Below are positions 1-64,000 of a stretch of DNA of 64,000 nucleotides, piece by piece. How positions within the stretch are numbered: position 1 is the first letter of the stretch; each line of letters begins with the position of its first letter. The stretch spans positions 1,736,001 to 1,800,000 of the forward strand of contig NC_019779.1 in the NCBI RefSeq assembly GCF_000317635.1, given 5' to 3'. Under the pieces are notes generated by a model that did not search any database, had not been told where the DNA came from, and was given only the letters and a program-made list of their open reading frames with translations. The position numbers were made by a program, and so were the translations under genes. The DNA comes from Halothece sp. PCC 7418. GTDB lineage: Bacteria > Cyanobacteriota > Cyanobacteriia > Cyanobacteriales > Rubidibacteraceae.

Positions 1-21
1 ATCATTTAGAATTAGCTCAAA

Positions 22-1020
22 TTGAAAAAACGCGCCCCTCGTAATCGAACCTTAACCTGCTCAGAGCAAGAGCAAGCAAGACTTAGCCCCTGTTTACTGT
101 CTGTGGATTCCCCAGTTAGTGTGCATGATATAGCAGGGAAAATTATTAATCAAGATTTTTTTAAGACAGCCCCCTATTTACCGCAATCTTTTATAGATCT
201 CTTGATTATGGATCCCCCTTATAATCTTTCTAAGAACTATCATGGGCATCTGTTCAAAGAAAAAGAAAAGGGAGACTACCAAAATTGGTTTTCATTGATT
301 TTAAATTTAATCAAACCCCTCCTGAAACCCACCGCAACCATCTACATTTGTTCGGATTGGAAAACCTCTATCCTGATTGCTCCTATTCTAGAAAAAGAGT
401 TTTATATTCGTAATCGCATTACCTGGGAGCGAGACAAAGGACGAGGGGCGAAAACGAATTGGAAAAATAATACAGAAGATATTTGGTTTTGTACAGTAAC
501 AGATGAATATACTTTTAATGTTGATGCGGTGAAACAAAAACGCAAAGTAATCGCCCCCTATCGAGATCAAAAAGGTCAGCCCAAAGACTGGAGTGAAGAA
601 GATAGCGGTAATTTTAGATTGACACACCCTTCTAATATCTGGACAGATATCAGTATCCCATTTTGGTCAATGCCTGAAAACACAGATCATCCCACCCAGA
701 AGCCTGAAAAACTAATTGCAAAATTAATTCTTGCCAGTTCAAATCAAGGGGAGATGGTGTTTGATCCGTTTTTGGGAAGTGGTACATCAGCAGTGGTTGC
801 TAAAAAACTGCAACGGAACTTTAATGGCATTGAAATTAATCAAGAATATTGCTGCTGGGCATTAAAACGTTTACAGTTGGCAGAGACAGATTCATCGATT
901 CAAGGCTACGCTGATGGTGTTTTCTGGGAGAGGAATAGTTTAGCGGAGCAAACCAAAGAAAAAAAATCCTCTTCTGATAAAGCATTAGAACAAGTTGAAC
1001 AGAAGGAATTATTCAAATGA
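22..1020 (+). CDS. Site-specific DNA methyltransferase (class beta, DPPY type)
   Basis: Transfers a methyl group from S-adenosylmethionine to an adenine N6 or cytosine N4 in a specific DNA site. The catalytic motif DPPY is at residues 64-67. The SAM-binding motif FDPFLGSGTS is near residues 248-257, and THPTQKP-like residues (DHPTQKP) precede it. Catalytic motif first and SAM motif last is the class-beta order. The TTG at 22 lies close behind two in-frame stops, so it is the earliest possible start; the in-frame GTG at 121 is an alternative. The stop overlaps the next gene by ATGA, so the two are co-transcribed as a restriction-modification pair. Recognition site and methylated base cannot be read from the sequence. 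Confidence 0.87.
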   Translation: MKKRAPRNRTLTCSEQEQARLSPCLLSVDSPVSVHDIAGKIINQDFFKTAPYLPQSFIDLLIMDPPYNLSKNYHGHLFKEKEKGDYQNWFSLILNLIKPLLKPTATIYICSDWKTSILIAPILEKEFYIRNRITWERDKGRGAKTNWKNNTEDIWFCTVTDEYTFNVDAVKQKRKVIAPYRDQKGQPKDWSEEDSGNFRLTHPSNIWTDISIPFWSMPENTDHPTQKPEKLIAKLILASSNQGEMVFDPFLGSGTSAVVAKKLQRNFNGIEINQEYCCWALKRLQLAETDSSIQGYADGVFWERNSLAEQTKEKKSSSDKALEQVEQKELFK

Positions 1021-1685
1021 AGTCTAACTTTTTTTATGGTGAGTATTATTTAGATGTAGCTGAACAGATCAAAACCTACATCAACTCAGCACCTGATTTT
1101 CTTTCTAGGGCAACATCAAAGAGTACCAGAGCAGCAGGAGATGCTATTGAATCCCTAATTGCTGAACGTTTTGATACTTTTCTAGGAGAATGGTGTAAAG
1201 AATACTCGTCGAATTTTGCTCGTCGTGCTATGGCTGATGTAGCATTCAAGGATCAAGAAGGTTTTTACTGTGTTGTAGATGTTAAAACTCATAGAGAAGA
1301 CACTAAGTTTAATATGCCTAATTTAACTTCAGTAGAAAGGTTGACTAGATTCTATGAAGACAATATGAATATATTTGCACTGATTATGGTCAAATATACC
1401 GTTCAAGAAAATAGAGTTAGAGCAACTGAAGTCAGCTTTAGCCCCATTGAATTTCTGGATTGGAATTGCTTAACTGTGGGAGCACTGGGATGGGGACAAA
1501 TACAAATTTCAAACTCGAATTTTATTCAAGTCAATCACGGATATTCTAGAAAACAGTGGATGCTAACTCTTTGCGAAACTATGTTTGAGTTTTACCCTAA
1601 AGAAATACAGAAAATTCAAGAGCGTATGGGTCGTTTCCAAGAACTTAAAGAGTCTTGGGAACAGAAGCCTGACATCTGGATCTAA
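1017..1685 (+). CDS. Probable type II restriction endonuclease (PD-(D/E)xK fold)
   Basis: Likely cuts DNA unmodified by the upstream methyltransferase. I recognise no specific family. A plausible PD-(D/E)xK centre is visible: an acidic residue at D74 (MADVAF), then a hydrophobic strand ending in D88-V-K90 (VVDVKTH). The upstream helix carries E50, as is common in this fold. Its start overlaps the methyltransferase stop by four bases, and translational coupling to a methyltransferase is the main reason for the call. Length (222 residues) suits a type II enzyme. Codon use is A/T-rich compared with glsF, consistent with a horizontally acquired module. Its specificity is unknown. Confidence 0.62.
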   Translation: MKSNFFYGEYYLDVAEQIKTYINSAPDFLSRATSKSTRAAGDAIESLIAERFDTFLGEWCKEYSSNFARRAMADVAFKDQEGFYCVVDVKTHREDTKFNMPNLTSVERLTRFYEDNMNIFALIMVKYTVQENRVRATEVSFSPIEFLDWNCLTVGALGWGQIQISNSNFIQVNHGYSRKQWMLTLCETMFEFYPKEIQKIQERMGRFQELKESWEQKPDIWI

Positions 1686-1721
1686 CAATGTTAGTTGAGA
1701 CCACTGTCTGAAAAACTTGGA

Positions 1722-1805
1722 TGCGGAACCCGGGACTTGAACCCGGAAGTCCTTGCGAACACTAGAACCTGAATCTAGCGCGTCTACCAATTCCGCCAGT
1801 TCCGC
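1722..1805 (-). tRNA. tRNA-Leu (anticodon CAG)
   Basis: The reverse complement folds as a class II tRNA. The acceptor stem GCGGAAC pairs with GTTCCGC, followed by discriminator A. The anticodon stem CTAGA/TCTAG encloses loop TTCAGGT, giving anticodon CAG. There is a long variable arm and a T arm with GGTTCAAGTCC. The 84-nt length and long variable arm fit tRNA-Leu. CCA is not encoded. It lies 36 bp past the endonuclease gene on the opposite strand; tRNA flanks are common sites for acquired modules. Confidence 0.95.
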
Positions 1806-2124
1806 TTATGTATGACCTAAACAGCGCGAATAATAAACTTCTCACAATTTGCAGGGATTGTCAAGTTTCTAGACTACTTTCTGAGAGGAAAATTAGCCTA
1901 AAATTTGAACCGAACGGGTCAAACTGTTTAAGATAGAGAAACCCACTATACTGAATCGTCCTTAAGATTTATTTTAGCTTGGTTAAAGATCACGCCTTCT
2001 CCTCATTTAAGTAGCAAGGCGATATTACAGAGCCTCCATTAAAAATCGCCAAGTGTGGGGAGTGGTTGAACGAAAAAAGCTGACCTGAGTCATTATTTAG
2101 GTAGCCCAAAAATCAACAATTATC
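1806..2124. other. Intergenic region upstream of glsF
   Basis: 319 bp without a gene. A possible -10 hexamer TATACT lies at 1947-1952, but no convincing -35 is seen. I looked for the NtcA nitrogen-control site (GTA-N8-TAC) expected for a nitrogen-assimilation gene and found none. The region probably carries the promoters of both tRNA-Leu (leftward) and glsF (rightward). Confidence 0.4.
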
Positions 2125-5100
2125 ATGAATAAAGACAGTATGAAGCAAAGCAAATTTAACGTGACCAATCATCATCAATCCCAAAATAATAATTTAGCCT
2201 CGAATCAAGGACAACCTTGGCTATTGGAGGAGCGAGACGCTTGTGGCGTTGGGTTTATTGCTTCCAAACATGGCAAGGAAAGTCACGAATTAATTCAACA
2301 GGCAGTCACGGCTCTCGGCTGTTTAGAACATCGTGGGGCGTGCAGTGCAGATCGTGATTCTGGGGATGGGGCTGGAATTATGAGCGCCATTCCCTGGCAG
2401 TTAATCAAAAAATGGTTACAAGATAATAATTGCTTTATTCCTTCGCGGGAACACCTTGCTGTAGGAATGCTCTTCTTACCGTTAGACGAAGAACAAGCAG
2501 CACGAGTTCGCGCTTGCATTGAAAAGGTATTGAAACAACACTGCTTATACGTTGTGGGCTGGCGTGCTGTACCCGTGAACCCAGATGTCTTGGGAGAACA
2601 AGCCCAAGCGAACCGACCTCGCGTGGAACAATTAATCTTTGCTTCCCCAACGCAACGCGGAGATGATTTAGAAAAAACTCTCTACATTACCAGTGCGGAA
2701 ATCAAACAAGAAGTGACCTCCTCAGCAGGATTAGATCATCCCGATGACTTCTATGTTTGCTCCTTCTCCAACCGAACCGTGGTCTATAAAGGCATGGTGC
2801 GCTCAGTGGTTTTAGGAGAATTTTATCTGGACTTTAAAGATCCCAACTTTACCAGTCCTTTTGCCATCTATCATCGTCGTTTTAGCACGAATACCATGCC
2901 CAAATGGCGACTTGCTCAACCGATGCGGATGCTGGGTCATAATGGGGAAATTAATACTCTACTGGGCAATATTAACTGGATGTCGGCACGGTTAACTGAT
3001 TTAGCAGCCCCCCACTTAACCAAAGAGGAAATGGCAAGTTTGCCTCTGGTCAGTCAACATAAAAGTGATTCGGCTAATTTAGATAACGTGATGGAGCTTT
3101 TAGTCCAAGCAGGACGAAGCCCGATGGCTGCGTTAATGATGCTAATTCCTGAAGCCTATCAGAATCAACCGGAATTAGCAGAACGTCCAGAAGTGATTGA
3201 CTTTTATGAATATCATAGTGGCATTCAAGAGCCTTGGGATGGCCCAGCGCTGATTGTCTTTAGTGATGGCAAAACAGTCGGAGCAAACTTAGACCGCAAC
3301 GGTTTACGTCCCGCCCGTTACTGCATTACCAAAGATGATTATGTCATTGTGGGTTCAGAAGCGGGGGTGCTGCCGATTCCTGAAGCAGATATCATCGAAA
3401 AAGGTCGCTTGGGTCCTGGGGAAATGTTGGCGGTTGATTTAGAACATCACTCCATCCTAAAAAATTGGGATATTAAGGAACAAGTGGCAAAAGAAGCCCC
3501 TTATGGGCAATGGCTGCGAGAAGGACGCAAAACCATCGAGTTAAAAACCTTTCCCGATGCGCCACAAATGGATAACACCGATGTGTTGCGGAAACAATCG
3601 GCATTTGGCTACACCGCAGAAGATGTGGAAATGGTGATTCAGCCGATGGCAACCCAAGGGAAAGAACCTACCTTCTGTATGGGGGATGATATTCCGTTAG
3701 CGGTGTTATCGGATAAACCACGATTATTATTTGATTACTTTAAGCAACGCTTTGCTCAGGTGACAAACCCCGCCATTGACCCCTTACGGGAAAGTCTGGT
3801 CATGTCCTTGCACATGTCGTTAGGGGAACGGGAGAACTTATTAGTCGCAACCCCAGAACACGCCCATATGCTGCACATTAAAACCCCAGTTTTGAATGAT
3901 AGTGAACTGGATGCAGTTAAAAATGCTGAGTTTGCTACAACGGAACTTTCGACACTGTTTTCCGTTGCTGATGGTCCAGAATCGTTGGAAAATGCTCTCA
4001 AACGCTTACAACGTGAAGCAGCAGAAGCAGTCAAAGCGGGGAATAAAATCTTAGTGCTGTCCGATCGCGCTGGCGATGGCATTAATGAACAATATAGCTA
4101 CATTCCGCCTCTGTTGGCAGTGGGAACGGTTCACCATCACCTGATCCGAGAAGGGCTACGGATGAAAGCCTCTTTAGTGGTGGATACCGCCCAGTGCTGG
4201 AGTACCCATCATTTTGCTTGTCTCATTGGTTACGGTGCGTCTGCGGTTTGCCCCTATTTGGCGTTAGAAAGTATCCGTCAATGGTGGGCGGATGAGAAAA
4301 CTCAAAAACTGATGGATAAAGGACGCTTGGAGAAAATGTCTTGTGTGGAAGCGCAAGAACACTATCGCCATGCGGTGGAAATGGGGTTACTGAAGATTCT
4401 CTCCAAGATGGGAATCTCGCTGCTGTCTAGCTATAACGGCGCACAGATTTTTGAAGCCATTGGTCTCGGTGCCGATGTCATTGATATTGCCTTTGCTGGG
4501 ACAGTCTCTCGCGTTGGTGGATTGAACCTTTCTGAAGTCGCCCAAGAAGTCATTAACTTCCATCATCGCGCTTTCCCTGAGTTACAAGGGAAAAAATTAG
4601 AAAACTTCGGCTTCTTTAACTATCGTCCTCGGGGAGAATATCATATGAATAGCCCCGAAATGGCAAAAGCCTTACATGAAGCAGTTGCTGGGAAAGATTA
4701 TGACCATTATGAGGTTTATACGAAGCACCTCGAAGAGCGTCCCGCAACCGCCCTGCGTGATTTATTAGATTTCAGCAGCGATCGCGCTTCCATTCCTTTA
4801 GAAGAAGTTGAACCCGTTGAAGAGATTGTCAAACGCTTCTGCACTGGCGCAATGTCTCTCGGTTCACTCTCCCGAGAAGCTCACGAAACCCTTGCGATTG
4901 CCATGAACCGCATTGGCGGTAAATCCAACTCTGGGGAAGGGGGAGAAGATCCCGCCCGTTACGAAGTGGTTCAAGATGCCGATGCCGAAGGTCATTCGGA
5001 AACGTTCCCCCACCTGAAAGGCTTACAAAATGGCGATACCGCCAGTTCTGCGACCAAACAGGTGGCTTCGGGTCGCTTTGGGGTAACACCTGAATATTTG

Positions 5101-6789
5101 ATGAGTGGTCGCCAAATTGAAATTAAAGTGGCGCAAGGGGCAAAACCTGGGGAAGGCGGACAACTCCCTGGTAAGAAGGTCAGTCCTTATATTGCCATGT
5201 TACGGCGGTCAAAACCAGGTGTTCCTCTGATTTCTCCTCCTCCTCACCACGACATCTATTCCATTGAAGATTTATCCCAGTTAATCTTCGATTTACACCA
5301 GATTCATCCCGAAGCGAAAGTCTCGGTAAAACTGGTTGCAGAGATTGGCATTGGTACGATCGCAGCAGGTGTGGCAAAAGCAAACGCAGATGTGATTCAA
5401 ATTTCGGGTCACGATGGCGGAACGGGTGCATCTCCTTTATCTTCCATTAAACACGCAGGAACCCCTTGGGAATTGGGCGTGAGTGAAGTGCATCAGATGT
5501 TATTAGACAATCAGTTGCGCGATCGGGTGCTTCTCCGTGCTGATGGTGGCTTCAAAACTGGCTGGGATGTTGTCATGGGCGCGTTATTGGGTGCAGAAGA
5601 ATATGGCTTTGGTTCAGTTTCTATGATTGCAGAAGGCTGCATTATGGCGCGGATCTGTCATACGAATAACTGTCCCGTTGGTGTCGCCACACAACAAGAA
5701 AAACTCCGTAAACGTTTCAGTGGTACACCTGGTCATGTGGTGAACTTCTTCTACTTTGTCGCCCAAGAAGTGCGGATGTTATTAGCCCGTTTAGGCTATC
5801 GTCGTCTTGATGAAATTATTGGACGCTCTGACCTCCTCAAGCATCGTGAGCAAATGAAGGTCACCAAAACCCAATCTCTGAACTTAGATTGTCTCATCAA
5901 TCTGCCCGATGTTCGAGACGATCGCAGTTGGTTACAACATGAGGACGTTCACAGCAATGGCCCCGTTTTAGATGATGAGTTATTGAATGATCCTGAAATG
6001 ATTCAAGCCATCAATAACCAAACCGAGGTCAACAAATCCGTTAAAATCGTCAATACCGATCGCGCGGTTGGGGCAAGAATTGCGGGTAAACTCGCGAAAC
6101 AATACGGCGATACTGGCTTTAAAGGTCACATTAACATCAACTTCCACGGCGCAGCAGGACAAAGTTTTGGTGCATTTAACCTTGGGGGAATGAACCTGAA
6201 ACTGACAGGTGAAGCTAATGACTACGTGGGTAAAGGGATGAACGGTGGCGAAATTGTCATTGTTCCCCCAACAGAAGCCAACTATGAACCTGCAAATAAT
6301 GCCATTATTGGGAATACGTGCCTCTATGGCGCAACCGGTGGACATCTCTACGCCAATGGTCAAGCGGGAGAACGGTTTGCGGTTCGTAACTCCTTTGGAC
6401 ACGCCGTTATCATGGGTGCAGGCGACCACTGTTGTGAATATATGACGGGTGGTGTCGTCGTTGTCTTAGGTAAAACGGGACGCAACGTTGGTGCTGGGAT
6501 GACGGGCGGTATTGCTTATTTCCTTGATGAAGAAGATAATTTCCCCGCCAAAGTCAATACTGAAATTGTCAGCTATCAACGGGTGGTTAGCCAAGCTGGA
6601 GAAGCCCAACTGAAAGGGTTAATTGAAGCTCATGCTCAACGGACTGGCAGCAAAAAAGCCCAGATGATTTTGGATCATTGGGAGACTTATCGCCAAAAAT
6701 TCTGGCAAATTGTTCCTCCTTCCGAAGCGGAAACCCCTGTGGCGAATGCAGAAGTAGCCCAAGAAGAAAAAACCCTCACTAGTGTCTAA
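2125..6789 (+). CDS. glsF: Ferredoxin-dependent glutamate synthase (Fd-GOGAT)
   Basis: Converts glutamine and 2-oxoglutarate to two glutamates using reduced ferredoxin, the second half of the GS-GOGAT ammonium assimilation cycle. The N-terminal nucleophile is C40 in ERDACGVGF, so about 39 residues would be removed as a propeptide. The glutaminase domain is followed by the central domain, the FMN-binding synthase domain and the beta-helix domain (GXGXG repeats near 1350-1480). The 3Fe-4S cysteines C1172, C1178 and C1183 keep the family spacing of 6 and 5. The 1554-residue length and the EKTLTSV C-terminus match Synechocystis GlsF as I remember it, rather than NADH-GOGAT GltB. It is monocistronic and ends at a terminator. 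Confidence 0.95.
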
Positions 6790-6809
6790 TTTTTCTTCTC
6801 ATTAGATCC

Positions 6810-6845
6810 AAAAACGCACCTGATGGAAACATGAGGTGCGTTTTT
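6810..6845. terminator. Bidirectional intrinsic terminator between glsF and the cyclase gene
   Basis: A perfect 12-bp inverted repeat, AAAAACGCACCT at 6810-6821 and AGGTGCGTTTTT at 6834-6845, encloses a 12-nt loop. It has A's on one side and T's on the other, so it can end transcription from both convergent genes. It starts 21 bp after the glsF stop and ends 18 bp before the cyclase stop. Confidence 0.9.
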
Positions 6846-6863
6846 CATATAACCAAAAGCACT

Positions 6864-8627
6864 CTAGACTGTAGATAACAGTTCTTCTGGTTCTTCAGAT
6901 GTGTTCACAGGAAGATGATGACCAACCGTAGAAGGATTTTCTAAGCCTACTTCATGACAATGGGCTTCAATTCCTAAGCCTTTTCGGGGATATTCTGCAC
7001 AAATCGCTTGGTATTGCGCGATCGCGCTGCCTAACTCCTCACGACTCAACTGATTGAGATAGCCACATTTGCCAATTTCCCCTTTTGGCATCGGTGCTGC
7101 TAAATTTCCCCCTCGTTTCTGCACCATTTTCTCTTGGGCTGCCCAAACGGTTTCTTCGTTCAGTAACACATCATGCCACAGACTCAAACCAAAGGAACTA
7201 ATCAGCTTAAGAATGCGATGGAAATCTTCGTGACTGAGCCAGTTATTGCGATAACTCAAGTACGCGCTAAAGCCCATCCCAACTGCAACTGCGTGTCCGT
7301 GTAACAATCCTGCTTCAATTTCAAATCCAGGAGACCAAGTATGTCCGTAAGCATGAGGACGACACTGATGGGTTTCGTAGAGGTTATCATACTCCGCTTC
7401 CACATAACTCCGCATCGCTGCACCGAGAATTTTCTGAGATAGAACACTAATTTTGTCATTCTGTTCGGAGTTAAGTGTCCCAAAGCGAGTGGTTATTAAG
7501 TCCTCCCCTGCTTCTTCGAGATCACTGAATAATTCCGCATCTTTAACCGCTGCCATCTTCAAAATCTCAGCAATACCATGTCGCAGCCATCCTTCTCGTA
7601 ATGTTTTAAAGAAAGAGCGATCTGTGAGAGAAAGAATGGGTGCGTGGTAAGCCCCAAAGAGATTTTTATAACCAAAGCCATCACAGCAGGTGCGAGGAGA
7701 CGGACCCGCATCAATTCCAGCGACAATAGACGTGGAAAGCATCACATAAGGCGTGTTGCGATGGTATAACGCACAAGCTAAGCCACCTGTATCGGTTAAA
7801 ACGCCTCCACCGACAATTAAAACGGGTTCATTCCGAGAAACCCCCAGACGTTTAAAGTCGCCGAGCATTCTTTCTACCGTATGAATCCCTTTATCCACTT
7901 CCATGGCGCGATAGACGAGTTTATCTAACTGAATTTCGTGATATTCAAAATAATTGTTAATCTGCTCGCCATAGTATTGTTCTACATTCTGATCCACCAA
8001 ACAGACACAGCGACCTAAAGAAATATATAGATCTCTTAAAACCGTCTCTTGCGGATCAAGACAATTTTCCAGCACTTTAATCGAAGTGAAAGTGCTCGCA
8101 CTCATGACCGCTTCCACAGTTTGGTCATCTTCTGTACTGACGACATAACCCCGACTTTGACGATAACTGGATGTGGGATAAACCGCATGAGGATCGGTTT
8201 CCACAAGGCGCGAGGAAAGTTCTTGATAAAATTTCCCATCTTCGCTTTGTAAGAGACAATCCAGCAGTTTGGTTTTTGCGATTTCAGAATGATGGATACG
8301 GTTGGAAAAGCGATACCACTCAGAAGCAGCATTTTCATCAAAACCTGCGATTAATTGCGCTAATAACCCAAAGAAGTGACTGAGAGAATGATTCAGACAA
8401 GTCCGCAGTTGGCGACACGCTGCTAAACCTTCAATCGCTTCTGCTTCAGCAAATTCTTCTCCCAGATCAGGGGAGAACGCATCACTATCAATCAGTGATA
8501 AAAGTAGATGCCTAAAAGGAGTTGTGCCAATAATCGCTTCGACAGCCTCATTTAAGTCTTCCTTGGTTAAAGGTTCATTGTTATAGGTGGCGATAAACGC
8601 TTTTACAGCAGAGGTTGTTTTCGTCAT
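6864..8627 (-). CDS. Sedoheptulose-7-phosphate cyclase family protein with N-terminal extension
   Basis: Belongs to the dehydroquinate-synthase-like sugar-phosphate cyclases that make C7 cyclitols such as 2-epi-5-epi-valiolone or desmethyl-4-deoxygadusol. The cyclase part runs from about residue 182 to 555. It has the NAD motif GGGVLTDTGG (273-282), K321-N322, K357, and the metal ligands E354, H429 (GHTWSP) and H443 (HGHAV). The first 180 residues are an extension the classical enzymes (about 400 residues) lack; I recognise no domain in it. The position equivalent to the first active-site lysine of dehydroquinate synthase reads R312, within PSPRTCCDG. No methyltransferase, ATP-grasp or NRPS partner of mycosporine synthesis is adjacent. 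The valiolone-type reading is favoured over the gadusol type, but product is unproven. Confidence 0.82.
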   Translation of the reverse strand: MTKTTSAVKAFIATYNNEPLTKEDLNEAVEAIIGTTPFRHLLLSLIDSDAFSPDLGEEFAEAEAIEGLAACRQLRTCLNHSLSHFFGLLAQLIAGFDENAASEWYRFSNRIHHSEIAKTKLLDCLLQSEDGKFYQELSSRLVETDPHAVYPTSSYRQSRGYVVSTEDDQTVEAVMSASTFTSIKVLENCLDPQETVLRDLYISLGRCVCLVDQNVEQYYGEQINNYFEYHEIQLDKLVYRAMEVDKGIHTVERMLGDFKRLGVSRNEPVLIVGGGVLTDTGGLACALYHRNTPYVMLSTSIVAGIDAGPSPRTCCDGFGYKNLFGAYHAPILSLTDRSFFKTLREGWLRHGIAEILKMAAVKDAELFSDLEEAGEDLITTRFGTLNSEQNDKISVLSQKILGAAMRSYVEAEYDNLYETHQCRPHAYGHTWSPGFEIEAGLLHGHAVAVGMGFSAYLSYRNNWLSHEDFHRILKLISSFGLSLWHDVLLNEETVWAAQEKMVQKRGGNLAAPMPKGEIGKCGYLNQLSREELGSAIAQYQAICAEYPRKGLGIEAHCHEVGLENPSTVGHHLPVNTSEEPEELLSTV

Positions 8628-8959
8628 GATTGAGTTCTCAGAACAAATTTACAGATGGTGTTACTCAGAAAGCAGCGAATTTGCTTAATATAAGTTAACA
8701 CGCCTCTCATCTTAGAACAGCCCTCCAGTCGGAATTTCTATCTTTCTATAGAGACGGTTTTCTCGGTGTTTTCAAAAAGAGTGATTTTCTGAAAACCAGT
8801 TAAAACAAGCCTTAACAGTGGTGTTATTGACGAAACGAGCAAGGGGGTTAAGACAAAAAATTCCTAGCAGTGGTATCATTCCACCGCCATTATTAGCTGA
8901 TTTTTATCTAATTTTTTATTAATTTTTAACTTAATTTCTGAAAAATTCAGGGTTAATTC
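8628..8959. other. Intergenic region upstream of the cyclase gene
   Basis: About 330 bp of A/T-rich sequence holding the promoter side of the leftward cyclase gene. I see no coding potential, no clear operator and no repeat shared with the rest of the window. Confidence 0.4.
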
Positions 8960-9040
8960 TTAAGTGTGAGGACGCTCGAAATGACGTAAAGTGCCAAAGG
9001 CAATCGCGCCTAGAAATAACAAACTGGCACTGATTACAAC
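8960..9040 (-). pseudogene. C-terminal remnant of a small membrane protein
   Basis: Read leftward, 26 codons without a start encode IVVISASLLFLGAIAFG followed by TLRHFERPHT and a stop at 8960-8962. The hydrophobic stretch followed by a basic tail looks like the last transmembrane segment of a membrane protein. A stop codon lies immediately upstream, exactly where transposon-like DNA begins (about 9041), so the rest of the gene seems to have been cut off. I do not recognise the family. Confidence 0.35.
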
Positions 9041-9055
9041 GATTCAGTCAGAAAG

Positions 9056-9151
9056 CCATCGGCTTCAAACCGATGGACGGGGCTTACAAGCGTCGTCACC
9101 CTCGTTCCGACGACAGCCCCTCATGAATGACAAGGGAGGACTTTAGTCCTC
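9056..9151 (+). ncRNA. Multi-stem RNA-like structure, copy A
   Basis: In order: hairpin 9056-9062/9070-9076; outer stem GGGGCT (9079-9084) with AGCCCC (9115-9120); inner stem GTCGTC (9092-9097) with GACGAC (9109-9114); hairpin GAGGACT/AGTCCTC (9136-9151). The same order, with GGGGCTT-W-CAAG conserved and the inner stem changed on both arms, is found at 55367-55485. Preserved pairing with different sequence supports a structured RNA or single-stranded transposon end. A HEARO/IscB guide-RNA relationship is possible but unverified. Expression is unknown. Confidence 0.45.
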
Positions 9152-9327
9152 TGTGTCTGCTAGAATCGAACAAGCCCAAAGATGGTGAAAAACCCGTCAG
9201 GCTTATTAAAAAAGTAGAGATACAGCTAGACTTTTTTGTTTAGCCAAGGTCTGTAGGGCATCCTTGAACGGGCGCATCCTCACCTTCGCTCCGGCTTCGG
9301 GAGACTCCTTTCTGACACTCGATTTGT

Positions 9328-9390
9328 GATTTTAATCCATTGAGTGGTTTCGATTGGAATCCACGCGATTTTAATCCGTGGAGAGTTCAA
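9328..9390 (+). ncRNA. Orphan omega-RNA-like 3' end of a TnpB element
   Basis: GATTTTAATCCATTGAG (9328-9344) is followed by GAAT and the hairpin TCCACG (9360-9365) / CGTGGA (9377-9382), then GAGTTCAA ending at 9390. The layout (GAATC, stem-loop, GAG, TTCAA) matches the end of the intact TnpB element at 23791-23832 and the orphan at 21801-21864. No tnpB is left beside it. Sequence from 9391 would be the guide if this is a functional end. Confidence 0.5.
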
Positions 9391-9533
9391 GCCGTATCGG
9401 AGTCCCGCTAAAAGAAACACCAAACCGAGCAGTCATTCATCCTTCGATTTCAAACCGAAGGATGAATGACTGATTTTTCTGTAAGGAAGGAGAAATGGTT
9501 AACCCCAAGGGAATCTGGAGAGCGTTCCATCCG

Positions 9534-10742
9534 TTAAGAATTACGAGAAAAAGACTCTGTTGATGGCGTAAGGGCAGTTTTGGTACTGGAAGCAAGGGCT
9601 AACACAGCCACAACCCCTAAAATGGCACTAGCAAGGGCATAAGTGCCACCTGCACCAACCCACTTCACAGCCGTTTGACTGGCGAAGGGCGAGAGAAACT
9701 CACCAATATAGAAAGCAGTGGTTAACCCCCCTAAGGCTCGTCCGCGAATCTTCGGTGTAACAGTTTGCGTCACCCAGACTTTGCAGTTGGGGAAGAGTAA
9801 ACCAAAGCCTAAGCCACTGACAGCTAAACCTAAAACAATAAACTTAACACTCGGGGCAACTGCAACAATGATATGTCCGATGGAGCCAAACGTGAACGCG
9901 ATCGCGAGAATATTAACAAAGGTCAACCTTGCTTTCAGCCAGCCATATCCTAAAGATGACCCCGCTTGACAAAACGTCATCGTCGCAATGGCAACCCCAC
10001 TCAGAGATGCAGAGGCATCAAAAGAAGACCGTAAATAGAAAGGCAACTGTACAGGAGTGAGATAAAACAGGAACATGTGCAGCAGTTCCACCCCATAAAT
10101 AATGCTAATGGTGAGTAAGGGCAATTCTGACCAAGAAAAAGTTGCTTTTTGCTCGGTCTCGACCACATCCTCGATTGGTTCTCGCAGCCACAGCATCATA
10201 AACGGAACCAGACTCAACGGCAACAGATAAATCAGAAAAGGAGTGCGCCAACTCATATCAGCTAAAACGCCACTCAAGGATAAGACAACCACACCCACTG
10301 TGGCGATAACCGTTGATTGCAGTCCCATCAAAGTAGAGCGGGTCTTAGGTTCGTAATAATCAGCAATGAGGGTGGTGACACTGGTAATCGCAGCAGCAAC
10401 CGCAAAACCCAGGACAACACGAGTGAGGAGAAGTAAGGTCAAACTATCCAACCCATACCCCATCACACCAGAAAGACTAGCCATAATCATGGAAGTGACC
10501 AGTAAAGTTTTCCGTCCGACGCGATCAATCATTTGACCCACGAGTAACCCACCGATAATAATTGAAAGGGCAGGCATAGTTAACACTAACCGCACCCAAT
10601 ACTCAGAATTATTCACCTCGGCAAAATAATCTTGAATCGCAGGGAGTGCTGGGGAAATTGCTGAACTCGGTAAAATGACAATCGGGCTAGCTCCCAGCAG
10701 AACCGCCTTTACTTTCAAAGCGTTACTATTAAACTCAGACAT
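9534..10742 (-). CDS. MFS transporter (drug:proton antiporter-like)
   Basis: Inner-membrane secondary transporter of the major facilitator superfamily with about 12 hydrophobic segments over 402 residues. The loop between helices 2 and 3 carries the family signature GQMIDRVGRKTLL near residues 63-75. The protein resembles the 12-TM drug and metabolite exporters, but substrate cannot be inferred. It is divergent from the apocarotenoid oxygenase gene across 155 bp, so the two may share control. A natural guess, export of a product related to its neighbours, is not supported by any motif. The downstream side is decayed transposon DNA. Confidence 0.85.
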   Translation of the reverse strand: MSEFNSNALKVKAVLLGASPIVILPSSAISPALPAIQDYFAEVNNSEYWVRLVLTMPALSIIIGGLLVGQMIDRVGRKTLLVTSMIMASLSGVMGYGLDSLTLLLLTRVVLGFAVAAAITSVTTLIADYYEPKTRSTLMGLQSTVIATVGVVVLSLSGVLADMSWRTPFLIYLLPLSLVPFMMLWLREPIEDVVETEQKATFSWSELPLLTISIIYGVELLHMFLFYLTPVQLPFYLRSSFDASASLSGVAIATMTFCQAGSSLGYGWLKARLTFVNILAIAFTFGSIGHIIVAVAPSVKFIVLGLAVSGLGFGLLFPNCKVWVTQTVTPKIRGRALGGLTTAFYIGEFLSPFASQTAVKWVGAGGTYALASAILGVVAVLALASSTKTALTPSTESFSRNS

Positions 10743-10897
10743 GGTGAAGTCAAAAATAATCTTAATGTCTCGTTTTTAACATTTCTTAACGTCGATAACC
10801 TCATTCTCAACGCAGATTCATCTAATTTCGGGATTGGGTTAGGCTTCAGTTATGATAGATGTAAACTTTTATAAAGAATTATCCCGATTTAAAACTT
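10743..10897. promoter_or_regulatory. Divergent promoter region, MFS transporter / aco
   Basis: 155 bp between two divergent starts. TATGATAGAT at 10851-10860, about 40 bp upstream of the aco ATG, contains a -10-like TATGAT. No clear -35, operator or riboswitch fold is visible. Confidence 0.35.
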
Positions 10898-12382
10898 ATG
10901 ACTTCCCTCGTCAGTAAACACAGTCCAGAAAAAGAACAACCTTACTCGAAAAAAGAGTGGCGACAGGGATATCAGTCCCAGCGACAAGAAGCCAGTTATT
11001 GGCTCGAACCTTTATCGGGGAGTGTTCCCAAAGAATTAAACGGGACTTTATTTCGTAACGGACCCGGCTTACTAGATATCAATGGCATTCCTGTTCAGCA
11101 TCCCTTTGATGGCGATGGGATGGTTTGTCAGTTTTCATTTCAGGACGGAAACGTTCATTTTCAAAATCGCTTTGTGCGGACGCAAGGCTTTGTGGAAGAA
11201 CAAAAAGCAGGAACCATTCTTTATCGCAATGTTTTTGGAACGCAGAAACCTGGGGGTTGGCTAAAAAATGCGTTTGATTTTAAGCAAAAAAATATTGCGA
11301 ATACGAATGTAATTTATTGGGGGAATAAATTACTTGCCCTTTGGGAAGGGGGGCTTCCCCATCGTTTAGATCCCAAAACCTTAGAAACTATCGGCATTGA
11401 TCAATTAGATGGGGTATTAGGCGATCATGAAGCCTTTGCAGCCCATCCTTGGATCGAACCGAAATCGGTCATTAATGATAATCAACCCTGTTTAATTAAT
11501 TTTCAGATTGAACCTGGTTTATCAACCACCATTCACGTCTATGAATTTGATCCTAAATTTAATCTTTTAAGAAAACAGAGTACCAGTGTTCCTGGTTTTG
11601 CCTTCATTCATGATTTTGCGATTACCCCTCACTACTATCTCTTTTTCCAAAATCCCGTAGAGTTTAATCCCATTCCCTTTGTTTTAGGAATCCGAGGCGC
11701 AGGAGAATGTATTAAATTTAAGCCCGAAAAAAATACGAAGATTTGGGTGATTCCTCGGGATCAAAATCGTGGTGAAGAGGTCAAAGAATTAGAAGTAAAT
11801 GCTGGATTTATTTTTCATCATGCTAATGCTTTTCAGGTCAACAAGAATCAGCTTTGTGTGGATTCCATTTGTTACGCAGATTTTCCAGAAGTCGATCCTG
11901 ATTCTGATTTTCGTGAGGTTGATTTTGAAGCCCTTTATCCTGGTCAACTGTGGCGATTTACGCTCGATTTAGAAGCAGCAACTGTCAAAAAAGACTTAAT
12001 TGAACCTCGGTGTTGTGAGTTTCCTTATGCCCATCCAGACAAAGTGGGACAACCCTATCGGTATTTATTTATGGGAACTGCCCATCAACCGCGTGGGAAT
12101 GCCCCGTTACAAGCAATTTTGAAGTATGATTGGGAAACCCAAGAACGTCTCGTCTGGAGTGCAGCCCCCCACGGCTTTGTCAGTGAACCGATTTTTGTCC
12201 CTAAGCCAGACAGTGCAGAAGAAGATGAGGGCTGGGTCTTAACGCTCGTTTATAATGGTCAGACTCATGCTTCGGAACTGGTCATTCTCGATGGCAAAAC
12301 TTTAGCAGAAGTTGCCCGTTTAGGGTTGAAACAGCATATTCCCTACGGTTTACATGGCAGTTGGAGTCCTTTTCAGTTGTGA
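10898..12382 (+). CDS. aco: Apocarotenoid-15,15'-oxygenase (retinal-forming)
   Basis: Non-haem iron dioxygenase of the carotenoid cleavage (RPE65-like) family that splits apocarotenals to retinal. The four iron-binding histidines of the seven-bladed propeller are visible: H183 (AHPW), H238 (FIHDFA), H307 or H308 (FHHANAF) and H486 (LHGSW). H183 and H238 have the same numbers as in Synechocystis ACO (Sll1541). The sequence resembles that protein along its whole length (494 versus 490 residues), including the start FRNGPGLL motif. No rhodopsin gene is in the window to use retinal. The last 10 bp overlap the end of the convergent hybrid kinase gene. Confidence 0.95.
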   Translation: MTSLVSKHSPEKEQPYSKKEWRQGYQSQRQEASYWLEPLSGSVPKELNGTLFRNGPGLLDINGIPVQHPFDGDGMVCQFSFQDGNVHFQNRFVRTQGFVEEQKAGTILYRNVFGTQKPGGWLKNAFDFKQKNIANTNVIYWGNKLLALWEGGLPHRLDPKTLETIGIDQLDGVLGDHEAFAAHPWIEPKSVINDNQPCLINFQIEPGLSTTIHVYEFDPKFNLLRKQSTSVPGFAFIHDFAITPHYYLFFQNPVEFNPIPFVLGIRGAGECIKFKPEKNTKIWVIPRDQNRGEEVKELEVNAGFIFHHANAFQVNKNQLCVDSICYADFPEVDPDSDFREVDFEALYPGQLWRFTLDLEAATVKKDLIEPRCCEFPYAHPDKVGQPYRYLFMGTAHQPRGNAPLQAILKYDWETQERLVWSAAPHGFVSEPIFVPKPDSAEEDEGWVLTLVYNGQTHASELVILDGKTLAEVARLGLKQHIPYGLHGSWSPFQL

Positions 12383-14811
12383 GTTAAATCTTGGATGAGG
12401 GTTCGCAGTTCCTTCAGTCGCACGGGTTTAGAACGATAATAGTCGGCTCCCACTACCAGATATTGTGCTTCTTCTTGCTCCTGAGTTAAAGCAATAATGG
12501 GGGTATGGGTTAGGTGAAGATCAGCACGAATTTGGCGAATGGTTTCTAGGCTATCGAGACCCGTCATTTCCATATCGATGAGGATCACATCAGGGGTTTC
12601 TTGTTTAGCGAGCGCGATCGCGCTTTCTCCATCTTGAGCACAGAGCACTTCAAAGCCAAAGGCTTCCCAATAATCAGAGATTGTCAGGAAATTGGCTTGT
12701 TGATCTTCGACTAAGAGAATCTGAACTGATGGACTATTTTTTTCCTCTGTTGTTACGGTTTCATCACGGGGAGTTAGATCAGGTAGGCTAATCTTAAATG
12801 TGCTGCCTTGTCCCACTTCACTTTCAACCGTAGCCGTTCCGCCATGTAACTCTGCAATTCGTCGCACTAAGGAAAGCCCTAAACCCGTCCCCCCTTCTTG
12901 CAGATTGAGATCCGTATCGAGCTGCATAAACGGTTGGAACAGTTGTGCTTGGCTTTCTTCGCTAATCCCAATCCCTGTATCAATCACAGCAAAATGAACG
13001 TCTCTCCCTCCGCCACTGAGGTTCTCGGTGGTGGTTACTTTTAACGTAACACTTCCCCCCTCTGGAGTAAACTTCACCGCATTCGTCAGTAAATTAATTA
13101 AGGCTTGTCGCAAACGACGCTCATCGCCGTAGAAAGGAGTTTTGCCAGAAATCTCTGTTTTCAACGTTATCGACTTTTTTTCCGCACGTTCGCGAATAAA
13201 CAGTAAACTATGCTGACACAGCCCCTCTAGATTAACCTCTCCCAGTTCCAGTTCCAGTTTTCCAGCTTCAATTTTGGAGAGGTCGAGAATATCGTTGATT
13301 AAAGCAAGTAAATGTTCGCCACTGTGAGTAATCGCTTCTAAATATTGACTTTGTTTTTCATTCAACGCCCCGTAGGTTTGCGCTTGTAACCGTTCTGCAA
13401 GTAATAAAATGCCATTGAGGGGAGAGCGTAATTCATGGCTCATATTCGCGACAAACTCATCTTTGAGGCGATTGGTTCGCGTCAGTTGTTTATTTAATGC
13501 TCTTAATTTTTCTTCTGCTGCTTTGCGTGCAGTGATATCTCGGAAAATTGCCCTTGTCGCCACTGGTTTCCCCGCTTCATAACGACAATCAATATTTCCT
13601 TCGACAATAATCGTTTCTCCTGCTTTGCTGATTAATCGCAACTCCACCCCATCCACCCGCGTGCGCTTTCCCTGGCTCATCTCATTCATAATCTGGCGAC
13701 AATGCTGAGTATCATCTGTTGGTAAAAGATCAAACACCGTTAACGCTCTCACTTCCTCCTTTGTGTAGCCTAAAGTGTCGCACCAAGCACGGTTCACGTA
13801 TTGAAAGCGACCATCTTCTAAAGCAACGCTCTGAATTAAATCATTAGCATTATCAATAAAATCTTGTAGCTGGAGTTCTCGTTTTTCGTTTTCCGCCGAA
13901 AGTGCTTCCACTTGCTGTTCTAGGGTTTCAATCCATTCATACATCCCCAAGGGATTAAATAGATTTAAGACATCTCCTTGGGTAATAATTCCTGCCAGTT
14001 TTCCATCCTGATGGGTTACAATGACTCGACTAATCCGACGATCGCGCATTAATTGCAGGGTTTGCCAAAGCGTATCCTTGGGCTGTAGCGTAAACAAAGG
14101 GCTACTCATCACAGCTTCTGCTGTCAGCGTCGCTAAATCTAACTCCAAGGCTTGATATTGAACAATATCTCCTTCTGTAATGATCCCTAAAGGAACTTCG
14201 TCTTTCGCAACCACCACTGAGCTAATTTCATGATCGCTCATCAACTGGGAAACCTTTCTTACCGAAACCTCTAGATCAACGCAGATGACAGTTTTCAGCA
14301 TGGTTTCTGCATTCTGGCGCAGGCGCAACAGATGAACCGGACGCAGTAACTTACGCAAACTGGCTTGTGTAATCAATCCTTGCAAGTTTCCATTTTCATC
14401 AACAACAGGTAAGTGGCGAATGTGATGCTGTCGAAATAGTTGCAAAGGGACAAAAAAATCGGTTAATTCTGAAGCTGAAATCGTAAAGATCTCTGTTGTC
14501 ATCACCTCTTCCACTGCAATCCCTTGTAAAGCGTACCCTTGAGCACTGAGGCGAACAATATCTCGTTCAGTCAGGATTCCCAATAGTTTTTGTTTTGCTG
14601 TCACTAAAATACAACTGGTATCAGTATCAGCAAAGATTGCGTCTTCATTAGGAAGGGAACAGACATAAGCAGCACAGGAATTTTTGGTTTGAGTGATTAA
14701 ACTGAGCGCATCAAGAACAGAGGTTTGTAGGGGAACTGTTAACGGAAATTGAATAATGGCAGCTTCAACTTGAAGGTTAGTGACAGACTGGAAGTGAAGA
14801 TCGCTAATCAT
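12373..14811 (-). CDS. Hybrid histidine kinase: 2x CBS pair-PAS-HisKA-HATPase-REC
   Basis: Cytoplasmic sensor kinase with no membrane segment. Two CBS pairs (about 20-155 and 170-285) could bind adenosine nucleotides. A short coiled coil leads to a PAS domain (315-430). HisKA has H459 in FVANMSHELRSPLNG. The ATPase domain has N577, DTGIGI (611-616) and GGTGLGL (640-646). The C-terminal receiver has D746 and K795. All catalytic residues are present. It is the last gene of a leftward four-gene signalling operon, 48 bp after the GGDEF-EAL gene. CBS domains on a kinase suggest energy-charge or nucleotide sensing, which is inference. Its 3' end overlaps aco by 10 bp. Confidence 0.92.
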   Translation of the reverse strand: MISDLHFQSVTNLQVEAAIIQFPLTVPLQTSVLDALSLITQTKNSCAAYVCSLPNEDAIFADTDTSCILVTAKQKLLGILTERDIVRLSAQGYALQGIAVEEVMTTEIFTISASELTDFFVPLQLFRQHHIRHLPVVDENGNLQGLITQASLRKLLRPVHLLRLRQNAETMLKTVICVDLEVSVRKVSQLMSDHEISSVVVAKDEVPLGIITEGDIVQYQALELDLATLTAEAVMSSPLFTLQPKDTLWQTLQLMRDRRISRVIVTHQDGKLAGIITQGDVLNLFNPLGMYEWIETLEQQVEALSAENEKRELQLQDFIDNANDLIQSVALEDGRFQYVNRAWCDTLGYTKEEVRALTVFDLLPTDDTQHCRQIMNEMSQGKRTRVDGVELRLISKAGETIIVEGNIDCRYEAGKPVATRAIFRDITARKAAEEKLRALNKQLTRTNRLKDEFVANMSHELRSPLNGILLLAERLQAQTYGALNEKQSQYLEAITHSGEHLLALINDILDLSKIEAGKLELELGEVNLEGLCQHSLLFIRERAEKKSITLKTEISGKTPFYGDERRLRQALINLLTNAVKFTPEGGSVTLKVTTTENLSGGGRDVHFAVIDTGIGISEESQAQLFQPFMQLDTDLNLQEGGTGLGLSLVRRIAELHGGTATVESEVGQGSTFKISLPDLTPRDETVTTEEKNSPSVQILLVEDQQANFLTISDYWEAFGFEVLCAQDGESAIALAKQETPDVILIDMEMTGLDSLETIRQIRADLHLTHTPIIALTQEQEEAQYLVVGADYYRSKPVRLKELRTLIQDLTHN

Positions 14812-14859
14812 TTGCTGCTGGATGTTACCGAATGAGAATTTAACCTCATCATAAATGTT

Positions 14860-16596
14860 TTATTGGAATAGGTAGTCGGAAGCTGCTTCCACGCTCATGG
14901 GCTTAGCAAAAAAATATCCTTGTCCTAATTCACAGCCTAATTGTTTTAATTGTTCTAATTGACTCTTGGTTTCAATACCTTCAGCCGTAATACTCATCCC
15001 CAAGGCTTTACCTAAATCAACGATCGCGCGGGTAATTTGTAGATTACTACGATCTTCTTCCAAAAGATTGACAAACGCCCGATCAATTTTGAGATTATTC
15101 ACCGGAAACTGTCGGAGATAACTTAAGGAAGAATACCCCGTCCCAAAATCATCAATACTGACTTGAATACCGCGCGATCGAAAGGCTTCAATGATTTTTA
15201 CGGTTTGCAGCGGATTTTCGACCGTGAGGGTTTCTGTAATTTCTAATTTTAATTGGGAGGGAGAAAGCTCCGTTTTTTGCAATACTGATTCTATATCTTG
15301 GAAAAGCGTTTCATTCCGAAATTGCAACGGGGATAAATTGACACTAATTTGTAGTCCTGTCTTCCCTTGGTTTTCCCATATTTTTAACTGTTGACAGGCT
15401 TTTTCTAAAACCATAATTCCAGCAGGAATAATTAAACTTGTTTCTTCTAAACAAGAAATAAACTCTCCTGGTGCAACCAGCCCTTCTTCAGGATGTTGCC
15501 AACGCATGAGGGCTTCAAAACCATGCAAACAATCTTGTCTTAAATCAATAATCGGTTGATAGTAAACTTGGAACTCATCTTCCATTAAAGCCTGACGTAA
15601 ATCTCTTGCCAATTGCAGCTTTCGGGCTGTCATTTGGTGCATTTCGGGTTGAAATAATTGATAATGATTTTTCCCTTCTCGTTTTGCCCAATTTAAAGCG
15701 GTATCCGCATTACGGAGGGTTGCTTCCGCATCTGTTTCCCACAGTGGTGTTTGATAAACTACACCCATTGAAATTGATAAATAAATTTCTTGGTCGCTGA
15801 CAAAAAAGGGACTGCTAAAGGCATCAAAAATCTGATCAATCATTGTTTGAACTGTTGCTTGGCTTTTGGGATCACTGACGAGAATACAAAAGTCATCTTC
15901 TCCAAAGTGAGCAAAAATATCTTTTGCCCCTAAACACAAAGAAACGCGATCGCGGATGGCTAACAAAGCGCGATCGCCAAGATCATAGCCATAACAACTA
16001 TTCACAAGCTGAAATTCATCACAATCAAAATACAACAGCGCAAAAGGTTCACCCGCATTAAAGATTCCATGCAACTGCTGTAATAGAGAGAAACGACTGG
16101 CTAACCCTGTCAGCGGATGATACCAAATTAAATCCTGAAGTTGGCGCGATCGCGCTTCGACTTGTTGTTCTAAGTTATTTTTCAGTTCCCGAACTTTTTG
16201 ATATTGGTCACTAATCCTAAGCATAGAACGCACTCGTGACCGCAATTCTGTACCATTTAAGGGTTTGCCAATAAAATCATCTGCCCCTGCTTCTAAGCAC
16301 TGAGAGAGGTTCACTGTAGTGTTGAGAGCAGTCACCATAATAATCGGAACGCCTTGGTAAGCGCGATCGCGCTTAATGATCTGGCACAGTTCTAGCCCAT
16401 CCATTTCTGGCATCATCAAATCCAGTAAGATGAGATCAATCTTAACTTCTCGCAGTTGCTCTAAAGCAATTTTTCCCTCTTGAGCATAGTACAGTTGATA
16501 GTCCTGAGCATAGAGTAAATTTTCAATGACATCATAATTATCGGGATCATCATCAACGATTAAAATAGACGAGACTTGTTCGGCGTGTGTATCCAT
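14860..16596 (-). CDS. REC-GGDEF-EAL response regulator (c-di-GMP phosphodiesterase likely)
   Basis: Receiver domain (about 10-128, phosphorylatable D59, K111), short coiled coil, GGDEF domain (160-315) and EAL domain (325-575). The GGDEF signature reads GEDDF (232-236), a change expected to weaken or abolish cyclase activity, perhaps leaving GTP binding. The EAL domain keeps E361-A-L, the second metal site IDDFGTG (481-487), K503 and the AEGIET motif, so hydrolysis of c-di-GMP to pGpG is expected. It follows the single-domain receiver gene by 3 nt, so phosphorylation by the operon's kinases is likely. Net effect would be lower c-di-GMP on phosphorylation, which is inference. Confidence 0.92.
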   Translation of the reverse strand: MDTHAEQVSSILIVDDDPDNYDVIENLLYAQDYQLYYAQEGKIALEQLREVKIDLILLDLMMPEMDGLELCQIIKRDRAYQGVPIIMVTALNTTVNLSQCLEAGADDFIGKPLNGTELRSRVRSMLRISDQYQKVRELKNNLEQQVEARSRQLQDLIWYHPLTGLASRFSLLQQLHGIFNAGEPFALLYFDCDEFQLVNSCYGYDLGDRALLAIRDRVSLCLGAKDIFAHFGEDDFCILVSDPKSQATVQTMIDQIFDAFSSPFFVSDQEIYLSISMGVVYQTPLWETDAEATLRNADTALNWAKREGKNHYQLFQPEMHQMTARKLQLARDLRQALMEDEFQVYYQPIIDLRQDCLHGFEALMRWQHPEEGLVAPGEFISCLEETSLIIPAGIMVLEKACQQLKIWENQGKTGLQISVNLSPLQFRNETLFQDIESVLQKTELSPSQLKLEITETLTVENPLQTVKIIEAFRSRGIQVSIDDFGTGYSSLSYLRQFPVNNLKIDRAFVNLLEEDRSNLQITRAIVDLGKALGMSITAEGIETKSQLEQLKQLGCELGQGYFFAKPMSVEAASDYLFQ

Positions 16597-16599
16597 GCT

Positions 16600-17007
16600 T
16601 TATTCTGTTTCTTCAGGGTGAATAAATGTTTGATCGCGACTTAATGCCATCATAATTGCTGCATGAACTTCTCGCTGTTTATAAGGCTTTAAAATATATC
16701 CATAGCTCCCACTTTCTTGCACCCGTTTGAGCGTTTCCTCGTCACTATAAGCCGTTAAATAAATGACTGGAATTTGAAACCTTTCCTGAATCTTTTGGGC
16801 AGTTTCAATACCATCCATCTCCCCCGCAATAACAATATCCATCAGCACTAAATCTGGCGGATCACTTTCAATTTTAGCCAGAGCTTTTTCCCCTGTTGAA
16901 ACGATTCCCACCACTTCATACATAAACTTCTCCAGTTGTCGGGCTAAAGACTTAGCAATAATTAACTCATCTTCAACAATTAGAATTTTTCCTTGACTGT
17001 TATCCAT
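16600..17007 (-). CDS. Single-domain response regulator (CheY-like receiver)
   Basis: A 135-residue protein that is essentially one receiver domain: acidic pair in VEDE, phosphoacceptor aspartate in LMDIVI, threonine in YLTAYS and lysine in LKPYK. No output domain, so it acts by protein contact or as a phosphate relay. The IVSTGEKAL and MDIVIAGEMDGIE pattern is typical of receivers paired with HisKA_2 kinases. I place the start at the second ATG (17007), because GGAG lies six bases before it. The first ATG (17022) overlaps the kinase stop as TAATG. It sits between a HisKA_2 kinase and a GGDEF-EAL protein. Confidence 0.88.
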   Translation of the reverse strand: MDNSQGKILIVEDELIIAKSLARQLEKFMYEVVGIVSTGEKALAKIESDPPDLVLMDIVIAGEMDGIETAQKIQERFQIPVIYLTAYSDEETLKRVQESGSYGYILKPYKQREVHAAIMMALSRDQTFIHPEETE

Positions 17008-17021
17008 TCCATCTCCTTTCA

Positions 17022-18881
17022 TTAATAGCGTTGACGATAGTTTACCTCTTGAAAGGTAATTTCAAAGCTAACCCCTTGCTTTTGATGATCAATAGTGAAC
17101 TGACCTTGAATTTGCTCAGTTAAAGTTAAAATGAGTTCCATGCCTAATGACTTAACCGCCATGGGGTCAAAATCTTGCGGTAATCCTATTCCATTATCAC
17201 TAACTTTTAAATGAATTTGCTGATCGGCTTTATGTTGTGATAGTTCAATCCCAATTTTGCCTTCAGTCAGGTCGGGAAAGCCATGTTTAAGGGCATTCGA
17301 GATTAACTCATTAACAATTAGTCCACAAGGATTTGCTGTTTCTATATTAAGCCAAATCGGTTCTAATCTCAGTTCTAATTGAATTTTTTGTGTATCGGAA
17401 AGGTAAGAGTCTAATAAAGTATCTGTTAAATCTTCTAAATACTCAGCAAAATTAATTTTGCTCAATCCTGTGTTCCGATAGAGTTTCTGATGGACTAATG
17501 CCATAGTATGCACTCGATTACGACTTTCATTTAATAAAAAAGATAACTTCTCATCCGCCACATAATCACTTTGTAAATCGAGTAAATTCGACACGACTAA
17601 AAGATTATTTTTCACCCGATGATGAATTTCTTTTAAGAGTAATTCTTTTTCCTGTAATGATTTTTTTAGTTCTTGTTCATTCTGTTTTCGTTCGGTGATA
17701 TCCCGATACATCCATAAATGACCTTGACAAGCACCATCGAGAACAATCGGAGCATAATCTCGCTCTAAAATGCGACCATTTTGAAGCGTCCATTCTTCAT
17801 TATTAACAAATTGTTTTTCTTGCAAAAGCCTCTGATTACTTTGACAAAACTGCTCAGGATTTGAAACTGAATCATAATAATATTTTTCTAAATCTAAGTT
17901 ACTTTTTCCAATGAGGTTGTCTGATTTTAGATTAATCTCAAAAAGTTGATAAAATTGTTGATTAGGTAAAATAACATTCCCCGCTTTATCTTGAAGTAAA
18001 ACCCCACTCTTTAAAGTATTCAGTAGCGTTGTCATTTGTGTGCTTGTTACTTTTAACTCTCTTTCCGATTGCTTCCATTCCGTAATATCAATCCCGACGG
18101 TAACAATCGACTCTCCTTGTTCATATTTTTGAGCAACAATCAAATACTCACGGGTTGTTCCTTGGGAATTAATCTGTAGCACTTTTTGAAGCGTATTTGT
18201 TTGGGATTGGTTAATAAATTCTGCAACAAAGGTTTCAAATTCTTGAGCAGAATTTAAAAAACCTAAACGTTGACCGATAAAAGCCTCAGGAGTCATCTCC
18301 ACTGCTTTAGCCAGTCGTTGATTCACACCACGATAGTGCAAATCTTTACTAATCCAAGAAATAAAACCAGGCACCGCATCAATCACCGCTTGTAACTGTT
18401 CATTACTTCTTGCTAAAGCAACTTCCACTTGCTGGCGATAACGTAATTCTTCTCCTCGACTTTCTAAGAGCTCGCGTAATTGATCTTGTTGTTTTTTAAT
18501 TCTGATTAAAGAATTAACTCTTGCTTGCAATTCCAGATGATGAAAGGGTTTACTCAAAAAGTCATCAGCCCCGACATCTAAAGATCGCGCTAAATCTTCT
18601 TTTGCCGTCAGAGCGGTTATCATCAGAATGGAAATCGTTTGCCATTGCGGATGTGCTTTCAGTTCCTGGCAGAGACTAATCCCATCTTGGTCAGGCATCA
18701 TTACATCAAGGAGGATAACATCAATCGGGATGCTTTTTAATTGTTGCCAAGTCTGATGAGCATTGCTAGCGTAGTGGAGTTGATAGTTTTTGGACATCAA
18801 AGCAGCTTCCACCACGTCAAAGTTATTGGGTTCATCATCCACCACTAAGATGGAGGCAAGTTGACCATTGTTTAACTTCAT
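17022..18881 (-). CDS. REC-PAS-PAS histidine kinase of the HisKA_2 type
   Basis: First gene of the leftward signalling operon. An N-terminal receiver (about 10-128, D59, K111) precedes a coiled coil and two PAS domains (160-272 and 280-398), each ending in a DIT-E-K-type motif. The kinase core is HisKA_2, with H420/H421 in [12 protein letters not shown]-box [12 protein letters not shown] near 523-534 and DNGIGL (562-567). HisKA_2 kinases typically pair with single-domain receivers, which is the next gene. There are no transmembrane segments, so the input is intracellular. Its stop overlaps an upstream ATG of the next gene, showing coupling. Confidence 0.92.
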
Positions 18882-19093
18882 TAGTTTTTATTGTCTGATA
18901 ATAACCATTTAAAAAACACTAGAAAACCGAGCATATACCGAAAATAAATCCCTGTTAAAGCTCATAAAAATCGGCAATTCCAGTAAAGCTAAGGAAAGAG
19001 AATCAGCAAAAGATACATTATTTTTCGGGGGAAATTTGGATAAGATGAAACAATTGTTAGCTATAATCATTAATCTTTAAACACGACTGATTC
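18882..19093. promoter_or_regulatory. Divergent promoter region, signalling operon / ClC gene
   Basis: 212 bp between divergent starts. A good -10 hexamer TATAAT is at 19062-19067, 27 bp before the ClC ATG. The nearest -35-like TTGGAT (19036-19041) is spaced 20 bp away, longer than ideal. No operator repeat was found. Confidence 0.4.
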
Positions 19094-21727
19094 ATGTTTT
19101 CTTCTTGGTTAAAATTTCTGCGCTTACGACCCGTTGATCAGCGTTATGCCCTTTTAGAAGCCTGTCTGATTGGGGTAATTTCAGCACTAGCAGCACTGAC
19201 CTTAAAACAAGGCATTGGTTGGCTTGGAGGCTATCGGGTGGCTGCTGTTAACGAACACGGTTGGTTTGTGCTTCCTCTCGCTGGTTTTCTCTTTGGTGGC
19301 TTAACGGGGGTTTGTTTGCAGTGGTTAGCCCCCGAAGCTGCGGGTGGGGGAATCCCACAAGTGAAAGCAGTTTTAGCACAACTTCCCATGTCTCTTTCTC
19401 TGCGGTCGGCGCTGGTGAAACTTTTGGGAACAATTTTTATTTTGGGGGCGGGGTTTACGTTAGGGAGACGGGGGCCAACGGTGCATATCGGGGCAACTTT
19501 AGCAGCGCAACTCAGTCTTTGGCTGCCCACTTCTCCACAACACCGCCGTCAGTTAATTGCTGCGGGGGCTGCTGCGGGTCTGGCTGCGGGCTTTAATACG
19601 CCCATTGCGGGGATTGTGTTTGTGGTAGAAGAGTTAATGCGTGATATTTCTGGGTTTACCCTCGAAACCGCCATTCTTGCCTCATTTACAGGTGCGGTTG
19701 TCTCACGCTTGCTGGAGTCATCAGAAGTGAATCTTTCAGGGTTAGTCTCTCAACAAGGATGGGAAGTCACCTTTGTCTCGCAGGAGATTCCCTTTTTTCT
19801 GTTACTGGGCATTAGTGCAGGGCTGCTGGGGGTGATTTTTAATCGGGGGATTCTCTTTAGTCTGCGTTTTTATCAGGGGCTGTCTTGGCCGATCCCCTTA
19901 CGCATTGCAGTAGCAGGATTAATTTCAGGGTCGATTGTTGCTGCTTTACCGCCATTTTTCAGAGATAATGCAGGATTACGGGACTTTTTAATTACAGGGG
20001 AAGGGGGCTGGCAAATTACCGCGATCGCGCTCATTGCTTATTTTTTCCTCACTCTCATTGCCTATGGCTCTGGCGCACCAGGCGGATTGTTTTCCCCAGC
20101 ACTTGTCATTGGTTCGGCGCTCGGCTATCTGATTGGGGTGGCAGAAGTTGCCCTAGTGGGAATGGGCAGTGCCAACATCAACACCTATGCCCTCGCGGGG
20201 ATGGGAGCGATGTTTACGGCGGTGGTTCGGGTTCCAGTGACAGCAATCGTGATTATCTTTGAAATGACCGCTAACTTTGAGTTAGTGCTTCCGCTCATGA
20301 TTAGCTGTGCTACTGCCTATCTCGTTGCCGAAAGTCTTTCTCGTGGATCACTTTACCAAGAATTATTAGCTGCCAAAGGCATTAACCTGCGAGAAGAAAC
20401 CCAAGTTGATCCGATTTTAGCGCGGGTGAGTGCGGAACAGGTGATGACTTATCCGGTCGAAAGCCTCTCTACTGATTTAACCTTAGATGAAACTTCTCAG
20501 GTTTTTTCCCGTTCCCCTCATCGGGGCTTTCCAGTTGTAGAACACGGAAAATTAGTGGGAATTATTACTCAAACGGATTTAGGGAAAATCATGGGGCGTT
20601 CTCAACCCCTGACCTTAAAAGACATTATGACCCAGCGACCTGTAAGCGTTAGCCCCTCCGCCCCCTTACAAGAAGTGCTGTATTTGCTCAATCGTTACCA
20701 TCTTTCTCATCTTCCCGTCACCAAGCAAGAGCGACTAGTGGGGATTATTACCCGCAGTGATATTATTCGGGCGGAAGTGGAAGCACTCCATGACAGTGAT
20801 ACCTTAGAACAACCGATCGCGCAACGAGTGATTGGGGAACCGTCCTATACTATTTATCAAACCCGTTCCCCTGCGGTGGGAAAAGGACGGATTTTATTGC
20901 CGATTACCAATCCTGAAACTGTAATTGGTTTAACTGAATTTGGCAGCGCGATCGCGCAATATCGGCAAGCAGAACTGGAATTACTGCATTTGATTAAAGT
21001 GCCTCGCAATTCCGCCCCCAACCAAGCCTGGGTTAATCCCACTCTCGGTCGCCAACTTTTGCAACAAGCCGAAGCGATTGCTAATCAGTACGCGCTTCCT
21101 GTTCATACCCAACTCCGCACCACTCATCAACGGAGTGAAGCCATTTTAGAGGTGATTCAAGAACGGAAAATTTCTCTCTTAATTATGGGTTGGAAGGGGA
21201 CAAAAAACATTTTCACGGGACGCTTATTCGGAGACCTCACAGGAAACATGATGCGCAAAGCCCCTTGTGATGTTGTCCTGCTAAAAAGAAGTCGCAAAGT
21301 AACGGCTAAAGATTCTTCCGCATCTCAACGCTGGCTGATTCCTCTGGCGGTTGAACAAACAAATATCAAACCTTTAATGAGTTTATTACCCCAGTTAAGT
21401 GCTGTTGGTAACGCTCCTGAATACCTTTTCTGCACCATCAATGCAACTGAGAAAGAGAATCCTTTCCAAGGGACTGTCCAACAATTGAGCAAGCAACTGC
21501 AAGCCCCTGTGCAGAGTCTTACTTTACCGACACCCACCACAGAAAATCAAGTCTTACAATTAGCAACCGAGAAAGAGTGTGATGTGATTGTTTTATTGAC
21601 GACATTCAAAGCGACATCTCCTTCCTTTAGCTTAGACACCAGTTTTGAGAATAACTTCCCCGCGATCGTTGCTAAACGCTTTTCAGGAACGGTCATTTTA
21701 ATCCGTCCCGCCAGAGAGACCAAGTGA
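19094..21727 (+). CDS. ClC-family chloride channel/transporter with CBS pair and Usp domains
   Basis: Membrane part (about 20-430) has the ClC landmarks, followed by a CBS pair (about 445-560), a universal-stress-protein domain (605-740, GxxGN-type nucleotide loop near its end) and a second, weaker Usp-like domain to residue 877. Two key sites differ from the usual ClC. The anion motif GSGIP reads GGGIP (84-88, G85 for serine). The gating-glutamate motif GREGP reads GRRGP (124-128, R126 for glutamate). The inner proton-pathway glutamates in FVVEEL are kept. Loss of the gating residue would be expected to give uncoupled anion conductance. CBS and Usp domains suggest nucleotide control. Confidence 0.9.
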   Translation: MFSSWLKFLRLRPVDQRYALLEACLIGVISALAALTLKQGIGWLGGYRVAAVNEHGWFVLPLAGFLFGGLTGVCLQWLAPEAAGGGIPQVKAVLAQLPMSLSLRSALVKLLGTIFILGAGFTLGRRGPTVHIGATLAAQLSLWLPTSPQHRRQLIAAGAAAGLAAGFNTPIAGIVFVVEELMRDISGFTLETAILASFTGAVVSRLLESSEVNLSGLVSQQGWEVTFVSQEIPFFLLLGISAGLLGVIFNRGILFSLRFYQGLSWPIPLRIAVAGLISGSIVAALPPFFRDNAGLRDFLITGEGGWQITAIALIAYFFLTLIAYGSGAPGGLFSPALVIGSALGYLIGVAEVALVGMGSANINTYALAGMGAMFTAVVRVPVTAIVIIFEMTANFELVLPLMISCATAYLVAESLSRGSLYQELLAAKGINLREETQVDPILARVSAEQVMTYPVESLSTDLTLDETSQVFSRSPHRGFPVVEHGKLVGIITQTDLGKIMGRSQPLTLKDIMTQRPVSVSPSAPLQEVLYLLNRYHLSHLPVTKQERLVGIITRSDIIRAEVEALHDSDTLEQPIAQRVIGEPSYTIYQTRSPAVGKGRILLPITNPETVIGLTEFGSAIAQYRQAELELLHLIKVPRNSAPNQAWVNPTLGRQLLQQAEAIANQYALPVHTQLRTTHQRSEAILEVIQERKISLLIMGWKGTKNIFTGRLFGDLTGNMMRKAPCDVVLLKRSRKVTAKDSSASQRWLIPLAVEQTNIKPLMSLLPQLSAVGNAPEYLFCTINATEKENPFQGTVQQLSKQLQAPVQSLTLPTPTTENQVLQLATEKECDVIVLLTTFKATSPSFSLDTSFENNFPAIVAKRFSGTVILIRPARETK

Positions 21728-21864
21728 CCAGAAAAAAGGTTAACCAAGCGTCAAGGTCTGTCTCCCATTCTTGAGTGTGGGAAAGGAAGTGACGAAATGT
21801 GATTTTAATCCATTGAGTCACAACAAGAGTGAATCCATTGAATTTTAATCAATGGAGAACTCAA
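21728..21864. mobile_element. Remnant of a TnpB-type element (right end only)
   Basis: 137 bp between the ClC stop and the broken ABC gene. Its last 64 bp match the orphan end at 9328-9390 in order and largely in sequence. The ABC reading frame resumes exactly after TCAA at 21864, so this marks the right boundary. Neither a transposase gene nor a left end is present. Confidence 0.55.
21801..21864 (+). ncRNA. Orphan omega-RNA-like 3' end of a TnpB element
   Basis: GATTTTAATCCATTGAG (21801-21817), GAAT, then hairpin TCCATTGA (21834-21841) / TCAATGGA (21849-21856) and ending TCAA at 21864. Relative to the 9360-9382 hairpin two stem pairs differ on both arms, so pairing is preserved. The adjoining sequence that would be the guide lies in the broken ABC gene. 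Confidence 0.5.
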
Positions 21865-22258
21865 GCCAATAGAAACTCGCTTTAACTGTCCCCCACTCAG
21901 CGCCTTAATGGGAACATCCCGCCGATGAGTTAATCTTAACTCTTCTAAAACCTCATCGAGACGCTGTTGCCGTTCCTGTACAGTGGTATCTGTGGGCATT
22001 CTTAACTGAGCAGCAAAGTCTAACGCCTCATGTACCGTTAAGTCAGTATGAACAATATCTTTTTGCGGGACATAGCCAATTTGAGAGCGATAGGCGTTAT
22101 AGTTTTGATATAAATCCATGGCATTCACCAAAACCGTGCCACTGGTCGCTGGACGAGAACCATTCAAGGCATCCATCAAGGTTGATTTTCCGCCCCCACT
22201 CACCCCTGCAACAACGACAAATTCTCGTTGATTAATAGATAGGGAAATATTATTAGAA
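21865..22258 (-). pseudogene. ABC transporter ATPase fragment (ABCG-like), broken at both ends
   Basis: Read leftward, it encodes an ATPase piece from SINQREFVVVAG through Walker A (GVSGGGKST) and the Q-loop region YVPQKDIVH to the signature LSGGQLKRVSIG, then stops abruptly. The YVPQ(K/D)D and DLTVHEAL pattern is typical of ABCG-type ATPases with an FHA domain. Walker B, the H-loop and the membrane domain are missing. The downstream break is the right end of the transposon remnant at 21864. The upstream break is at about 22259, where CHAT-gene sequence begins with a HIP1 site. Confidence 0.8.
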
Positions 22259-22436
22259 AACTACGCGATCGCGCTTTCTCCCAGTTTACGTTTAGCGAGT
22301 CCCCAAGCCTTACCGCGCCAGTCTTTACAAGCCTTAATCGGAGGACTCAGTGAATCTCGTCAGGGGTTTTCCTCGCTGCCTGCGGTACGAGAAGAAGTGG
22401 AAAGCATCGAAAATAAAGTTCCCAGTACCGTTTTAC
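22259..22436 (+). pseudogene. CHAT-domain protein, 5' fragment split by the TnpB element
   Basis: Read from 22265, the frame encodes GGLSESRQGFSSLPAV and VPSTVL, typical of the region before the active histidine in CHAT (caspase-like) proteins of cyanobacterial TPR-CHAT families. The N-terminal part is absent; the fragment abuts the broken ABC gene. It stops in ACCGTTTTAC at 22436, where the TnpB element begins. It continues, in frame once the element is removed, at 23833. Confidence 0.75.
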
Positions 22437-22573
22437 CGAGAATGTGACGAGAATGCCCTCATTATACCGTTAGGTTAATGAGGGATGAATCGTCACCAAA
22501 CAAACTTTCATTCCGACAGGACATCCTCAATCATATTATGCTAAACTTTAGAAAGTAACGGTCGATTTCTAAA

Positions 22574-23785
22574 ATGCTCAGTCTTAACTACCAGTATAAG
22601 CTCAAAGTCAATAAACAACAGGCTTCTACCATTGATGAATGGCTAGATATTTGTAAGTCTGTTTATAATTTTGCCTTGAGAGAGCGTAAAGACTGGGTGA
22701 ATTCTAGAAAATGTCCAATTGATCGCTGTTCCCTTGAATCCGAGTATATCATTCCTCCCGATGCTCCTAGACCAACTTATGCAAGACAGTGTAAAAGTCT
22801 AGGAGTGGCGAAGAAAAAGTTTCCCCGATTAAAAATTCCACAATCTCAGGTACTTCAACAAACTCTAAAAGTTTTGGATGAAGCCTTTGCCAATATGTGG
22901 AAAAGAGGGTTTGGTTTTCCTAGATTCAAGAAAAAGATGCGTTCTTTTGTCCTTCCCCAAGTCAAACCAGACTGTATTCAAGGGAAAACGATCACTCTTC
23001 CCAAACTAGGAAAACTACCGTTAGTTCTTTCTCGCCCCATTCCTGAAGGGTTTATTCCTAAACAAGTCAGGATAATTAAGAAAGCAAGTGGGTACTACAT
23101 TAATATCAATCTTCAATTAGATGTTGATGTTCCTGATGTACCCCCTCATGGATATCCAATTGGCATTGATTTAGGATTAGAGAAATTTCTAGCAACCAGT
23201 GAAGGGGAACTCATTAAAGGTCATAAGTTCTTGAAGGAGTACGAAGGCAAGCTGAAATTGCTGCAAGGTCAACTCAAGAATAAGAAGAAGGGTTCTCGTC
23301 GCTGGAAAAACATCAGTCGTCGTATCGCAAGACTCTATGAAAAGATAACTAACTGTCGCAAGGATTTCTTCTATAAAACCGCTCATCACCTTTGTGATCA
23401 AGCAGGAATGATCTTTGTTGAAGACCTTAATCTCAAAGCATTAGGACGATCAGCGTTAAGAAAAGCGTGCCTTGATGCTGCTTGGGGAACATTTGTTAGC
23501 ATTCTGTCCTATGTTTGTTGGAAACGAGATGTTTATTTTGCCAAAGTTAACGCTAATGGAACCAGTCAAATTTGTTCTGAATGTGGGGTTAACTGCGGTA
23601 AGAAAACTCTTTCTGAACGGGTGCATAAGTGTCCAGATTGTGGGTTCCAAGCAGATAGAGACGTAGCGGCGGCGATGGTAGTAAAGAAACGTGGAGAAAG
23701 TACCGTCGGTGCGACGGGAAGAATGCTCGATCAGGGCAATGATTGCGGGGATGAAGTTTCGACTTTGTCTAGTATCACCCTTTGA
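22574..23785 (+). CDS. tnpB: TnpB RNA-guided nuclease (IS605 OrfB family)
   Basis: RuvC-like endonuclease guided by an RNA from its own 3' end, the ancestor type of Cas12. Residues 1-190 form the recognition part. RuvC motifs are intact: D199 (GIDLGLEKF), E283 (FVEDLNL) and D361 (ADRDVAAAM). A zinc ribbon is made of CSEC and CPDC (335-357). The length of 403 residues is typical and the frame is open throughout, so the protein could be active. ATG at 22574 starts in MLSLNYQYKL, a usual TnpB N-terminus. It lies inside a broken CHAT gene; the guide RNA end follows directly. Confidence 0.93.
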   Translation: MLSLNYQYKLKVNKQQASTIDEWLDICKSVYNFALRERKDWVNSRKCPIDRCSLESEYIIPPDAPRPTYARQCKSLGVAKKKFPRLKIPQSQVLQQTLKVLDEAFANMWKRGFGFPRFKKKMRSFVLPQVKPDCIQGKTITLPKLGKLPLVLSRPIPEGFIPKQVRIIKKASGYYININLQLDVDVPDVPPHGYPIGIDLGLEKFLATSEGELIKGHKFLKEYEGKLKLLQGQLKNKKKGSRRWKNISRRIARLYEKITNCRKDFFYKTAHHLCDQAGMIFVEDLNLKALGRSALRKACLDAAWGTFVSILSYVCWKRDVYFAKVNANGTSQICSECGVNCGKKTLSERVHKCPDCGFQADRDVAAAMVVKKRGESTVGATGRMLDQGNDCGDEVSTLSSITL

Positions 23786-23832
23786 GGCGAGAATCTCCCG
23801 TTATAATCTTTGATTTAACGGGAGAGGTTCAA
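23700..23832 (+). ncRNA. Predicted omega-RNA 3' part and right end of the TnpB element
   Basis: The end of tnpB and the 47 bp after it form the expected guide-RNA scaffold, closing with the hairpin CTCCCGTTA (23795-23803) / TAACGGGAG (23816-23824) and AGGTTCAA to 23832. The 5' limit is a guess. The guide would begin with TCAATGATCGCTTTC at 23833, which is CHAT-gene sequence. Its match beside a TTAC-type motif would be the uninterrupted CHAT gene. Confidence 0.6.
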
Positions 23833-24205
23833 TCAATGATCGCTTTCAAGAAAACACTCTCGAATTAACCCTAGAAGAGAAAGGCTTTCCTGTCGTTCAT
23901 TTAGCTACTCATGGGCAGTTTAGTTCCAATTTAGAAGATACTTTTATTCTCACTTGGGATGATCGAATTACGATTAATGAGTTTCCTCAACTCTTACAAT
24001 CAGGAGAAGCACCCTCGGGACACTTTGGAAAGTAAGCGATCAAGGAACCTCTCAACTAATGAGAGAGCTTTATCAGCAATTGGAACAAAAGTCAACCACG
24101 AAAGCAGAAGCCTTGCGGAAGTCTCAATTAAGTTTATTAAACGATGAAAAATTCAGTCATCCTTACTACTGGAGTGCTTTTGTGCTTCTTGGGAACTGGC
24201 TGTAG
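23833..24205 (+). pseudogene. CHAT-domain protein, 3' fragment with internal deletion
   Basis: Continues the split gene with NDRFQENTLELTLEE and the active-site histidine motif VVHLATHGQF, then reading shifts frame near 24003-24013 and resumes as GTLWKVSDQGTSQLM to the end ALLNWL-like FVLLGNWL at 24205. The usual stretch between these blocks, holding the catalytic cysteine of LSACQT, is missing. The junction around GAGAAGCACC looks like a deletion at short homology. The protein could not be an active protease. Confidence 0.78.
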
Positions 24206-24282
24206 TTCGTTTAACCGAATTGGGCAGCGCGATCGCGCAATATTGGCAAGCAGAACTGGAATTACTGCATTTGATTAAGGTG
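24200..24282 (+). repeat. Partial duplicate of the ClC gene (Usp segment)
   Basis: About 83 bp match 20919-21001 of the ClC gene in the same orientation with only a few differences, including the HIP1 block GGCAGCGCGATCGCGCAA. It encodes LTELGSAIAQYWQAELELLH, versus LTEFGSAIAQYRQAELELLH in the full gene. No more of the gene is present, so this is a truncated relic flanking the pseudogene cluster. Confidence 0.88.
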
Positions 24283-24474
24283 GATTTTGATCGGTCAAAC
24301 ACCCGAATGAGTAGCGAAGGACTAATGACGGGAAACCCCCCGCAGGGGATGAGCTTAACCCCTCACTGTTTGAGCAAAGTTGATCTCAGTTTTTCAGAAC
24401 AGAAATGGTGATAGGATAGCGATGATTCCGACACGGCTTCGATTCCTGACAGAAATTTTAGTGTTTTTTAACCT
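24283..24474. other. Intergenic region upstream of minC
   Basis: About 190 bp. GTCAAACACC at 24293-24302 and CACTGTTTGA at 24365-24374 hold a short inverted repeat (TCAAACA/TGTTTGA), possibly another decayed transposon end. Beyond it I see no gene and no strong promoter signature before minC. Confidence 0.3.
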
Positions 24475-25251
24475 ATGAACCAGAATGGTCACACCACTGA
24501 AGAATCTCCAGTCCGTTTGCAACGGGATGATCAACAGGTGTTACTCTATCTTCCGCCAGCACCAGCACTGGATGTAACCAATGATTGGGCCCAGTTGTGG
24601 CAACATTTGAACCATCGCCTCAAGGCAAGTGAAAAATTTTGGGAACCGCAAACTCTAGTTGCGATGCAAGCGCGGGATCGACTTTTGGACGGCTCACAAC
24701 TCAGCGCGATCGCGCAGGCGTTAAAACAAGTGGATTTACATTTGTCTTCTGTGGAAACCACCCGTCGCCAAACGGCGGTTGCTGCAGCAACTGCGGGTTA
24801 TTCTGTCATCCAACCCCCTCCCGTCTCTCCTCAGAAATCAGCCGTGAGCAGTAGCCAAATTAAACACAGTGAACCCCTGTACTTAAAAACCACCGTTCGT
24901 TCTGGCATGGAAGTCCGTCATGAGGGAACAATTATTCTCTGTGGAGATGTCAACCCAGGAGGAGCGATCCTTGCTCAAGGGGATATTATAATCTGGGGGA
25001 GACTGCGAGGACTAGCTCATGCGGGGATCAAAGGCGATCGCGCTGGTCGCATTTTTGCCCTACAACTGCAACCGACCCAACTGCGGATTGCGGATACCGT
25101 TGCTCGTGCTCCTAATACCCCTCCCCAACAGCAGCAACCAGAAATTGCTTATATTGCGGACGCAGGGATTCGGATTACACGAGGACTCGATTTTGCGAAA
25201 AGCCACCGCTTTGTGACTGAAAAACAATGTTGGGAAGATCTTCCTGTTTAA
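24475..25251 (+). CDS. minC: Septum site-determining protein MinC
   Basis: Inhibits FtsZ assembly away from mid-cell. The C-terminal beta-helix domain (about 140-245) is clear, with GDVNPGGAILAQGDI, WGRLRGLAHAG and the MinD-contact region GRIFALQLQPTQLRIA. The N-terminal FtsZ-binding domain is weakly conserved, as is usual. A Q/P-rich linker lies near 108-140, and the extra C-terminal 30 residues after the PQQQQP run are common in cyanobacteria. It heads the minC-minD-minE cluster, with 91 bp to minD. The DNA just upstream is transposon-scarred, so its promoter may be altered. Confidence 0.93.
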   Translation: MNQNGHTTEESPVRLQRDDQQVLLYLPPAPALDVTNDWAQLWQHLNHRLKASEKFWEPQTLVAMQARDRLLDGSQLSAIAQALKQVDLHLSSVETTRRQTAVAAATAGYSVIQPPPVSPQKSAVSSSQIKHSEPLYLKTTVRSGMEVRHEGTIILCGDVNPGGAILAQGDIIIWGRLRGLAHAGIKGDRAGRIFALQLQPTQLRIADTVARAPNTPPQQQQPEIAYIADAGIRITRGLDFAKSHRFVTEKQCWEDLPV

Positions 25252-25342
25252 GACCAGATGACAGTAGTTTTCCTTGCTGCAAGCTACTCTTGTCTCATTG
25301 AAAAATAGACCTTAAAAGCAAATCAGTATTATTAATGAAATT

Positions 25343-26146
25343 ATGAGTCGAATTATCGTCATTACCTCCGGAAAAGGCGGTGTGGGCAAAACCACAACCA
25401 CTGCTAATCTTGGCTCAGCCTTGGCGAAGTTAGGCAATAAAGTGGCGCTGGTTGATGCGGATTTTGGCTTGCGTAACTTAGATTTATTGCTCGGGTTAGA
25501 AAGTCGTGTCGTTTACACCGCGATCGATGTTATCAATGGTGAGTGTCGTCTGGAACAGGCTTTAGTCAAAGATAAACGTCAATCGGGGATGGTATTGCTT
25601 CCCGCAGCCCAAAGTCGGGGGAAAGAAGCGATTAGCCGAGAACAAATGAAAGATTTAGTCACTCGCCTCGCCCCCGATTATGATTATGTGGTCATTGACT
25701 GTCCCGCCGGGATTGAAATGGGCTTTCAAAACGCGATCGCGCCCGCGAGCGAAGCCCTGATTATCACCACCCCAGAAGTGGCTGCGGTGCGTGATGCGGA
25801 TCGAGTGATTGGATTGCTCGAAGCCAATAGCATTACTAATACTAAACTCATTGTCAATCGAGTGAAACCAGAGATGATCCAAGCCAATAACATGATGAGT
25901 GTGGAAGATATTCTCGATATTCTTGCTATTCCTCTCATTGGAATTATTCCCGATGATGAACGGATTATTGTGTCCAGTAATCGCGGTGAACCGCTAGTAT
26001 TAGAAGAAAAATTATCAACTCCTGGACAAACCTTTAATAATATTGCGCGACGGATTAGAGGCGATGAAGTCAGTTTTTTAAACTTGATGGAAGGTCAAGA
26101 CAACTTGCTCAAGCGCATCCGTCGTTGGTTTACAGAACCCCTTTAA
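25343..26146 (+). CDS. minD: Septum site-determining ATPase MinD
   Basis: Membrane-associated P-loop ATPase that recruits MinC and oscillates with MinE. The deviant Walker A motif GKGGVGKTTTTANLG is at residues 10-24, with the signature lysine at 11. DADFGLRNLDLLLG and VIDCPAGIE follow. The C-terminal amphipathic membrane-targeting helix (LLKRIRRWFTEPL) is present. At 267 residues it is full length. It is 74 bp upstream of minE; that spacer is filled by short GTGACCAGT-type and AAGAACA-type repeats. Confidence 0.97.
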   Translation: MSRIIVITSGKGGVGKTTTTANLGSALAKLGNKVALVDADFGLRNLDLLLGLESRVVYTAIDVINGECRLEQALVKDKRQSGMVLLPAAQSRGKEAISREQMKDLVTRLAPDYDYVVIDCPAGIEMGFQNAIAPASEALIITTPEVAAVRDADRVIGLLEANSITNTKLIVNRVKPEMIQANNMMSVEDILDILAIPLIGIIPDDERIIVSSNRGEPLVLEEKLSTPGQTFNNIARRIRGDEVSFLNLMEGQDNLLKRIRRWFTEPL

Positions 26147-26220
26147 ATCAGTGACCAGTAATTAGTGACCAGTGACCAAAGAACAAGGAACAACGAACAA
26201 AGAACAAATAACCAATTCTA

Positions 26221-26484
26221 ATGATGGATCTTCTAGAACGAATTTTTAACCGTAATCCATCCCCTAGTAGTCGGGATGAAGCCAAACAACGCCTAAAACT
26301 CATTATTGCCCATGACCGATCGGGGTTAAGCGAAGAAACTTTAGAAGCAATGCGGAAAGAAATTTTAGAAGTGGTCGCTCGTTATGTCGAAATTGACATT
26401 GAAAGTACCGAGTTTAACCTCGAAAATGAAGAAGGGATCACCGCCCTAATTGCTAACTTACCCATCCGTCGCGTCAAACAATAG
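26221..26484 (+). CDS. minE: Cell division topological specificity factor MinE
   Basis: Stimulates the MinD ATPase and drives Min oscillation so that division occurs at mid-cell. The N-terminal amphipathic helix (MMDLLERIFNR) and the anti-MinCD segment AKQRLKLIIAHDRSGL (residues 21-36) are present. The C-terminal dimer domain follows with VARYVEIDIESTEF. At 87 residues it is of normal size. Start at 26221; the next codon is also ATG, so the exact start is ambiguous by one residue. It closes the min cluster and is followed by a repeat element. Confidence 0.95.
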   Translation: MMDLLERIFNRNPSPSSRDEAKQRLKLIIAHDRSGLSEETLEAMRKEILEVVARYVEIDIESTEFNLENEEGITALIANLPIRRVKQ

Positions 26485-26524
26485 TAATTCTTAGACTGGT
26501 AACCAAGAACAAATAAATAACGAA

Positions 26525-26710
26525 TATAGCGTTTCTTAGTCTGTTGAGGTACAAAGCAAGTCGGTGGACGTTCATGGTTCATGGTTCATTGTTGATGACT
26601 GGAACTGCTGTGCAAAATTTCTGAGGTTGTTTTACCCTGAACTTGTCTAAGGAACAAAGAACAAAGAACAAAAATTTAGAATGTACCTCATGAATTCGAG
26701 AACTGCTATA
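26525..26710 (+). repeat. MITE-like repeat with TATAGC inverted ends, copy 1 (diverged)
   Basis: 186 bp starting TATAGCGTTTC and ending with a TGCTATA-type end (AACTGCTATA). The interior contains GGTTCATGGTTCAT repeats, AAGAACA heptamers and TTTAGAATGTACCTCATGA, as in the copies at 30072, 45606 and 58440. It carries about 20 extra internal bases and more mismatches than the others, so it is the oldest copy. It is followed by four more AAGAACA heptamers up to egtC. Confidence 0.8.
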
Positions 26711-26755
26711 ACAAAGAACAAAGAACAAAGAACAAAGAACGAATAACGAATAATT

Positions 26756-27583
26756 ATGTGCCGTCTCCTTGGTTATCTCGGTTCACCAATACAGCTAGAC
26801 CAACTCTTATCTCAACCCCAACACTCCCTAGTTGTCCAAGCCTATCAACCCAAAGAAATGGAGTCAGCGCTGATGAATGCAGACGGATTTGGGATTGGTT
26901 GGTATCATCCTGAAAAAGCAACGCCTCCTTATATCTATAAACAGACAAGCCCCATTTGGAGTGATTTGAACCTGCCCCAGATTAGTCGTTATGTGGAAGC
27001 AGGGTGCTGGTTGGGTTATGTTCGCAGCGCCACTCCTGGTTTAGCGGTCGATTTAAGTAACTGTCAGCCCTTTAGCAGTGAAGGCTTATCCCTTTCTGAA
27101 ACCTTATTATTCACCCATAATGGATATATCAATCAGTTTCGGAAAACTCTTTATCGTCCCCTGCGTCTTAGCCTCCATGATGAGGTTTATCTGCACATTC
27201 AGGGAACAACTGACTCCGAACATATTTTTGCCTTAATTCTCCATCAACTTTATACCCAACCGCAACTTTCCTTAGCAGAAGCTGTAGAAATTGCGTTAAA
27301 CCAACTTAATGATATTGCAAAAGATCAAGGCAATATTTATTTTTGCGCCAATATCGTGATTAGTGATGGCAAACAGCTAGTCGCCAGCCGATTTGCCAGT
27401 CATTCCCCCGCCCCGAGTCTCTACTGCTTAGAAAATGACCCCAACCATGCAGGTGCGGTTATTATTGCATCAGAACCGTTATTTGAGGGAAACTGGAAAC
27501 GTTGTCCAGAGCAAAGTATGATTTGTGTGGGAGAGGATGGAACAGTTCACATCAATCAAGTCACACCGCAGCGCTATTTATAA
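26756..27583 (+). CDS. egtC: Ergothioneine biosynthesis amidohydrolase EgtC-like
   Basis: Class II glutamine-amidotransferase-fold enzyme that removes glutamate from gamma-glutamyl-hercynylcysteine sulfoxide. Cys2 (MCRLLGYLG) is the N-terminal nucleophile after Met removal. NADGFGIGWY (40-49), RSATPG and the GTTDSEH oxyanion region (around 150-157) are conserved. It is coupled to egtB, whose start overlaps its end. EgtC implies the gamma-glutamylcysteine route. EgtD, the histidine methyltransferase, is not in the window, so the final product is inferred. The upstream region is filled by a MITE-like repeat and heptamers directly before the ATG. Confidence 0.88.
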   Translation: MCRLLGYLGSPIQLDQLLSQPQHSLVVQAYQPKEMESALMNADGFGIGWYHPEKATPPYIYKQTSPIWSDLNLPQISRYVEAGCWLGYVRSATPGLAVDLSNCQPFSSEGLSLSETLLFTHNGYINQFRKTLYRPLRLSLHDEVYLHIQGTTDSEHIFALILHQLYTQPQLSLAEAVEIALNQLNDIAKDQGNIYFCANIVISDGKQLVASRFASHSPAPSLYCLENDPNHAGAVIIASEPLFEGNWKRCPEQSMICVGEDGTVHINQVTPQRYL

Positions 27584-28790
27584 CGCATTGGAGGCAATGC
27601 GCGATCGCAGCCTCGAATTTTTTGACACCCTAGATTTTAATTCTTTTTGTACCCAAGCCCATCCCGATTTTAGTCCCGTCGGGTGGCATTTGGGACATAT
27701 TGCCTTTACCGAAGGCTTATGGATTCTCGAACACCTCAAAGGGAGTCCACCGCTTTATCCCCAATATCGCCAACTGTTTGCTGCGGATACCCTTCCCAAA
27801 GAAGACCGACAAAACCTGCCTTCGATCTCCCTCATCCTCGACTATCTCCATGATATTCGCGCTGCGGTGCTAGATTACCTTGAAACAGCCCCAGTTGAAG
27901 ATCAAAGCCGTCTCTGGTGGTGGTTGATTCAACACGAATGCCAACATAGCGAAACCATTAACCTCATTTTACAACTGCAACAATTGCAAGCAGGGTTTCC
28001 CTTGTATCCCGTTACGCCCTCCACCAGTACCGGCGAAGTTATTGCTGATCTGGTTAAAATTCCAGCAGGAGAATTTATCATGGGCAGCGATATCCATCCT
28101 CAAGATAATGCTCGTCCCGCCCATAAAGTTTATTTAGACGAATATTGGCTCGATCGCTATCCTGTCACTTGTGGACAATATCGCCAGTTTATAGAAGCTG
28201 GAGGTTATCAAACCCGCGAATGGTGGTCAGCAGCAGGGTGGCAATGGCTACAGAATAATCCTGTTGCAAAGCCTCTCTATTGGTCAGACGGGAAAGAATG
28301 GGCAGATCATCCCGTTTATGGGGTCAGTTGGTATGAAGCCGAAGCCTACGCCAATTTTGTCGGGAAACGCCTTCCCACAGAAGCAGAATGGGAAAAAGCA
28401 GCCCGTTGGCATCAAGATCTAAATCAATCCACAACTTATCCTTGGGGAGACAATTTTCCGAACTCATCTCATGGTAACTACGACACACGCATCGGACAAA
28501 CCACTCCTGTTAATGCTTATCTGGCTGGAGAAAGTGATTATGGCTGTTATGACTTAATCGGGAATGTTTGGGAATGGACAGCAGATTGGTTTTCCCCCTA
28601 TCCTAATTTTCAAGCCTATCCTTATCGCGGTTATTCAGAAGTGTATTTCGACAACCAGCATCGCGTTTTACGGGGGGGAAGTTGGGCAACTCGCCCTTGG
28701 GCTTTAGATAGTTGTTGGCGGAATTGGTATTATCCTCATCTTCGTCAAATTTTTGTCGGTTTTCGGTGTGCAAAGACTGTTATAAGTTAA
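27537..28790 (+). CDS. egtB: Iron-dependent sulfoxide synthase EgtB-like
   Basis: Joins a thiol to the histidine betaine ring using non-haem iron and oxygen. The DinB-like N-terminal domain supplies the three iron histidines (WHLGHI, then HECQH). The C-terminal FGE-sulfatase domain runs from IPAGEFIMGS through GVSWYEAEAYANF, RLPTEAEWE and GNVWEWTADW to VLRGGSW. Several starts are possible. The ATG at 27537 has GGGAGAGG just upstream and keeps the N-terminal helix, giving a 47-bp overlap with egtC. GTG 27525 and ATG 27597 are alternatives. An ovothiol-type or other substrate cannot be excluded from sequence alone. Confidence 0.88.
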   Translation: MEQFTSIKSHRSAIYNALEAMRDRSLEFFDTLDFNSFCTQAHPDFSPVGWHLGHIAFTEGLWILEHLKGSPPLYPQYRQLFAADTLPKEDRQNLPSISLILDYLHDIRAAVLDYLETAPVEDQSRLWWWLIQHECQHSETINLILQLQQLQAGFPLYPVTPSTSTGEVIADLVKIPAGEFIMGSDIHPQDNARPAHKVYLDEYWLDRYPVTCGQYRQFIEAGGYQTREWWSAAGWQWLQNNPVAKPLYWSDGKEWADHPVYGVSWYEAEAYANFVGKRLPTEAEWEKAARWHQDLNQSTTYPWGDNFPNSSHGNYDTRIGQTTPVNAYLAGESDYGCYDLIGNVWEWTADWFSPYPNFQAYPYRGYSEVYFDNQHRVLRGGSWATRPWALDSCWRNWYYPHLRQIFVGFRCAKTVIS

Positions 28791-28824
28791 TTTGAGAGAT
28801 TTAAGATTATATTGGCTTATTAAT

Positions 28825-29454
28825 ATGACAATTTATATCCAAGATCCCACGATTAAAAATCAATATCGTAGTACAGGTATTGTTCGTGGGATTTATCTTC
28901 CCAGTGATACAGCAAGTGCAGAGGGTGTATTAATCACCCGAGATGGGATGTTTCCCGCAGAATTGTTTCGGAGATGGTGGCAACCCCCGCAAAAAGAATT
29001 AGTTTGGAATTGTTGGTTAAAAACCCTCAGAGAAGATCCCTCTCTCCACTTTATTCTAAAAGGAACTTATAGAACCGAAGATGGAGAAAATATTTCCCCA
29101 GATAGCATCCTTGAAGATCGCTTTAGTATTCGAGGAAATTTACTATTCTGGAATGAAGATCAGGGGAATTTTGGCATTAGTATCCGTCCCAATAAAGATG
29201 CAATCCGTAAATTTAAGCCCTTTTTTATTGAAGTTCAGGGCAGATTAGTCAGTCCCAAAGCAGGGGCTTTTTGGGAAGTAGAAGCGGTGAGGAAGGGCAA
29301 TAAACTCGTGTTAGTAGAGGCTCAAGAAGTCTTTCCACCAATGAAGAAAAAGAAGAAGGGAAAACCTAAACCAAAAGATATATCTAAGGTGGAAACACAG
29401 GACAATGATCAGCCGAAAAAATCAGTGACCAATCAACACAAAGAGAAAAGATAA
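28825..29454 (+). CDS. Conserved cyanobacterial protein of unknown function
   Basis: A 209-residue soluble protein that I do not recognise by family. Residues 1-170 look like a compact beta-rich domain (repeated short strands, FRRWWQPPQKE, YRTEDGE). The last 45 residues are a lysine-rich, low-complexity tail (KKKKKGKPKPKD), possibly nucleic-acid binding or a disordered tether. I start at ATG 28825 (MTIYIQDPT); the frame is open to 28792 but only with TTG. It follows egtB by 34 bp on the same strand and may be co-transcribed. The tail runs into a GTGACCAATCA repeat piece. Confidence 0.65.
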   Translation: MTIYIQDPTIKNQYRSTGIVRGIYLPSDTASAEGVLITRDGMFPAELFRRWWQPPQKELVWNCWLKTLREDPSLHFILKGTYRTEDGENISPDSILEDRFSIRGNLLFWNEDQGNFGISIRPNKDAIRKFKPFFIEVQGRLVSPKAGAFWEVEAVRKGNKLVLVEAQEVFPPMKKKKKGKPKPKDISKVETQDNDQPKKSVTNQHKEKR

Positions 29455-29543
29455 TGAGCAGTTTAAGGCGATCGCGCTAACCCTTCTCAAGGGTTGCTTC
29501 CACTCCAGATCTGCCAAGGCTGGGGAGTCACCTTAACTTGGCT

Positions 29544-29828
29544 TCAGCAGCATTCTTCTTCGACTTGTTGGAGAAGGACAAGGGCTTCGTTATCATTGTA
29601 CTCCTCGAATAAAGACCGCATCGGGTTAATCTGGCTGCCGACAAAATAGAGTTCGTCTTGTCCTAGGGCTTCGCGATCGCGCAGTTTTTGTCGAAAATAA
29701 TCCAGCCAAGGGCTTTCATGAGGGGGAGAAGCCAAATATTGTTCAATATAACTCAGAAGGCGCTTTGATTTGCCATCGCAGTCAATTCCCTCAAAACTGA
29801 CATAGCGATCCGTTTTTTCGGTTGTCAT
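29544..29828 (-). CDS. cowN: CowN-like nitrogenase-protecting protein
   Basis: A 94-residue protein matching the CowN family, which sustains nitrogenase activity in the presence of carbon monoxide. Family features are DRYVSFEGIDCDGKS at the start, WLDYFRQKL, GQDELYFVGSQ in the middle, and the NEALVLLQQVEEECC end with a paired terminal cysteine. Length and both ends agree with proteobacterial CowN as I recall it. AGGGA sits just before the ATG. No nif genes are in the window, so its role here rests on homology. It is alone on its strand. Confidence 0.85.
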   Translation of the reverse strand: MTTEKTDRYVSFEGIDCDGKSKRLLSYIEQYLASPPHESPWLDYFRQKLRDREALGQDELYFVGSQINPMRSLFEEYNDNEALVLLQQVEEECC

Positions 29829-30328
29829 TCCCTGTCTCGCTGCTCTTACTTTAATTCTTATTTGTTAGAAAATGAATGATTAATTATTACTGAGAATAGC
29901 AAAACTTTGACCAACATGGCAAGTGGTTTTCTGATCGTGGAATCAGAACAGAAAAAAGTCAATCACCTGATATAGCAATATGATCTCATTTGTAAAAACT
30001 AGCTCAACCTTACTTACTAAGGGGGGAATTAAAGGGGGGATTGCTAGGGGGTACAACTGATTTAGAATTGCTATAGCACTTCCCAATCTCATGAGGTACA
30101 TTCTAAATTTTGGTTCTTTGTTCTTTGTTGGTTGTTAATCAATGAACCACGAACCATGAACCATGAACCATGAACATCCACCGACTCGCATTACGTACCT
30201 CAACCAACTAGGAAACGCTATATATAGCAATCCCAAATAAATTGTCAATTAATCTCCCCCAGCCCTCCTTCGTAATGGGGAACGATTAATCAACTTTTTA
30301 CGAATGATTGAGAACTGCGATATGTTTC
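29829..30328. other. Repeat-filled intergenic region between cowN and dacB
   Basis: 500 bp with no gene. It contains a full MITE-like copy (30072-30222). That copy is flanked by matching pieces: GATATAGCAATATGATC near 29970 and TTGCTATAGC near 30069 on the left, TATATAGCAATCCC near 30220 on the right. The MITE appears to sit inside or beside another TATAGCAAT-ended element. The cowN and dacB genes flanking it are both on the minus strand. Confidence 0.5.
30072..30222 (-). repeat. MITE-like repeat, copy 2
   Basis: 151 bp, the reverse orientation of the copies at 45606 and 58440. It starts TATAGCACTTCCC, holds one fewer AAGAACA block and ends ACGCTATA. The GGTTCAT-type and AAGAACA-type short tandem repeats occupy the middle. 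Confidence 0.88.
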
Positions 30329-31768
30329 CTATGAACACTCCTTTAATCTTGATAATAATAAGATCATTTCATCAATGATAGCTCGTTGTTCTGATGAATA
30401 ACGTTGAGAATGATTGAGAAGCACACTAAAAATTAATGTTTCATAATGAGGTGGATTAACATAACCCGATAACGTAGAAATTCCAGTGAGGGTTCCAGTT
30501 TTTCCTTGTAGGTTTCCTTGTAATGGGGTTTCTTGAAACCGATTTTTTAATGTTCCGTTGATCCCTGCGACAGCCAGTGAAGACTTGAAAATTTCAAAGT
30601 TTTTGCTAGTTAACATCCCTTGTAAAAGTTGCGCGATCGCGCGGGGAGTGGCTAAATTACGCCGTGACAGCCCAGATCCATCCGCAAGAGAGTAATGATT
30701 CGGTGACACTCCTAAGGCGGTTAATTCCTTCTCAATTGCCTTTTCTCCGCTTTCCGCAATTAAACTTTTTAACACGGCTTCTGCATATAAATTATTACTA
30801 TTGCGATTAATTTCTGTGATTAATTCACTCAGAGAAGGAGACACCAGTTCACTCACGCGTGCACCTGAAACTAAACTCAAATCTGAGTCTAAAAATTGAA
30901 CTTGATCGACTTTAATTCCATTTTCCCCAAGTTGAGTTAGCAAAACATCTCGGAAATAATAATCGGGATTCGGGATGGCTAATTGCCAAACATCTGTTTT
31001 AATATCTTGGGGTAATGTTCCCCTTAAATTCAGTTCTGACGTGCCAAATTTTCGGTTTAATTCCACTTGATAATCTGTATTGGCTGGTGCGGTTACTGCT
31101 TCTCCCTTCAGCGTCCATTGTGATGCAGCAATTGGATTATCCCAATCAATTTTAACCACTTCTCCAACCTTTTGTGGACGTAAGGTTAATGTGACAGCAT
31201 TTTCATCTAAAATTAAACTGTTCACAGCAGTTCCATACGCTGCATAAACATCTTCCCATTCCCAAGTGGAATTAATGGCTGGTGTGTCAAAATATCCCGT
31301 TTCTAAGACAAGAGTTGCAATGGAACGAATTCCAGTTTGGCTTAAGGTTTCTGCAAGTTTTTCCAAATCATTCCGATTTAAAGACGGATCACCTTTTCCA
31401 ATAATCTGTAAGGTTTGAAGATGAGGAGGGCTTCCTTCGGCAAAAATTGGGGTTATAATTTCAAACTGAGGACTGAATTGATTTAAAGCTGCTGCTGTTG
31501 TAAATAGCTTGATATTAGAAGCGGGAATAAAAAACTGATCCGCATTTTTTTGATATAAAATTGTTTCCGAAACCGACGATTGAATAATGATTCCCCAACG
31601 AGACCCGTCAGCACTATTTTCCAGAATCGGATCAATTTTTTCAGGGAGTTGTTGTGGACAAAAGGATTCTAAATCAGAATCAGTCTCTTTCGCTAACATC
31701 TTGGTATTAGTTAGAAATAAGATGAAGCTAGATAACAGTAAGTAATGAAGAGTCAGTTTAATATTCAA
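30329..31768 (-). CDS. dacB: D-alanyl-D-alanine carboxypeptidase / endopeptidase (PBP4, S13)
   Basis: Periplasmic class C penicillin-binding protein that trims or cuts peptidoglycan peptides. An N-terminal signal segment (about 1-26, LLLSSFILFLT) is present. The three active-site motifs of family S13 are intact: S84-N-I-K87, S324-N-N326 and K423-T-G. The large insert between the first two motifs, typical of PBP4, accounts for the 479 residues. It follows the double ABC ATPase gene by 7 bp, so it is probably in the patD-like/ATPase/dacB operon. Peptide import beside a peptidoglycan hydrolase could suggest muropeptide recycling, but that is inference. Confidence 0.92.
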   Translation of the reverse strand: MNIKLTLHYLLLSSFILFLTNTKMLAKETDSDLESFCPQQLPEKIDPILENSADGSRWGIIIQSSVSETILYQKNADQFFIPASNIKLFTTAAALNQFSPQFEIITPIFAEGSPPHLQTLQIIGKGDPSLNRNDLEKLAETLSQTGIRSIATLVLETGYFDTPAINSTWEWEDVYAAYGTAVNSLILDENAVTLTLRPQKVGEVVKIDWDNPIAASQWTLKGEAVTAPANTDYQVELNRKFGTSELNLRGTLPQDIKTDVWQLAIPNPDYYFRDVLLTQLGENGIKVDQVQFLDSDLSLVSGARVSELVSPSLSELITEINRNSNNLYAEAVLKSLIAESGEKAIEKELTALGVSPNHYSLADGSGLSRRNLATPRAIAQLLQGMLTSKNFEIFKSSLAVAGINGTLKNRFQETPLQGNLQGKTGTLTGISTLSGYVNPPHYETLIFSVLLNHSQRYSSEQRAIIDEMILLLSRLKECS

Positions 31769-31775
31769 TGATTTC

Positions 31776-33428
31776 TTAAGATGAACTTACTTTTAACTGG
31801 GGTGCTGCATTGAGTAAGGTTTTGGTATAAGGATGTTTCGGAGAATTAAAGAGGGCTTCTGTTTCTCTTAATTCAACAATTTTTCCTTGATTCATCACCG
31901 CAATCCGATTACACAAAAACCTAGCAACAGAAAGATCATGAGTAATAAATAAATAGGTTAAATTAAACTCTTCTTTCAGGGATCGCATTAAATCTAAAAC
32001 TTGCGTTTGTACGGTCGCATCTAGCATACTCACCGGTTCATCACAGATCATTAATTTGGGATTAGTAATTAACGATCGCGCGATCGAAACTCGTTGTTGT
32101 TGACCGCCAGATAAATCTTTGGGATAGCGATGATAATATTCATCCACTGGCGTTAATCCCACTTTTTCTAAAATACTTTTTACCTTCTCTTTTGCATCCC
32201 GATTCTTGGCTAGGTTATGAATCAATAAGGGATCAGCGATACTTTCTCCCACTTTCATCAACGGATTTAAACAGGCTAACGGATCTTGAAAAATCATCTG
32301 AATTTGACGACGAAATTTCCGCACCGCAACCTCCGATAACATCGTTAAATCACTCCCTAAAAACTCAACTTTTCCCGAGGTGGGACGCACCAACTGTAAA
32401 AGACTCCGAGACAAGGTACTTTTTCCACAACCCGATTCTCCCACTAAGCCTAAAATTTCTCCTGGAAATAAATCAAAACTCACCCCATCTACGGCTTTAA
32501 TTATCGTGGGTTCTTTTTTAAGTAACTGTTGGATTAAATTTTGTTCTAAGGTGTAGTGCTGAACCAGATTTTCCACTCGTAATAGGGGAGTTTCTTCTGA
32601 AATTTGCGAGGCTTGTTTTGAGTTAACGTGCAAGTGAAGGGCTGCATTTAATAAAGACTGTGTATAATCATGATTGGGGTCTGATAAAACCTGTTCTGCT
32701 TGGCCTTCTTCTACCAGCTTTCCTTGATACATGACCGCGACGCGATCGCAGTATTCTCCGACTAAGGCTAAGTCATGAGAAATTAACAGCAACCCGACAT
32801 TTTTTTCCTGACACAAACGGGTAAGTTCTTGTAAAATTTCCGCCGAAACCGTAACATCTAAACTGGTGGTTGGTTCATCGGCAATAATTAATTTTGGTTC
32901 TAACAATAAAGCTAAAGCAATGGCAACCCGTTGACGCATTCCGCCACTAAATTCATGAGGATATTGTGACCAGCGATTGGCTGGAATTTTTACGGATTCT
33001 AAAGCAGCGATCGCGCTTTGTTTCGCTTCTTTTTGCGATAATTGAGGACGATGGGCTTTCAGGGTTTCTAAACAGTGCGTCCCGATCGTCATCAACGGAT
33101 TTAACCGTGTCATCGGATCTTGAAACACCAGTGAAACCACTTCTCCCCGAAACTGGCGCAACCGTTGGGGAGTCATCTCTAAAATCGATTCTCCCTGAAA
33201 CTGTAACTCCCCTTCTACCCTAGCATTGGTCAACAAACGCATTACCGCCCGTCCTAAAGTGGATTTTCCGCACCCTGACTCCCCCACTAAACCCAATCTT
33301 TCCCCCGCTTGCAAGACCAGAGAAACATCATCAACTGCAGTTGTTAAACTAGAACATGAGCGGGTGGGGTAGTTGACTTTTAGGTGCTTCAGAGTCAGCA
33401 AAGCCTCAGACATCTTGTTAATGGTCAT
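31776..33428 (-). CDS. Double ATP-binding protein of a peptide-type ABC importer
   Basis: Two fused ABC ATPase domains of the oligopeptide/dipeptide/nickel class (like DppD-DppF or YejF in one chain). Domain 1 has Walker [10 protein letters not shown] (about 48-56), signature FSGGMRQR and Walker [12 protein letters not shown]. Domain 2 has Walker [10 protein letters not shown] near 335, LSGGQQQR and [11 protein letters not shown]. Both keep the downstream histidine ([18 protein letters not shown]), so both sites should hydrolyse ATP. The gene overlaps the patD-like gene by four bases. A matching DppB-type permease lies 27 kb away at 60714, so the importer's genes look scattered. Confidence 0.94.
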
Positions 33429-33781
33429 TCTTTTGTAAACGCATCCGCGAAATCAATTAATTTTCCCACGCGATCGCGCACTGTGGTCAAACGCTGTTGA
33501 GAAGTCTGACTGCTTCGTGACGTTTGCAAGAACATCATGTCGTTTTGTAACAAGCGCATCATACGGTGTACTTCTGTTTGGGAAGATTGCCAACGAGATC
33601 GCGTTTCACCAGTCAGTTCTTCTCCCGTTAAAGACATAATTTCCTCTTGGAATTGTGCTTGTAACTGGGAAAAAATAGCTTTTAACTGTTTAGGATTGAA
33701 ATCTGTGTGCAGATGTTCCTGTAACTGCTTTAAAGTCTCCAAAAACACTTGATAGCGTTCTCGATAAGAGAGGGGTAACAT
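33425..33781 (-). CDS. PatD-like small helical protein
   Basis: A 118-residue, all-helical soluble protein with coiled-coil character. It resembles the cyanobacterial family annotated as heterocyst frequency control protein PatD: start MLPLSYRERYQVFL, middle GETRSRWQSSQTEVHRMMRLL, then NDMMFLQTSRSS. PatD is reported to interact with FtsZ in heterocyst-forming strains; here, in an apparently unicellular organism, it may act in division. Identification rests on overall pattern, not on catalytic residues. Its ATGA overlap with the ABC ATPase shows co-transcription. It is divergent from rsh. Confidence 0.6.
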   Translation of the reverse strand: MLPLSYRERYQVFLETLKQLQEHLHTDFNPKQLKAIFSQLQAQFQEEIMSLTGEELTGETRSRWQSSQTEVHRMMRLLQNDMMFLQTSRSSQTSQQRLTTVRDRVGKLIDFADAFTKE

Positions 33782-33968
33782 GATGACCTGAGTTTGCGTT
33801 ACAATTTCTGGAATTAACAGGGATGTTAAAAAACCTTAACTTTATTTTGATCCAGGGAAAATCAAACGAGCGAGATTGCCATTTCCGCAACCGACTACAG
33901 AGGAATGTTGGCAATAAAACCATTTTAATCCTTGTCAAACATTGTAGAACACTTATAGCCAACCAATT
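33782..33968. promoter_or_regulatory. Divergent promoter region, patD-like gene / rsh
   Basis: 187 bp between divergent starts. No strong promoter hexamers stand out. I see no operator-like inverted repeat. Confidence 0.3.
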
Positions 33969-36266
33969 ATGGACGCGATGTCTTCGACACGAGCTTTGCT
34001 CTACGCGCAAAAAGCCCCCACCGAATATAACACACCACTCCCACAGTGGTTAGCAGATTGCATTGATATTGCCAATGATCCCAGTCAAGACAATCAAGAT
34101 GCGAAACTGATTGCGGAAGCCTTCCAATTCGCCTACAACTTGCATGAGGGTCAATACCGCCGTTCTGGAGAACCTTACATTGCCCACCCTGTTGCGGTTG
34201 CAGGGTTAATTCGCGATTTAGGTGGGGGGAGTGCCATGATCGCAGCTGGTTTCCTTCACGACATTGTAGAAGATACCGACATTACCTGCGAAGAAATTCA
34301 AGAAAAATTTGGGGAAGGGGTGCGTCATCTCGTCGAAGGGGTAACAAAACTCTCAAAATTTAAGTTTTCCAGTAAAACTGAACGCCAAGCTGAGAACTTC
34401 CGTCGAATGTTTTTAGCGATGGCGAAAGATATTCGGGTGGTGGTCGTAAAATTGGCGGATCGTCTCCACAATATGCGGACGTTAGAACACCTCAAACCCG
34501 AAAAACAAAAACAAATTGCCCTCGAAACCCGAGAAATTTTTGCCCCTCTGGCGAACCGCTTAGGGATTGGGCGGTTTAAGTGGGAATTAGAAGATTTATC
34601 CTTCAAATACCTCGAACCCGAAGCCTTTCAAGAAATCCGAGAATTGGTTGCGGATCGACGGGCAGATCGGGAAGCCCGCATTGAAAATGTCATTCAAATT
34701 TTACACCAACGCTTTGATCAAGCAGGAATTGAAATCGAGGAATTGAAAGGTCGCCCCAAACACCTCTATGGCATTTACCAAAAAATGCAGCAGCAGCAAA
34801 AAGAATTTGAAGAAATCTATGATTTAGCTGGGGTGCGGGTCATCCTGAAAACCCGAGAAGACTGTTATCGTGCTCTTGCTGTCATTCATGATGCCTTTAA
34901 GCCGATTCCAGGACGCTTTAAAGACTATATTGGCTTACCGAAACCCAACCGCTATCAATCCCTCCACACAACGGTGATTGGGACCTATGGAAAGCCCATT
35001 GAAATGCAAATTCGGACAATGGAAATGCACCATATTGCTGAATACGGGATTGCAGCCCACTGGCTCTACAAAGAAACAGGGGGATCAAGCGACTTTAAGC
35101 CCACCGCAGAAGATGAAAAGTTTACTTGGTTACGACAACTCTTGGAATGGCAAAACGACCTCAAAGATGCCCAAGAATACATGGAAAGCATCCGTGATAA
35201 TCTCTTTGAAGATGATGTCTTTGTCTTTACCCCCCAAGGGGATGTGGTCGCCCTCTCTCGCGGTGCAACGCCTGTTGATTTTGCCTATCATATCCATACC
35301 GAAGTGGGACACCACATGAAAGGGGCGCGAGTGAATGGACGTTGGACGGTTTTAGATGCTCCCTTACACAATGGCGATATTGTTGAGATTATCACCAGTA
35401 AAAATTGTCATCCCAGTTTGGATTGGTTAAACTTTGTGGTTACGCCCAGCGCCCGTAACCGCATTCGCCAATGGTATAAACGGTCTCATCGAGAAGAAAA
35501 TATTGCCCGTGGGCGCAGTATGTTGGAAAAAGTAATTGGAAAATCTGGTTCTGATTCCCTGATGAAATCAGAACGAATGCAGCGCGTTGCCGAACGGTGT
35601 AATCATCAAAGTGTGGATGATTTACTGGCAGCCATTGGCTATGGGGAAATCACCACCAACTCTGTTGCTAGCAAGTTACGGGAAGAATCCTTACAGGAAG
35701 AACAAGTTGAGAAAGCAGATGGCATTGGTAATTTAGAGGAAGAAACCGTTCATAGTCTCCCCACCACCACCTCTCGTCAAAGCACCTCTCACAGTTATAG
35801 CAAATCCCCCATTGCTGGTGTTGAGGGCTTAATGTATCATCGGGCGGGCTGTTGTTGTCCCCTCCCCGGAGAACCGATTGTGGGGGTGGTAACACGCACC
35901 AAAGGGGTTACTATTCACCGTCAAGACTGCTCAAATGTTGAAAATATCGACAGCGATCGCGTGATTCCAGTGGATTGGAATCCGATTAATGGCAATGGCA
36001 ATGGTCGCACGCCCACTTATACCGTCGATCTCGAAGTGGAAGTGATTGATCGGGTTGGTGTGTTTCGAGATATTCTCGCCCGTTTGAGTGACCAGCACAT
36101 CAATGTTAGTAATGCCAGCGTGAAAACTGGAAAAGGAAAGCCCGCCCTGATTAGTCTCTCCATTGAAGTTAAAGATCATCAACAGATGCAATATTCCTTT
36201 AATCAGATTAAGCAAATGAGTGATGTTTTGAAATTACGACGGGTTAATCAGTGCAGCGACTTGTAA
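33969..36266 (+). CDS. Bifunctional (p)ppGpp synthetase/hydrolase (RelA/SpoT homologue)
   Basis: Long Rsh protein controlling the stringent response. The HD hydrolase domain has H73 and H97-D98 (FLHDIVEDTD), and further on VKLADRLHNMRTL. The synthetase domain includes RPKHLYGIYQKM, GRFKDYIGLPKPNRYQSLH and EMQIRTMEMHHIAEYGIAAHW, with the essential glutamate of EMQIRT kept. TGS (about 405-470, DVFVFTPQGDVVAL) and a C-terminal ACT domain (about 685-765) follow. Both active sites appear intact, so it should synthesise and degrade the alarmone. At 765 residues it is standard. Its last 33 bp overlap the 3' end of the convergent menA gene. Confidence 0.95.
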   Translation: MDAMSSTRALLYAQKAPTEYNTPLPQWLADCIDIANDPSQDNQDAKLIAEAFQFAYNLHEGQYRRSGEPYIAHPVAVAGLIRDLGGGSAMIAAGFLHDIVEDTDITCEEIQEKFGEGVRHLVEGVTKLSKFKFSSKTERQAENFRRMFLAMAKDIRVVVVKLADRLHNMRTLEHLKPEKQKQIALETREIFAPLANRLGIGRFKWELEDLSFKYLEPEAFQEIRELVADRRADREARIENVIQILHQRFDQAGIEIEELKGRPKHLYGIYQKMQQQQKEFEEIYDLAGVRVILKTREDCYRALAVIHDAFKPIPGRFKDYIGLPKPNRYQSLHTTVIGTYGKPIEMQIRTMEMHHIAEYGIAAHWLYKETGGSSDFKPTAEDEKFTWLRQLLEWQNDLKDAQEYMESIRDNLFEDDVFVFTPQGDVVALSRGATPVDFAYHIHTEVGHHMKGARVNGRWTVLDAPLHNGDIVEIITSKNCHPSLDWLNFVVTPSARNRIRQWYKRSHREENIARGRSMLEKVIGKSGSDSLMKSERMQRVAERCNHQSVDDLLAAIGYGEITTNSVASKLREESLQEEQVEKADGIGNLEEETVHSLPTTTSRQSTSHSYSKSPIAGVEGLMYHRAGCCCPLPGEPIVGVVTRTKGVTIHRQDCSNVENIDSDRVIPVDWNPINGNGNGRTPTYTVDLEVEVIDRVGVFRDILARLSDQHINVSNASVKTGKGKPALISLSIEVKDHQQMQYSFNQIKQMSDVLKLRRVNQCSDL

Positions 36267-37127
36267 CTCAATTAGCATTCCAGCCCCTAAAAAGAGGCTA
36301 CTCCAGAAATAAAAGTTGACCGCGAGAAACTTAGAATTGCTAACTTTTTCCGGTTGATCGTGATATCGTTGCACATGACGCACCAGTTGGTAAGCCCACG
36401 GAACGGCAAGGAAAATCAGCAGTGTTGCGATGGGAAAATACCCCAAACCAATCCAGAATAAGGTTAAAAGGAAGATACTTGCCGTGGAAGCAAGGAGAAC
36501 ATTTGCACCAGTTTGTGTTCCGAGGCGCACAATCGGAGAACGTTTTCCCGCTGCTAAATCGTCTTCTACCTGATGGAAATGGGAACAAAATAAGATGATC
36601 GAGGTACTAATCCCAATCAGGGTGGAGATGGCTAAAGCGAATCCACTAAACGTTTGCGCTTGTGAGTAATACGCTGCACTAATGGCGAGGGGACCAAAAC
36701 AGATAAAACAGATGATTTCTCCTAAGCCTTGATAGCCGAGGCGAAAGGGGGGCCCTTGATAGGTGTAGCCTAGGAAACAAGCCAAGAGGACACAGCCCAC
36801 AACAAGCCAATCTTGCTGTAACCACGCGATCGCGCCTAACCCGAAAACCGCTCCCATTAAACAAATATTACTCATCCAAAAAACAAGGGATTTGTTCCCA
36901 GTAATATTAACAACTGATGTGGTTTTATTAATATCAATTCCCGTTTCGGAATCAAAAACATCGTTGCTTAAATTTAACCAAGCAATGATCAAGATTCCAG
37001 ACAGTAAAAACAGTAAAAAGATCGACCAATCTAGTTGGTTTGTTTCGCGGTACGCAACTAGTGTTCCCATGGTAATTGGAACTAGCGCCACACTATAAAT
37101 CGGTGGCTTAATGGCTGCCATCCACAA
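36234..37127 (-). CDS. menA: 1,4-dihydroxy-2-naphthoate phytyltransferase MenA
   Basis: Integral membrane UbiA-family prenyltransferase attaching the phytyl chain in phylloquinone (vitamin K1) synthesis for photosystem I. Aspartate-rich motif 1 is NDVFDSETGID near residues 56-66 and motif 2 is QVEDDLAAGKRS near 187-198. Between and after them lie about eight hydrophobic segments. At 297 residues the size is normal. The gene is divergent from menF across 248 bp, which groups two phylloquinone steps. The 3' end overlaps rsh by 33 bp tail to tail, so the mRNAs are complementary there. Confidence 0.93.
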   Translation of the reverse strand: MWMAAIKPPIYSVALVPITMGTLVAYRETNQLDWSIFLLFLLSGILIIAWLNLSNDVFDSETGIDINKTTSVVNITGNKSLVFWMSNICLMGAVFGLGAIAWLQQDWLVVGCVLLACFLGYTYQGPPFRLGYQGLGEIICFICFGPLAISAAYYSQAQTFSGFALAISTLIGISTSIILFCSHFHQVEDDLAAGKRSPIVRLGTQTGANVLLASTASIFLLTLFWIGLGYFPIATLLIFLAVPWAYQLVRHVQRYHDQPEKVSNSKFLAVNFYFWSSLFLGAGMLIELQVAALINPS

Positions 37128-37375
37128 GGATGTATTAATTTTTTTACAGTTGTCTTTTCAGAACTGGTTAAACGCATATAAAAATAACAAGCTCAGGGGG
37201 AGTTTACCGTTCAGTGTAACGCGACCGATCTCAACTCGGGGCTCGCTAAAATCATTGTTAAGATGAATCAATAGCGAGCAATGGTTGAACTCGGAAATAA
37301 CATCTCCATTAGAAATATCATCTTTGTTCCCATAAGACCAGCAAGATTATAAAATTATTTACAATTATTGCCCTC
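37128..37375. promoter_or_regulatory. Divergent promoter region, menA / menF
   Basis: 248 bp between two phylloquinone genes. A TATAAA element lies at 37349-37354, 22 bp before the menF ATG. I see no known riboswitch or clear operator. Confidence 0.35.
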
Positions 37376-38803
37376 ATGTCAGTGACTTCCTGCTACGCTA
37401 GAGGATTAGCCGATGATCAAAACCTGTACTCCTTATTACAAAACTGTCAGAACCGATGCGAAATCGAGAACGATTCGTTAATTGTGAGTGTGACCCAGTC
37501 GATTTCTCGGATCGATCCCCTTGCTACTTTACAACGATTTGCTTTACCCCAAAACCGAACTTTTTACTGGGAAAATCAACAAGAAAACAGCGCGATCGCG
37601 GGATGGGATACTTGTCAAGAAGAAATCATTACGAGCCCGAATCGTTTAGAACAAACCCAAGCCTTTATTGATCAATATCGAGAGAGAATTATTGAAACGG
37701 GAGAAACCAATTGTCCAGAAGTTGGGGTTAAGTTTTTAACCAGTTTCACATTTTTTCCGCTTTCCTCTTCATCTTCTCCCTTTCCGACCGCCACCATTTT
37801 TATTCCTAAATGGCAAGTCACTCGCAGCAAAGATTCCTGTTTTTTAACTTACAATTTTACGTTATCCGCGCAAACGAATCCCGCTCGCATTCAAGCGGAA
37901 ATTAAATCGAGAATTGCAGAAATTCAACAACACTCTCAGTCCCTAATTAGTTTCCCATTTCCTTTCTTTTCTCAGTCATCCCAACCCTTACAAAAAAGAG
38001 AAATTGCACAAAAATATCAGTTTAAAAAAGCGGTTGCTTGTGCGCTAAAAGATATTCAAAAGCAAGACTTGAGTAAAATTGTCTTGTCCCATCACCTTGA
38101 TGTGGTTTCGAGCTTAAGATTTGATCCTTTTTTATCGTTACATTATTTACGACAAAAACACCCCGCTTGTTACATTTTTTCTGTGGGCAATGATCAGGGA
38201 ACAACCTTTATTGGCGCAACACCAGAACGGTTATTTAGTCTTAGGAAACAGCAATTAATTAGTGATGCTTTAGCGGGATCAGCACCGAGAGGGAAAAGCG
38301 CGATCGCGGATCAAAAATTAGCTCAAACCCTTCTCAATAGTGAAAAAGAACGACGAGAACATCAAGCGGTTAGTGATTATATTAGTCAACAATTAACAGC
38401 CCTCGGATTAACCCCGCAGCGATCGCGCCGTCAACTTTTAAAACTGAATAATATCCAGCATCTTTGGACACTGATTCAAGCCGATGTTCCCAGTCAGATT
38501 CAACCCTTAGACATTATTTCCCAACTGCATCCGACTCCTGCTGTAGCTGGTGTTCCCAGCGCGATCGCCCTCGAAAAAATTAGGGATTACGAAACCTTTG
38601 ATCGCGGTCTTTATGCAGCCCCCATTGGTTGGCTGGATCTCAACGGAAACGCAGAATTTATGGTGGGAATTCGGTCTGCTATGATCAATAAAAATCATGC
38701 CCGTTTATATGCTGGTGCGGGGATTGTTGCGGGATCAAATCCTGATAAAGAACTCGCAGAAGTGCAACTAAAATTACAAGCGATGTTAAAGGCATTAAGG
38801 TAG
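37376..38803 (+). CDS. menF: Isochorismate synthase MenF
   Basis: Converts chorismate to isochorismate, first committed step of phylloquinone synthesis. The chorismate-binding domain occupies the C-terminal two thirds. It has the conserved LSGSAPRGK-type block (LAGSAPRGKS), LLNSEKERREHQAV, LHPTPAVAGVP, EKIRDYETFDRGLYAAPIGW and the end block RLYAGAGIVAGSNPDKE. The general-base lysine region KIVLSHHLDV is present. At 475 residues it is normal for cyanobacteria. The gene starts at ATG 37376 and is divergent from menA. Salicylate-type synthases are less likely given the menA partner. Confidence 0.93.
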   Translation: MSVTSCYARGLADDQNLYSLLQNCQNRCEIENDSLIVSVTQSISRIDPLATLQRFALPQNRTFYWENQQENSAIAGWDTCQEEIITSPNRLEQTQAFIDQYRERIIETGETNCPEVGVKFLTSFTFFPLSSSSSPFPTATIFIPKWQVTRSKDSCFLTYNFTLSAQTNPARIQAEIKSRIAEIQQHSQSLISFPFPFFSQSSQPLQKREIAQKYQFKKAVACALKDIQKQDLSKIVLSHHLDVVSSLRFDPFLSLHYLRQKHPACYIFSVGNDQGTTFIGATPERLFSLRKQQLISDALAGSAPRGKSAIADQKLAQTLLNSEKERREHQAVSDYISQQLTALGLTPQRSRRQLLKLNNIQHLWTLIQADVPSQIQPLDIISQLHPTPAVAGVPSAIALEKIRDYETFDRGLYAAPIGWLDLNGNAEFMVGIRSAMINKNHARLYAGAGIVAGSNPDKELAEVQLKLQAMLKALR

Positions 38804-38948
38804 TCATTAGCTCAGTCATGTTTCCTCAGAATAAATACTTGCTCAATTTTTGTTATTTGTTCCTTGTTCCTTGTTCGTTGGTGATGTTTCAAAGAACAAA
38901 TAACCAATAACCAATAACAGTAATTGACTCCTTTTGTGACTGAACTAA

Positions 38949-39980
38949 TTAAGAAGCGCGATCAAATGATTCTGTAGATTGAACCAAGTGCATTCCTGCG
39001 TCTTGAAACCGTTGAAACGCAGCATCCGCTTGTTCAGTAAAATCAGCGCCACCTGGAACAACAACGGGAGAAGTACAATCTTCTAAGAGGTAAACTTTGT
39101 TCGCCAAACTGGGATCGCGGTGTTGAATTTCTGTGAGTAAATCATCAATTGTCCAAGCCACACAATGACTCTTTGCTTGTCCTGCAATAATTAATTGATC
39201 AAAGTTTAATAATTGTTCAATTAATGCTCGATTTTCCTGTGCAATGCTATTTCCATTCTGGTCTGTCATCACTTCTGGACGTAACACTGAATAATTTTCT
39301 GTTAGCGGGTTATTCCCCTTAATTTCATATTGGGTTTGTTGTTTACGGGCGACTGTATAGAAAAACAACGCCTCTTCCACCGAAGAAACCAAACTATGAC
39401 CAATGCTTCCCAGTTTCCCGTGATAGGGCCAAATCATCAACGGATATTTTCCAATCGTATCGAGATGATGGGCATAATGGAGGGCGTAGGCTTGTAAACT
39501 TGCATAATCCCAGTTTGGAAAATTGGGAACAACCGCAGGATTGACTTTCCAAGCCCCTTTTTCGATCTCCTGATGAGAAATAATAGTTGTTGCGGGTGTC
39601 GGATGTTCTCCCTTGTCATTGACCCAAAAAATAGGATGGAAGATTTGCATCGCCACGTGAGTATCCATCGTTGCAATAATTTGGCTAAGGCGATGGAGAT
39701 TGCGATAAATGAACTCACACAGACGGATATTATCATCGATCGCGCCGTTCCCCGATCGTCCCCCCACATACAATTCAAAGCCAGGTAAACAAAAGGTATT
39801 TTGGACATCAATTAGCAGTAAGCCAATTTTAGTCTCATCTGTATTCGCAGGGGGAATTTCTAATTCTTGCGCCCAGCTTTCCGCTTTTGCAGCGCGATCG
39901 GGATAAGGAACTTGCCACACTTCTCGCACTTTCTCAGGGTTAAAAAAGGAGGGGATCGGCAACTCAGTAAAATAACTCAT
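38949..39980 (-). CDS. Isochorismatase-like cysteine hydrolase
   Basis: Member of the isochorismatase/nicotinamidase fold. The D-K-C triad is visible as LLIDVQNTF (aspartate near 57), WPYHGKLG (lysine) and IAGQAKSHCVAW (cysteine). The DTHV motif, the metal or substrate site of nicotinamidases, is present (ATMDTHVAMQIFHPIFW). At 343 residues it is much longer than plain nicotinamidases (about 200), mainly through N-terminal and central additions. Its substrate is unknown; proximity to menF does not mean it acts on isochorismate. It is monocistronic, with short AAGAACA-type repeats beyond its 3' end. Confidence 0.83.
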   Translation of the reverse strand: MSYFTELPIPSFFNPEKVREVWQVPYPDRAAKAESWAQELEIPPANTDETKIGLLLIDVQNTFCLPGFELYVGGRSGNGAIDDNIRLCEFIYRNLHRLSQIIATMDTHVAMQIFHPIFWVNDKGEHPTPATTIISHQEIEKGAWKVNPAVVPNFPNWDYASLQAYALHYAHHLDTIGKYPLMIWPYHGKLGSIGHSLVSSVEEALFFYTVARKQQTQYEIKGNNPLTENYSVLRPEVMTDQNGNSIAQENRALIEQLLNFDQLIIAGQAKSHCVAWTIDDLLTEIQHRDPSLANKVYLLEDCTSPVVVPGGADFTEQADAAFQRFQDAGMHLVQSTESFDRAS

Positions 39981-40023
39981 GATTATTTCCCTTGCTTACA
40001 AGCACTTTCTCTAACATTGTGAC

Positions 40024-40700
40024 TTAAATAGAATTCGGATCAATTCCTAGTTCCCGTAATCTTTTGGCGTAGCGTTCGGCTTTCATTTCAGCTTGGCGCG
40101 ATCGTTCTTCTGGGGTTAGAAATCGCTCTCTATTTTCGTCATACCAATACAACCATTCTCGCGTAATTTGTTCATACGTTCCTACTTCTTTTCCGATTCC
40201 TAAACCAATTGCTTCTAACCAAATAGGAGACTCATTTCCTAATAACACATACTGCTCATTTTCTAGAGAATACACCTCTAGACGGGGCTTTCTTTTCCGT
40301 TGTGGGTTATAGATAACGTAATACTGAATCCCTAAATTTTGATACAGTTCTTTTTAGCTGTGTATTCTCCGCGACGAGTTTGGGATACCACTTCTAACAC
40401 TAAAATGGGAACTCTTTTCTCTTCCCACAATACATAACTTAAACGCAAGTTTTCATCAATAATACGGGGAACGCCCACACTTAAAAACCCATCAGGAACG
40501 ATCGCGCTTTTGTCTGGGTCATAATAGATTCCCATATCCACACCAAAATACCAATCAAAGCGATCTGACCAAACCATGGCGAGGATACTTTTAAGAAGAT
40601 TCGGAATATAATTTTGTAGTTCATTATCCACAGGAGTATCGTCAGAATCAGGTAAATCTTTGGCGGTGGGGAGATTTTGTAATAAGGAATAGTCTAGCAT
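40024..40700 (-). pseudogene. Uma2-family protein (DUF820), frameshifted first copy
   Basis: Nearly identical to the next two genes but broken. A run of six T's has become five at 40351-40355, shifting frame after TAKK. The two halves (40332-40700 and 40024-40331) otherwise match the intact copies. Uma2 proteins have a PD-(D/E)xK nuclease-like fold and are very abundant in cyanobacteria; their function is unknown. This copy also lacks the AESKAQQ heptapeptides found in the others. A change this small could be a recent mutation or a sequencing error. Confidence 0.85.
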
Positions 40701-40724
40701 TGTTCTTGTTAATTTATAACTGAA

Positions 40725-41444
40725 TTATAGAGAATCAGGATCAATTCCTAGTTCTCGCAGTCTTCTCGCATAACGTTCGGCTTTAGATTCAGCTTGTTGT
40801 GCTTTAGATTCGGCTTGTTGTGCTTTAGATTCGGCTTGGCGCGATCGTTCTTCTGGGGTTAGAAATCGCTCTCCATTTTCGTCATACCAATACAACCATT
40901 CTCGCGTAATTTGTTCATACGTTCCTACTTCTTTTCCGATTCCTAAGCCAATTTCTTCTAACCAAATAGGAGACTCATTTCCTAATAACACATACTGCTC
41001 ATTTTCTAGAGAATACACCTCTAGACGGGGCTTTCTTTTCCGTTGTGGATTATAGATAACGTAATACTGAATCCCTAAATTTTGATACAGTTCTTTTTTA
41101 GCTGTGTATTCTCCGCGACGAGTTTGGGATACCACTTCTAACACTAAAATGGGAACTCTTTTCTCTTCCCACAATACATAACTTAAACGTAAGTTTTCAT
41201 CAATAATGCGGGGAACGCCCACACTTAAAAACCCATCAGGAACGATCGCGCTTTTGTCTGGATCATAATAGATTCCCATATCCACCCCAAAATACCAATC
41301 AAAGCGATCTGACCAAATCATGGCGAGGATACTTTTAAGAAGATTCGGAATATAATTTTGTAGTTCATTATCCACAGGAGTATCGTCAGAATCAGGTAAA
41401 TCTTTGGCGGTGGGGAGATTTTGTAATAAGGAATAGTCTAGCAT
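40725..41444 (-). CDS. Uma2-family protein (DUF820), second tandem copy
   Basis: A 239-residue protein with the Uma2 core: YYDPDKSAIVPDGFLSVG, VPILVLEVVSQTRRGEY with the conserved acidic residue, and YVIYNPQRKRK. The C-terminal part is a charged coiled coil with three AESKAQQ-type repeats, then ERYARRLRELGIDPDSL. It is separated by 24 bp from both neighbouring copies, and the spacers are the same, showing recent tandem duplication. Function unknown. The start MLDYSLLQNLP is shared by all copies. Possible roles as orphan nuclease or mobile-DNA associate are speculative. Confidence 0.82.
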   Translation of the reverse strand: MLDYSLLQNLPTAKDLPDSDDTPVDNELQNYIPNLLKSILAMIWSDRFDWYFGVDMGIYYDPDKSAIVPDGFLSVGVPRIIDENLRLSYVLWEEKRVPILVLEVVSQTRRGEYTAKKELYQNLGIQYYVIYNPQRKRKPRLEVYSLENEQYVLLGNESPIWLEEIGLGIGKEVGTYEQITREWLYWYDENGERFLTPEERSRQAESKAQQAESKAQQAESKAERYARRLRELGIDPDSL

Positions 41445-41468
41445 TGTTCTTGTTAATTTATAACTGAA

Positions 41469-42251
41469 TTATACAGAATCAGGATCAATTCCTAGTTCTC
41501 GCAGTCTTCTCGCATAACGTTCGGCTTTGGTTTCAGCTTGTTGTGCTTTAGATTCAGCTTGTTGTGCTTTGGTTTCAGCTTGTTGTGCTTTAGATTCAGC
41601 TTGTTGTGCTTTAGATTCAGCTTGTTGTGCTTTAGATTCAGCTTGGCGCGATCGTTCTTCTGGGGTTAGAAATCGCTCTCCATTTTCGTCATACCAATAC
41701 AACCATTCTCGCGTAATTTGCTCATACGTTCCTACTTCTTTTCCGATTCCTAAACCAATTTCTTCTAACCAAATAGGAGACTCATTTCCTAATAACACAT
41801 ACTGCTCATTTTCTAGAGAATACACCTCTAAACGGGGCTTTCTTTTCCGTTGTGGGTTATAGATAACGTAATACTGAATCCCTAAATTTTGATACAGTTC
41901 TTTTTTAGCTGTGTATTCTCCGCGACGAGTTTGGGATACCACTTCTAACACTAAAATGGGAACTCTTTTCTCTTCCCACAACACATAACTTAAACGCAAG
42001 TTTTCATCAATAATACGGGGAACGCCCACACTTAAAAACCCATCAGGAACGATCGCGCTTTTGTCTGGGTCATAATAGATTCCCATATCCACCCCAAAAT
42101 ACCAATCAAAGCGATCTGACCAAATCATGGCGAGGATACTTTTAAGAAGATTCGGAATATAATTTTGTAGTTCATTATCCACAGGAGTATCGTCAGAATC
42201 AGGTAAATCTTTGGCGGTGGGGAGATTTTGTAATAAGGAATAGTCTAGCAT
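41469..42251 (-). CDS. Uma2-family protein (DUF820), third tandem copy
   Basis: Same core as the second copy, almost residue for residue, but the coiled coil is longer, with about six AESKAQQ or AETKAQQ heptapeptides instead of three. This points to repeat expansion by slippage or recombination. I start at ATG 42251 (MLDYSLL) to agree with the sister copies; AAAGGA precedes it. An in-frame ATG 18 bases upstream would add MALKGT. It is the first gene of the array and is divergent from sat. Function unknown. Confidence 0.82.
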   Translation of the reverse strand: MLDYSLLQNLPTAKDLPDSDDTPVDNELQNYIPNLLKSILAMIWSDRFDWYFGVDMGIYYDPDKSAIVPDGFLSVGVPRIIDENLRLSYVLWEEKRVPILVLEVVSQTRRGEYTAKKELYQNLGIQYYVIYNPQRKRKPRLEVYSLENEQYVLLGNESPIWLEEIGLGIGKEVGTYEQITREWLYWYDENGERFLTPEERSRQAESKAQQAESKAQQAESKAQQAETKAQQAESKAQQAETKAERYARRLRELGIDPDSV

Positions 42252-42438
42252 TGTTCCTTTTAACGCCATGTTGAGTTAACTATTTCTAAGATAACGCTGA
42301 TTCACTGAGGAACTTTTTTTAACGGTTGAGAAGGATTAAAAAGCACTTTCTCTAACTGGGTGACGCAGAAAGTCCGTCCCTTGGTAGGATAAGAGTTTGT
42401 AACAACTTATTAAATTTAGACTCTCTTCAGAAAAATTT

Positions 42439-43608
42439 ATGAGTAATCAAAACGACGCGATCGCGCCCCACGGCGGACAACTCATTAACTGCATTCCCGA
42501 TGAAGCAGAAAAAAAAGAATTTCTCGCCCAAGCCGAGAGTTTACCGCGTATTCAACTGGATCAACGCGCCTTTTCTGACCTCGAAATGATTGCGATTGGC
42601 GGATTTAGCCCCTTGCGCGGTTTCATGGAACAAGGGGACTACGAGCGGGTCGTTGAAGATATGCACCTCGAAAACGGTTTACCCTGGTCGATTCCCGTCA
42701 CTCTCTCGGTGAGTGAAGAAGAAGCCGAACCCCTCAAAGAAGGAAGTTGGATCCGCTTAGACGATCCCAATGGACGCTTTGTTGGTGTTTTAGAGCTTAC
42801 CCAAAAATATCGTTATAACAAAGCCCACGAAGCGATCAACGTCTATCGCACCGATGAAGAAAAACATCCTGGGGTTGCGGTGATCTATCAAAAAGGCGCG
42901 ATCAATCTCGCTGGACCCGTTTGGCTATTAGAGCGCGATCCCCATCCCCTCTTCCCCAACTATCAGATTGATCCCATTCAATCCCGTGCTTTATTCCGTG
43001 AGAAAGGCTGGAAAACCATTGTTGGCTTCCAAACCCGTAACCCCATCCACCGCGCCCACGAATACATTCAAAAATGCGCCCTAGAAGTCGTTGATGGCTT
43101 ATTCTTACATCCCCTCGTTGGCGCAACCAAAAGCGATGATATCCCTGCGGATGTGCGGATGCGGTGTTATGAAATTATGCTGAATAATTACTATCCCAAA
43201 GATCGGGTAACTCTTGCCATTTACCCCGCAGCCATGCGTTATGCTGGACCCAGAGAAGCCATTTTCCACGCCCTGGTACGGAAAAACTACGGTTGTACTC
43301 ATTTCATCGTTGGGCGCGATCATGCAGGTGTTGGCGATTATTATGGCACGTATGACGCACAAGAAATTTTCAATGAGTTTGATCCCGAAGCCTTAGGCAT
43401 TACCCCGATGCGGTTTGAACACGCCTTCTACTGCAAACGCACTAAGCAAATGGCGACCAGTAAAACTAGCCCCAGTACACCAGAAGAAAGACTCCATCTT
43501 TCGGGAACCAAAGTCCGCGCCATGTTACGAGAAGGACAACTCCCCCCAGAAGAGTTTTCTCGTCCAGAGGTTGCTCAAGAGTTAGCTAAAGCCATGCAGA
43601 AAAATTAG
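42439..43608 (+). CDS. sat: Sulfate adenylyltransferase (ATP sulfurylase)
   Basis: Makes adenosine 5'-phosphosulfate from ATP and sulfate, the first step of assimilatory sulfate reduction. The nucleotide motif [11 protein letters not shown] (about 196-206) with the two histidines is intact, and [12 protein letters not shown] (about 292-303) is the second signature. [12 protein letters not shown] lies near the end. At 389 residues it is the homo-oligomeric type without an APS kinase domain. The gene is monocistronic and its stop overlaps the end of the convergent fourth Uma2 gene by 4 bp. Confidence 0.96.
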
Positions 43609-44366
43609 AGCGCGTTCGGATCAATCCCCATTTCGCGAAGTTTAGCAGCCAGTTTGTCTTTTTCAGCTTGTGCTTGCTGAGCTTCGGTTTGGGCTTGTTG
43701 GAGTTCTGTTTGCGTCTGTTGGAGTTCCGTTTGAGCTTGTTGGAGTTCCGTTTGCGTCTGTTGGGCTAATTCCTCGCCACTGGGTAGCAAGTTACCTTCC
43801 AAATCAGACCATCGCAACCAAGTTGTTGTGACTCCGCGATAAGTGCCTTGCCAAGGATGGAGATAAAGCTGGAGGCTGTGGCAAAAATAACGCCCTTGTT
43901 CATCTCGGGTCAATGGGTCATAAGCCATTCCTGCTAAACGAAATCCAGCAAAATCTTCAGGATTAAACGGGTCATACCAGAAATACTCAGGAACTCGCAT
44001 CCGACTTTGATAAATCTCTTTTTTCGTTGTTTTATCGTAGTTGGCGGTACTCGCTGATAATAATTCAATAATGACATCAGGGGTTTTCCCTTCTTCCCAA
44101 ACCACCCAACTTTTTCGTTCCGTTTTCGGAACATCTAACACGGCAAAAAAATCAGGTCCTTTGAAGTCTTCATTTTTAAGTTGGGCAGCACTGTAATAAA
44201 TAAACATATTGCCCCCAATATAGCCATTATCTCGTTGCTCCAGCCAAGGATAAAGGACTTCAATTAATAAATCCATTTGCATTTTATGGCGTTGCGTTTC
44301 CATAGGAACTCCATCATCACAAGGTAGTTCATCTTGAGTGGGTAATTTAATTGGAGTAATCGTCAT
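43605..44366 (-). CDS. Uma2-family protein (DUF820), divergent copy
   Basis: Another Uma2-fold protein, clearly different from the tandem trio. It has FYYS-type residues ([10 protein letters not shown]), [25 protein letters not shown] with the conserved glutamate, and [16 protein letters not shown]. The C-terminus is a coiled coil of QQTQTEL and QQAQTEL heptads, then [17 protein letters not shown]. The ending I-D-P-N/D is shared with the trio. Function unknown. The coiled-coil repeats again look expandable. Its 3' end overlaps sat by 4 bp. Confidence 0.8.
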
Positions 44367-44635
44367 CTATCAATTCCCTCCATGACAAGCTCAATCTATA
44401 GTTTTTTTTGGTTGATTCAGGTATAGCAGTGACCAGTTATAGCGCTACGCGCTGGGCAAAAGGCAAGAGGCAAGAGTTTATTATGAAAGGGTTTTAGCGA
44501 TCAGTAATGTCCTAACCCAAGTTTGTAGTGCTATATCAAAGAACAAAGAACAAAGAACAAAGAACAAAGAACAAAGAACAAAGAACAAAAATTTAAAATG
44601 TCTCTCAAGAGTCTAAGAATTACTATATTTTCATT
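44367..44635. repeat. Repeat-rich spacer with AAGAACA heptamers and a half MITE copy
   Basis: 269 bp with no gene. From 44537 about seven tandem AAGAACA-type heptamers run to about 44588. They are followed by a degenerate right end of the MITE-like repeat (AAATTTAAAATGTCTCTCAAGAG, ending TACTATA at 44631-44637). The left half is missing. GTATAGCAGTGACCAGT lies near 44420. Heptamer arrays of this kind are the STRR repeats known from cyanobacteria. Confidence 0.7.
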
Positions 44636-45571
44636 CTACAAGTTAAAACGTAAGCGCACTAAATAGCCCTTTCGGCGTATAAATAATAAAATTTCATCTG
44701 GATTTGTTGCTAAAAATGCTTGGAGAGAGTTTAAATTATCAATGCGACGGTAATTATAACCCACAATTTGATCGCCTGTTTTTAAACCCCATTGATCGGC
44801 TAAAGAGTTGGGTTCAATTTGCGTAATTTCTAACGTTTCAGGTTGAACAGTAATTCCTAAATTGACATCGCTTACTTTTGCCGTTTCTTGAAGGGGCGGT
44901 GCTGGTTGGGAGGGATTTTCAAGAAATTCACGAATGGTATTAACATGAGTTGCCATGCCAAAAGTTTGGGATTGTTCACTACTCTGAAAACGAACGATCG
45001 CGCGGTTAATTCCAATGAGTTTTCCTTCTGCATTTAACAAAGCTCCTCCTGAATCCCCTGGACTCAGTTTAAGATTAGTATAAAGGTGGCTCTCCGCTTC
45101 TATTTTTTGCAACTGACCTGTGATAAATTTGTCTAGAGAAGTTGAGGGATTATCTAAGGCATAAACTGTTTCACCAACCTCTATATTTTCTGCATCGGCA
45201 AGGGGGAGAGTGGGAAAAGTTTTGTTAGCAAGAATTTGAATCAAAGCAAGATCTTGTGCGGTATCCACAGCAATGACTTTTCCAGGATAATGAGTGCCAT
45301 CATAAGTTAAAATGCTTACTTGACCCCGTCTGGCGTTACGAATGACGTGCTCACTGGTTAAAACAATACCACTGGCTTTGATAATACTCCCAGTTCCCTT
45401 ACCGCCAACCCCTTGTAACGTCACAATGGCTGCACTAATGTCTGGAGTGAGTGTTGTTATCTCTGCTTGCGTAACACTGGTTATGGGGAGGGCTTCTACA
45501 TGGAGGACTATAGAAGTAGTCAAATGACTAGCAAGGGCAATTAATAAGCTCGGTGGTAAGAGTGATTTCAT
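44636..45571 (-). CDS. Secreted trypsin-like serine protease with PDZ domain (HtrA-like)
   Basis: Periplasmic or thylakoid-lumen protease of the HtrA/Deg type. A signal segment (MKSLLPPSLLIALASHL) precedes the protease domain, whose triad is H in LTSEHVIR, D in AQDLALIQI and S in SPGDSGGALL. A single C-terminal PDZ domain (about 225-310) has the carboxylate loop region VNLGITV and GLKTGDQIVG. At 311 residues it is shorter than standard HtrA. I prefer ATG 45571 because it gives a proper signal peptide. ATG 45598 would add nine residues and sits eight bases from a MITE-like repeat. The usual Q-linker of cyanobacterial HtrA is absent. Confidence 0.85.
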   Translation of the reverse strand: MKSLLPPSLLIALASHLTTSIVLHVEALPITSVTQAEITTLTPDISAAIVTLQGVGGKGTGSIIKASGIVLTSEHVIRNARRGQVSILTYDGTHYPGKVIAVDTAQDLALIQILANKTFPTLPLADAENIEVGETVYALDNPSTSLDKFITGQLQKIEAESHLYTNLKLSPGDSGGALLNAEGKLIGINRAIVRFQSSEQSQTFGMATHVNTIREFLENPSQPAPPLQETAKVSDVNLGITVQPETLEITQIEPNSLADQWGLKTGDQIVGYNYRRIDNLNSLQAFLATNPDEILLFIRRKGYLVRLRFNL

Positions 45572-45605
45572 GAAGGAAAGTAGAGTATAGTCATTCAAAA
45601 TGTTA

Positions 45606-45770
45606 TATAGCGTTTCCTAGTTGGTTGAGGTACGTAATGCGAGTCGGTGGATGTTCATGGTTCATGGTTCGTGGTTCATTGATTAACAACCAACAAAGAA
45701 CGAAGAACAAAGAACAAAGAACAAAGAACCAAAATTTAGAATGTACCTCATGAGATTGGGAAGTGTTATA
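45606..45770 (+). repeat. MITE-like repeat, copy 3
   Basis: 165 bp, TATAGCGTTTCCTAGTTGG to GGGAAGTGTTATA. It matches the copy at 58440 at nearly every position. The ends form an imperfect inverted repeat: TATAGC..TTCC..TGAGGTAC on the left, and the same order on the opposite strand at the right. It fills the whole divergent promoter region between the protease gene and the BLUF gene, so both may be read from or through it. Confidence 0.9.
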
Positions 45771-45809
45771 TTAAGTAATGTTAATTACCTTCCTGTGATC
45801 AAAAATAAT

Positions 45810-46241
45810 ATGGTTTTATGTCGATTGATTTATGCTAGCGAAGCTGTAGCGGGTTTGGCTTATCCAGAATTAAAAGACATTATGGAGAAGTCTGAGAAAA
45901 ATAATACGCCTGTCGGTATTACAGGAATGCTTTGCTTTGGTAATGATAAATTTTTACAAATTTTAGAGGGAGAAAGAGCGCAAGTCAGTTCCACTTATGA
46001 AAGGATTCTTCAAGATGATCGTCATTACAAAAGTGAAATTATTGAATTTGTTGAAATTGAAAGTCGGCTGTTTACAAGTTGGTCAATGAAAGTTGTGCAA
46101 ATGGGTGAACAATTTCCGAAGAAACTCAAGGAGTTGAGTCTTAAATATTCCAGTTATCCGACTTTTGATCCGACAGGAATGACTCAAACTCAATGTTTAG
46201 AATTTATGAAAGAATTGTCAGCATTTATTCGCTCTACCTAA
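45810..46241 (+). CDS. BLUF-domain blue-light photoreceptor (PixD-like)
   Basis: FAD-binding blue-light sensor with one BLUF domain and a C-terminal helical cap, like Synechocystis PixD/Slr1694 in size (143 residues) and layout. The flavin-site residues are visible: Y7 or equivalent in RLIYAS, N in RNN-like KNNTPVGITG, Q in FLQILEGE, and the W/M pair in TSWSMKVV. C-terminal KYSSYPTFDPTGM matches the PixD tail pattern. I start at ATG 45810; the frame is open upstream into the MITE, but those codons are repeat sequence. No PixE-type partner is adjacent. It is three bases upstream of an FAD oxidoreductase gene. Confidence 0.92.
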   Translation: MVLCRLIYASEAVAGLAYPELKDIMEKSEKNNTPVGITGMLCFGNDKFLQILEGERAQVSSTYERILQDDRHYKSEIIEFVEIESRLFTSWSMKVVQMGEQFPKKLKELSLKYSSYPTFDPTGMTQTQCLEFMKELSAFIRST

Positions 46242-46244
46242 ATC

Positions 46245-47366
46245 ATGGTTAGTTACGATTGGTTAGTGATTGGCGGTGGGATTACAGGAAGTACAGTTGC
46301 TTATGAATTGCAAGCGCAAGGGGCAACGGTTTTATTATTAGAATCCAGTCCCGATCTAGATAATGCCACCTGTTATAGTTATGGAGGACTTCCCTTTTGG
46401 GCGGGAAGTTCCCCAGAAACAAGAGAACTTTGTGCAGAAGGACTCAAACTCCATCGCAATCTCTCAAACCTCTTAGATCAAGAGACAGAATTTCGTGAAA
46501 TTAATCTGTTATTAACGGTTAGAGAAAATGAGTCAGTTGCAGAGACGGTCAAGCAATATCAAGACTGTGAAATTCCCCCGCAAGTGTTAAGTGTGGAAGA
46601 AAGCTGTGAACTTGAGCCCCTATTAAATCCGAGCGCGATCGCGGGGTCAATTTGTTTTCCTCATGGTCATATCAATCCTAAAAAAACAAATGCAGCCTAT
46701 CTTAAAGCCTTCACTCGTTTAGGCGGGAAAGTTATTTATGAAGCGGTTCAATCACTGCAATTTGATAACAACAAAGTAATCGGAGTTAATACTAATTACA
46801 AAACATATTACGCTGATAATACTGTCATTTGTGCAGGTGGTTTCACTCGCGAATTATTAACTTCAATTGGTGTTCACATTCCCCTATACTTTACCCACGC
46901 CGAACTCTTAGAAACAGACCCATTAGAGTTAGAATTAAAAACCTTAATTATGCCCGCTAATGACCAACGCTTGGGCTTAGAAACCACAGCAACTGCACCC
47001 GACAAAGAAGCATTATGGGAAAAATCGGGACAAGAATTAGCTGCACCCGTGCTTGATCCAGGGGCAATTCAATTTCGCGATGGACACCTGTGCATTGGTC
47101 AAATTAGCCGAACTTTAAGCGATCCTGATGCAACTGTTGATGCTGCTGCTAGTGAGGCTTGGTTGCGAGAAGAGATTGGAACATTATTACCCGCCTTAAA
47201 AGATGTTCCAGCAAACTGGCACCGTTGTCTCATTGCGTTTAGCCCCCATCAACAATCTATTGTTAGTAAACTGGAAAATTATGAAGGGCTTTCTGTGTTT
47301 TCAGGGTTTACCAGTCCGCTATTATTTGCCCCAGTTTTAGCCAGACGGTTTGCAAAAGAGATTTAA
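46245..47366 (+). CDS. FAD-dependent amine/amino-acid oxidoreductase (DAO family)
   Basis: A 373-residue flavoenzyme with the N-terminal dinucleotide fold (VIGGGITGSTVAYELQ, GxGxxG at about 8-13, acidic end LLLESS) and the DAO fold through TVICAGG (about 195) and the C-terminal HRCLIAFSPH region. Members include glycine oxidase and D-amino-acid dehydrogenase; the substrate cannot be assigned. Its ATG follows the BLUF stop by three bases, so the two are one transcript. Whether light sensing controls the enzyme is unknown. The 3' side holds relic DNA rather than a further gene. Confidence 0.85.
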   Translation: MVSYDWLVIGGGITGSTVAYELQAQGATVLLLESSPDLDNATCYSYGGLPFWAGSSPETRELCAEGLKLHRNLSNLLDQETEFREINLLLTVRENESVAETVKQYQDCEIPPQVLSVEESCELEPLLNPSAIAGSICFPHGHINPKKTNAAYLKAFTRLGGKVIYEAVQSLQFDNNKVIGVNTNYKTYYADNTVICAGGFTRELLTSIGVHIPLYFTHAELLETDPLELELKTLIMPANDQRLGLETTATAPDKEALWEKSGQELAAPVLDPGAIQFRDGHLCIGQISRTLSDPDATVDAAASEAWLREEIGTLLPALKDVPANWHRCLIAFSPHQQSIVSKLENYEGLSVFSGFTSPLLFAPVLARRFAKEI

Positions 47367-47441
47367 CGAAATTGAGCGAGAATACCCCCTCCTCAACGGA
47401 GTAGGAATGGGTGAAGCGCGAACTGAGAACGTAGCCTAATC

Positions 47442-47546
47442 AAAAAGCACTCCCGGTACTGAGATTAAAGTGGGAAACCGAAAAAATCCGTTGGCTTTCC
47501 CCCTCACAAGTGGGACAATTGGGGGCAAAATCTCGCAGCGCGATCG
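47442..47546 (-). pseudogene. Truncated duplicate of the FmdB zinc-ribbon gene
   Basis: About 105 bp match 48662-48766 in the fmdB gene in the same orientation, including the region for NCPTCEGESQRIFSVPHF with a few substitutions. It lacks both ends, so it is dead. It lies on the other side of the PFE-CTERM-like gene from the intact fmdB; the matching segments bracket that gene as direct repeats. Confidence 0.88.
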
Positions 47547-47636
47547 CGCTGGAAGGAAAAAGGAATTGGAGTTCTCTTTGCTTATTGTTCAAAATAGAAA
47601 AGAGGATAATACTCGCAATTACCCTCTCATGAATAA

Positions 47637-48251
47637 CTAATCATTATGTTCCTGAACCAATACTTGTTTACGTTTTTTGTAATACCGATATCCGAAAAAT
47701 CCACCTAATGCGAGTAAACCCATTGTTCCTTCTGCTTCAAAGGGCACTGCTGTTGAATTAGTTGCAATAAGTGTACTAGAGCTATCGCTATTACCATCTT
47801 TACCATTGAAGCTACCCTGAAGATTTATATCTGCTTCTGGATTACCATCATTCCAAAAATCACCAAAAAAGAAATCGTTCTCCCCATTCTCACTGTTAAA
47901 ACCAATTGATACATAAGAATTATTTGTATCTAGTCGAAATTCTGTAACACCTCCTGTAGTAGTGAGAAAACCACTGTCATCCCCATAATTAAGACTAGAG
48001 TTGGAAGAAGTTAAAGTAAAATTATTGCTTTCATTTCCAACCTCTTCGATAGTAATATTCCAACCATCGATTTCACTTTCTAGAACGCCATCATTGGTTA
48101 AATTCTGAAGTTCAATTGTTCCAAAACCTCGAAGATTACCATCAGGTGTAGTTTTAGGATCTAAATTGAAAGTAATTGCATCAGCAGGCATTCCAGAGCC
48201 TAATACTATACCAAAAACCGAAAAAGCTGTTAAATACTTCAAAAACTTCAT
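47637..48251 (-). CDS. Secreted protein with PFE-CTERM-like sorting tail
   Basis: A signal peptide (MKFLKYLTAFSVFGIVLGSG, cleavage near ADA) leads to a beta-rich, Asn/Asp/Ser-rich body with repeated GDDSG and NGEN stretches. The C-terminal tail has a short motif VPFEAEGTMG, one hydrophobic segment (LLALGGFFGY) and a basic end (YYKKRK). This is the tripartite design of exosortase-type sorting signals; the PFE variant is common in cyanobacteria. It is likely exported and anchored or processed at the surface. I start at 48251 because a signal peptide begins there; an upstream in-frame ATG would add MKCDLVGCA. Function unknown. Confidence 0.78.
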   Translation of the reverse strand: MKFLKYLTAFSVFGIVLGSGMPADAITFNLDPKTTPDGNLRGFGTIELQNLTNDGVLESEIDGWNITIEEVGNESNNFTLTSSNSSLNYGDDSGFLTTTGGVTEFRLDTNNSYVSIGFNSENGENDFFFGDFWNDGNPEADINLQGSFNGKDGNSDSSSTLIATNSTAVPFEAEGTMGLLALGGFFGYRYYKKRKQVLVQEHND

Positions 48252-48278
48252 CGCACACCCCACTAGGTCACATTTCAT

Positions 48279-48551
48279 GCATATATAACTATAATGGAAA
48301 ACTGTGTGATATTTATGTGATTAAAGTCAACTTATAAAGTGAGAAGTATCTATAAGGTGATAATTTCCGATTACAGTAGTTGGGCTTACTTTAACTCTTA
48401 CGCTCTGATGGGAATCAGGGATAGGCTAAGATGGCAATAATTTCCGATAATAGTTTAAAAGCGTAAGGACTACATTACAGGGCGGGCAAGGCAAACCCTA
48501 CGACCTGTTGCCTTGCCAAGCTGACAATTGGACTGTTTCAGCAAACCCTAA
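48279..48551. other. Intergenic region with a 10-bp hairpin
   Basis: No gene. A perfect inverted repeat GGCAAGGCAA (48485-48494) / TTGCCTTGCC (48508-48517) lies 35 bp beyond the fmdB stop, which is at 48552. On the fmdB (minus) strand it is not followed by a T run, so terminator function is uncertain. Confidence 0.5.
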
Positions 48552-48821
48552 TCAATGACCGATCATCCAAGGACGATCGCGCTTGTGACTTTGATAACTG
48601 GGTTGTGTGGGTTCTTTCTCCCGTTTTTCTAATCTCGGTTCATCGGTTTGTCTGGCTTTCAAGAAAGCACTCCCGGTGCTGAGATTAAAGTGAGGAACCG
48701 AAAAAATGCGTTGGCTTTCCCCCTCACAAGTGGGACAATTGGGGGCAGAATCTCGCAGCGCGATCGTTCTCCACGCTTCAAAAACCCCGCAAGTTTTACA
48801 TTCAAATTCGTATAACGGCAT
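48552..48821 (-). CDS. fmdB: FmdB-family zinc-ribbon protein
   Basis: A small 89-residue protein with an N-terminal zinc ribbon: MPLYEFECKTCG (C8, C11) and NCPTCEG (C29, C32 region). The rest is a charged, probably flexible tail. The FmdB family is found beside formamidase genes and was proposed as a regulator; its biochemical function is unproven. It follows fmdA by 15 bp on the same strand and is surely co-transcribed. A dead partial copy lies about 1.2 kb away at 47442. Confidence 0.9.
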   Translation of the reverse strand: MPLYEFECKTCGVFEAWRTIALRDSAPNCPTCEGESQRIFSVPHFNLSTGSAFLKARQTDEPRLEKREKEPTQPSYQSHKRDRPWMIGH

Positions 48822-48836
48822 TTAGTTCAATCTCCT

Positions 48837-50012
48837 TTATACCGGTACGATATCTTTATCAAAAATCTCAGTGGGAATTGCAACCGTACAACAGACATTC
48901 GGAATATCCACAATTCCACTCACGCGACCTTCTACCGGCGCACAACTGAGTAAGAGATAAGCCTGTTCTCCCGTAAAGCCAAACTTTTTGAGATATTCAA
49001 TGGCATTTAAACAAGCGCGACGATAGGCAACATGAGCATCCATATAATACTGTTTCCCGTCAAACTCATCCACAGAAATTCCTTCAAAGACGAGATATTC
49101 GGAGTAACGGGGCTCAACCGGACCCGGTTTGAAAATGGGGTTCACCATGCCATATTTATCCACACCGCCTTTAATAATGTCCACATGGAGATCGATATAG
49201 CCTGACATCTCGATCGCGCCACAGAAGGTAATCTCACCATCTCCTTGCGAGAAGTGAATATCGCCCATCGAAAGTTTCCCCCCATCCACATACACAGGGA
49301 AATAAATTTTTGATCCGCGAGACAGGTTTTTAATATCGCAGTTTCCGCCATGTTCCCGTGGGGGAACCGTTCGCGCTGCTTCGGCTGCTGCTGCTTCAAA
49401 CGCTGACCCTTTCAAGCCGCCTAAAACGGCATTTTCGGGATTCGGTAACGTTGCCAATGGCGGAACCCGATTCGGATCAGTGGAGACTAACTCCCGTTCC
49501 CGTTTATTCCATTTTGCTAACAATTCGTGAGAGGGCGCACAACCAATTAAACCAGGATGGGTAATTCCTGCAAAGCGGACTCCAGGAATATGGCGCGACT
49601 GAGTATAAATCCCTTGAAAATCCCAGATTGCTTTTGCTGCTTTCGGGAAATGCTGCGTTAAAAAACCACCGCCATTTTCTTGGGCAAAAATGCCAGTAAA
49701 GCCCCATTCATCCCCTGGTAACGCCCCAATATCGAGAATATCAACCACTAAAATATCCCCTGGTTTTGCCCCTTCCACTTCAATGGGACCACTGAGAACA
49801 TGAACCACACTCAAGTCAACATCGCGAATATCATTGGGGTTATCATCATTTTTAATCTGTCCATCGGTCCAATCTTTACATTCAATCCGAAAGACCGACC
49901 CCGGTTTTACCGAAGCAACAGGGGGAATATCAGGATGCCAACGATTATGTCCAGGCATTTCCTGTTCACTCATAGGCTTCGTTAAATCGACTTTAAAAAG
50001 AGTTTCTGGCAC
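48837..50012 (-). CDS. fmdA: Formamidase/acetamidase FmdA
   Basis: Hydrolyses formamide or short amides to ammonia, giving nitrogen from amides. Family blocks are PGHNRWHPDIPPVASVKPG near the start, KPGDILVVDILDIG, HPGLIGCAPSHELL, PREHGGNCDIKNLSRG and MGDIHFSQGDGEI with the metal-binding histidines, and the end LLSCAPVEGRVSGIVDIPN. I place the start at GTG 50012. GAGG lies eight bases before it and the protein then begins MPETLFKVDLTKPM, as in the family; the ATG 93 bases upstream adds a tail the family lacks. It is first in the fmdA-fmdB operon. The upstream 280 bp show no clear NtcA site. Confidence 0.93.
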   Translation of the reverse strand: MPETLFKVDLTKPMSEQEMPGHNRWHPDIPPVASVKPGSVFRIECKDWTDGQIKNDDNPNDIRDVDLSVVHVLSGPIEVEGAKPGDILVVDILDIGALPGDEWGFTGIFAQENGGGFLTQHFPKAAKAIWDFQGIYTQSRHIPGVRFAGITHPGLIGCAPSHELLAKWNKRERELVSTDPNRVPPLATLPNPENAVLGGLKGSAFEAAAAEAARTVPPREHGGNCDIKNLSRGSKIYFPVYVDGGKLSMGDIHFSQGDGEITFCGAIEMSGYIDLHVDIIKGGVDKYGMVNPIFKPGPVEPRYSEYLVFEGISVDEFDGKQYYMDAHVAYRRACLNAIEYLKKFGFTGEQAYLLLSCAPVEGRVSGIVDIPNVCCTVAIPTEIFDKDIVPV

Positions 50013-50296
50013 GTTTTTTACCTCACTGAAAACAAGAGAAATTAGATCGAAAGTTGCAGAAAATTGAGTAATTATGCTTGCATTTTTGACAAGATTTCCT
50101 GTCAAAATTTATCTTGACATTTTTTTATTTCAGTAAAATGTATTGAATACAACAAAATGCGTTCTTTCTCAAAATTTTACTCAGCATTTAAGTTTTTCAG
50201 GATTTTCTTAGCCAAAAACTCTTTAATTTTTGTGTGTCTTGGTAGAGTGCTAAGCACTGGGGAAAATATTACAATACCCAATTGATGAGTTAATTG

Positions 50297-50944
50297 CTAA
50301 GGTTTGGCATAGGCTAAAACCGCATAAAATGGATCGCTTCCTCCCATCCCCAACATCTGGAAAATAGCAGGAACAGAGGGTTGTTTTTGAATCACTTCGG
50401 GTTCGCTAAAGCCACCCGCAGCTTTGAAATATCGCTTCACTAACTCCACGCGCATTGCTTCACTACTATCGCGCCAAGCCGAAATCGCTTTTTGATAAAA
50501 CATCCGATTAGAAAAACTGATGATGGCGATACCATTGGGTTTTAAGACGCGATGAATCTCTTGAAAAATCTCTTCAGGGTATTGGAGATACTGCACCGAA
50601 ACGGCATTTAAAACGGCATCAAATTCTTGATTAGGGAAGGGAAAAGTACCATTTTCATTCAAATTTTGGACAAAATAATGATCTAAGCGGGGGTTACGGG
50701 CAAGTTCTTCCTCGTTCATCCCGTGTCCTTCCACATGAGCAAATTTTATATCATCTGGAAGGTGACACACCCAACTACTCATCATGTCCAGAATACGAGT
50801 ATTGGGCTGGAGTCGTTCCTGATAGAGTTGACTTAATTCATCAATAAAAGACTCATCCACATGAGTCACTAAGCGCGGGATGGCATAGAAGTCATGATCA
50901 GGACTGGCATCGAGTTTTTGGCGTTGTTCAGGTTGCAGTAACAT
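50297..50944 (-). CDS. Class I SAM-dependent methyltransferase, unknown substrate
   Basis: Rossmann-fold methyltransferase of 215 residues. Motif I is unusual, RILDMMSSWVCHLP instead of a glycine-rich loop. The middle motif FDAVLNAVSVQYL and the HRVLKPNGIAIISFSNRMF block are typical of UbiE-like class I enzymes. Without the usual glycines in motif I, SAM binding may be altered, though this variant is seen in related cyanobacterial proteins. Substrate unknown. It stands alone on the minus strand, downstream in direction of argF but 81 bp apart; a GTCACTGGTCACT repeat lies in the gap. Confidence 0.75.
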   Translation of the reverse strand: MLLQPEQRQKLDASPDHDFYAIPRLVTHVDESFIDELSQLYQERLQPNTRILDMMSSWVCHLPDDIKFAHVEGHGMNEEELARNPRLDHYFVQNLNENGTFPFPNQEFDAVLNAVSVQYLQYPEEIFQEIHRVLKPNGIAIISFSNRMFYQKAISAWRDSSEAMRVELVKRYFKAAGGFSEPEVIQKQPSVPAIFQMLGMGGSDPFYAVLAYAKP

Positions 50945-51025
50945 GAGTGAGAGCTTAAAATTCCTTTACACTTTTGATTCTATCGTTGAGGTCACTGGTC
51001 ACTGGTCACTGATCACTGATTACTG

Positions 51026-51943
51026 TTAATCGGATAAACCCAACACACTCGCCAGTAATGCTTTCTGGGCGTGCATTCGATTTTCCGCTTGTTGCCAAAC
51101 GCGCGATCGCGCTGACTCTAAAACATCTTCTGTAATTTCTTCCCCCCGATGAGCCGGTAAACAGTGTAATATAATCGCTTCAGGAGAGGCTAAATTGACT
51201 AAATCTTCATTCACCTGAAACGATTGAAACACAGGTAAACGTTCCGCTGCGGAATCTTCCTGTCCCATACTTGCCCAAACATCAGTATAAAGGACTTCTG
51301 CGCCTTCCACAGCCTCTTTTGCATCATCGGTAAGCGTAATTTCAGTTCCAGATTGAGCAAGGTGTTTCGCTTGTTCTACAATCGCGGAATCAGGCTGATA
51401 AGTCGGTGGCGTTGCAATGCGAATATTCACCCCAGCTAACGCACAGCCTAACAACAGGGAATGCGCCACATTATTCCCATCGCCGAGATAAGTTAACGTT
51501 AACCCTTCTAAGGTCTGAAACGTCTCCTGCATCGTCAATAAATCCGCTAAAATCTGGCAGGGATGAGACAAATCACTTAAGGCATTAATCACGGGAATAT
51601 CAGCATATTCAGCAAACTGTTCAATCTCTTTTTGAGCAAACGTCCGAATCGCGATCGCGTCTAAATAGCCCCCTAAAACCCTTGCTGTATCTTGAATTGG
51701 CTCACCTCGCCCCACCTGCATCGCTTGGGGATTCAAATCAATCACCTGACCCCCTAAATGATACATCGCCACACTAAAAGAAACTCGCGTCCGCGTCGAA
51801 GCCTTATAGAATAACAGCCCTAAGACTTGATTTGCAGCAGATCGTGGAGTATATCCCGTTTTCAACTTTTGAGCTAAATCCAAAAGTGTTTCTAATTCGT
51901 TGACAGTTAAGTCCGCTAGGCTGAGTAAATTTCGTCCCTTCAT
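51026..51943 (-). CDS. argF: Ornithine carbamoyltransferase
   Basis: Transfers carbamoyl phosphate to ornithine, giving citrulline in arginine synthesis. The carbamoyl-phosphate motif STRTRVSF is at about residues 49-56, HPCQILADL near 135, YLGDGNNVAHS near 155, and the ornithine-loop motif HCLPAHRGEE near 265. At 305 residues the length is normal. Its stop is followed by a short GTCACTGGTCACT repeat tract. It is divergent from guaB3. Aspartate carbamoyltransferase is excluded by the HCLPAHRG motif. Confidence 0.96.
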   Translation of the reverse strand: MKGRNLLSLADLTVNELETLLDLAQKLKTGYTPRSAANQVLGLLFYKASTRTRVSFSVAMYHLGGQVIDLNPQAMQVGRGEPIQDTARVLGGYLDAIAIRTFAQKEIEQFAEYADIPVINALSDLSHPCQILADLLTMQETFQTLEGLTLTYLGDGNNVAHSLLLGCALAGVNIRIATPPTYQPDSAIVEQAKHLAQSGTEITLTDDAKEAVEGAEVLYTDVWASMGQEDSAAERLPVFQSFQVNEDLVNLASPEAIILHCLPAHRGEEITEDVLESARSRVWQQAENRMHAQKALLASVLGLSD

Positions 51944-52138
51944 TCTGACTTTAAGTTGTTTTTAAATGGGTGTTCTCTCTTCTACCCTTGCCAAGAGCGA
52001 GAGCAATAAAGCTATAATTATAGACTTCAATCTCAAACCTCAGCATCAAATCAATCGGGTGAGTTTCTTCACTCCCAACAGATTTGGGGCAAAAATTTGC
52101 TAGTCTGTGGGAATAGCTTTGGGAACGGGTAGTTAGAT

Positions 52139-53308
52139 ATGAGTGTAGATATACAAATTGGTCAAGGAAAAACCGCACGTCGCGCTTATGGAATTGATGA
52201 AATTGCATTAGTTCCAGGACGGCGCACACTAGATCCCAGTTTACCGAACACCACTTGGCAACTGGGTGATTTACAACGAGAAATTCCGATCATTGCTAGT
52301 GCAATGGATGGCGTGGTGGATGTTAAAATGGCAGTCTTACTTTCAGAATTAGGCGCGTTGGGGGTTTTAAACCTAGAGGGGATTCAAACCCGCTACGAAG
52401 ACCCAAAACCCATTTTGGATCGCATTGCCTCTGTGGGTAAAACAGAATTTGTGGGCTTAATGCAGGAATTATATGCAGCGCCCATCCAACCCGAATTAAT
52501 TAAAAAGCGTATCAGTGAAATTAAATCCCAAGGGGGGATTGCTGCCGTTAGTGCAACGCCTGCTGGTGCAGCGAAATTTGGGGACTCTGTTGCAGAAGTT
52601 GGGGCTGATGTCTTTTTTGTGCAAGCAACCGTCGTTTCAACCGCCCACTTATCCCCTGATGCAGTCACTCCCTTAGATTTAGGAGAGTTCTGTCAAAAAA
52701 TGCCCATGCCCGTCATTCTCGGGAACTGTGTTACCGAAGCCGTCGCTTATGACTTAATGAAAGCAGGTGCATCGGGAGTTCTGGTTGGCATTGGTCCTGG
52801 TGCTGCTTGTACCTCTCGTGGTGTGTTGGGTGTGGGGGTTCCTCAAGCAACCGCCGTGGCTGATTGTGCAGCAGCGAGAGAGCAATATTATCAAGAAAGT
52901 GGACGCTATGTTCCCATTATTGCCGATGGTGGCTTAGTCACAGGGGGTGATATTTGTAAATGTATTGCTTGTGGTGCAGATGCGGTGATGATTGGTTCCC
53001 CCTTCGCCCGTGCAGCAGAAGCCCCTGGACAAGGCTTCCACTGGGGAATGGCAACCCCTAGCCCAGTTTTACCCCGTGGCACTCGTATCAGCGTTGGTAC
53101 GACTGGCAGTGTGCAAGAAATTCTCACAGGGCCTGCTCGTCTTGATGATGGAACGCACAACTTATTAGGTGCATTAAAAACCAGTATGGGAACGTTAGGG
53201 GCGAAAAACCTGAAGGAAATGCAACAAGTGGAAGTGGTTATTGCACCTTCCCTGTTAACAGAAGGTAAGGTTTATCAGAAAGCGCAACAGTTGGGAATGG
53301 GTAAGTAG
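52139..53308 (+). CDS. guaB3: GuaB3-type IMP dehydrogenase-related protein
   Basis: TIM-barrel protein of the IMP dehydrogenase/GMP reductase family, in the actinobacterial-cyanobacterial GuaB3 subgroup. It begins with GRRTLDPS and EIPIIASAMDGVVD. The catalytic-cysteine loop is IGPGAACTSRGVLG with C224, and the phosphate-binding PIIADGGLVTGGDICKC and GADAVMIGSPFARA follow. No CBS insert is present, giving 389 residues. Family members are often inactive as IMP dehydrogenases or act as GMP reductases, so the exact reaction is uncertain. It is divergent from argF and followed by a short repeat hairpin. Confidence 0.9.
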   Translation: MSVDIQIGQGKTARRAYGIDEIALVPGRRTLDPSLPNTTWQLGDLQREIPIIASAMDGVVDVKMAVLLSELGALGVLNLEGIQTRYEDPKPILDRIASVGKTEFVGLMQELYAAPIQPELIKKRISEIKSQGGIAAVSATPAGAAKFGDSVAEVGADVFFVQATVVSTAHLSPDAVTPLDLGEFCQKMPMPVILGNCVTEAVAYDLMKAGASGVLVGIGPGAACTSRGVLGVGVPQATAVADCAAAREQYYQESGRYVPIIADGGLVTGGDICKCIACGADAVMIGSPFARAAEAPGQGFHWGMATPSPVLPRGTRISVGTTGSVQEILTGPARLDDGTHNLLGALKTSMGTLGAKNLKEMQQVEVVIAPSLLTEGKVYQKAQQLGMGK

Positions 53309-53336
53309 TATTGCAGTACACGCTAGATTAATAGGC

Positions 53337-53378
53337 TAGTCGTCGGGTGGGCATTGCCCACCCGACAATGTAGTCCTT
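53337..53378. repeat. 42-bp palindromic repeat (REP-like), copy 1
   Basis: TAGTCGTC then GGGTGGGCATTGCCCACCC and ACAATG, AGTCCTT. The core is a near-perfect palindrome. The same 42 bp with about four changes recurs at 56858-56899. It lies between guaB3 and tldD, where it may act as a terminator for guaB3, though no T run follows. Confidence 0.85.
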
Positions 53379-53408
53379 GTACAATTGAAAAAACGAGACT
53401 ATTTTGTG

Positions 53409-54896
53409 ATGATGCTGCAAACTGAAACCAGTTATTCCACCACTGATCTGGCAAATCTTGCGATCCAACAACTCCGTCAAACGGGCTGTGAATATGGAGA
53501 AATTCGGCTTGGTCGGTATCGCACGCAAACTCTAATGGCGCGCGATCGCAGCTTGACTACCCTTGCTGATAATATTAGCTCTGGTTATGGCATTCGCGTC
53601 CTCTTAAATGGGGCTTGGGGCTTTGCAGCCAGTCATGAAAAAACACCAGCAGCCCTCACTCGTACCATTAATTTAGCCGTTGAAATTGCAAAGGGAACCC
53701 ATCTCACCCAACAGCAACCGGTGCGGTTAGCGCCTGTGGAAGCCTATCAGGATACGTACATCACTCCCATCCAGATTAACCCGTTTGAGATTCCCCTCAC
53801 GGATAAAGCAAACTTACTGCTTTCTCTCAATGAGCAATTATTGGGATATGAAAACCGAGGTGTGAAAAAAGCCTTCTCCTTCCTTCGTTTTTCCCAAGAA
53901 GACAAAACCTTTGCTTCCACAGAAGGATCGCAGATTCAACAAACGATTTATCGCTCTCATCCCGGTTTCGGTTGTATGGCGATCGCGCAAGGAGACGCAC
54001 AAACTCGCAGCTATGAACGTCCACCTTTGAACATCGGCTATGAACATATTAATCCCGAGGATCTATTTGCACAAGTCCAGCGAGTGGCGGAAGAAGCGAT
54101 TGAAAAAGTCCATGCTGAACCTGCACCGACGCGCGATCGCGCAACCCTAATCCTCAAACCCAGTAACCTCTATCTCACCATTCACGAATCCGTAGGACAC
54201 CCCACAGAATTAGATCGCGTCTTCGGGTATGAAGCCAACTTCGCCGGAACCAGTTTTGCCACAACCGATAAACTGGGAGCACTGCGTTATGCAGCCCCTT
54301 GGGTTAACTTTAAAGCCGATCGCACACAAGCGGGTGGACGCAGCACCGTGGGTTATGACGATGAAGGAGTGAAAGCCCAATCTTGGTATGTGGTCAAAGA
54401 TGGCGTATTAGTGGATTATCTCAGCGATCGCGAAACCGCTCATCGTCTCGGACGTGCTACCAGCAACGGGAGTTCCTTTGCCGATAGTTGGTCAAGTGTT
54501 CCCATGGTTCGCATTCCCAACTTAGGCTTAGAACCAGGAGAAGCAGGGGGAAGCCACACCGCCAGTTTAGAAGCAATGATCGCTGATACCAAAGATGGCA
54601 TTCTCATTGATGGTGTCGGAAGTTTTTCCATTGATCAACAACGGCGCAACTTTCAGTTTGGCGGAGATGCTTTCTGGCGCGTGAAAGACGGCAAAATTGC
54701 GGGCATGGTGAAAGATTTAACCTATCATTCCATGACCACTGACTTTTGGCAAAAAGTGGATGCTTTGGGGGGTGCTGATGAGTGGGAACAATGTGGAACC
54801 AATATCTGTGGCAAAGGGGAACCGATTCAAATTGCACAAATGACTCACGGCTGCGTTCCCGTGCGCGTTCAGGATATTGAAATTGGCAGAAGTTAG
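53409..54896 (+). CDS. tldD: TldD-family metalloprotease
   Basis: Zinc peptidase of the TldD/PmbA family. With PmbA it cleaves peptides in microcin maturation and CcdA turnover in E. coli; in cyanobacteria the role is unknown. The active motif HESVGHPTELD (residues 259-269) matches the HExxxH pattern, and GEAGGSHTAS lies near 380. The C-terminal FQFGGDAFWRVKDGKI and CGKGEPIQIAQMTHGCVPVR blocks are typical. I start at ATG 53409 because the upstream in-frame start is only TTG; 53412 is an equally good ATG. No pmbA partner is in the window. Confidence 0.92.
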   Translation: MMLQTETSYSTTDLANLAIQQLRQTGCEYGEIRLGRYRTQTLMARDRSLTTLADNISSGYGIRVLLNGAWGFAASHEKTPAALTRTINLAVEIAKGTHLTQQQPVRLAPVEAYQDTYITPIQINPFEIPLTDKANLLLSLNEQLLGYENRGVKKAFSFLRFSQEDKTFASTEGSQIQQTIYRSHPGFGCMAIAQGDAQTRSYERPPLNIGYEHINPEDLFAQVQRVAEEAIEKVHAEPAPTRDRATLILKPSNLYLTIHESVGHPTELDRVFGYEANFAGTSFATTDKLGALRYAAPWVNFKADRTQAGGRSTVGYDDEGVKAQSWYVVKDGVLVDYLSDRETAHRLGRATSNGSSFADSWSSVPMVRIPNLGLEPGEAGGSHTASLEAMIADTKDGILIDGVGSFSIDQQRRNFQFGGDAFWRVKDGKIAGMVKDLTYHSMTTDFWQKVDALGGADEWEQCGTNICGKGEPIQIAQMTHGCVPVRVQDIEIGRS

Positions 54897-54901
54897 TTAG
54901 G

Positions 54902-55003
54902 TACTGCCATACTTGGGGAGAGAGTTATGAACATCTCCTAGAAATGTTACAGGATGCAGTTCAAGGCTGGCTGGATGTTGCGAGTGAGCCAGAGGAACTT
55001 TGA
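54902..55003 (+). pseudogene. HicB-type antitoxin fragment
   Basis: 34 codons without a start encode CHTWGESYEHLLEML and QDAVQGWLDV before a stop. This is the C-terminal helix region of HicB-like antitoxins. It begins six bases after the tldD stop and has lost its N-terminus and any toxin gene. Confidence 0.55.
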
Positions 55004-55049
55004 AAAGTATTATGAAGAACGCTGGACTGACTGAAGAAGAAGTGTGGTT

Positions 55050-55325
55050 TTATTTGGGGAAAGCGTGATCGCGAGAACCAGTTGAACCAGTATTAGGTAA
55101 TGTTAAATCATCTTCTTCCAGCAGAAGTTTTAGCACTTCCTCACCATTCTTAGCTGCTTCCTCATAACTATTACCATGACTGCGATCGGTTTGTTCTGGA
55201 AAGTCATCCGTACTCCGCCGTGAGACGACGGAGCCTGCGGATGACCGTTGGTCAGGCAAATGGACTAAATAACAATCATCTTCATCTGACCACATAATAA
55301 CCATTTGATATTGCAGATTCGTCAT
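55050..55325 (-). CDS. HicB-like antitoxin-fold protein with in-frame repeat insertion
   Basis: A 91-residue protein with the HicB partial RNase-H-like fold: MVIMWSDEDDCYLVHLPD at the start and HGNSYEEAAKNGEEVLKLLLEE as the closing helix. Between them is an extra stretch of about 15 residues (QRSSAGSVVSRRSTD), encoded by a 53-bp palindromic repeat that also occurs at 56942. The frame stays open through it. No HicA toxin gene is adjacent, so this is an orphan. Whether the protein folds with the insertion is unknown. The 3' end overlaps the edge of other antitoxin relics. Confidence 0.68.
   Translation of the reverse strand: MTNLQYQMVIMWSDEDDCYLVHLPDQRSSAGSVVSRRSTDDFPEQTDRSHGNSYEEAAKNGEEVLKLLLEEDDLTLPNTGSTGSRDHAFPK
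55202..55254. repeat. 53-bp palindromic repeat, copy 1 (inside the HicB-like gene)
   Basis: AGTCATCCGTACTCCGCCG to CGTTGGTCA. Outer arms GTCATCCG/CGGATGAC enclose arms CTCCG/CGGAG, forming a two-level hairpin. A copy with one mismatch is at 56942-56994. This copy keeps the reading frame of the HicB-like gene open. Confidence 0.9.
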
Positions 55326-55366
55326 TCTTCATCTCCTGCTTGTTGTTTCACCGAAAGCACGTGAGG

Positions 55367-55485
55367 CTACGACAAGCCGCGCGAAGCGGGTCGTAGAGCG
55401 GGGCTTTCAAGGGGGCGAAGTGAATTCGCCCCACAGCCCCTTGGGATAGTGCGAAAGCGCGAGGGGTTCGATGCCCCGAAGCTAA
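55367..55485 (+). ncRNA. Multi-stem RNA-like structure, copy B
   Basis: Hairpin 55367-55373/55390-55396; outer stem GGGGCT (55400-55405) with AGCCCC (55435-55440); inner stem GGGGCG (55412-55417) with CGCCCC (55427-55432); then a GAAA-tetraloop hairpin GTGCGAAAGCGC and a GGGG/CCCC hairpin ending near 55480. The arrangement matches copy A at 9056-9151 with different inner-stem bases. It lies just 5' of tnpB, whereas TnpB guide RNAs normally come from the 3' end. Confidence 0.45.
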
Positions 55486-55532
55486 ACAAAACCTAGATAT
55501 GTTATAATCACAATGGTGAACTTTTGAAGACG

Positions 55533-56759
55533 ATGGAACAGACGTTAACCCTAGTAGTAAAGCTGAATGTAGAACCTGAGCAAGCGGATCAACTTGAAGA
55601 GACTGCTCAGGCTTTTGCTAATGCTTGCTCTTGGATTAATGAAAACGTCAACCATCGCTTAACGAATAGGAACTCCATCCAAGCTGTTTGCTACAGCGAC
55701 GTTAAAGAAAGGTTTGGATTAAAGGCAAATCATATTGTCCGTGCTTGCGCCAGAGTAGGGGCTAACCGATCAACCGCCAAGGCAAAAGGTAGAAAAGTGA
55801 AAGGGTTTAAGCCTACTAGCTTTGATTGTGATGGTCGAACGTTCTCCTTTCGAGAAAAAGATTGGACTGTTAGCGTAACTACCCTTGGAAAGCGGTTAAG
55901 ACTCCCTTTAAGAGCTAGCAACTACCATCGCGGAAAGTTAACGGGACAGAAACCGACTTCGGCTCAAATCTGCAAGCATAAAGACGATCAGTGGTATGTC
56001 CACATTCAGCTTAAAAATATTCCCCCTACCCCTCAAAAGACATCTAATGTGATTGGGGTCGATTTTGGGAGAAGGGAAATTGCTAAAACCTCAACCAATC
56101 AAGGCTGGGACGGGAAGAACATTCAACAAAAACGAGATAGGTTTAGTCGAGTAAGAGCATCTCTTCAGAAGAAAGCATCCCAAGGCAAGTCCGCGTCGCC
56201 TGGGGTTTCCCCAGGCGTTTATGCCGGAGGCACAAGGTCGTCTCGACGCAGATGTCGAGAAGTCTTGAAACGGTTATCGGGACGCGAGAAGAGATATCAA
56301 AAATGGTTAAACCACAATATCTCAAAGCAAATCATTGAGGAGGCAAAGCAGACCAACTCAACGGTGGCAATTGAAGATTTAACGGGCATTCGGGAGCGAA
56401 CTAACCAGAAACCCAGAAACAAGACGGAAAGAAGACGGTCTAACAATTGGGCTTTCTATCAGTTAAGAACGTTCTTGGAATACAAGGGAATTAAAGAAGG
56501 AATTAAGGTAGTAGCAGTTCCTCCTGCCTATACCAGCCAAACTTGCCACTGTTGTAACCACATAGGAATTAGAACCAACAAAAATTTCAAGTGTTCTAAT
56601 CAGTTTTGTGGTTGGATTGGCGATGCCGACTTAAATGGTGCTTTAATGATTAAGAAATGGGGCTGCTCTATAAACCAGCCTGGAGGCTCGGAAGTTCTAT
56701 CCTGTAGAATTTCCAGGGCTACTGAAAACCCTAACCGAGCGCGAAGCGGGTTAGGGTAG
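55533..56759 (+). CDS. tnpB: TnpB-family nuclease with an in-frame palindromic insertion
   Basis: RNA-guided nuclease of the IS605 OrfB family, a different lineage from the one at 22574. Counted from ATG 55533, RuvC residues are D177 (VIGVDFGRRE), E281 (VAIEDLTG) and D364/D366 (GDADLNGAL). The zinc ribbon is CHCC plus CSNQFC. All are present. A stretch of about 15 residues, KSASPGVSPGVYAGG, interrupts the usual LQKKASQGTRSSRRR; it is encoded by a 45-bp palindromic insertion. The insertion keeps the frame, so activity is uncertain. I start at ATG 55533; an in-frame TTG lies nine bases upstream. The C-terminal 20 residues run into the right-end hairpin. Confidence 0.88.
   Translation: MEQTLTLVVKLNVEPEQADQLEETAQAFANACSWINENVNHRLTNRNSIQAVCYSDVKERFGLKANHIVRACARVGANRSTAKAKGRKVKGFKPTSFDCDGRTFSFREKDWTVSVTTLGKRLRLPLRASNYHRGKLTGQKPTSAQICKHKDDQWYVHIQLKNIPPTPQKTSNVIGVDFGRREIAKTSTNQGWDGKNIQQKRDRFSRVRASLQKKASQGKSASPGVSPGVYAGGTRSSRRRCREVLKRLSGREKRYQKWLNHNISKQIIEEAKQTNSTVAIEDLTGIRERTNQKPRNKTERRRSNNWAFYQLRTFLEYKGIKEGIKVVAVPPAYTSQTCHCCNHIGIRTNKNFKCSNQFCGWIGDADLNGALMIKKWGCSINQPGGSEVLSCRISRATENPNRARSGLG
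56187..56231. repeat. 45-bp palindromic insertion inside tnpB
   Basis: Core CGCCTGGGG (56197-56205), TTT, CCCCAGGCG (56209-56217). GGCA occurs at both edges, as a short direct repeat would. The length divides by three and no stop arises, so the gene stays open. I found no second copy in this window. Confidence 0.7.
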
Positions 56760-56857
56760 TTTATAGCTTTGATTGCTTCTTGAACTTCCTTTTCTTGATC
56801 AGGTTTAGCATTATTTCCGTCTTTACCAGATAAGGTAATCCGACCTGGATCAAGCAA

Positions 56858-56899
56858 TAGTCGTAGGGTGGGCAATGCCCACCCAACAATGGAGTCCTT
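56858..56899. repeat. 42-bp palindromic repeat (REP-like), copy 2
   Basis: Same 42-bp unit as 53337-53378, with core GGGTGGGCAATGCCCACCC. It lies between the second TnpB element and the LivK-type gene, in a 250-bp stretch that otherwise holds only the 53-bp repeat (56942) and no gene. Confidence 0.85.
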
Positions 56900-56941
56900 C
56901 TTGGTTAAAAGTGGTATAACATCACCGAACAGCCCTGCCTT

Positions 56942-56994
56942 AGTCATCCGTACTCCGCCGTGAGACGACGAAGCCTGCGGATGACCGTTGGTCA
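56942..56994. repeat. 53-bp palindromic repeat, copy 2
   Basis: One mismatch to the copy at 55202-55254 (GACGACGA for GACGACGG). It is intergenic here and lies 16 bp beyond the stop of the LivK-type gene (57010), where it could form a transcript-end hairpin. The two copies flank the second TnpB element in the same orientation. Confidence 0.9.
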
Positions 56995-57009
56995 AGATCT
57001 TGTTATTCA

Positions 57010-58338
57010 TTATTCTGTTACAGGTTGAACTTGATCAATCACTTCTAGATCTCCTTCTTGCTCGACTGTCCAGACATCATAACTGCCAACGGTATCGCCA
57101 TTTTCATCAAACTGGATGTCACCGCTTGCGCCTTGATAGTTGATTTCTTCTCCATTACGGATTAACTCCATCGCTTCACAAGGATCAGAGACTTCTGTTC
57201 CTGGGGAGTTGCTAATGTCACGATAGTTGTTTTTAATCGCTGTTCCCGTATTTGCACCTGCTTTTTCGGCAGCGAGCATCATAATCACTGCAGCATCCCA
57301 ACTGTGAGGAACAAATGCGGTGACTTCTCCGCCAACTTCGGATTCCCATTTCTCAGTTAGATTGTCTAAAGCAACCCCACTCGCACCTGGAACTGTTCCC
57401 AACGCACCTGAAATCACGGATTGTCCATCAGGGGTTTTACCCACATCACTAACAAATTCTGGAGAGTAAACGCCGTCAGTGAGCAGTTCGGTTACCCCTT
57501 CACTTAAGCCTTGTTGATAAGCAGAGCGCATGAGTAAACTTCCTGTTTCTGCATAGAGAACCCCTAAAACTGCATCAGGATCATTGCCAAAGACTGCGGA
57601 TGCTTCACTATCAAAGGTGGTTGCTTTGGGATCGTAACGAACTGGATCATCTTCGTTGATCACCGTTCCACCGAGTCCCTTAAATGCTTTGACAAACTCT
57701 TGTTCAAAACCAACCCCATAATCATTGTTAATCACAACTGTCGAAACCCGTTCAAAACCGCGATCGCTGGCAAGTTTCGCCAGGGCTTGCGCTTGATAAG
57801 TATCAGGGGGAGCAGTTCGCGCCCAGTAGCCTTCAAAGTCCCCTGCTTCTGCACGCTCGGTAAATACGGGACTGGTGCTTCCTGATGAAATCTGCATCAC
57901 TTCATTTCTAACAGCAATATCAATGGTCGCTCCAGAAACACTACTGGCAAACGCCCCAACAACACCAGCCACTTGATCCACTTCCGCCAGTTTCGACATG
58001 GCAGCAGCCCCAGCGTTAGGATCGGTTTGGGTATCTTCTTGCACCAGTTCTACGGGTTGTCCATTCACCCCCCCACAAGCGTTAATAGTTTCTACCGCAA
58101 GATTAACCGCTTTGGGCATATTCTGACCAATGGAGGAAAGGTCACCAGTGGTGGGAAATAAACTCCCTAGTTTCAGTGTTTCTGGTGAATCAGTTCCTCC
58201 TGAAGTTGGTTCTTCAGTGGTTGTATTGTCAGGGCTTTCATTCGTGGGTTCTGTTTGACAAGCAGTGGTTAACAGCCCTGTGGAAAGGGTTAGTGCTGCT
58301 AGAGAAAGGGTCAATGGTTTTTTCGTTGTTGGTTTCAT
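57010..58338 (-). CDS. LivK-type ABC transporter substrate-binding lipoprotein
   Basis: Periplasmic binding protein for branched-chain or other amino acids, or related small solutes. A signal peptide ends in the lipobox LLTTAC (C27), so the mature protein is lipid-anchored. A Thr/Glu/Ser-rich acidic linker (about 29-53) precedes the two-lobed domain, with KLGSLFPTTGDLSSIGQNM, VVGAFASSVSGATIDIA and NNDYGVGFEQEFVKAF typical of the family. Surface regions are highly acidic, which suits a salty environment. No permease or ATPase of the same system is adjacent. Specificity cannot be read from sequence. Confidence 0.9.
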   Translation of the reverse strand: MKPTTKKPLTLSLAALTLSTGLLTTACQTEPTNESPDNTTTEEPTSGGTDSPETLKLGSLFPTTGDLSSIGQNMPKAVNLAVETINACGGVNGQPVELVQEDTQTDPNAGAAAMSKLAEVDQVAGVVGAFASSVSGATIDIAVRNEVMQISSGSTSPVFTERAEAGDFEGYWARTAPPDTYQAQALAKLASDRGFERVSTVVINNDYGVGFEQEFVKAFKGLGGTVINEDDPVRYDPKATTFDSEASAVFGNDPDAVLGVLYAETGSLLMRSAYQQGLSEGVTELLTDGVYSPEFVSDVGKTPDGQSVISGALGTVPGASGVALDNLTEKWESEVGGEVTAFVPHSWDAAVIMMLAAEKAGANTGTAIKNNYRDISNSPGTEVSDPCEAMELIRNGEEINYQGASGDIQFDENGDTVGSYDVWTVEQEGDLEVIDQVQPVTE

Positions 58339-58737
58339 AATTAATCGTTAATAAATGATTAAGGTGAATTGACCCAAATTTTAGCAGTATCTACTGATAA
58401 TAGATAGTTCTTGGAAAACAAATAAGGTTTCATCGGTGATATGGCGTTTCCTAGTTGGTTGAGGTACGTAATGCGAGTCGGTGGATGTTCATGGTTCATA
58501 GTTCGTGGTTCATTGATTAACAACCAAGAAATAACAAAGAACGAAGAACAAAGAACAAAGAACCAAAATTTAGAATGTACCTCATGAGATTGGGAAGTGC
58601 TATACTTTCGATTACCCAGTTCTCTCGTTGTGAGTCTAAAGTATTCTGTCATTGTAATAATTTCAGTAAATAATTATTTTGCTTTTCTATGTCATGGGTT
58701 AGGATGATGTCTGAAGGGGTTGTGAAAGGAGGCTGTC
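58339..58737. other. Intergenic region holding a MITE copy and the DUF2555 promoter side
   Basis: 399 bp without a gene. The MITE-like copy occupies 58440-58604. The remaining 130 bp up to the DUF2555 gene includes AAAGGAGG (58725-58732), a strong ribosome binding site. Confidence 0.6.
58440..58604 (+). repeat. MITE-like repeat, copy 4
   Basis: 165 bp, TATGGCGTTTCCTAGTTGG to GGGAAGTGCTATA. The left end has G for A in TATAGC. The interior has GGTTCAT-type repeats and AAGAACA heptamers, plus a small AGAAATAAC variation. Confidence 0.9.
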
Positions 58738-58950
58738 ATGGCTACGCTAAGTCTGTCCCAGCAAGAAATTCAAGCGTTAACACCAGATGAGGTCAACCAA
58801 TTAGCCGAACGTTTAGAAAAGGATGACTACAATAATCCTTTTGAGGCGTTACAAGATTGGCATTTACTACGGGCGATTTCATTTCACAATTGGGAATTAG
58901 TCGAACCTTATCGCTATCTCCTTGATGTGGAAACGTTTGATGAAGCCTAG
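58738..58950 (+). CDS. DUF2555 small cyanobacterial protein
   Basis: A 70-residue acidic protein of a family found in cyanobacteria and of unknown function. The family pattern is visible: an N-terminal helix with SQQEIQALTPDEVNQLAERLE, then DDYNNPFEALQDWHLLRAI and the C-terminal VEPYRYLLDVETFDEA. AAAGGAGG sits five bases before the ATG, so it should be well translated. It lies five bases upstream of coaBC and is likely co-transcribed with it. There are no cysteines, signal peptide or membrane segment. A link to CoA synthesis is only suggested by position. Confidence 0.82.
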   Translation: MATLSLSQQEIQALTPDEVNQLAERLEKDDYNNPFEALQDWHLLRAISFHNWELVEPYRYLLDVETFDEA

Positions 58951-58955
58951 TTGAA

Positions 58956-60158
58956 ATGACCACTGGTAAGAATGTCCTGATTGGTATTGGTGGTGGAATT
59001 GCAGCTTATAAGGTCTGTCAGTTAATTTCTCGTCTCTATCAGACGGGTGTCTCAGTGCAAGTCATTCTTACAGAGGCTGCACAACAATTTATTACACCTT
59101 TGACGGTGAGCACGCTCAGTCGCCATCACGCTTATACTGATCTTGAGTTTTGGCAAAATTCTGCTCGTCCCTTACATATTGAGTTGGGAGAATGGGCAGA
59201 TTTGTTTTTGATTGCTCCTTTAACGGCGAATACTTTAGGAAAACTGGCCTATGGGTTCGCTGATAATTTACTCACAAATACGGTTCTCGCCTCTGGCTGT
59301 CCGATTTTAGTTGCTCCTGCGATGAATACCGATATGTGGGAACAACCTTCAGTACAACGGAATTGGGAACTATTACAGCAAGACCAGCGCTATCATGTTT
59401 TAGAGCCAACGGGTGGTTTACTCGCCTGCGATCGCGCGGGAAAAGGACGGATGACAGAACCCGATCAACTCCTACGCAGTGTTCAATCTTTACTTTACAC
59501 CGAAGGCAAACGAGATTTTCTCGGAAAACATATTTTGATTAATGGTGGGGGGACACAAGAGTATCTTGATCCAGTCCGATTTATTGGCAATCCTGCGACG
59601 GGAAAAATGGGGAGCGCGATCGCGCAGGCTGCTATAGATCGAGGTGCAACTGTGACTTTAGTTCATGGAGGCCATACAGAAATTCCCCTGATTCCTTCTC
59701 CACGTTTCCGTTTAATTTCTGTTATCAGTGCGGATGAGATGTATGAAGCGATGCTTGCTCATTTCCCCACTGCGGATTATACAATGCTTTCGGCTGCGGT
59801 GGCAGATGTGAAGCCTGCTCATTATTCCACAAAGAAACTCCCGAAAAAAGAGATCCCCAACTGTTTACCCTTAACCAGTGTTCGCGATATCGCAGCAACT
59901 CTCGGGAAGGAAAAACAACCGCAACAAACCTTAGTCGGATTTGCAGCACAAACAGGAGATTTTGTCAAGCCTGCGCGGGAAAAAATGGCGCGGAAAAACT
60001 TAGATTATATTGTCGCTAATCCCATTGATCGCACGGAAGGCGGGTTTGGCAGCGATGACAATCAGTGCATTATTCTGGGGAAAGCGGGACAAGAACAGTC
60101 AATTCCCTTATGCAGTAAGCTACAGTTAGCGCATTATCTTTTTGATCTGATCAGTTGA
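58956..60158 (+). CDS. coaBC: Bifunctional CoaBC (phosphopantothenoylcysteine decarboxylase / synthetase)
   Basis: Two steps of coenzyme A synthesis in one chain. The CoaC half (1-180) binds FMN (GIGGGIAAYK), has the catalytic histidine in PLHIELGEWAD and the substrate motif PAMNTDMW, and CDRAGKGRM near its end. The CoaB half (190-400) has INGGGTQEYLDPVRFIGN-type loop with ATGKMG for CTP binding, the lysine in KLPKKEIP and the C-terminal NPIDRTEGGFGSDDN. At 400 residues it is full length. It overlaps no gene but follows the DUF2555 gene by five bases. Confidence 0.95.
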   Translation: MTTGKNVLIGIGGGIAAYKVCQLISRLYQTGVSVQVILTEAAQQFITPLTVSTLSRHHAYTDLEFWQNSARPLHIELGEWADLFLIAPLTANTLGKLAYGFADNLLTNTVLASGCPILVAPAMNTDMWEQPSVQRNWELLQQDQRYHVLEPTGGLLACDRAGKGRMTEPDQLLRSVQSLLYTEGKRDFLGKHILINGGGTQEYLDPVRFIGNPATGKMGSAIAQAAIDRGATVTLVHGGHTEIPLIPSPRFRLISVISADEMYEAMLAHFPTADYTMLSAAVADVKPAHYSTKKLPKKEIPNCLPLTSVRDIAATLGKEKQPQQTLVGFAAQTGDFVKPAREKMARKNLDYIVANPIDRTEGGFGSDDNQCIILGKAGQEQSIPLCSKLQLAHYLFDLIS

Positions 60159-60191
60159 CTTCAAATTAAAGTAATTCTAGTAAAGCCAAAA

Positions 60192-60416
60192 ATGACAACA
60201 AAACGACTTGAAGAAGCCATCTCTAAAGTAAATCAATTATCAGAATCCGAACAAAATGCAATCGCGGATATTATCTTAGCAGAAATTGCAGATGAGCAAT
60301 ATTGGCAAGAACAATTTGACCAATCACAAGATCAATTAGCAATCCTAGCAAAGGAAGCATTGAGTGAGTATCAAGCCAAAAAAACTCATTCTCTCGACAG
60401 TGAACTTGAACAATGA
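60192..60416 (+). CDS. Probable antitoxin of a RelE/ParE-type pair
   Basis: A 74-residue, mostly helical acidic protein (ESEQNAIADIILAEIADEQYWQEQFD). The size and the four-base overlap (ATGA) with a RelE-like gene point to an antitoxin. Its start pattern TTKRLEEAISKVNQL is seen in cyanobacterial antitoxins of this type. A DNA-binding N-terminal domain is not obvious. Since the toxin downstream is frameshifted, this protein may now be an orphan. Confidence 0.68.
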   Translation: MTTKRLEEAISKVNQLSESEQNAIADIILAEIADEQYWQEQFDQSQDQLAILAKEALSEYQAKKTHSLDSELEQ

Positions 60417-60682
60417 ACTCTCAAGTAACTGAAGGTTTTCGGAAGTCTTTTCGAGAACTTCCAGAACCGATTAAACGCTCAGCTAAGAAAGCCTACGCAC
60501 TGTGGAAACAAAATCCACGTCATCCAAGTTTAAAATTTAAGCGAATTCATCGCTATCAAGATATTTATTCAGTACGAATTGGTTTAAATTGGCGAGCAGT
60601 TGGCGTTAAACAAGGGAAACGATGATTTGGTTTTGGATTGGTTCTCATGGGGATTATGATAAACTTATTTCTCAATTTTAGA
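60413..60682 (+). pseudogene. RelE/ParE-like toxin, frameshifted near the C-terminus
   Basis: The first frame (60413-60625) encodes SFRELPEPIKRSAKKAYALW, HPSLKFKRIHRYQDIYSVRIG and NWRAVGVKQGK, typical of RelE/HigB-type toxins, then stops. In the next frame the expected ending, MIWFWIGSHGDYDKLISQF, runs from 60620 to 60682. A single-base shift near GGGAAACGATGA therefore separates the last strand and helix. That C-terminal part contributes to the active site in the family, so the toxin is probably inactive. Termination-reinitiation at ATGA could still make two pieces. Confidence 0.8.
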
Positions 60683-60713
60683 TTTAAAGCATATACCATT
60701 AACATACAATACA

Positions 60714-61757
60714 ATGACTGAAACAGTTTCTTTCTCTCCCTTAAATATTTTTTCTAAAGCGCGATCGCTGCTGACCAATAATACAGCACAATATATTTAT
60801 AAACGATCGCTGCAAGCCCTCCTTACTTTATTTCTCGCTTCTATTCTAAGTTTTACCATTATTCAATTTGCCCCAGGTGACTATCTGGATACCTTACGCC
60901 AAAATCCCCAAATTTCACCAGAAACCATTGCTGATTTGGAACAACGCTTTGGTTTAGATAAACCAGTTTTTCTTCAGTATTGGTATTGGTTAGGCGGTAT
61001 TATCACCCGCTTTGATTTTGGCACGAGCTTTGTTTATTCACGTCCTGTATCCGAATTAATTTTAGAACGAATTCCTGCTACTTTACTGCTTACAATTGGC
61101 TCAATTTTCTTCACGTGGCTGATTGCTATTCCTCTCGGAATTATTGGCGCAGTTCGGCAAAATCGTCCGCTCGATCGCGCGTTACGAGTGATGAGTTACC
61201 TTGGACAAGGCTTTCCCAGTCTCATTACTGCCCTTTTTCTACTTTATATTGCCCAAGCCACTTCCCCACTTTTTCCTGTTGGCGGAATGACCAGTATTAA
61301 CCACAGTAGCTTTTCCTTAGCAGGGAAAATTTTAGACATCGGTTGGCATTTAATTTTACCGACCATTGCCTTAAGTATTACAGGCTTTGCTGGATTACAA
61401 CGGATTACAAGGGGGGAATTATTGGATGTTTTACGTCAAGATTACGTGCAAACCGCCCGCGCCAAGGGTTTACCAGAAAATCGAGTCATTTATGTTCACG
61501 CTTTACGAAATGCAGTGAATCCGCTAATTACTTTATTAGGATTTGAATTTGCAAACTTACTCAGTGGGGCATTTATTGCTGAATTTTTCTTTAATTGGCC
61601 AGGGTTAGGACGACTAATTTTGCAAGCCGTTTTAGCCCAAGATTTATATCTGGTGATGGCAAGTTTAATGATGGGGGCCTTAATGCTAATTGTCGGTAAT
61701 TTACTGGCGGATTTGGTGTTACAACAAGTTGATCCGAGAATTAAATTAGGGGATTAA
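60714..61757 (+). CDS. Peptide/nickel-type ABC transporter permease (DppB-like)
   Basis: Inner-membrane permease of the dipeptide/oligopeptide/nickel import class. Six hydrophobic segments are visible. The N-terminal helix [21 protein letters not shown] with the family motif APGD is typical of the first permease (DppB). The coupling EAA loop is present: [31 protein letters not shown]. No DppC-type partner, binding protein or ATPase is adjacent; the fused ATPase at 31776 may serve it. It ends in a four-base tail overlap with uvrB. Strong -10 signals upstream are not evident. Confidence 0.92.
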
Positions 61758-63751
61758 TTGCGGAGTAACTTTTCTCGTAATTTTTTCACGCGATCGCGCA
61801 AATTAGCAGCTTTTTCAAACTCTAAATTTTCCGCAGCTTCTTTCATTTCTGCTTCCAGTTGTTCCACCAGTTGCGGAATTTTATCTAACGGTAAATCATC
61901 TGCTTGTTCATACACCATTTCTAACTGTTGCGCGTTTAAACGGCGAGAAATATCAAGAAACGCCAGAATAGAATTATTTTGTTTTTTCACAATCGGTTGC
62001 GGGGTAATGCCATGTTTTTCGTTATATTCTATTTGCATTTTCCGCCGTCTTTCCGTTTCTTGAATCGCGTAATCCATGCTATCCGTTAGATGGTCAGCAT
62101 ATAAAATCGCTTGTCCTTCCACATGACGCGCAGCCCGTCCAATGGTTTGTACTAAAGATCGTCCAGAGCGTAAAAAGCCTTCTTTATCTGCATCTAAAAT
62201 CGCCACTAAAGAAACTTCAGGTAAATCTAATCCTTCCCGCAATAAGTTCACGCCAATTAAAACATCAAACTTTCCTTGTCGTAAATCTTGTAAAATTTCG
62301 ATGCGTTCAATGGAATGAATTTCAGAGTGTAAATAACGAACGCGAATCTCTCTTTCTTCACAATATTCTGTTAAATCTTCCGCCATCCGTTTGGTTAATG
62401 TTGTTACTAAAACTCGCTGATTTTTTTCCGCACGGGCTTTAATTTCCCCTAATAAATCATCAATCTGTCCTTCAGTGGGGCGAACAAAAATTTCTGGATC
62501 AAGCACTCCTGTCGGACGAATAATTTGTTCAATGACATTCCCCTCTGATTGTTCAATTTCCCAATTCCCAGGGGTAGCAGAAACAAAAATACATTGATTC
62601 ACTTTTTGCCAAAATTCTTCCGCTTTTAACGGGCGATTATCCGCAGCACTGGGAAGGCGAAAACCATGTTCCACTAAGACTTTTTTCCGCGATTGATCGC
62701 CGTTATACATTCCTCTCAATTGCGGAACTGTTACGTGAGATTCATCAACAACTAATAGCCAATCATCGGGAAAATAATCCACTAAACATTCTGGTGGATC
62801 TCCCGCGTTTCTTCCTGCTAAATGACGCGAATAATTTTCTACCCCATTACAATACCCCACTTCTCGTAACAGTTCTAAATCATATTTTGTTCGCTGTTCT
62901 AAGCGTTGGGCTTCTAATAGTTTTCCTTCGGTTTCGAGTTCTTCTAAGCGTTGTTTTAATTCTAATTCAATATTTTCACAAGCTGCTTCTAACTGTTCAT
63001 CTGGCGTAACAAAGTGACGGGCGGGATATAAGTTTAGTCCCTTTAAGCTGGTTAAGACTTCTCCCGTTGTGGGATCAACATACCGCAGCGCATCAATTTC
63101 ATCCCCAAAAAATTCGACCCGAACAATGCGATCTTCATACGCAGGAACAATTTCTAAAACATCCCCTTTTAAGCGAAATCTTCCTCGTTGCAATTCTGTA
63201 TCATTGCGCTCATATTGAACTGAAACTAAATCTCTTAAAAGTTGACGCTGATTAACTTCTTCTCCTAACCGTAAGGGAATCGCTGCTTTCAGATATTCAC
63301 TAGGCATTCCTAAGCCATAAATACAACTAATAGAAGCAACCACAATCACATCTCGCCGTTCAAATAATGAGCGGGTTGCAGAATGTCGTAACATATCAAT
63401 TTCATCATTAATGGAAGCCGTTTTTTCGATATAGGTATCGGAAACAGGAATATAGGCTTCTGGTTGATAATAGTCGTAATAACTGATGAAATATTCTACT
63501 GCATTATTCGGGAAAAATTCTCGTAATTCGTTGCACAATTGCGCTGCTAAGGTTTTATTATGAGCTAAGACTAATGTCGGTTTTCCAATTTTTTCAATGA
63601 CATGAGCAACGCTGTATGTTTTTCCGGTTCCTGTTGCACCAAGAAGCGTTTGAAAGGGATTATTGTTTTGTAGAGATTCGGTTAATTGCGCGATCGCGCG
63701 GGGCTGATCTCCTGTCGGTTGATAAGAAGACTCTAGTTGAAAATCTGACAT
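61754..63751 (-). CDS. uvrB: Excinuclease ABC subunit B
   Basis: Helicase-like damage-verification subunit of nucleotide excision repair, acting with UvrA and UvrC. Walker A is [12 protein letters not shown] (about 38-49). The beta-hairpin region [12 protein letters not shown], then [31 protein letters not shown] and [12 protein letters not shown] are present. The C-terminal UVR motif ([20 protein letters not shown]) binds UvrC. At 665 residues it is complete. It overlaps the convergent permease gene by four bases and is divergent from the cupin gene. Confidence 0.97.
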
Positions 63752-63783
63752 AATTTAATTGTAAAACTAATGACCAATGACGA

Positions 63784-64000
63784 ATGACAAATCTTAAACT
63801 GCTTAATCAAACTCTAATTGATACCGTAGCGAATGCAGCAGCAAATAGTCAGCGCTTGCGGAAAAATCACAATTTTCATCAACTCTCGGAGCAAGTCCAA
63901 CGCTTCATTAATATTATGCAGCCAGGAACTTATGTCCGTCCACATCGCCATCTTCGTCCAGAAGATAGCAATGGCTTTGAGTTTTTTCTCGTGCTACAAG
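63784..64000 (+). CDS. WbuC-like cupin protein, partial (runs off the window)
   Basis: From ATG 63784 the frame is open for at least 72 codons to the end of the window. The start MTNLKLLNQTLIDTV, the middle LRKNHNFHQLSEQVQRFINI and the cupin metal motif PGTYVRPHRHLRP are visible. This is the pattern of WbuC-type cupin metalloproteins, usually linked to polysaccharide synthesis. Only the N-terminal half is seen, so function stays uncertain. It is divergent from uvrB. The short GACCAATGACGAATGAC repeat lies just before it. Confidence 0.75.
   Translation, partial: MTNLKLLNQTLIDTVANAAANSQRLRKNHNFHQLSEQVQRFINIMQPGTYVRPHRHLRPEDSNGFEFFLVLQ

Follow-up and report, generated by a model that had tools for sequence, protein, structure and literature searches.

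What does a sugar-phosphate cyclase make when an arginine stands in its active site at the place of the usual lysine, and when its core is preceded by a region that resembles no recognised domain? The question is raised by an open reading frame of Halothece sp. PCC 7418 that lies within the 64,000-nucleotide stretch of DNA analysed here (the window). The frame begins with ATG, runs on the minus strand from 6864 to 8627, encodes 587 amino acids and contains no internal stops. The features of the gene and of its predicted protein, with their evidence, are as follows.

6864..8627, minus strand: mysA (almost certainly PCC7418_1590), predicted sugar-phosphate cyclase of the desmethyl-4-deoxygadusol synthase type, 587 aa (sequence, Pfam, PDB, fold)
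8178..8627, minus strand: predicted N-terminal helical domain, residues 1-150 (AF2; no Pfam or PDB match; profile search of 194 genomes)
6939..8177, minus strand: cyclase core, about residues 151-563, dehydroquinate-synthase fold (Pfam; structural alignment with 5tpr)
7662..7712, minus strand: motif DAGPSPRTCCDGFGYKN, residues 306-322 (sequence and alignments)
7692-7694, minus strand: codon of R312, which replaces the usual Lys (alignment)
7566..7568, minus strand: metal ligand E354 (alignment with 1dqs; invariant among relatives)
7341..7343, minus strand: metal ligand H429, in GHTWSP (alignment with 1dqs; invariant among relatives)
7299..7301, minus strand: metal ligand H443, in LHGHAV (alignment with 1dqs; invariant among relatives)
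7116..7118, minus strand: K504, in a column with Thr in 5tpr and His in ValA (4p53) (alignment)

The stretch IDAGPSPRTCCDGFGYKN corresponds to residues 305-322 of the cyclase. Upstream of the gene, about 900 bases (8628-9533) hold no open reading frame of at least 80 aa, and this gap should contain the native promoter. A tRNA-Leu (CAG) at 1722-1805 on the minus strand is the sole Rfam or tRNA match within the 64-kb window.

The predicted identity of the protein as a cyclase is far beyond chance. Pfam matches cover residues 240-345 (PF01761, E 4e-17) and 351-492 (PF24621, E 2e-17), and the same scan returned nothing in the first 186 residues. A search of PDB sequences places the desmethyl-4-deoxygadusol synthase (DDGS) 5tpr first (268 bits, E 1e-78), followed by the 2-epi-5-epi-valiolone synthase (EEVS) ValA (4p53, 179 bits), all others scoring at most 86 bits. 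The AF2 model of the full cyclase (mean pLDDT 84.6) gives the same ranking: its core aligns with 5tpr over 380 residues (Z 49.8, rmsd 2.1, 36% identity), with ValA at Z 43.8 and with structures of dehydroquinate synthase (DHQS) at Z of at most 37.5. The alignment with 5tpr spans model residues 154-563, which puts the start of the DHQS fold at about residue 154. The model is unsure at the motif loop, where pLDDT falls below 50 (residues 310-313 and 317-324). The claim of the original prediction that this is a sugar-phosphate cyclase other than DHQS is borne out by these comparisons, and the protein is, as predicted from its sequence, a DDGS-like cyclase and not a DHQS.

The active site was described in the original prediction as retaining all metal ligands while carrying an arginine followed by two cysteines where DHQS has its lysine, and both statements hold. 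E354, H429 and H443, together with G273-G275, are invariant in 58/58 long cyclases (those with the N-terminal region), and K321 and N322 are kept in all aligned cyclases. The motif PSPRTCCDG occurs in all 55 full-length long cyclases (the Halothece protein and 54 others); in a wider alignment R312 is found in 58/58 long cyclases and in 11/11 shorter relatives that share the arginine (short R type). Lys occupies this column in DHQS, EEVS and the solved DDGS; the alignment shows it in 14/14 Lys-type MAA cyclases (a count that leaves out the deviating rows L118 and L119), in L118 and L119 themselves, in 5tpr and 4p53 and in the aroB of the same genome. Column 504 divides the family in a similar way, with Lys in 58/58 long and 11/11 short R-type cyclases, Thr in the 14 Lys-type enzymes and 5tpr, and His in ValA. 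Columns 426 and 504 are taken here to be the two published sites that separate EEVS from DDGS, column 426 presumably being the Ala/Asp fingerprint site and T347 of Ava_3858 the second DDGS fingerprint site. K504, standing where the fingerprint Thr would be, is thus the mark of a putative variant. The exchange of Lys for R312 would keep the positive charge, Lys504 would be a new residue at the specificity site, and the two changes may compensate each other. Short R-type cyclases, though they bear K504, still adjoin mysB or mysC.

A scan of genome contigs yielded 62 loci with relatives of the cyclase, mostly full length. The phylogeny against DDGS, EEVS and DHQS that had been proposed was run as a careful tree of 88 rows, from which fragments and loci of genomes already represented were dropped before counting. 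In one group (15 rows, 96/97) the Lys-type cyanobacterial cyclases cluster with 5tpr; the R types make up the other (69 rows, 100/100), in which the short (99/95) and long (100/99) cyclases are sisters. The R-type group neighbours the Lys-type DDGS clade on a long branch of its own, and EEVS 4p53 and aroB fall outside (100/97). Within the clade that shares both motif and extension, one member has published pathway evidence, the Halothece gene itself, whereas the solved 5tpr lies in the separate Lys-type clade. Order inside the long clade is mostly without firm support; a nesting of Halothece within the clade paired with DUF6492 (see below) appeared in a quick tree only and receives no support from the careful one. 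Two rows first labelled as K type sit on long branches, L118 with EEVS 4p53 and L119 with aroB. The L118 cyclase (L118:4545-5816), which groups with ValA (99/83), has mysC (56%) and an O-methyltransferase of weak similarity as neighbours and perhaps represents an EEVS-based route in a cyanobacterium.

One or two in-frame stops were flagged in 10 of 11 single-place matches of short R-type genes. Each proved to be either the normal end of its gene, following DLGLE or DLGLA, or a stop ahead of the start, and recoding is not needed to account for them; inspection of the DNA of the flagged matches found no stops inside the genes.

The gene is almost certainly PCC7418_1590, the published mysA of mycosporine-2-glycine (M2G) synthesis, to judge from gene numbers, gene order and positions. 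The literature assigns mysA to PCC7418_1590 and the mysB-mysD operon to PCC7418_1078-1076 (PMC12981126). In the same genome mysB (about 1,178,422-1,179,261), mysC (1,176,657-1,177,991) and mysD (1,175,634-1,176,653) are clustered on the minus strand about 0.56 Mb from the cyclase gene, and their order and strand agree with those of PCC7418_1078-1076. Gene number per Mb is 915 at 1077 and 912 at 1590, and the cyclase gene, at 1.743 Mb, lies as expected for 1590. The sole PF01116 match (class II aldolase), at 3.08 Mb, corresponds to 926 genes per Mb if it is H2847, and a class I-like aldolase ORF (named from its sequence) adjoins it, just as H2846 is the neighbour of the class II aldolase H2847 in the accessible part of the published account (PMC7151593). 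The cyclase was originally said to stand apart from mycosporine genes, which is correct for the window; mysB, mysC and mysD are nevertheless present elsewhere in the genome, and the separation was already known.

Introduced together, PCC7418_1590 and the mysB-mysD operon led to M2G in Synechococcus (PMC12981126). H1590 is counted as one of four M2G genes under the name DHQS, and salt raises the expression of H1590, H1078 and H1077, in the portion of PMC9374696 available. On the other hand, Anabaena variabilis that had lost its DDGS still contained MAAs, according to the accessible text of PMC4426668. Since the four genes were expressed jointly and MAAs survived DDGS loss, M2G in the host is by itself no proof that this cyclase supplies the core. 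R312 and K504, which differ from solved DDGS, are a further counterpoint to the DDGS role.

Genome layout bears on this point. Halothece and six further genomes (L003, L004, L011, L022, L026 and L028) each have a mysB-mysC locus with no cyclase adjacent in the stretch read. Besides the long cyclase, those six have no other close cyclase (the rest are at most 29% identical), and neither does Halothece. Cyclase-free mysB-mysC loci together with a single close long cyclase indicate that the long cyclase, also when paired with DUF6492, most likely supplies the MAA core in Halothece and the six genomes, as far as can be predicted from gene content.

Taken together, there is a high probability that the protein is the mysA product of Halothece sp. 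PCC 7418, an NAD- and metal-dependent cyclase that provides desmethyl-4-deoxygadusol for M2G, of an R type with an extra helical domain. MysA would convert sedoheptulose 7-phosphate into desmethyl-4-deoxygadusol. MysB, MysC and MysD, encoded 0.56 Mb away, would then methylate this compound and add two glycines to give M2G, which would act as a sunscreen and minor salt-stress solute. The identification with mysA means that the sunscreen or osmolyte, at first offered only speculatively, has been published as what this pathway makes (PMC12981126; PMC9374696 in the portion available), and that the proposal of a cyclitol not described for cyanobacteria is not supported for this gene.

Two other enzyme classes have to be weighed against this assignment. 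That the protein simply serves the shikimate pathway as a dehydroquinate synthase has practically no chance of being correct: automatic names do call it 3-dehydroquinate synthase, and the DHQS label of H1590 points the same way, but the automatic names come from NCBIfam DHQS models whose matches all lie far under their cut-offs (aroB 135.9 bits against 305). Moreover, the only other gene of the genome with PF01761 above cut-off is a separate aroB-like gene at 0.73 Mb (169.8 bits), and the cyclase has P433, shared by DDGS and EEVS, where aroB has His. It is also quite improbable that the enzyme is not a DDGS and makes 2-epi-5-epi-valiolone (or 2-epi-valiolone) for an MAA or other cyclitol pathway. 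ValA is the second-ranking solved relative by both sequence and fold, K504 departs from the Thr of solved DDGS at a column where EEVS has His, and MysA is termed EEVS in some MAA papers, according to the accessible part of PMC11378024. Two residue sites are reported to distinguish EEVS from DDGS (PMC4426668, in its accessible text). With ValA, a solved EEVS, as the single reference, A426, W431 and H445 of the cyclase disagree with the D, F and E of that enzyme and agree with 5tpr and all 14 Lys-type MAA cyclases. The tree also keeps Lys-type DDGS and the R types on one side and places EEVS 4p53 outside with L118 (100/97, 99/83), and the gene belongs to the M2G gene set (PMC12981126). A DDGS role in M2G synthesis is therefore the reading retained here.

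The N-terminal region was originally described as an extension of 180 residues matching no known domain. The extension is real and unrecognised, but its length is closer to 150 residues, given the start of the fold at about residue 154. The structure prediction that had been suggested gives a confident helical domain for residues 1-150 (mean pLDDT 92.5, pTM 0.88, about ten helices), and short R-type relatives, which have no such domain, align from about residue 112-150 onwards. Sequences from 29 of the 62 loci went into the alignment for structure modelling. Within residues 1-150 there is no Pfam match at E 1; a profile of the domain found nothing significant among PDB sequences (best E 0.48, 27 residues of ApcE), and fold searches gave a best E of 2.7 with Foldseek, a best Z of 3.3 with VIA and a best E of 0.64 with a viral library, a null result that does not prove the fold to be new. 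Weak Pfam matches, KNOX1 among them, were set aside, being found on one to three other family members and not on the Halothece protein. Conservation is lower in the domain than in the core (mean identity with the Halothece protein about 0.5 versus 0.7 to 0.8), yet R72, R75, L141, P146 and H147 are invariant in 45 sequences. A profile search of 194 genomes found it in 21, always at the places of long cyclases, two of them split by frame breaks. An apparent stand-alone copy, a 113-aa ORF in L130 next to DUF6492, is a remnant of a broken long cyclase: at L130:6761-7168 (minus strand) the N-terminal remnant, with stops, lies beside an intact DUF6492 gene, and a separate long cyclase sits in the MAA cluster of that genome. 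The domain shows no obvious catalytic signature, and a structural or partner-binding role, probably in oligomer or partner contacts in front of the core, is a guess from the model.

Elsewhere in the family the long cyclase keeps other company. DUF6492 genes adjoin it at 41 of the 62 loci, mysB and/or mysC at 16, both at L043 and neither at six. Among these six, L053, L057 and L064 are fragments, are cut or lie where a contig ends, and L011, L022 and L028 all have mysC elsewhere in the genome. The DUF6492 gene, for about 340 aa, directly follows the long cyclase at L003:6410-7465 and at 40 further loci, in cyanobacteria that for the most part lack mysB and mysC. Of 12 fetched short R-type loci, 11 have mysB and/or mysC beside the cyclase, as do 14 of the 15 scanned loci with non-cyanobacterial titles, whose host names may be wrong because they are mostly metagenome bins; both counts favour the MAA role assigned to the Halothece gene. 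HAD and TauD genes also occur in these clusters. Such genes have been reported in MAA clusters by a preprint which, in its accessible part, describes them as absent from Cyanobacteriota clusters (GATOR-GC, PMC11888242); in contrast, a cyanobacterial MAA locus (L134:3735-8786) has HAD and TauD upstream of mysB-mysC-mysD, and in L099 they precede a short R-type cyclase and mysB.

Co-occurrence was counted in 388 genomes of the cyanobacterial class, of varying completeness, with mysB accepted at 160 bits or more (the next matches score 141). Long cyclases occur in 41 of these genomes, the short R type in 12, K-labelled cyclases in 49 (including the genomes of L118 and L119), mysC in 66, mysB in 66 and DUF6492 in 36. 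mysC accompanies the short R type in 11/12 genomes and the K type in 47/49, and the long cyclase in 7/41, a frequency that for the long cyclase does not exceed chance expectation (Fisher p = 1, 388 genomes). The remaining 34 of the 41 genomes have neither mysC nor mysB (0/34), and therefore the family cannot serve MAAs only. DUF6492 is present in 32 of these 34, the two others (G059 and G312) having split or cut cyclases. Overall, DUF6492 and the long cyclase occur together in 35 genomes and DUF6492 occurs in one genome without the cyclase (p = 2e-42, a value that ignores relatedness). The two genes are adjacent in 33 of the 388 genomes, 32 of which have no mysC and, in every case, no mysB; G082 is the sole adjacent-pair genome with mysC. 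Among 14 named DUF6492-paired genomes tested for mysC, it was present in three (L003, L004 and L026) and absent from 11.

The DUF6492 protein matches PF20102 (33.9 bits against 22.9) and has no match among PDB sequences. Because D122 and D124 (D-x-D) are invariant in 21/21 aligned members, its sequence hints at a glycosyltransferase, perhaps a metal-dependent one; the glycosyltransferases published for MAAs are of other kinds, according to the accessible part of PMC11378024. If the long cyclase supplies the MAA core, strains lacking mysB and mysC would use theirs to make the same or a similar product, which would then be handled by DUF6492, and such DUF6492-paired strains may make a non-mycosporine product.

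How the Halothece gene relates to this pairing can be read in more than one way. An older cyanobacterial role together with DUF6492, which the mysB-mysC-mysD of Halothece later shared or took over, perhaps with a second product, is rather unlikely. The 41 paired loci and the 33 class genomes with the pair speak for it, as does a Pleurocapsales clade (100/99) in which two DUF6492-paired and three separate long cyclases are intermixed, the three separate ones having mysC elsewhere; pairing has therefore changed within that clade. However, the Halothece genome has no match to DUF6492, the careful tree gives no firm deep order in the long clade and no longer nests Halothece, and non-cyanobacterial members are mostly in MAA clusters. 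A joint reading of the long R-type cyclase and DUF6492 is put forward tentatively, at somewhat less than even chances: that in many cyanobacteria (Leptolyngbya, Nodosilinea, Xenococcus, Hyella and others) the two form a two-gene pathway of their own, the cyclase making desmethyl-4-deoxygadusol or a close relative and DUF6492, perhaps a metal-dependent glycosyltransferase, turning it into a UV-absorbing or protective compound other than an MAA; that in some strains, including Halothece, the same type of cyclase feeds mysB and mysC, either in place of this role or in addition to it; and that the N-terminal domain has a new fold confined to this cyclase.

With regard to novelty, the extra domain and the Arg motif are not mentioned in PMC12981126 or PMC9374696, as far as their available text extends. 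Within open-licence literature, nothing on the R type was found under the N-terminal extension of MysA or its active-site residues, no paper naming the short R type was found, and DUF6492 gave no hit; within that literature both the long R-type form of the enzyme and its two-gene cassette with DUF6492 look new. The gene in the window can be regarded as settled: it encodes the cyclase for the MAA core in a cyanobacterium that tolerates salt, a function already published, and an R-type MysA with an extra domain is defined, proteins of this kind being called 3-dehydroquinate synthase by naming tools. Strains that have the long cyclase but lack the rest of the sunscreen pathway offer a small, testable system of two genes in which a new natural protectant might be sought, and a MysA-like gene alone is no sound evidence for MAA production in them. 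The DUF6492 cassette is the part most worth following.

Among known systems, PCC7418_1590 of Halothece sp. PCC 7418 (Aphanothece halophytica) is most probably the present gene itself. Short R-type MysA (PSPRTCTNG, 42-46% identical, 11 loci in the tree) shares R312, C314, K504, P424 and H425 with it but has T315 and N316 in place of C315 and D316, has no N-terminal domain and, unlike the Halothece gene, is nearly always found beside mysB or mysC. Ava_3858 of Anabaena variabilis (5tpr), a Lys-type MysA, has in common the DHQS fold, the metal ligands, GHTWSP, HGH and A426; it differs in its Lys at the R312 site, its Thr at the K504 site and its lack of the N-terminal domain, and genes of its class adjoin mysB in most fetched loci, whereas the Halothece gene does not. 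The EEVS ValA (4p53) shares the sedoheptulose 7-phosphate cyclase fold and P433, but its overall similarity is lower, and where the Halothece protein has A426, W431, H445 and K504 it carries D, F, E and H. Finally, the EboD clade of sugar-phosphate cyclases belongs to the same superfamily and also occurs in cyanobacteria, but is set apart by its description in the accessible part of PMC5133447, where EboD is a member of a six-gene ebo operon; no ebo operon is seen beside the Halothece cyclase.

Follow-up and report, generated by a model that had tools for sequence, protein, structure and literature searches.

Small tnpB-less IS605-type elements in Halothece sp. PCC 7418 that appear to retain a complete omega RNA

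What are two short, tnpB-free sequences doing in a cyanobacterial genome if they look like the ends of TnpB guide RNAs? They lie at positions 9328-9390 and 21801-21864 of the window, the 64,000-nucleotide stretch of DNA analysed here, within a genome that is a single contig of 4,179,170 bp. The original prediction had described them as orphan, omega-RNA-like ends with shared flanking blocks, and on inspection both ends were in place, both sites lacked tnpB, and the shared block TGATTTTAATCCATTGAGT occurred exactly twice in the window, against 0.05 occurrences expected. An 18-base core of this block is found 13 times in the 4.18-Mb genome, one of them with two mismatches, and alignment of these copies showed the two "ends" to be the 3′ parts of longer elements. 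"Orphan" therefore holds for the absence of tnpB but not in the sense of an isolated end, since copy 1 is a complete non-autonomous transposon. What had been missed were the intact 353-bp copy 1, the truncated copy 2 of a sister family, and, elsewhere in the genome, approximately 15 relatives whose tnpB is full or broken and whose omega RNA is of the same kind. From their sequence, both sites appear to be copies of a roughly 350-base mobile DNA that has no enzyme genes and still carries a complete guide-RNA gene, apparently matching the TnpB type of its larger relatives; with the one lost and the other kept, the elements may borrow their relatives' transposase and nuclease.

Copy 1 belongs to family A and contains neither a TnpA nor a TnpB frame, and so no transposase gene. 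Its features, in window coordinates, are:

9034-9037, + strand: TTAC target and left cleavage site (CL), presumed TAM of the cognate TnpB, from the CL/guide code and sister empty sites
9038-9390, + strand: complete non-autonomous IS200/IS605-type element of family A, 353 bp, with its own left end
9051-9076, + strand: left guide AAAG and left-end hairpin CCATCGGCTTCAAACCGATGG
9078-9120, + strand: 43-bp palindrome nested within the left end, missing from some copies
9158-9166, + strand: TGCTAGAAT, extended -10-like motif (TGnTAnnAT), conserved in tnpB-less copies
9172-9204, + strand: 5′ hairpin H0 with loop TGAAAAAC; its outer stem covaries
9213-9390, + strand: putative omega-RNA scaffold H1-H6 (model R1, 64.4 bits, E 1.7e-16)
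9225-9244, + strand: feature inside the omega-RNA scaffold
9256-9275, + strand: hairpin H2, loop with TTGAAC forming the pseudoknot 5′ side; partly degenerate in this copy
9316-9346, + strand: hairpin H4, specific to tnpB-less families, with the shared block inside
9357-9390, + strand: right end with guide GAAT, hairpin H6 and terminal GTTCAA (covariation, pseudoknot)
9391-9406, + strand: flanking DNA GCCGTATCGGAGTCCC, the would-be 16-nt guide, placed by analogy with ISDra2 (PMC8612924)

The terminal GTTCAA is both the 3′ side of the pseudoknot and the TnpA cleavage site. The 43-bp palindrome is precisely absent from three other copies (L001, L007 and L146), and some tnpB elements have a related palindrome, oppositely oriented, in their 3′ region; it therefore resembles a small mobile repeat nested in the element. 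CAGTCATTCATCCTTCGATTTCAAACCGAAGGATGAATGACTG, at window positions 9430-9472 and 40 bp beyond copy 1, is a solo left-end-like palindrome whose form acts as the left end in L002, L146 and L261, and CTTCGACAAG-type palindromes inserted within the H4 loop of L101, L102, L148 and L157 are reminiscent of small mobile repeats known to target the PATEs of Haloquadratum (PMC3119063).

Copy 2 belongs to the sister family B (CTAC target, terminal ACTCAA) and has lost its left half:

21732-21864, + strand: 5′-truncated family B copy matching the omega-RNA scaffold (R1, 30.7 bits, E 6.8e-7), left end lost
21763-21782, + strand: hairpin H2, loop with TTGAGT
21789-21821, + strand: hairpin H4, GTGAC/GTCAC stem
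21831-21864, + strand: right end with GAAT, hairpin CCATTGA/TCAATGG and terminal ACTCAA

As a truncated relic, it should no longer move. An unrelated TnpB (403 aa, labelled guided_TnpB) lies 700 bp downstream at 22574-23832 with its own right end, GAATCTCCCG...CGGGAGAGGTTCAA, and a second such TnpB is present at 55524-56759.

To establish how these elements move, we turned to sister copies inserted at the ends of rplA and cydB, where congeners are uninterrupted exactly at the TTAC junction and show no duplication. The flanks of window copy 1 had no match in congeners, giving no empty site for it, and the empty-site alignment of L002 was too poor for use. Left ends in this genus obey the CL/guide code in 30 of 30 cases (17 TTAC-AAAG, 13 CTAC-AGAG), a count that excludes the GTCATTCATCC-form left ends of L002, L146 and L092, which fall outside the search pattern; right ends carry the GAAT guide and TCAA cleavage motifs. 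Family A thus shares the motifs of IS608 (CL TTAC, CR TCAA, GL AAAG, GR GAAT; PMC5934647), whereas family B combines CTAC with AGAG, the change predicted by the IS608 rule that the first target base pairs with the second guide base, T-4 with A+17 (PMC5934647). The empty sites and the guide code identify the elements as IS608-type single-strand transposons and show that they move 3′ of TTAC (A) or CTAC (B), by the TnpA guide code and without target duplication. TnpA genes directly adjoining matching left ends exist in the genome.

The feature that first drew attention to the two sites was the right-end hairpin, whose arms read TCCACG/CGTGGA in copy 1 and TCCATTGA/TCAATGGA in copy 2. Column-by-column alignment bore out the claim that two stem pairs change on both arms, each fully compensated (C-G to T-A and G-C to T-A), and the covariation extends well beyond these copies: in a set of 26 distinct right ends drawn from this genome and related ones, pairing at the five outer positions is retained in 128 of 130 cells, compared with a mean of 90 for shuffled right arms and with none of 2000 shuffles reaching 128. 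The same palindrome, however, is bound by TnpA of IS200/IS605 elements as a single-stranded DNA hairpin (PMC5934647). The proposed covariation is real, but it is therefore not diagnostic of RNA, and we rejected it as proof of an RNA structure.

More specific evidence comes from R1, a covariance model trained solely on eight tnpB-bearing elements. It finds both sites at full length (9213-9390 and 21732-21864) and nowhere else in the window, and matches some 20 tnpB-less copies, these two included, across the full model. In the pseudoknot, the H2 loop TTGANN pairs with the last six right-end bases, NNTCAA, and the pairing is intact at both window sites and complete in 24 of 24 distinct elements, which fall into four covarying classes (AC/GT, GT/AC, CT/AG and CC/GG). 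All 48 variable pairs are paired, compared with a maximum of 42 in 5000 shuffles; although these shuffles ignore relatedness, the classes derive from separate families. Orphan families alone are paired in 20 of 20 cases, and those of other genera add the classes CA/TG and AG/CT, all of which pair. Two internal hairpins, H1 and H2, also covary, both over 21 sequences (score 0.506 versus 0.220 shuffled) and among the 12 tnpB-less copies alone (0.422 versus 0.179), in which 89% of cells are paired and 7 of 13 pairs show double changes. Compensatory changes have thus preserved the helices since the loss of coding capacity, and frequent G-U pairs fit an RNA on the + strand. The window elements are homologous to the tnpB 3′ end plus the right end, and an Rfam search at gathering and relaxed thresholds returned no relevant match. 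The description "omega-RNA-like" is upheld by the full-length model match, the covarying pseudoknot and the internal hairpins, and the elements seem to resemble an omega-RNA gene in all respects that can be examined by sequence.

We also considered whether H0 is foreign to tnpB and rejected this, as a hairpin with the loop TGAAAAAC falls inside the coding sequence of tnpB relatives, at codons GEKP (L034, L038, L040, L150 and L153). Since tnpB-less elements retain this loop, the assumed start of the omega RNA may be too far downstream.

Using search tools for genome-wide counts, we found that R1 matches 34 places in the genome, which by our own sorting comprise about 15 tnpB-less copies, 15 linked to a full or broken tnpB and four partial matches. 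All 10 two-ended tnpB-less copies retain the scaffold, and two-ended copies reduced to their ends were not seen in this genome; given the close relationship of copies within a family, this universal retention may be a founder effect. Beyond this genome, R1 hits occur in 41 of the 148 genomes sampled from the order. With orphan status outside the genus defined by a tblastn search with a single TnpB over about 2 kb, omega-RNA-only elements appear to be present in other cyanobacterial families, with seven copies in one genome (G114; L229-L231 and L249-L252). These seven have distinct flanks, the TGATAAAAT motif, the TGAAAAAC hairpin, and target CTAT with guide AGAA, which the T-4:A+17 pairing predicts and which extends the IS608 code. 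Another genome (G035) has two such elements, and single cases occur in G048, G088, G095 and G120, the last retaining an N-terminal tnpB fragment.

Potential partners are at hand. Six long tnpB frames in the genome are open and share 90-100% identity with the query copy; five of them carry a family-A right end or a close variant. In target, right-end and pseudoknot types, family A matches TnpB group 1, and family B matches group 2. One congener (G002) has about six tnpB-less copies, yet tnpB of the same family only in broken form. As read from their sequences, the partner TnpBs (NCBIfam label guided_TnpB; no match by sequence to solved structures) have DPG in RuvC-I, GWN in place of the usual RuvC-II glutamate, a glutamate at an alternative position (E-SYTSKA-S) and no zinc-ribbon cysteines. 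Lacking the canonical glutamate and zinc ribbon, they have a nuclease activity that is only predicted, but it is plausible, as DPG with an alternative glutamate is the signature of Fanzors and their IS607 relatives (PMC10711439). This IS605-borne TnpB family, that of L090 and relatives (with an intact cognate frame at genome 2735827-2737116), is widespread in cyanobacteria; the reported DPG/alternative-glutamate clade is IS607-borne.

Signals for transcription are mixed. An extended -10-like motif, TGnTAnnAT, lies just 5′ of H0 in all subtypes (one copy reads TGCGATAAT); no -35 element was recognisable for it, a standard two-hexamer promoter scan of window copy 1 was negative, and a literature search for RNA-seq papers on the source strain yielded none of use.

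On balance, we think it somewhat probable that these are PATE/MITE-like IS608-type derivatives lacking tnpA and tnpB that keep both ends and a whole omega RNA used by TnpB in trans. Such use, which the original prediction had set beside the possibility of simple scars, is the likely mechanism, and structure conservation within noncoding copies favours it. Transcription of the RNA would begin at the conserved extended -10-like site immediately 5′ of it, and about 16 flanking bases would become its guide; TnpB from full-length relatives in the same genome could take up this RNA and cut the empty site left by excision, after which sister-chromosome repair would restore the element, in line with the model put forward for ISDra2 TnpB acting in cis. 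With TnpA moving them and TnpB restoring them, the elements would parasitise both. Counting against use in trans are the missing -35, the negative promoter scan, the broken tnpB of the congener, the degenerate H2 stem of copy 1, the possible founder effect and the non-canonical RuvC-II and absent zinc ribbon of the TnpBs.

A rival reading is that of passive non-autonomous elements and scars, moved by TnpA in trans, whose RNA goes unused and persists only through its adjacency to the right end. TnpA needs the right-end hairpin, guides and TCAA in any case, PATEs consisting of ends only or of ends with a tnpB tail have been described (PMC3119063, PMC7290912), some copies are truncated (window 21732-21864, L003, L011 and L089), and copies occur in the congener that has no intact tnpB of the same family. 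Yet the pseudoknot and H1/H2, which are not known TnpA substrates, keep compensatory pairing in noncoding copies, and ends-only two-ended copies were not seen in this genome, which leaves the passive reading credible but rather doubtful. It is improbable that the RNA is made but acts otherwise, by titrating TnpB as a decoy to the benefit of the host or of competing elements, or by regulating neighbouring genes: TnpB could be tied up by a scaffold bearing a chance guide, and the -10-like motif suggests independent transcription, but a decoy needs no matching target site, and the families keep TTAC or CTAC together with the pseudoknot type of one TnpB lineage. Hardly credible is that the covariation reflects only single-stranded DNA hairpins read by TnpA; this would account for the right-end palindrome (PMC5934647), but in the pseudoknot the right end pairs with a loop approximately 90-215 nt upstream and corresponds to that of the ISDra2 omega RNA (PMC10097598), and H0, H1 and H2 are internal. 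We therefore retain use by TnpB in trans as the preferred explanation.

Standalone, trans-acting omega RNAs of IscB were reportedly described by Altae-Tran in 2021; they are likewise guide-RNA copies without a nuclease gene, although the IscB-type RNA lies upstream of its gene. The ISDra2 omega RNA (reRNA) comprises the tnpB 3′ end and the right end, is about 150 nt long, takes its guide from the flank (PMC8612924) and has a pseudoknot in which its 3′ end pairs with a stretch further upstream (PMC10097598). The elements described here have a similar make-up and pseudoknot but no tnpB, and their stems H3-H5 are shortened or replaced. PATEs of Haloquadratum and Halanaerobium are likewise IS605-derived, with subterminal palindromes, no transposase and no target duplication, and a PATE-like element of Halanaerobium retains 28 nt of the left end and the right end together with the final 58 nt of tnpB (PMC7290912). 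Reports on PATEs do not treat the retained part as a guide RNA, whereas here we find a complete, covarying omega-RNA scaffold with a pseudoknot and a conserved -10-like motif. By sequence, then, the window elements look like PATE-like IS605 derivatives (PMC3119063, PMC7290912) with a complete omega RNA.

More broadly, and tentatively, cyanobacteria may harbour mobile guide-RNA genes of approximately 290-440 bp, each with two ends, its own promoter and an omega RNA, that exploit TnpA for movement and TnpB for retention in trans, every insertion reprogramming the guide. The elements offer omega-RNA scaffolds that are natural and minimal (about 140 nt in family B), and with them one could clearly test whether the persistence of non-autonomous elements is aided by TnpB. 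Should the RNAs be used, TnpB serves more than its own transposon, parasitic elements bring it reprogrammed guides, and the finding would bear on the origin of trans-acting guide RNAs, a step towards tracrRNA and CRISPR arrays.
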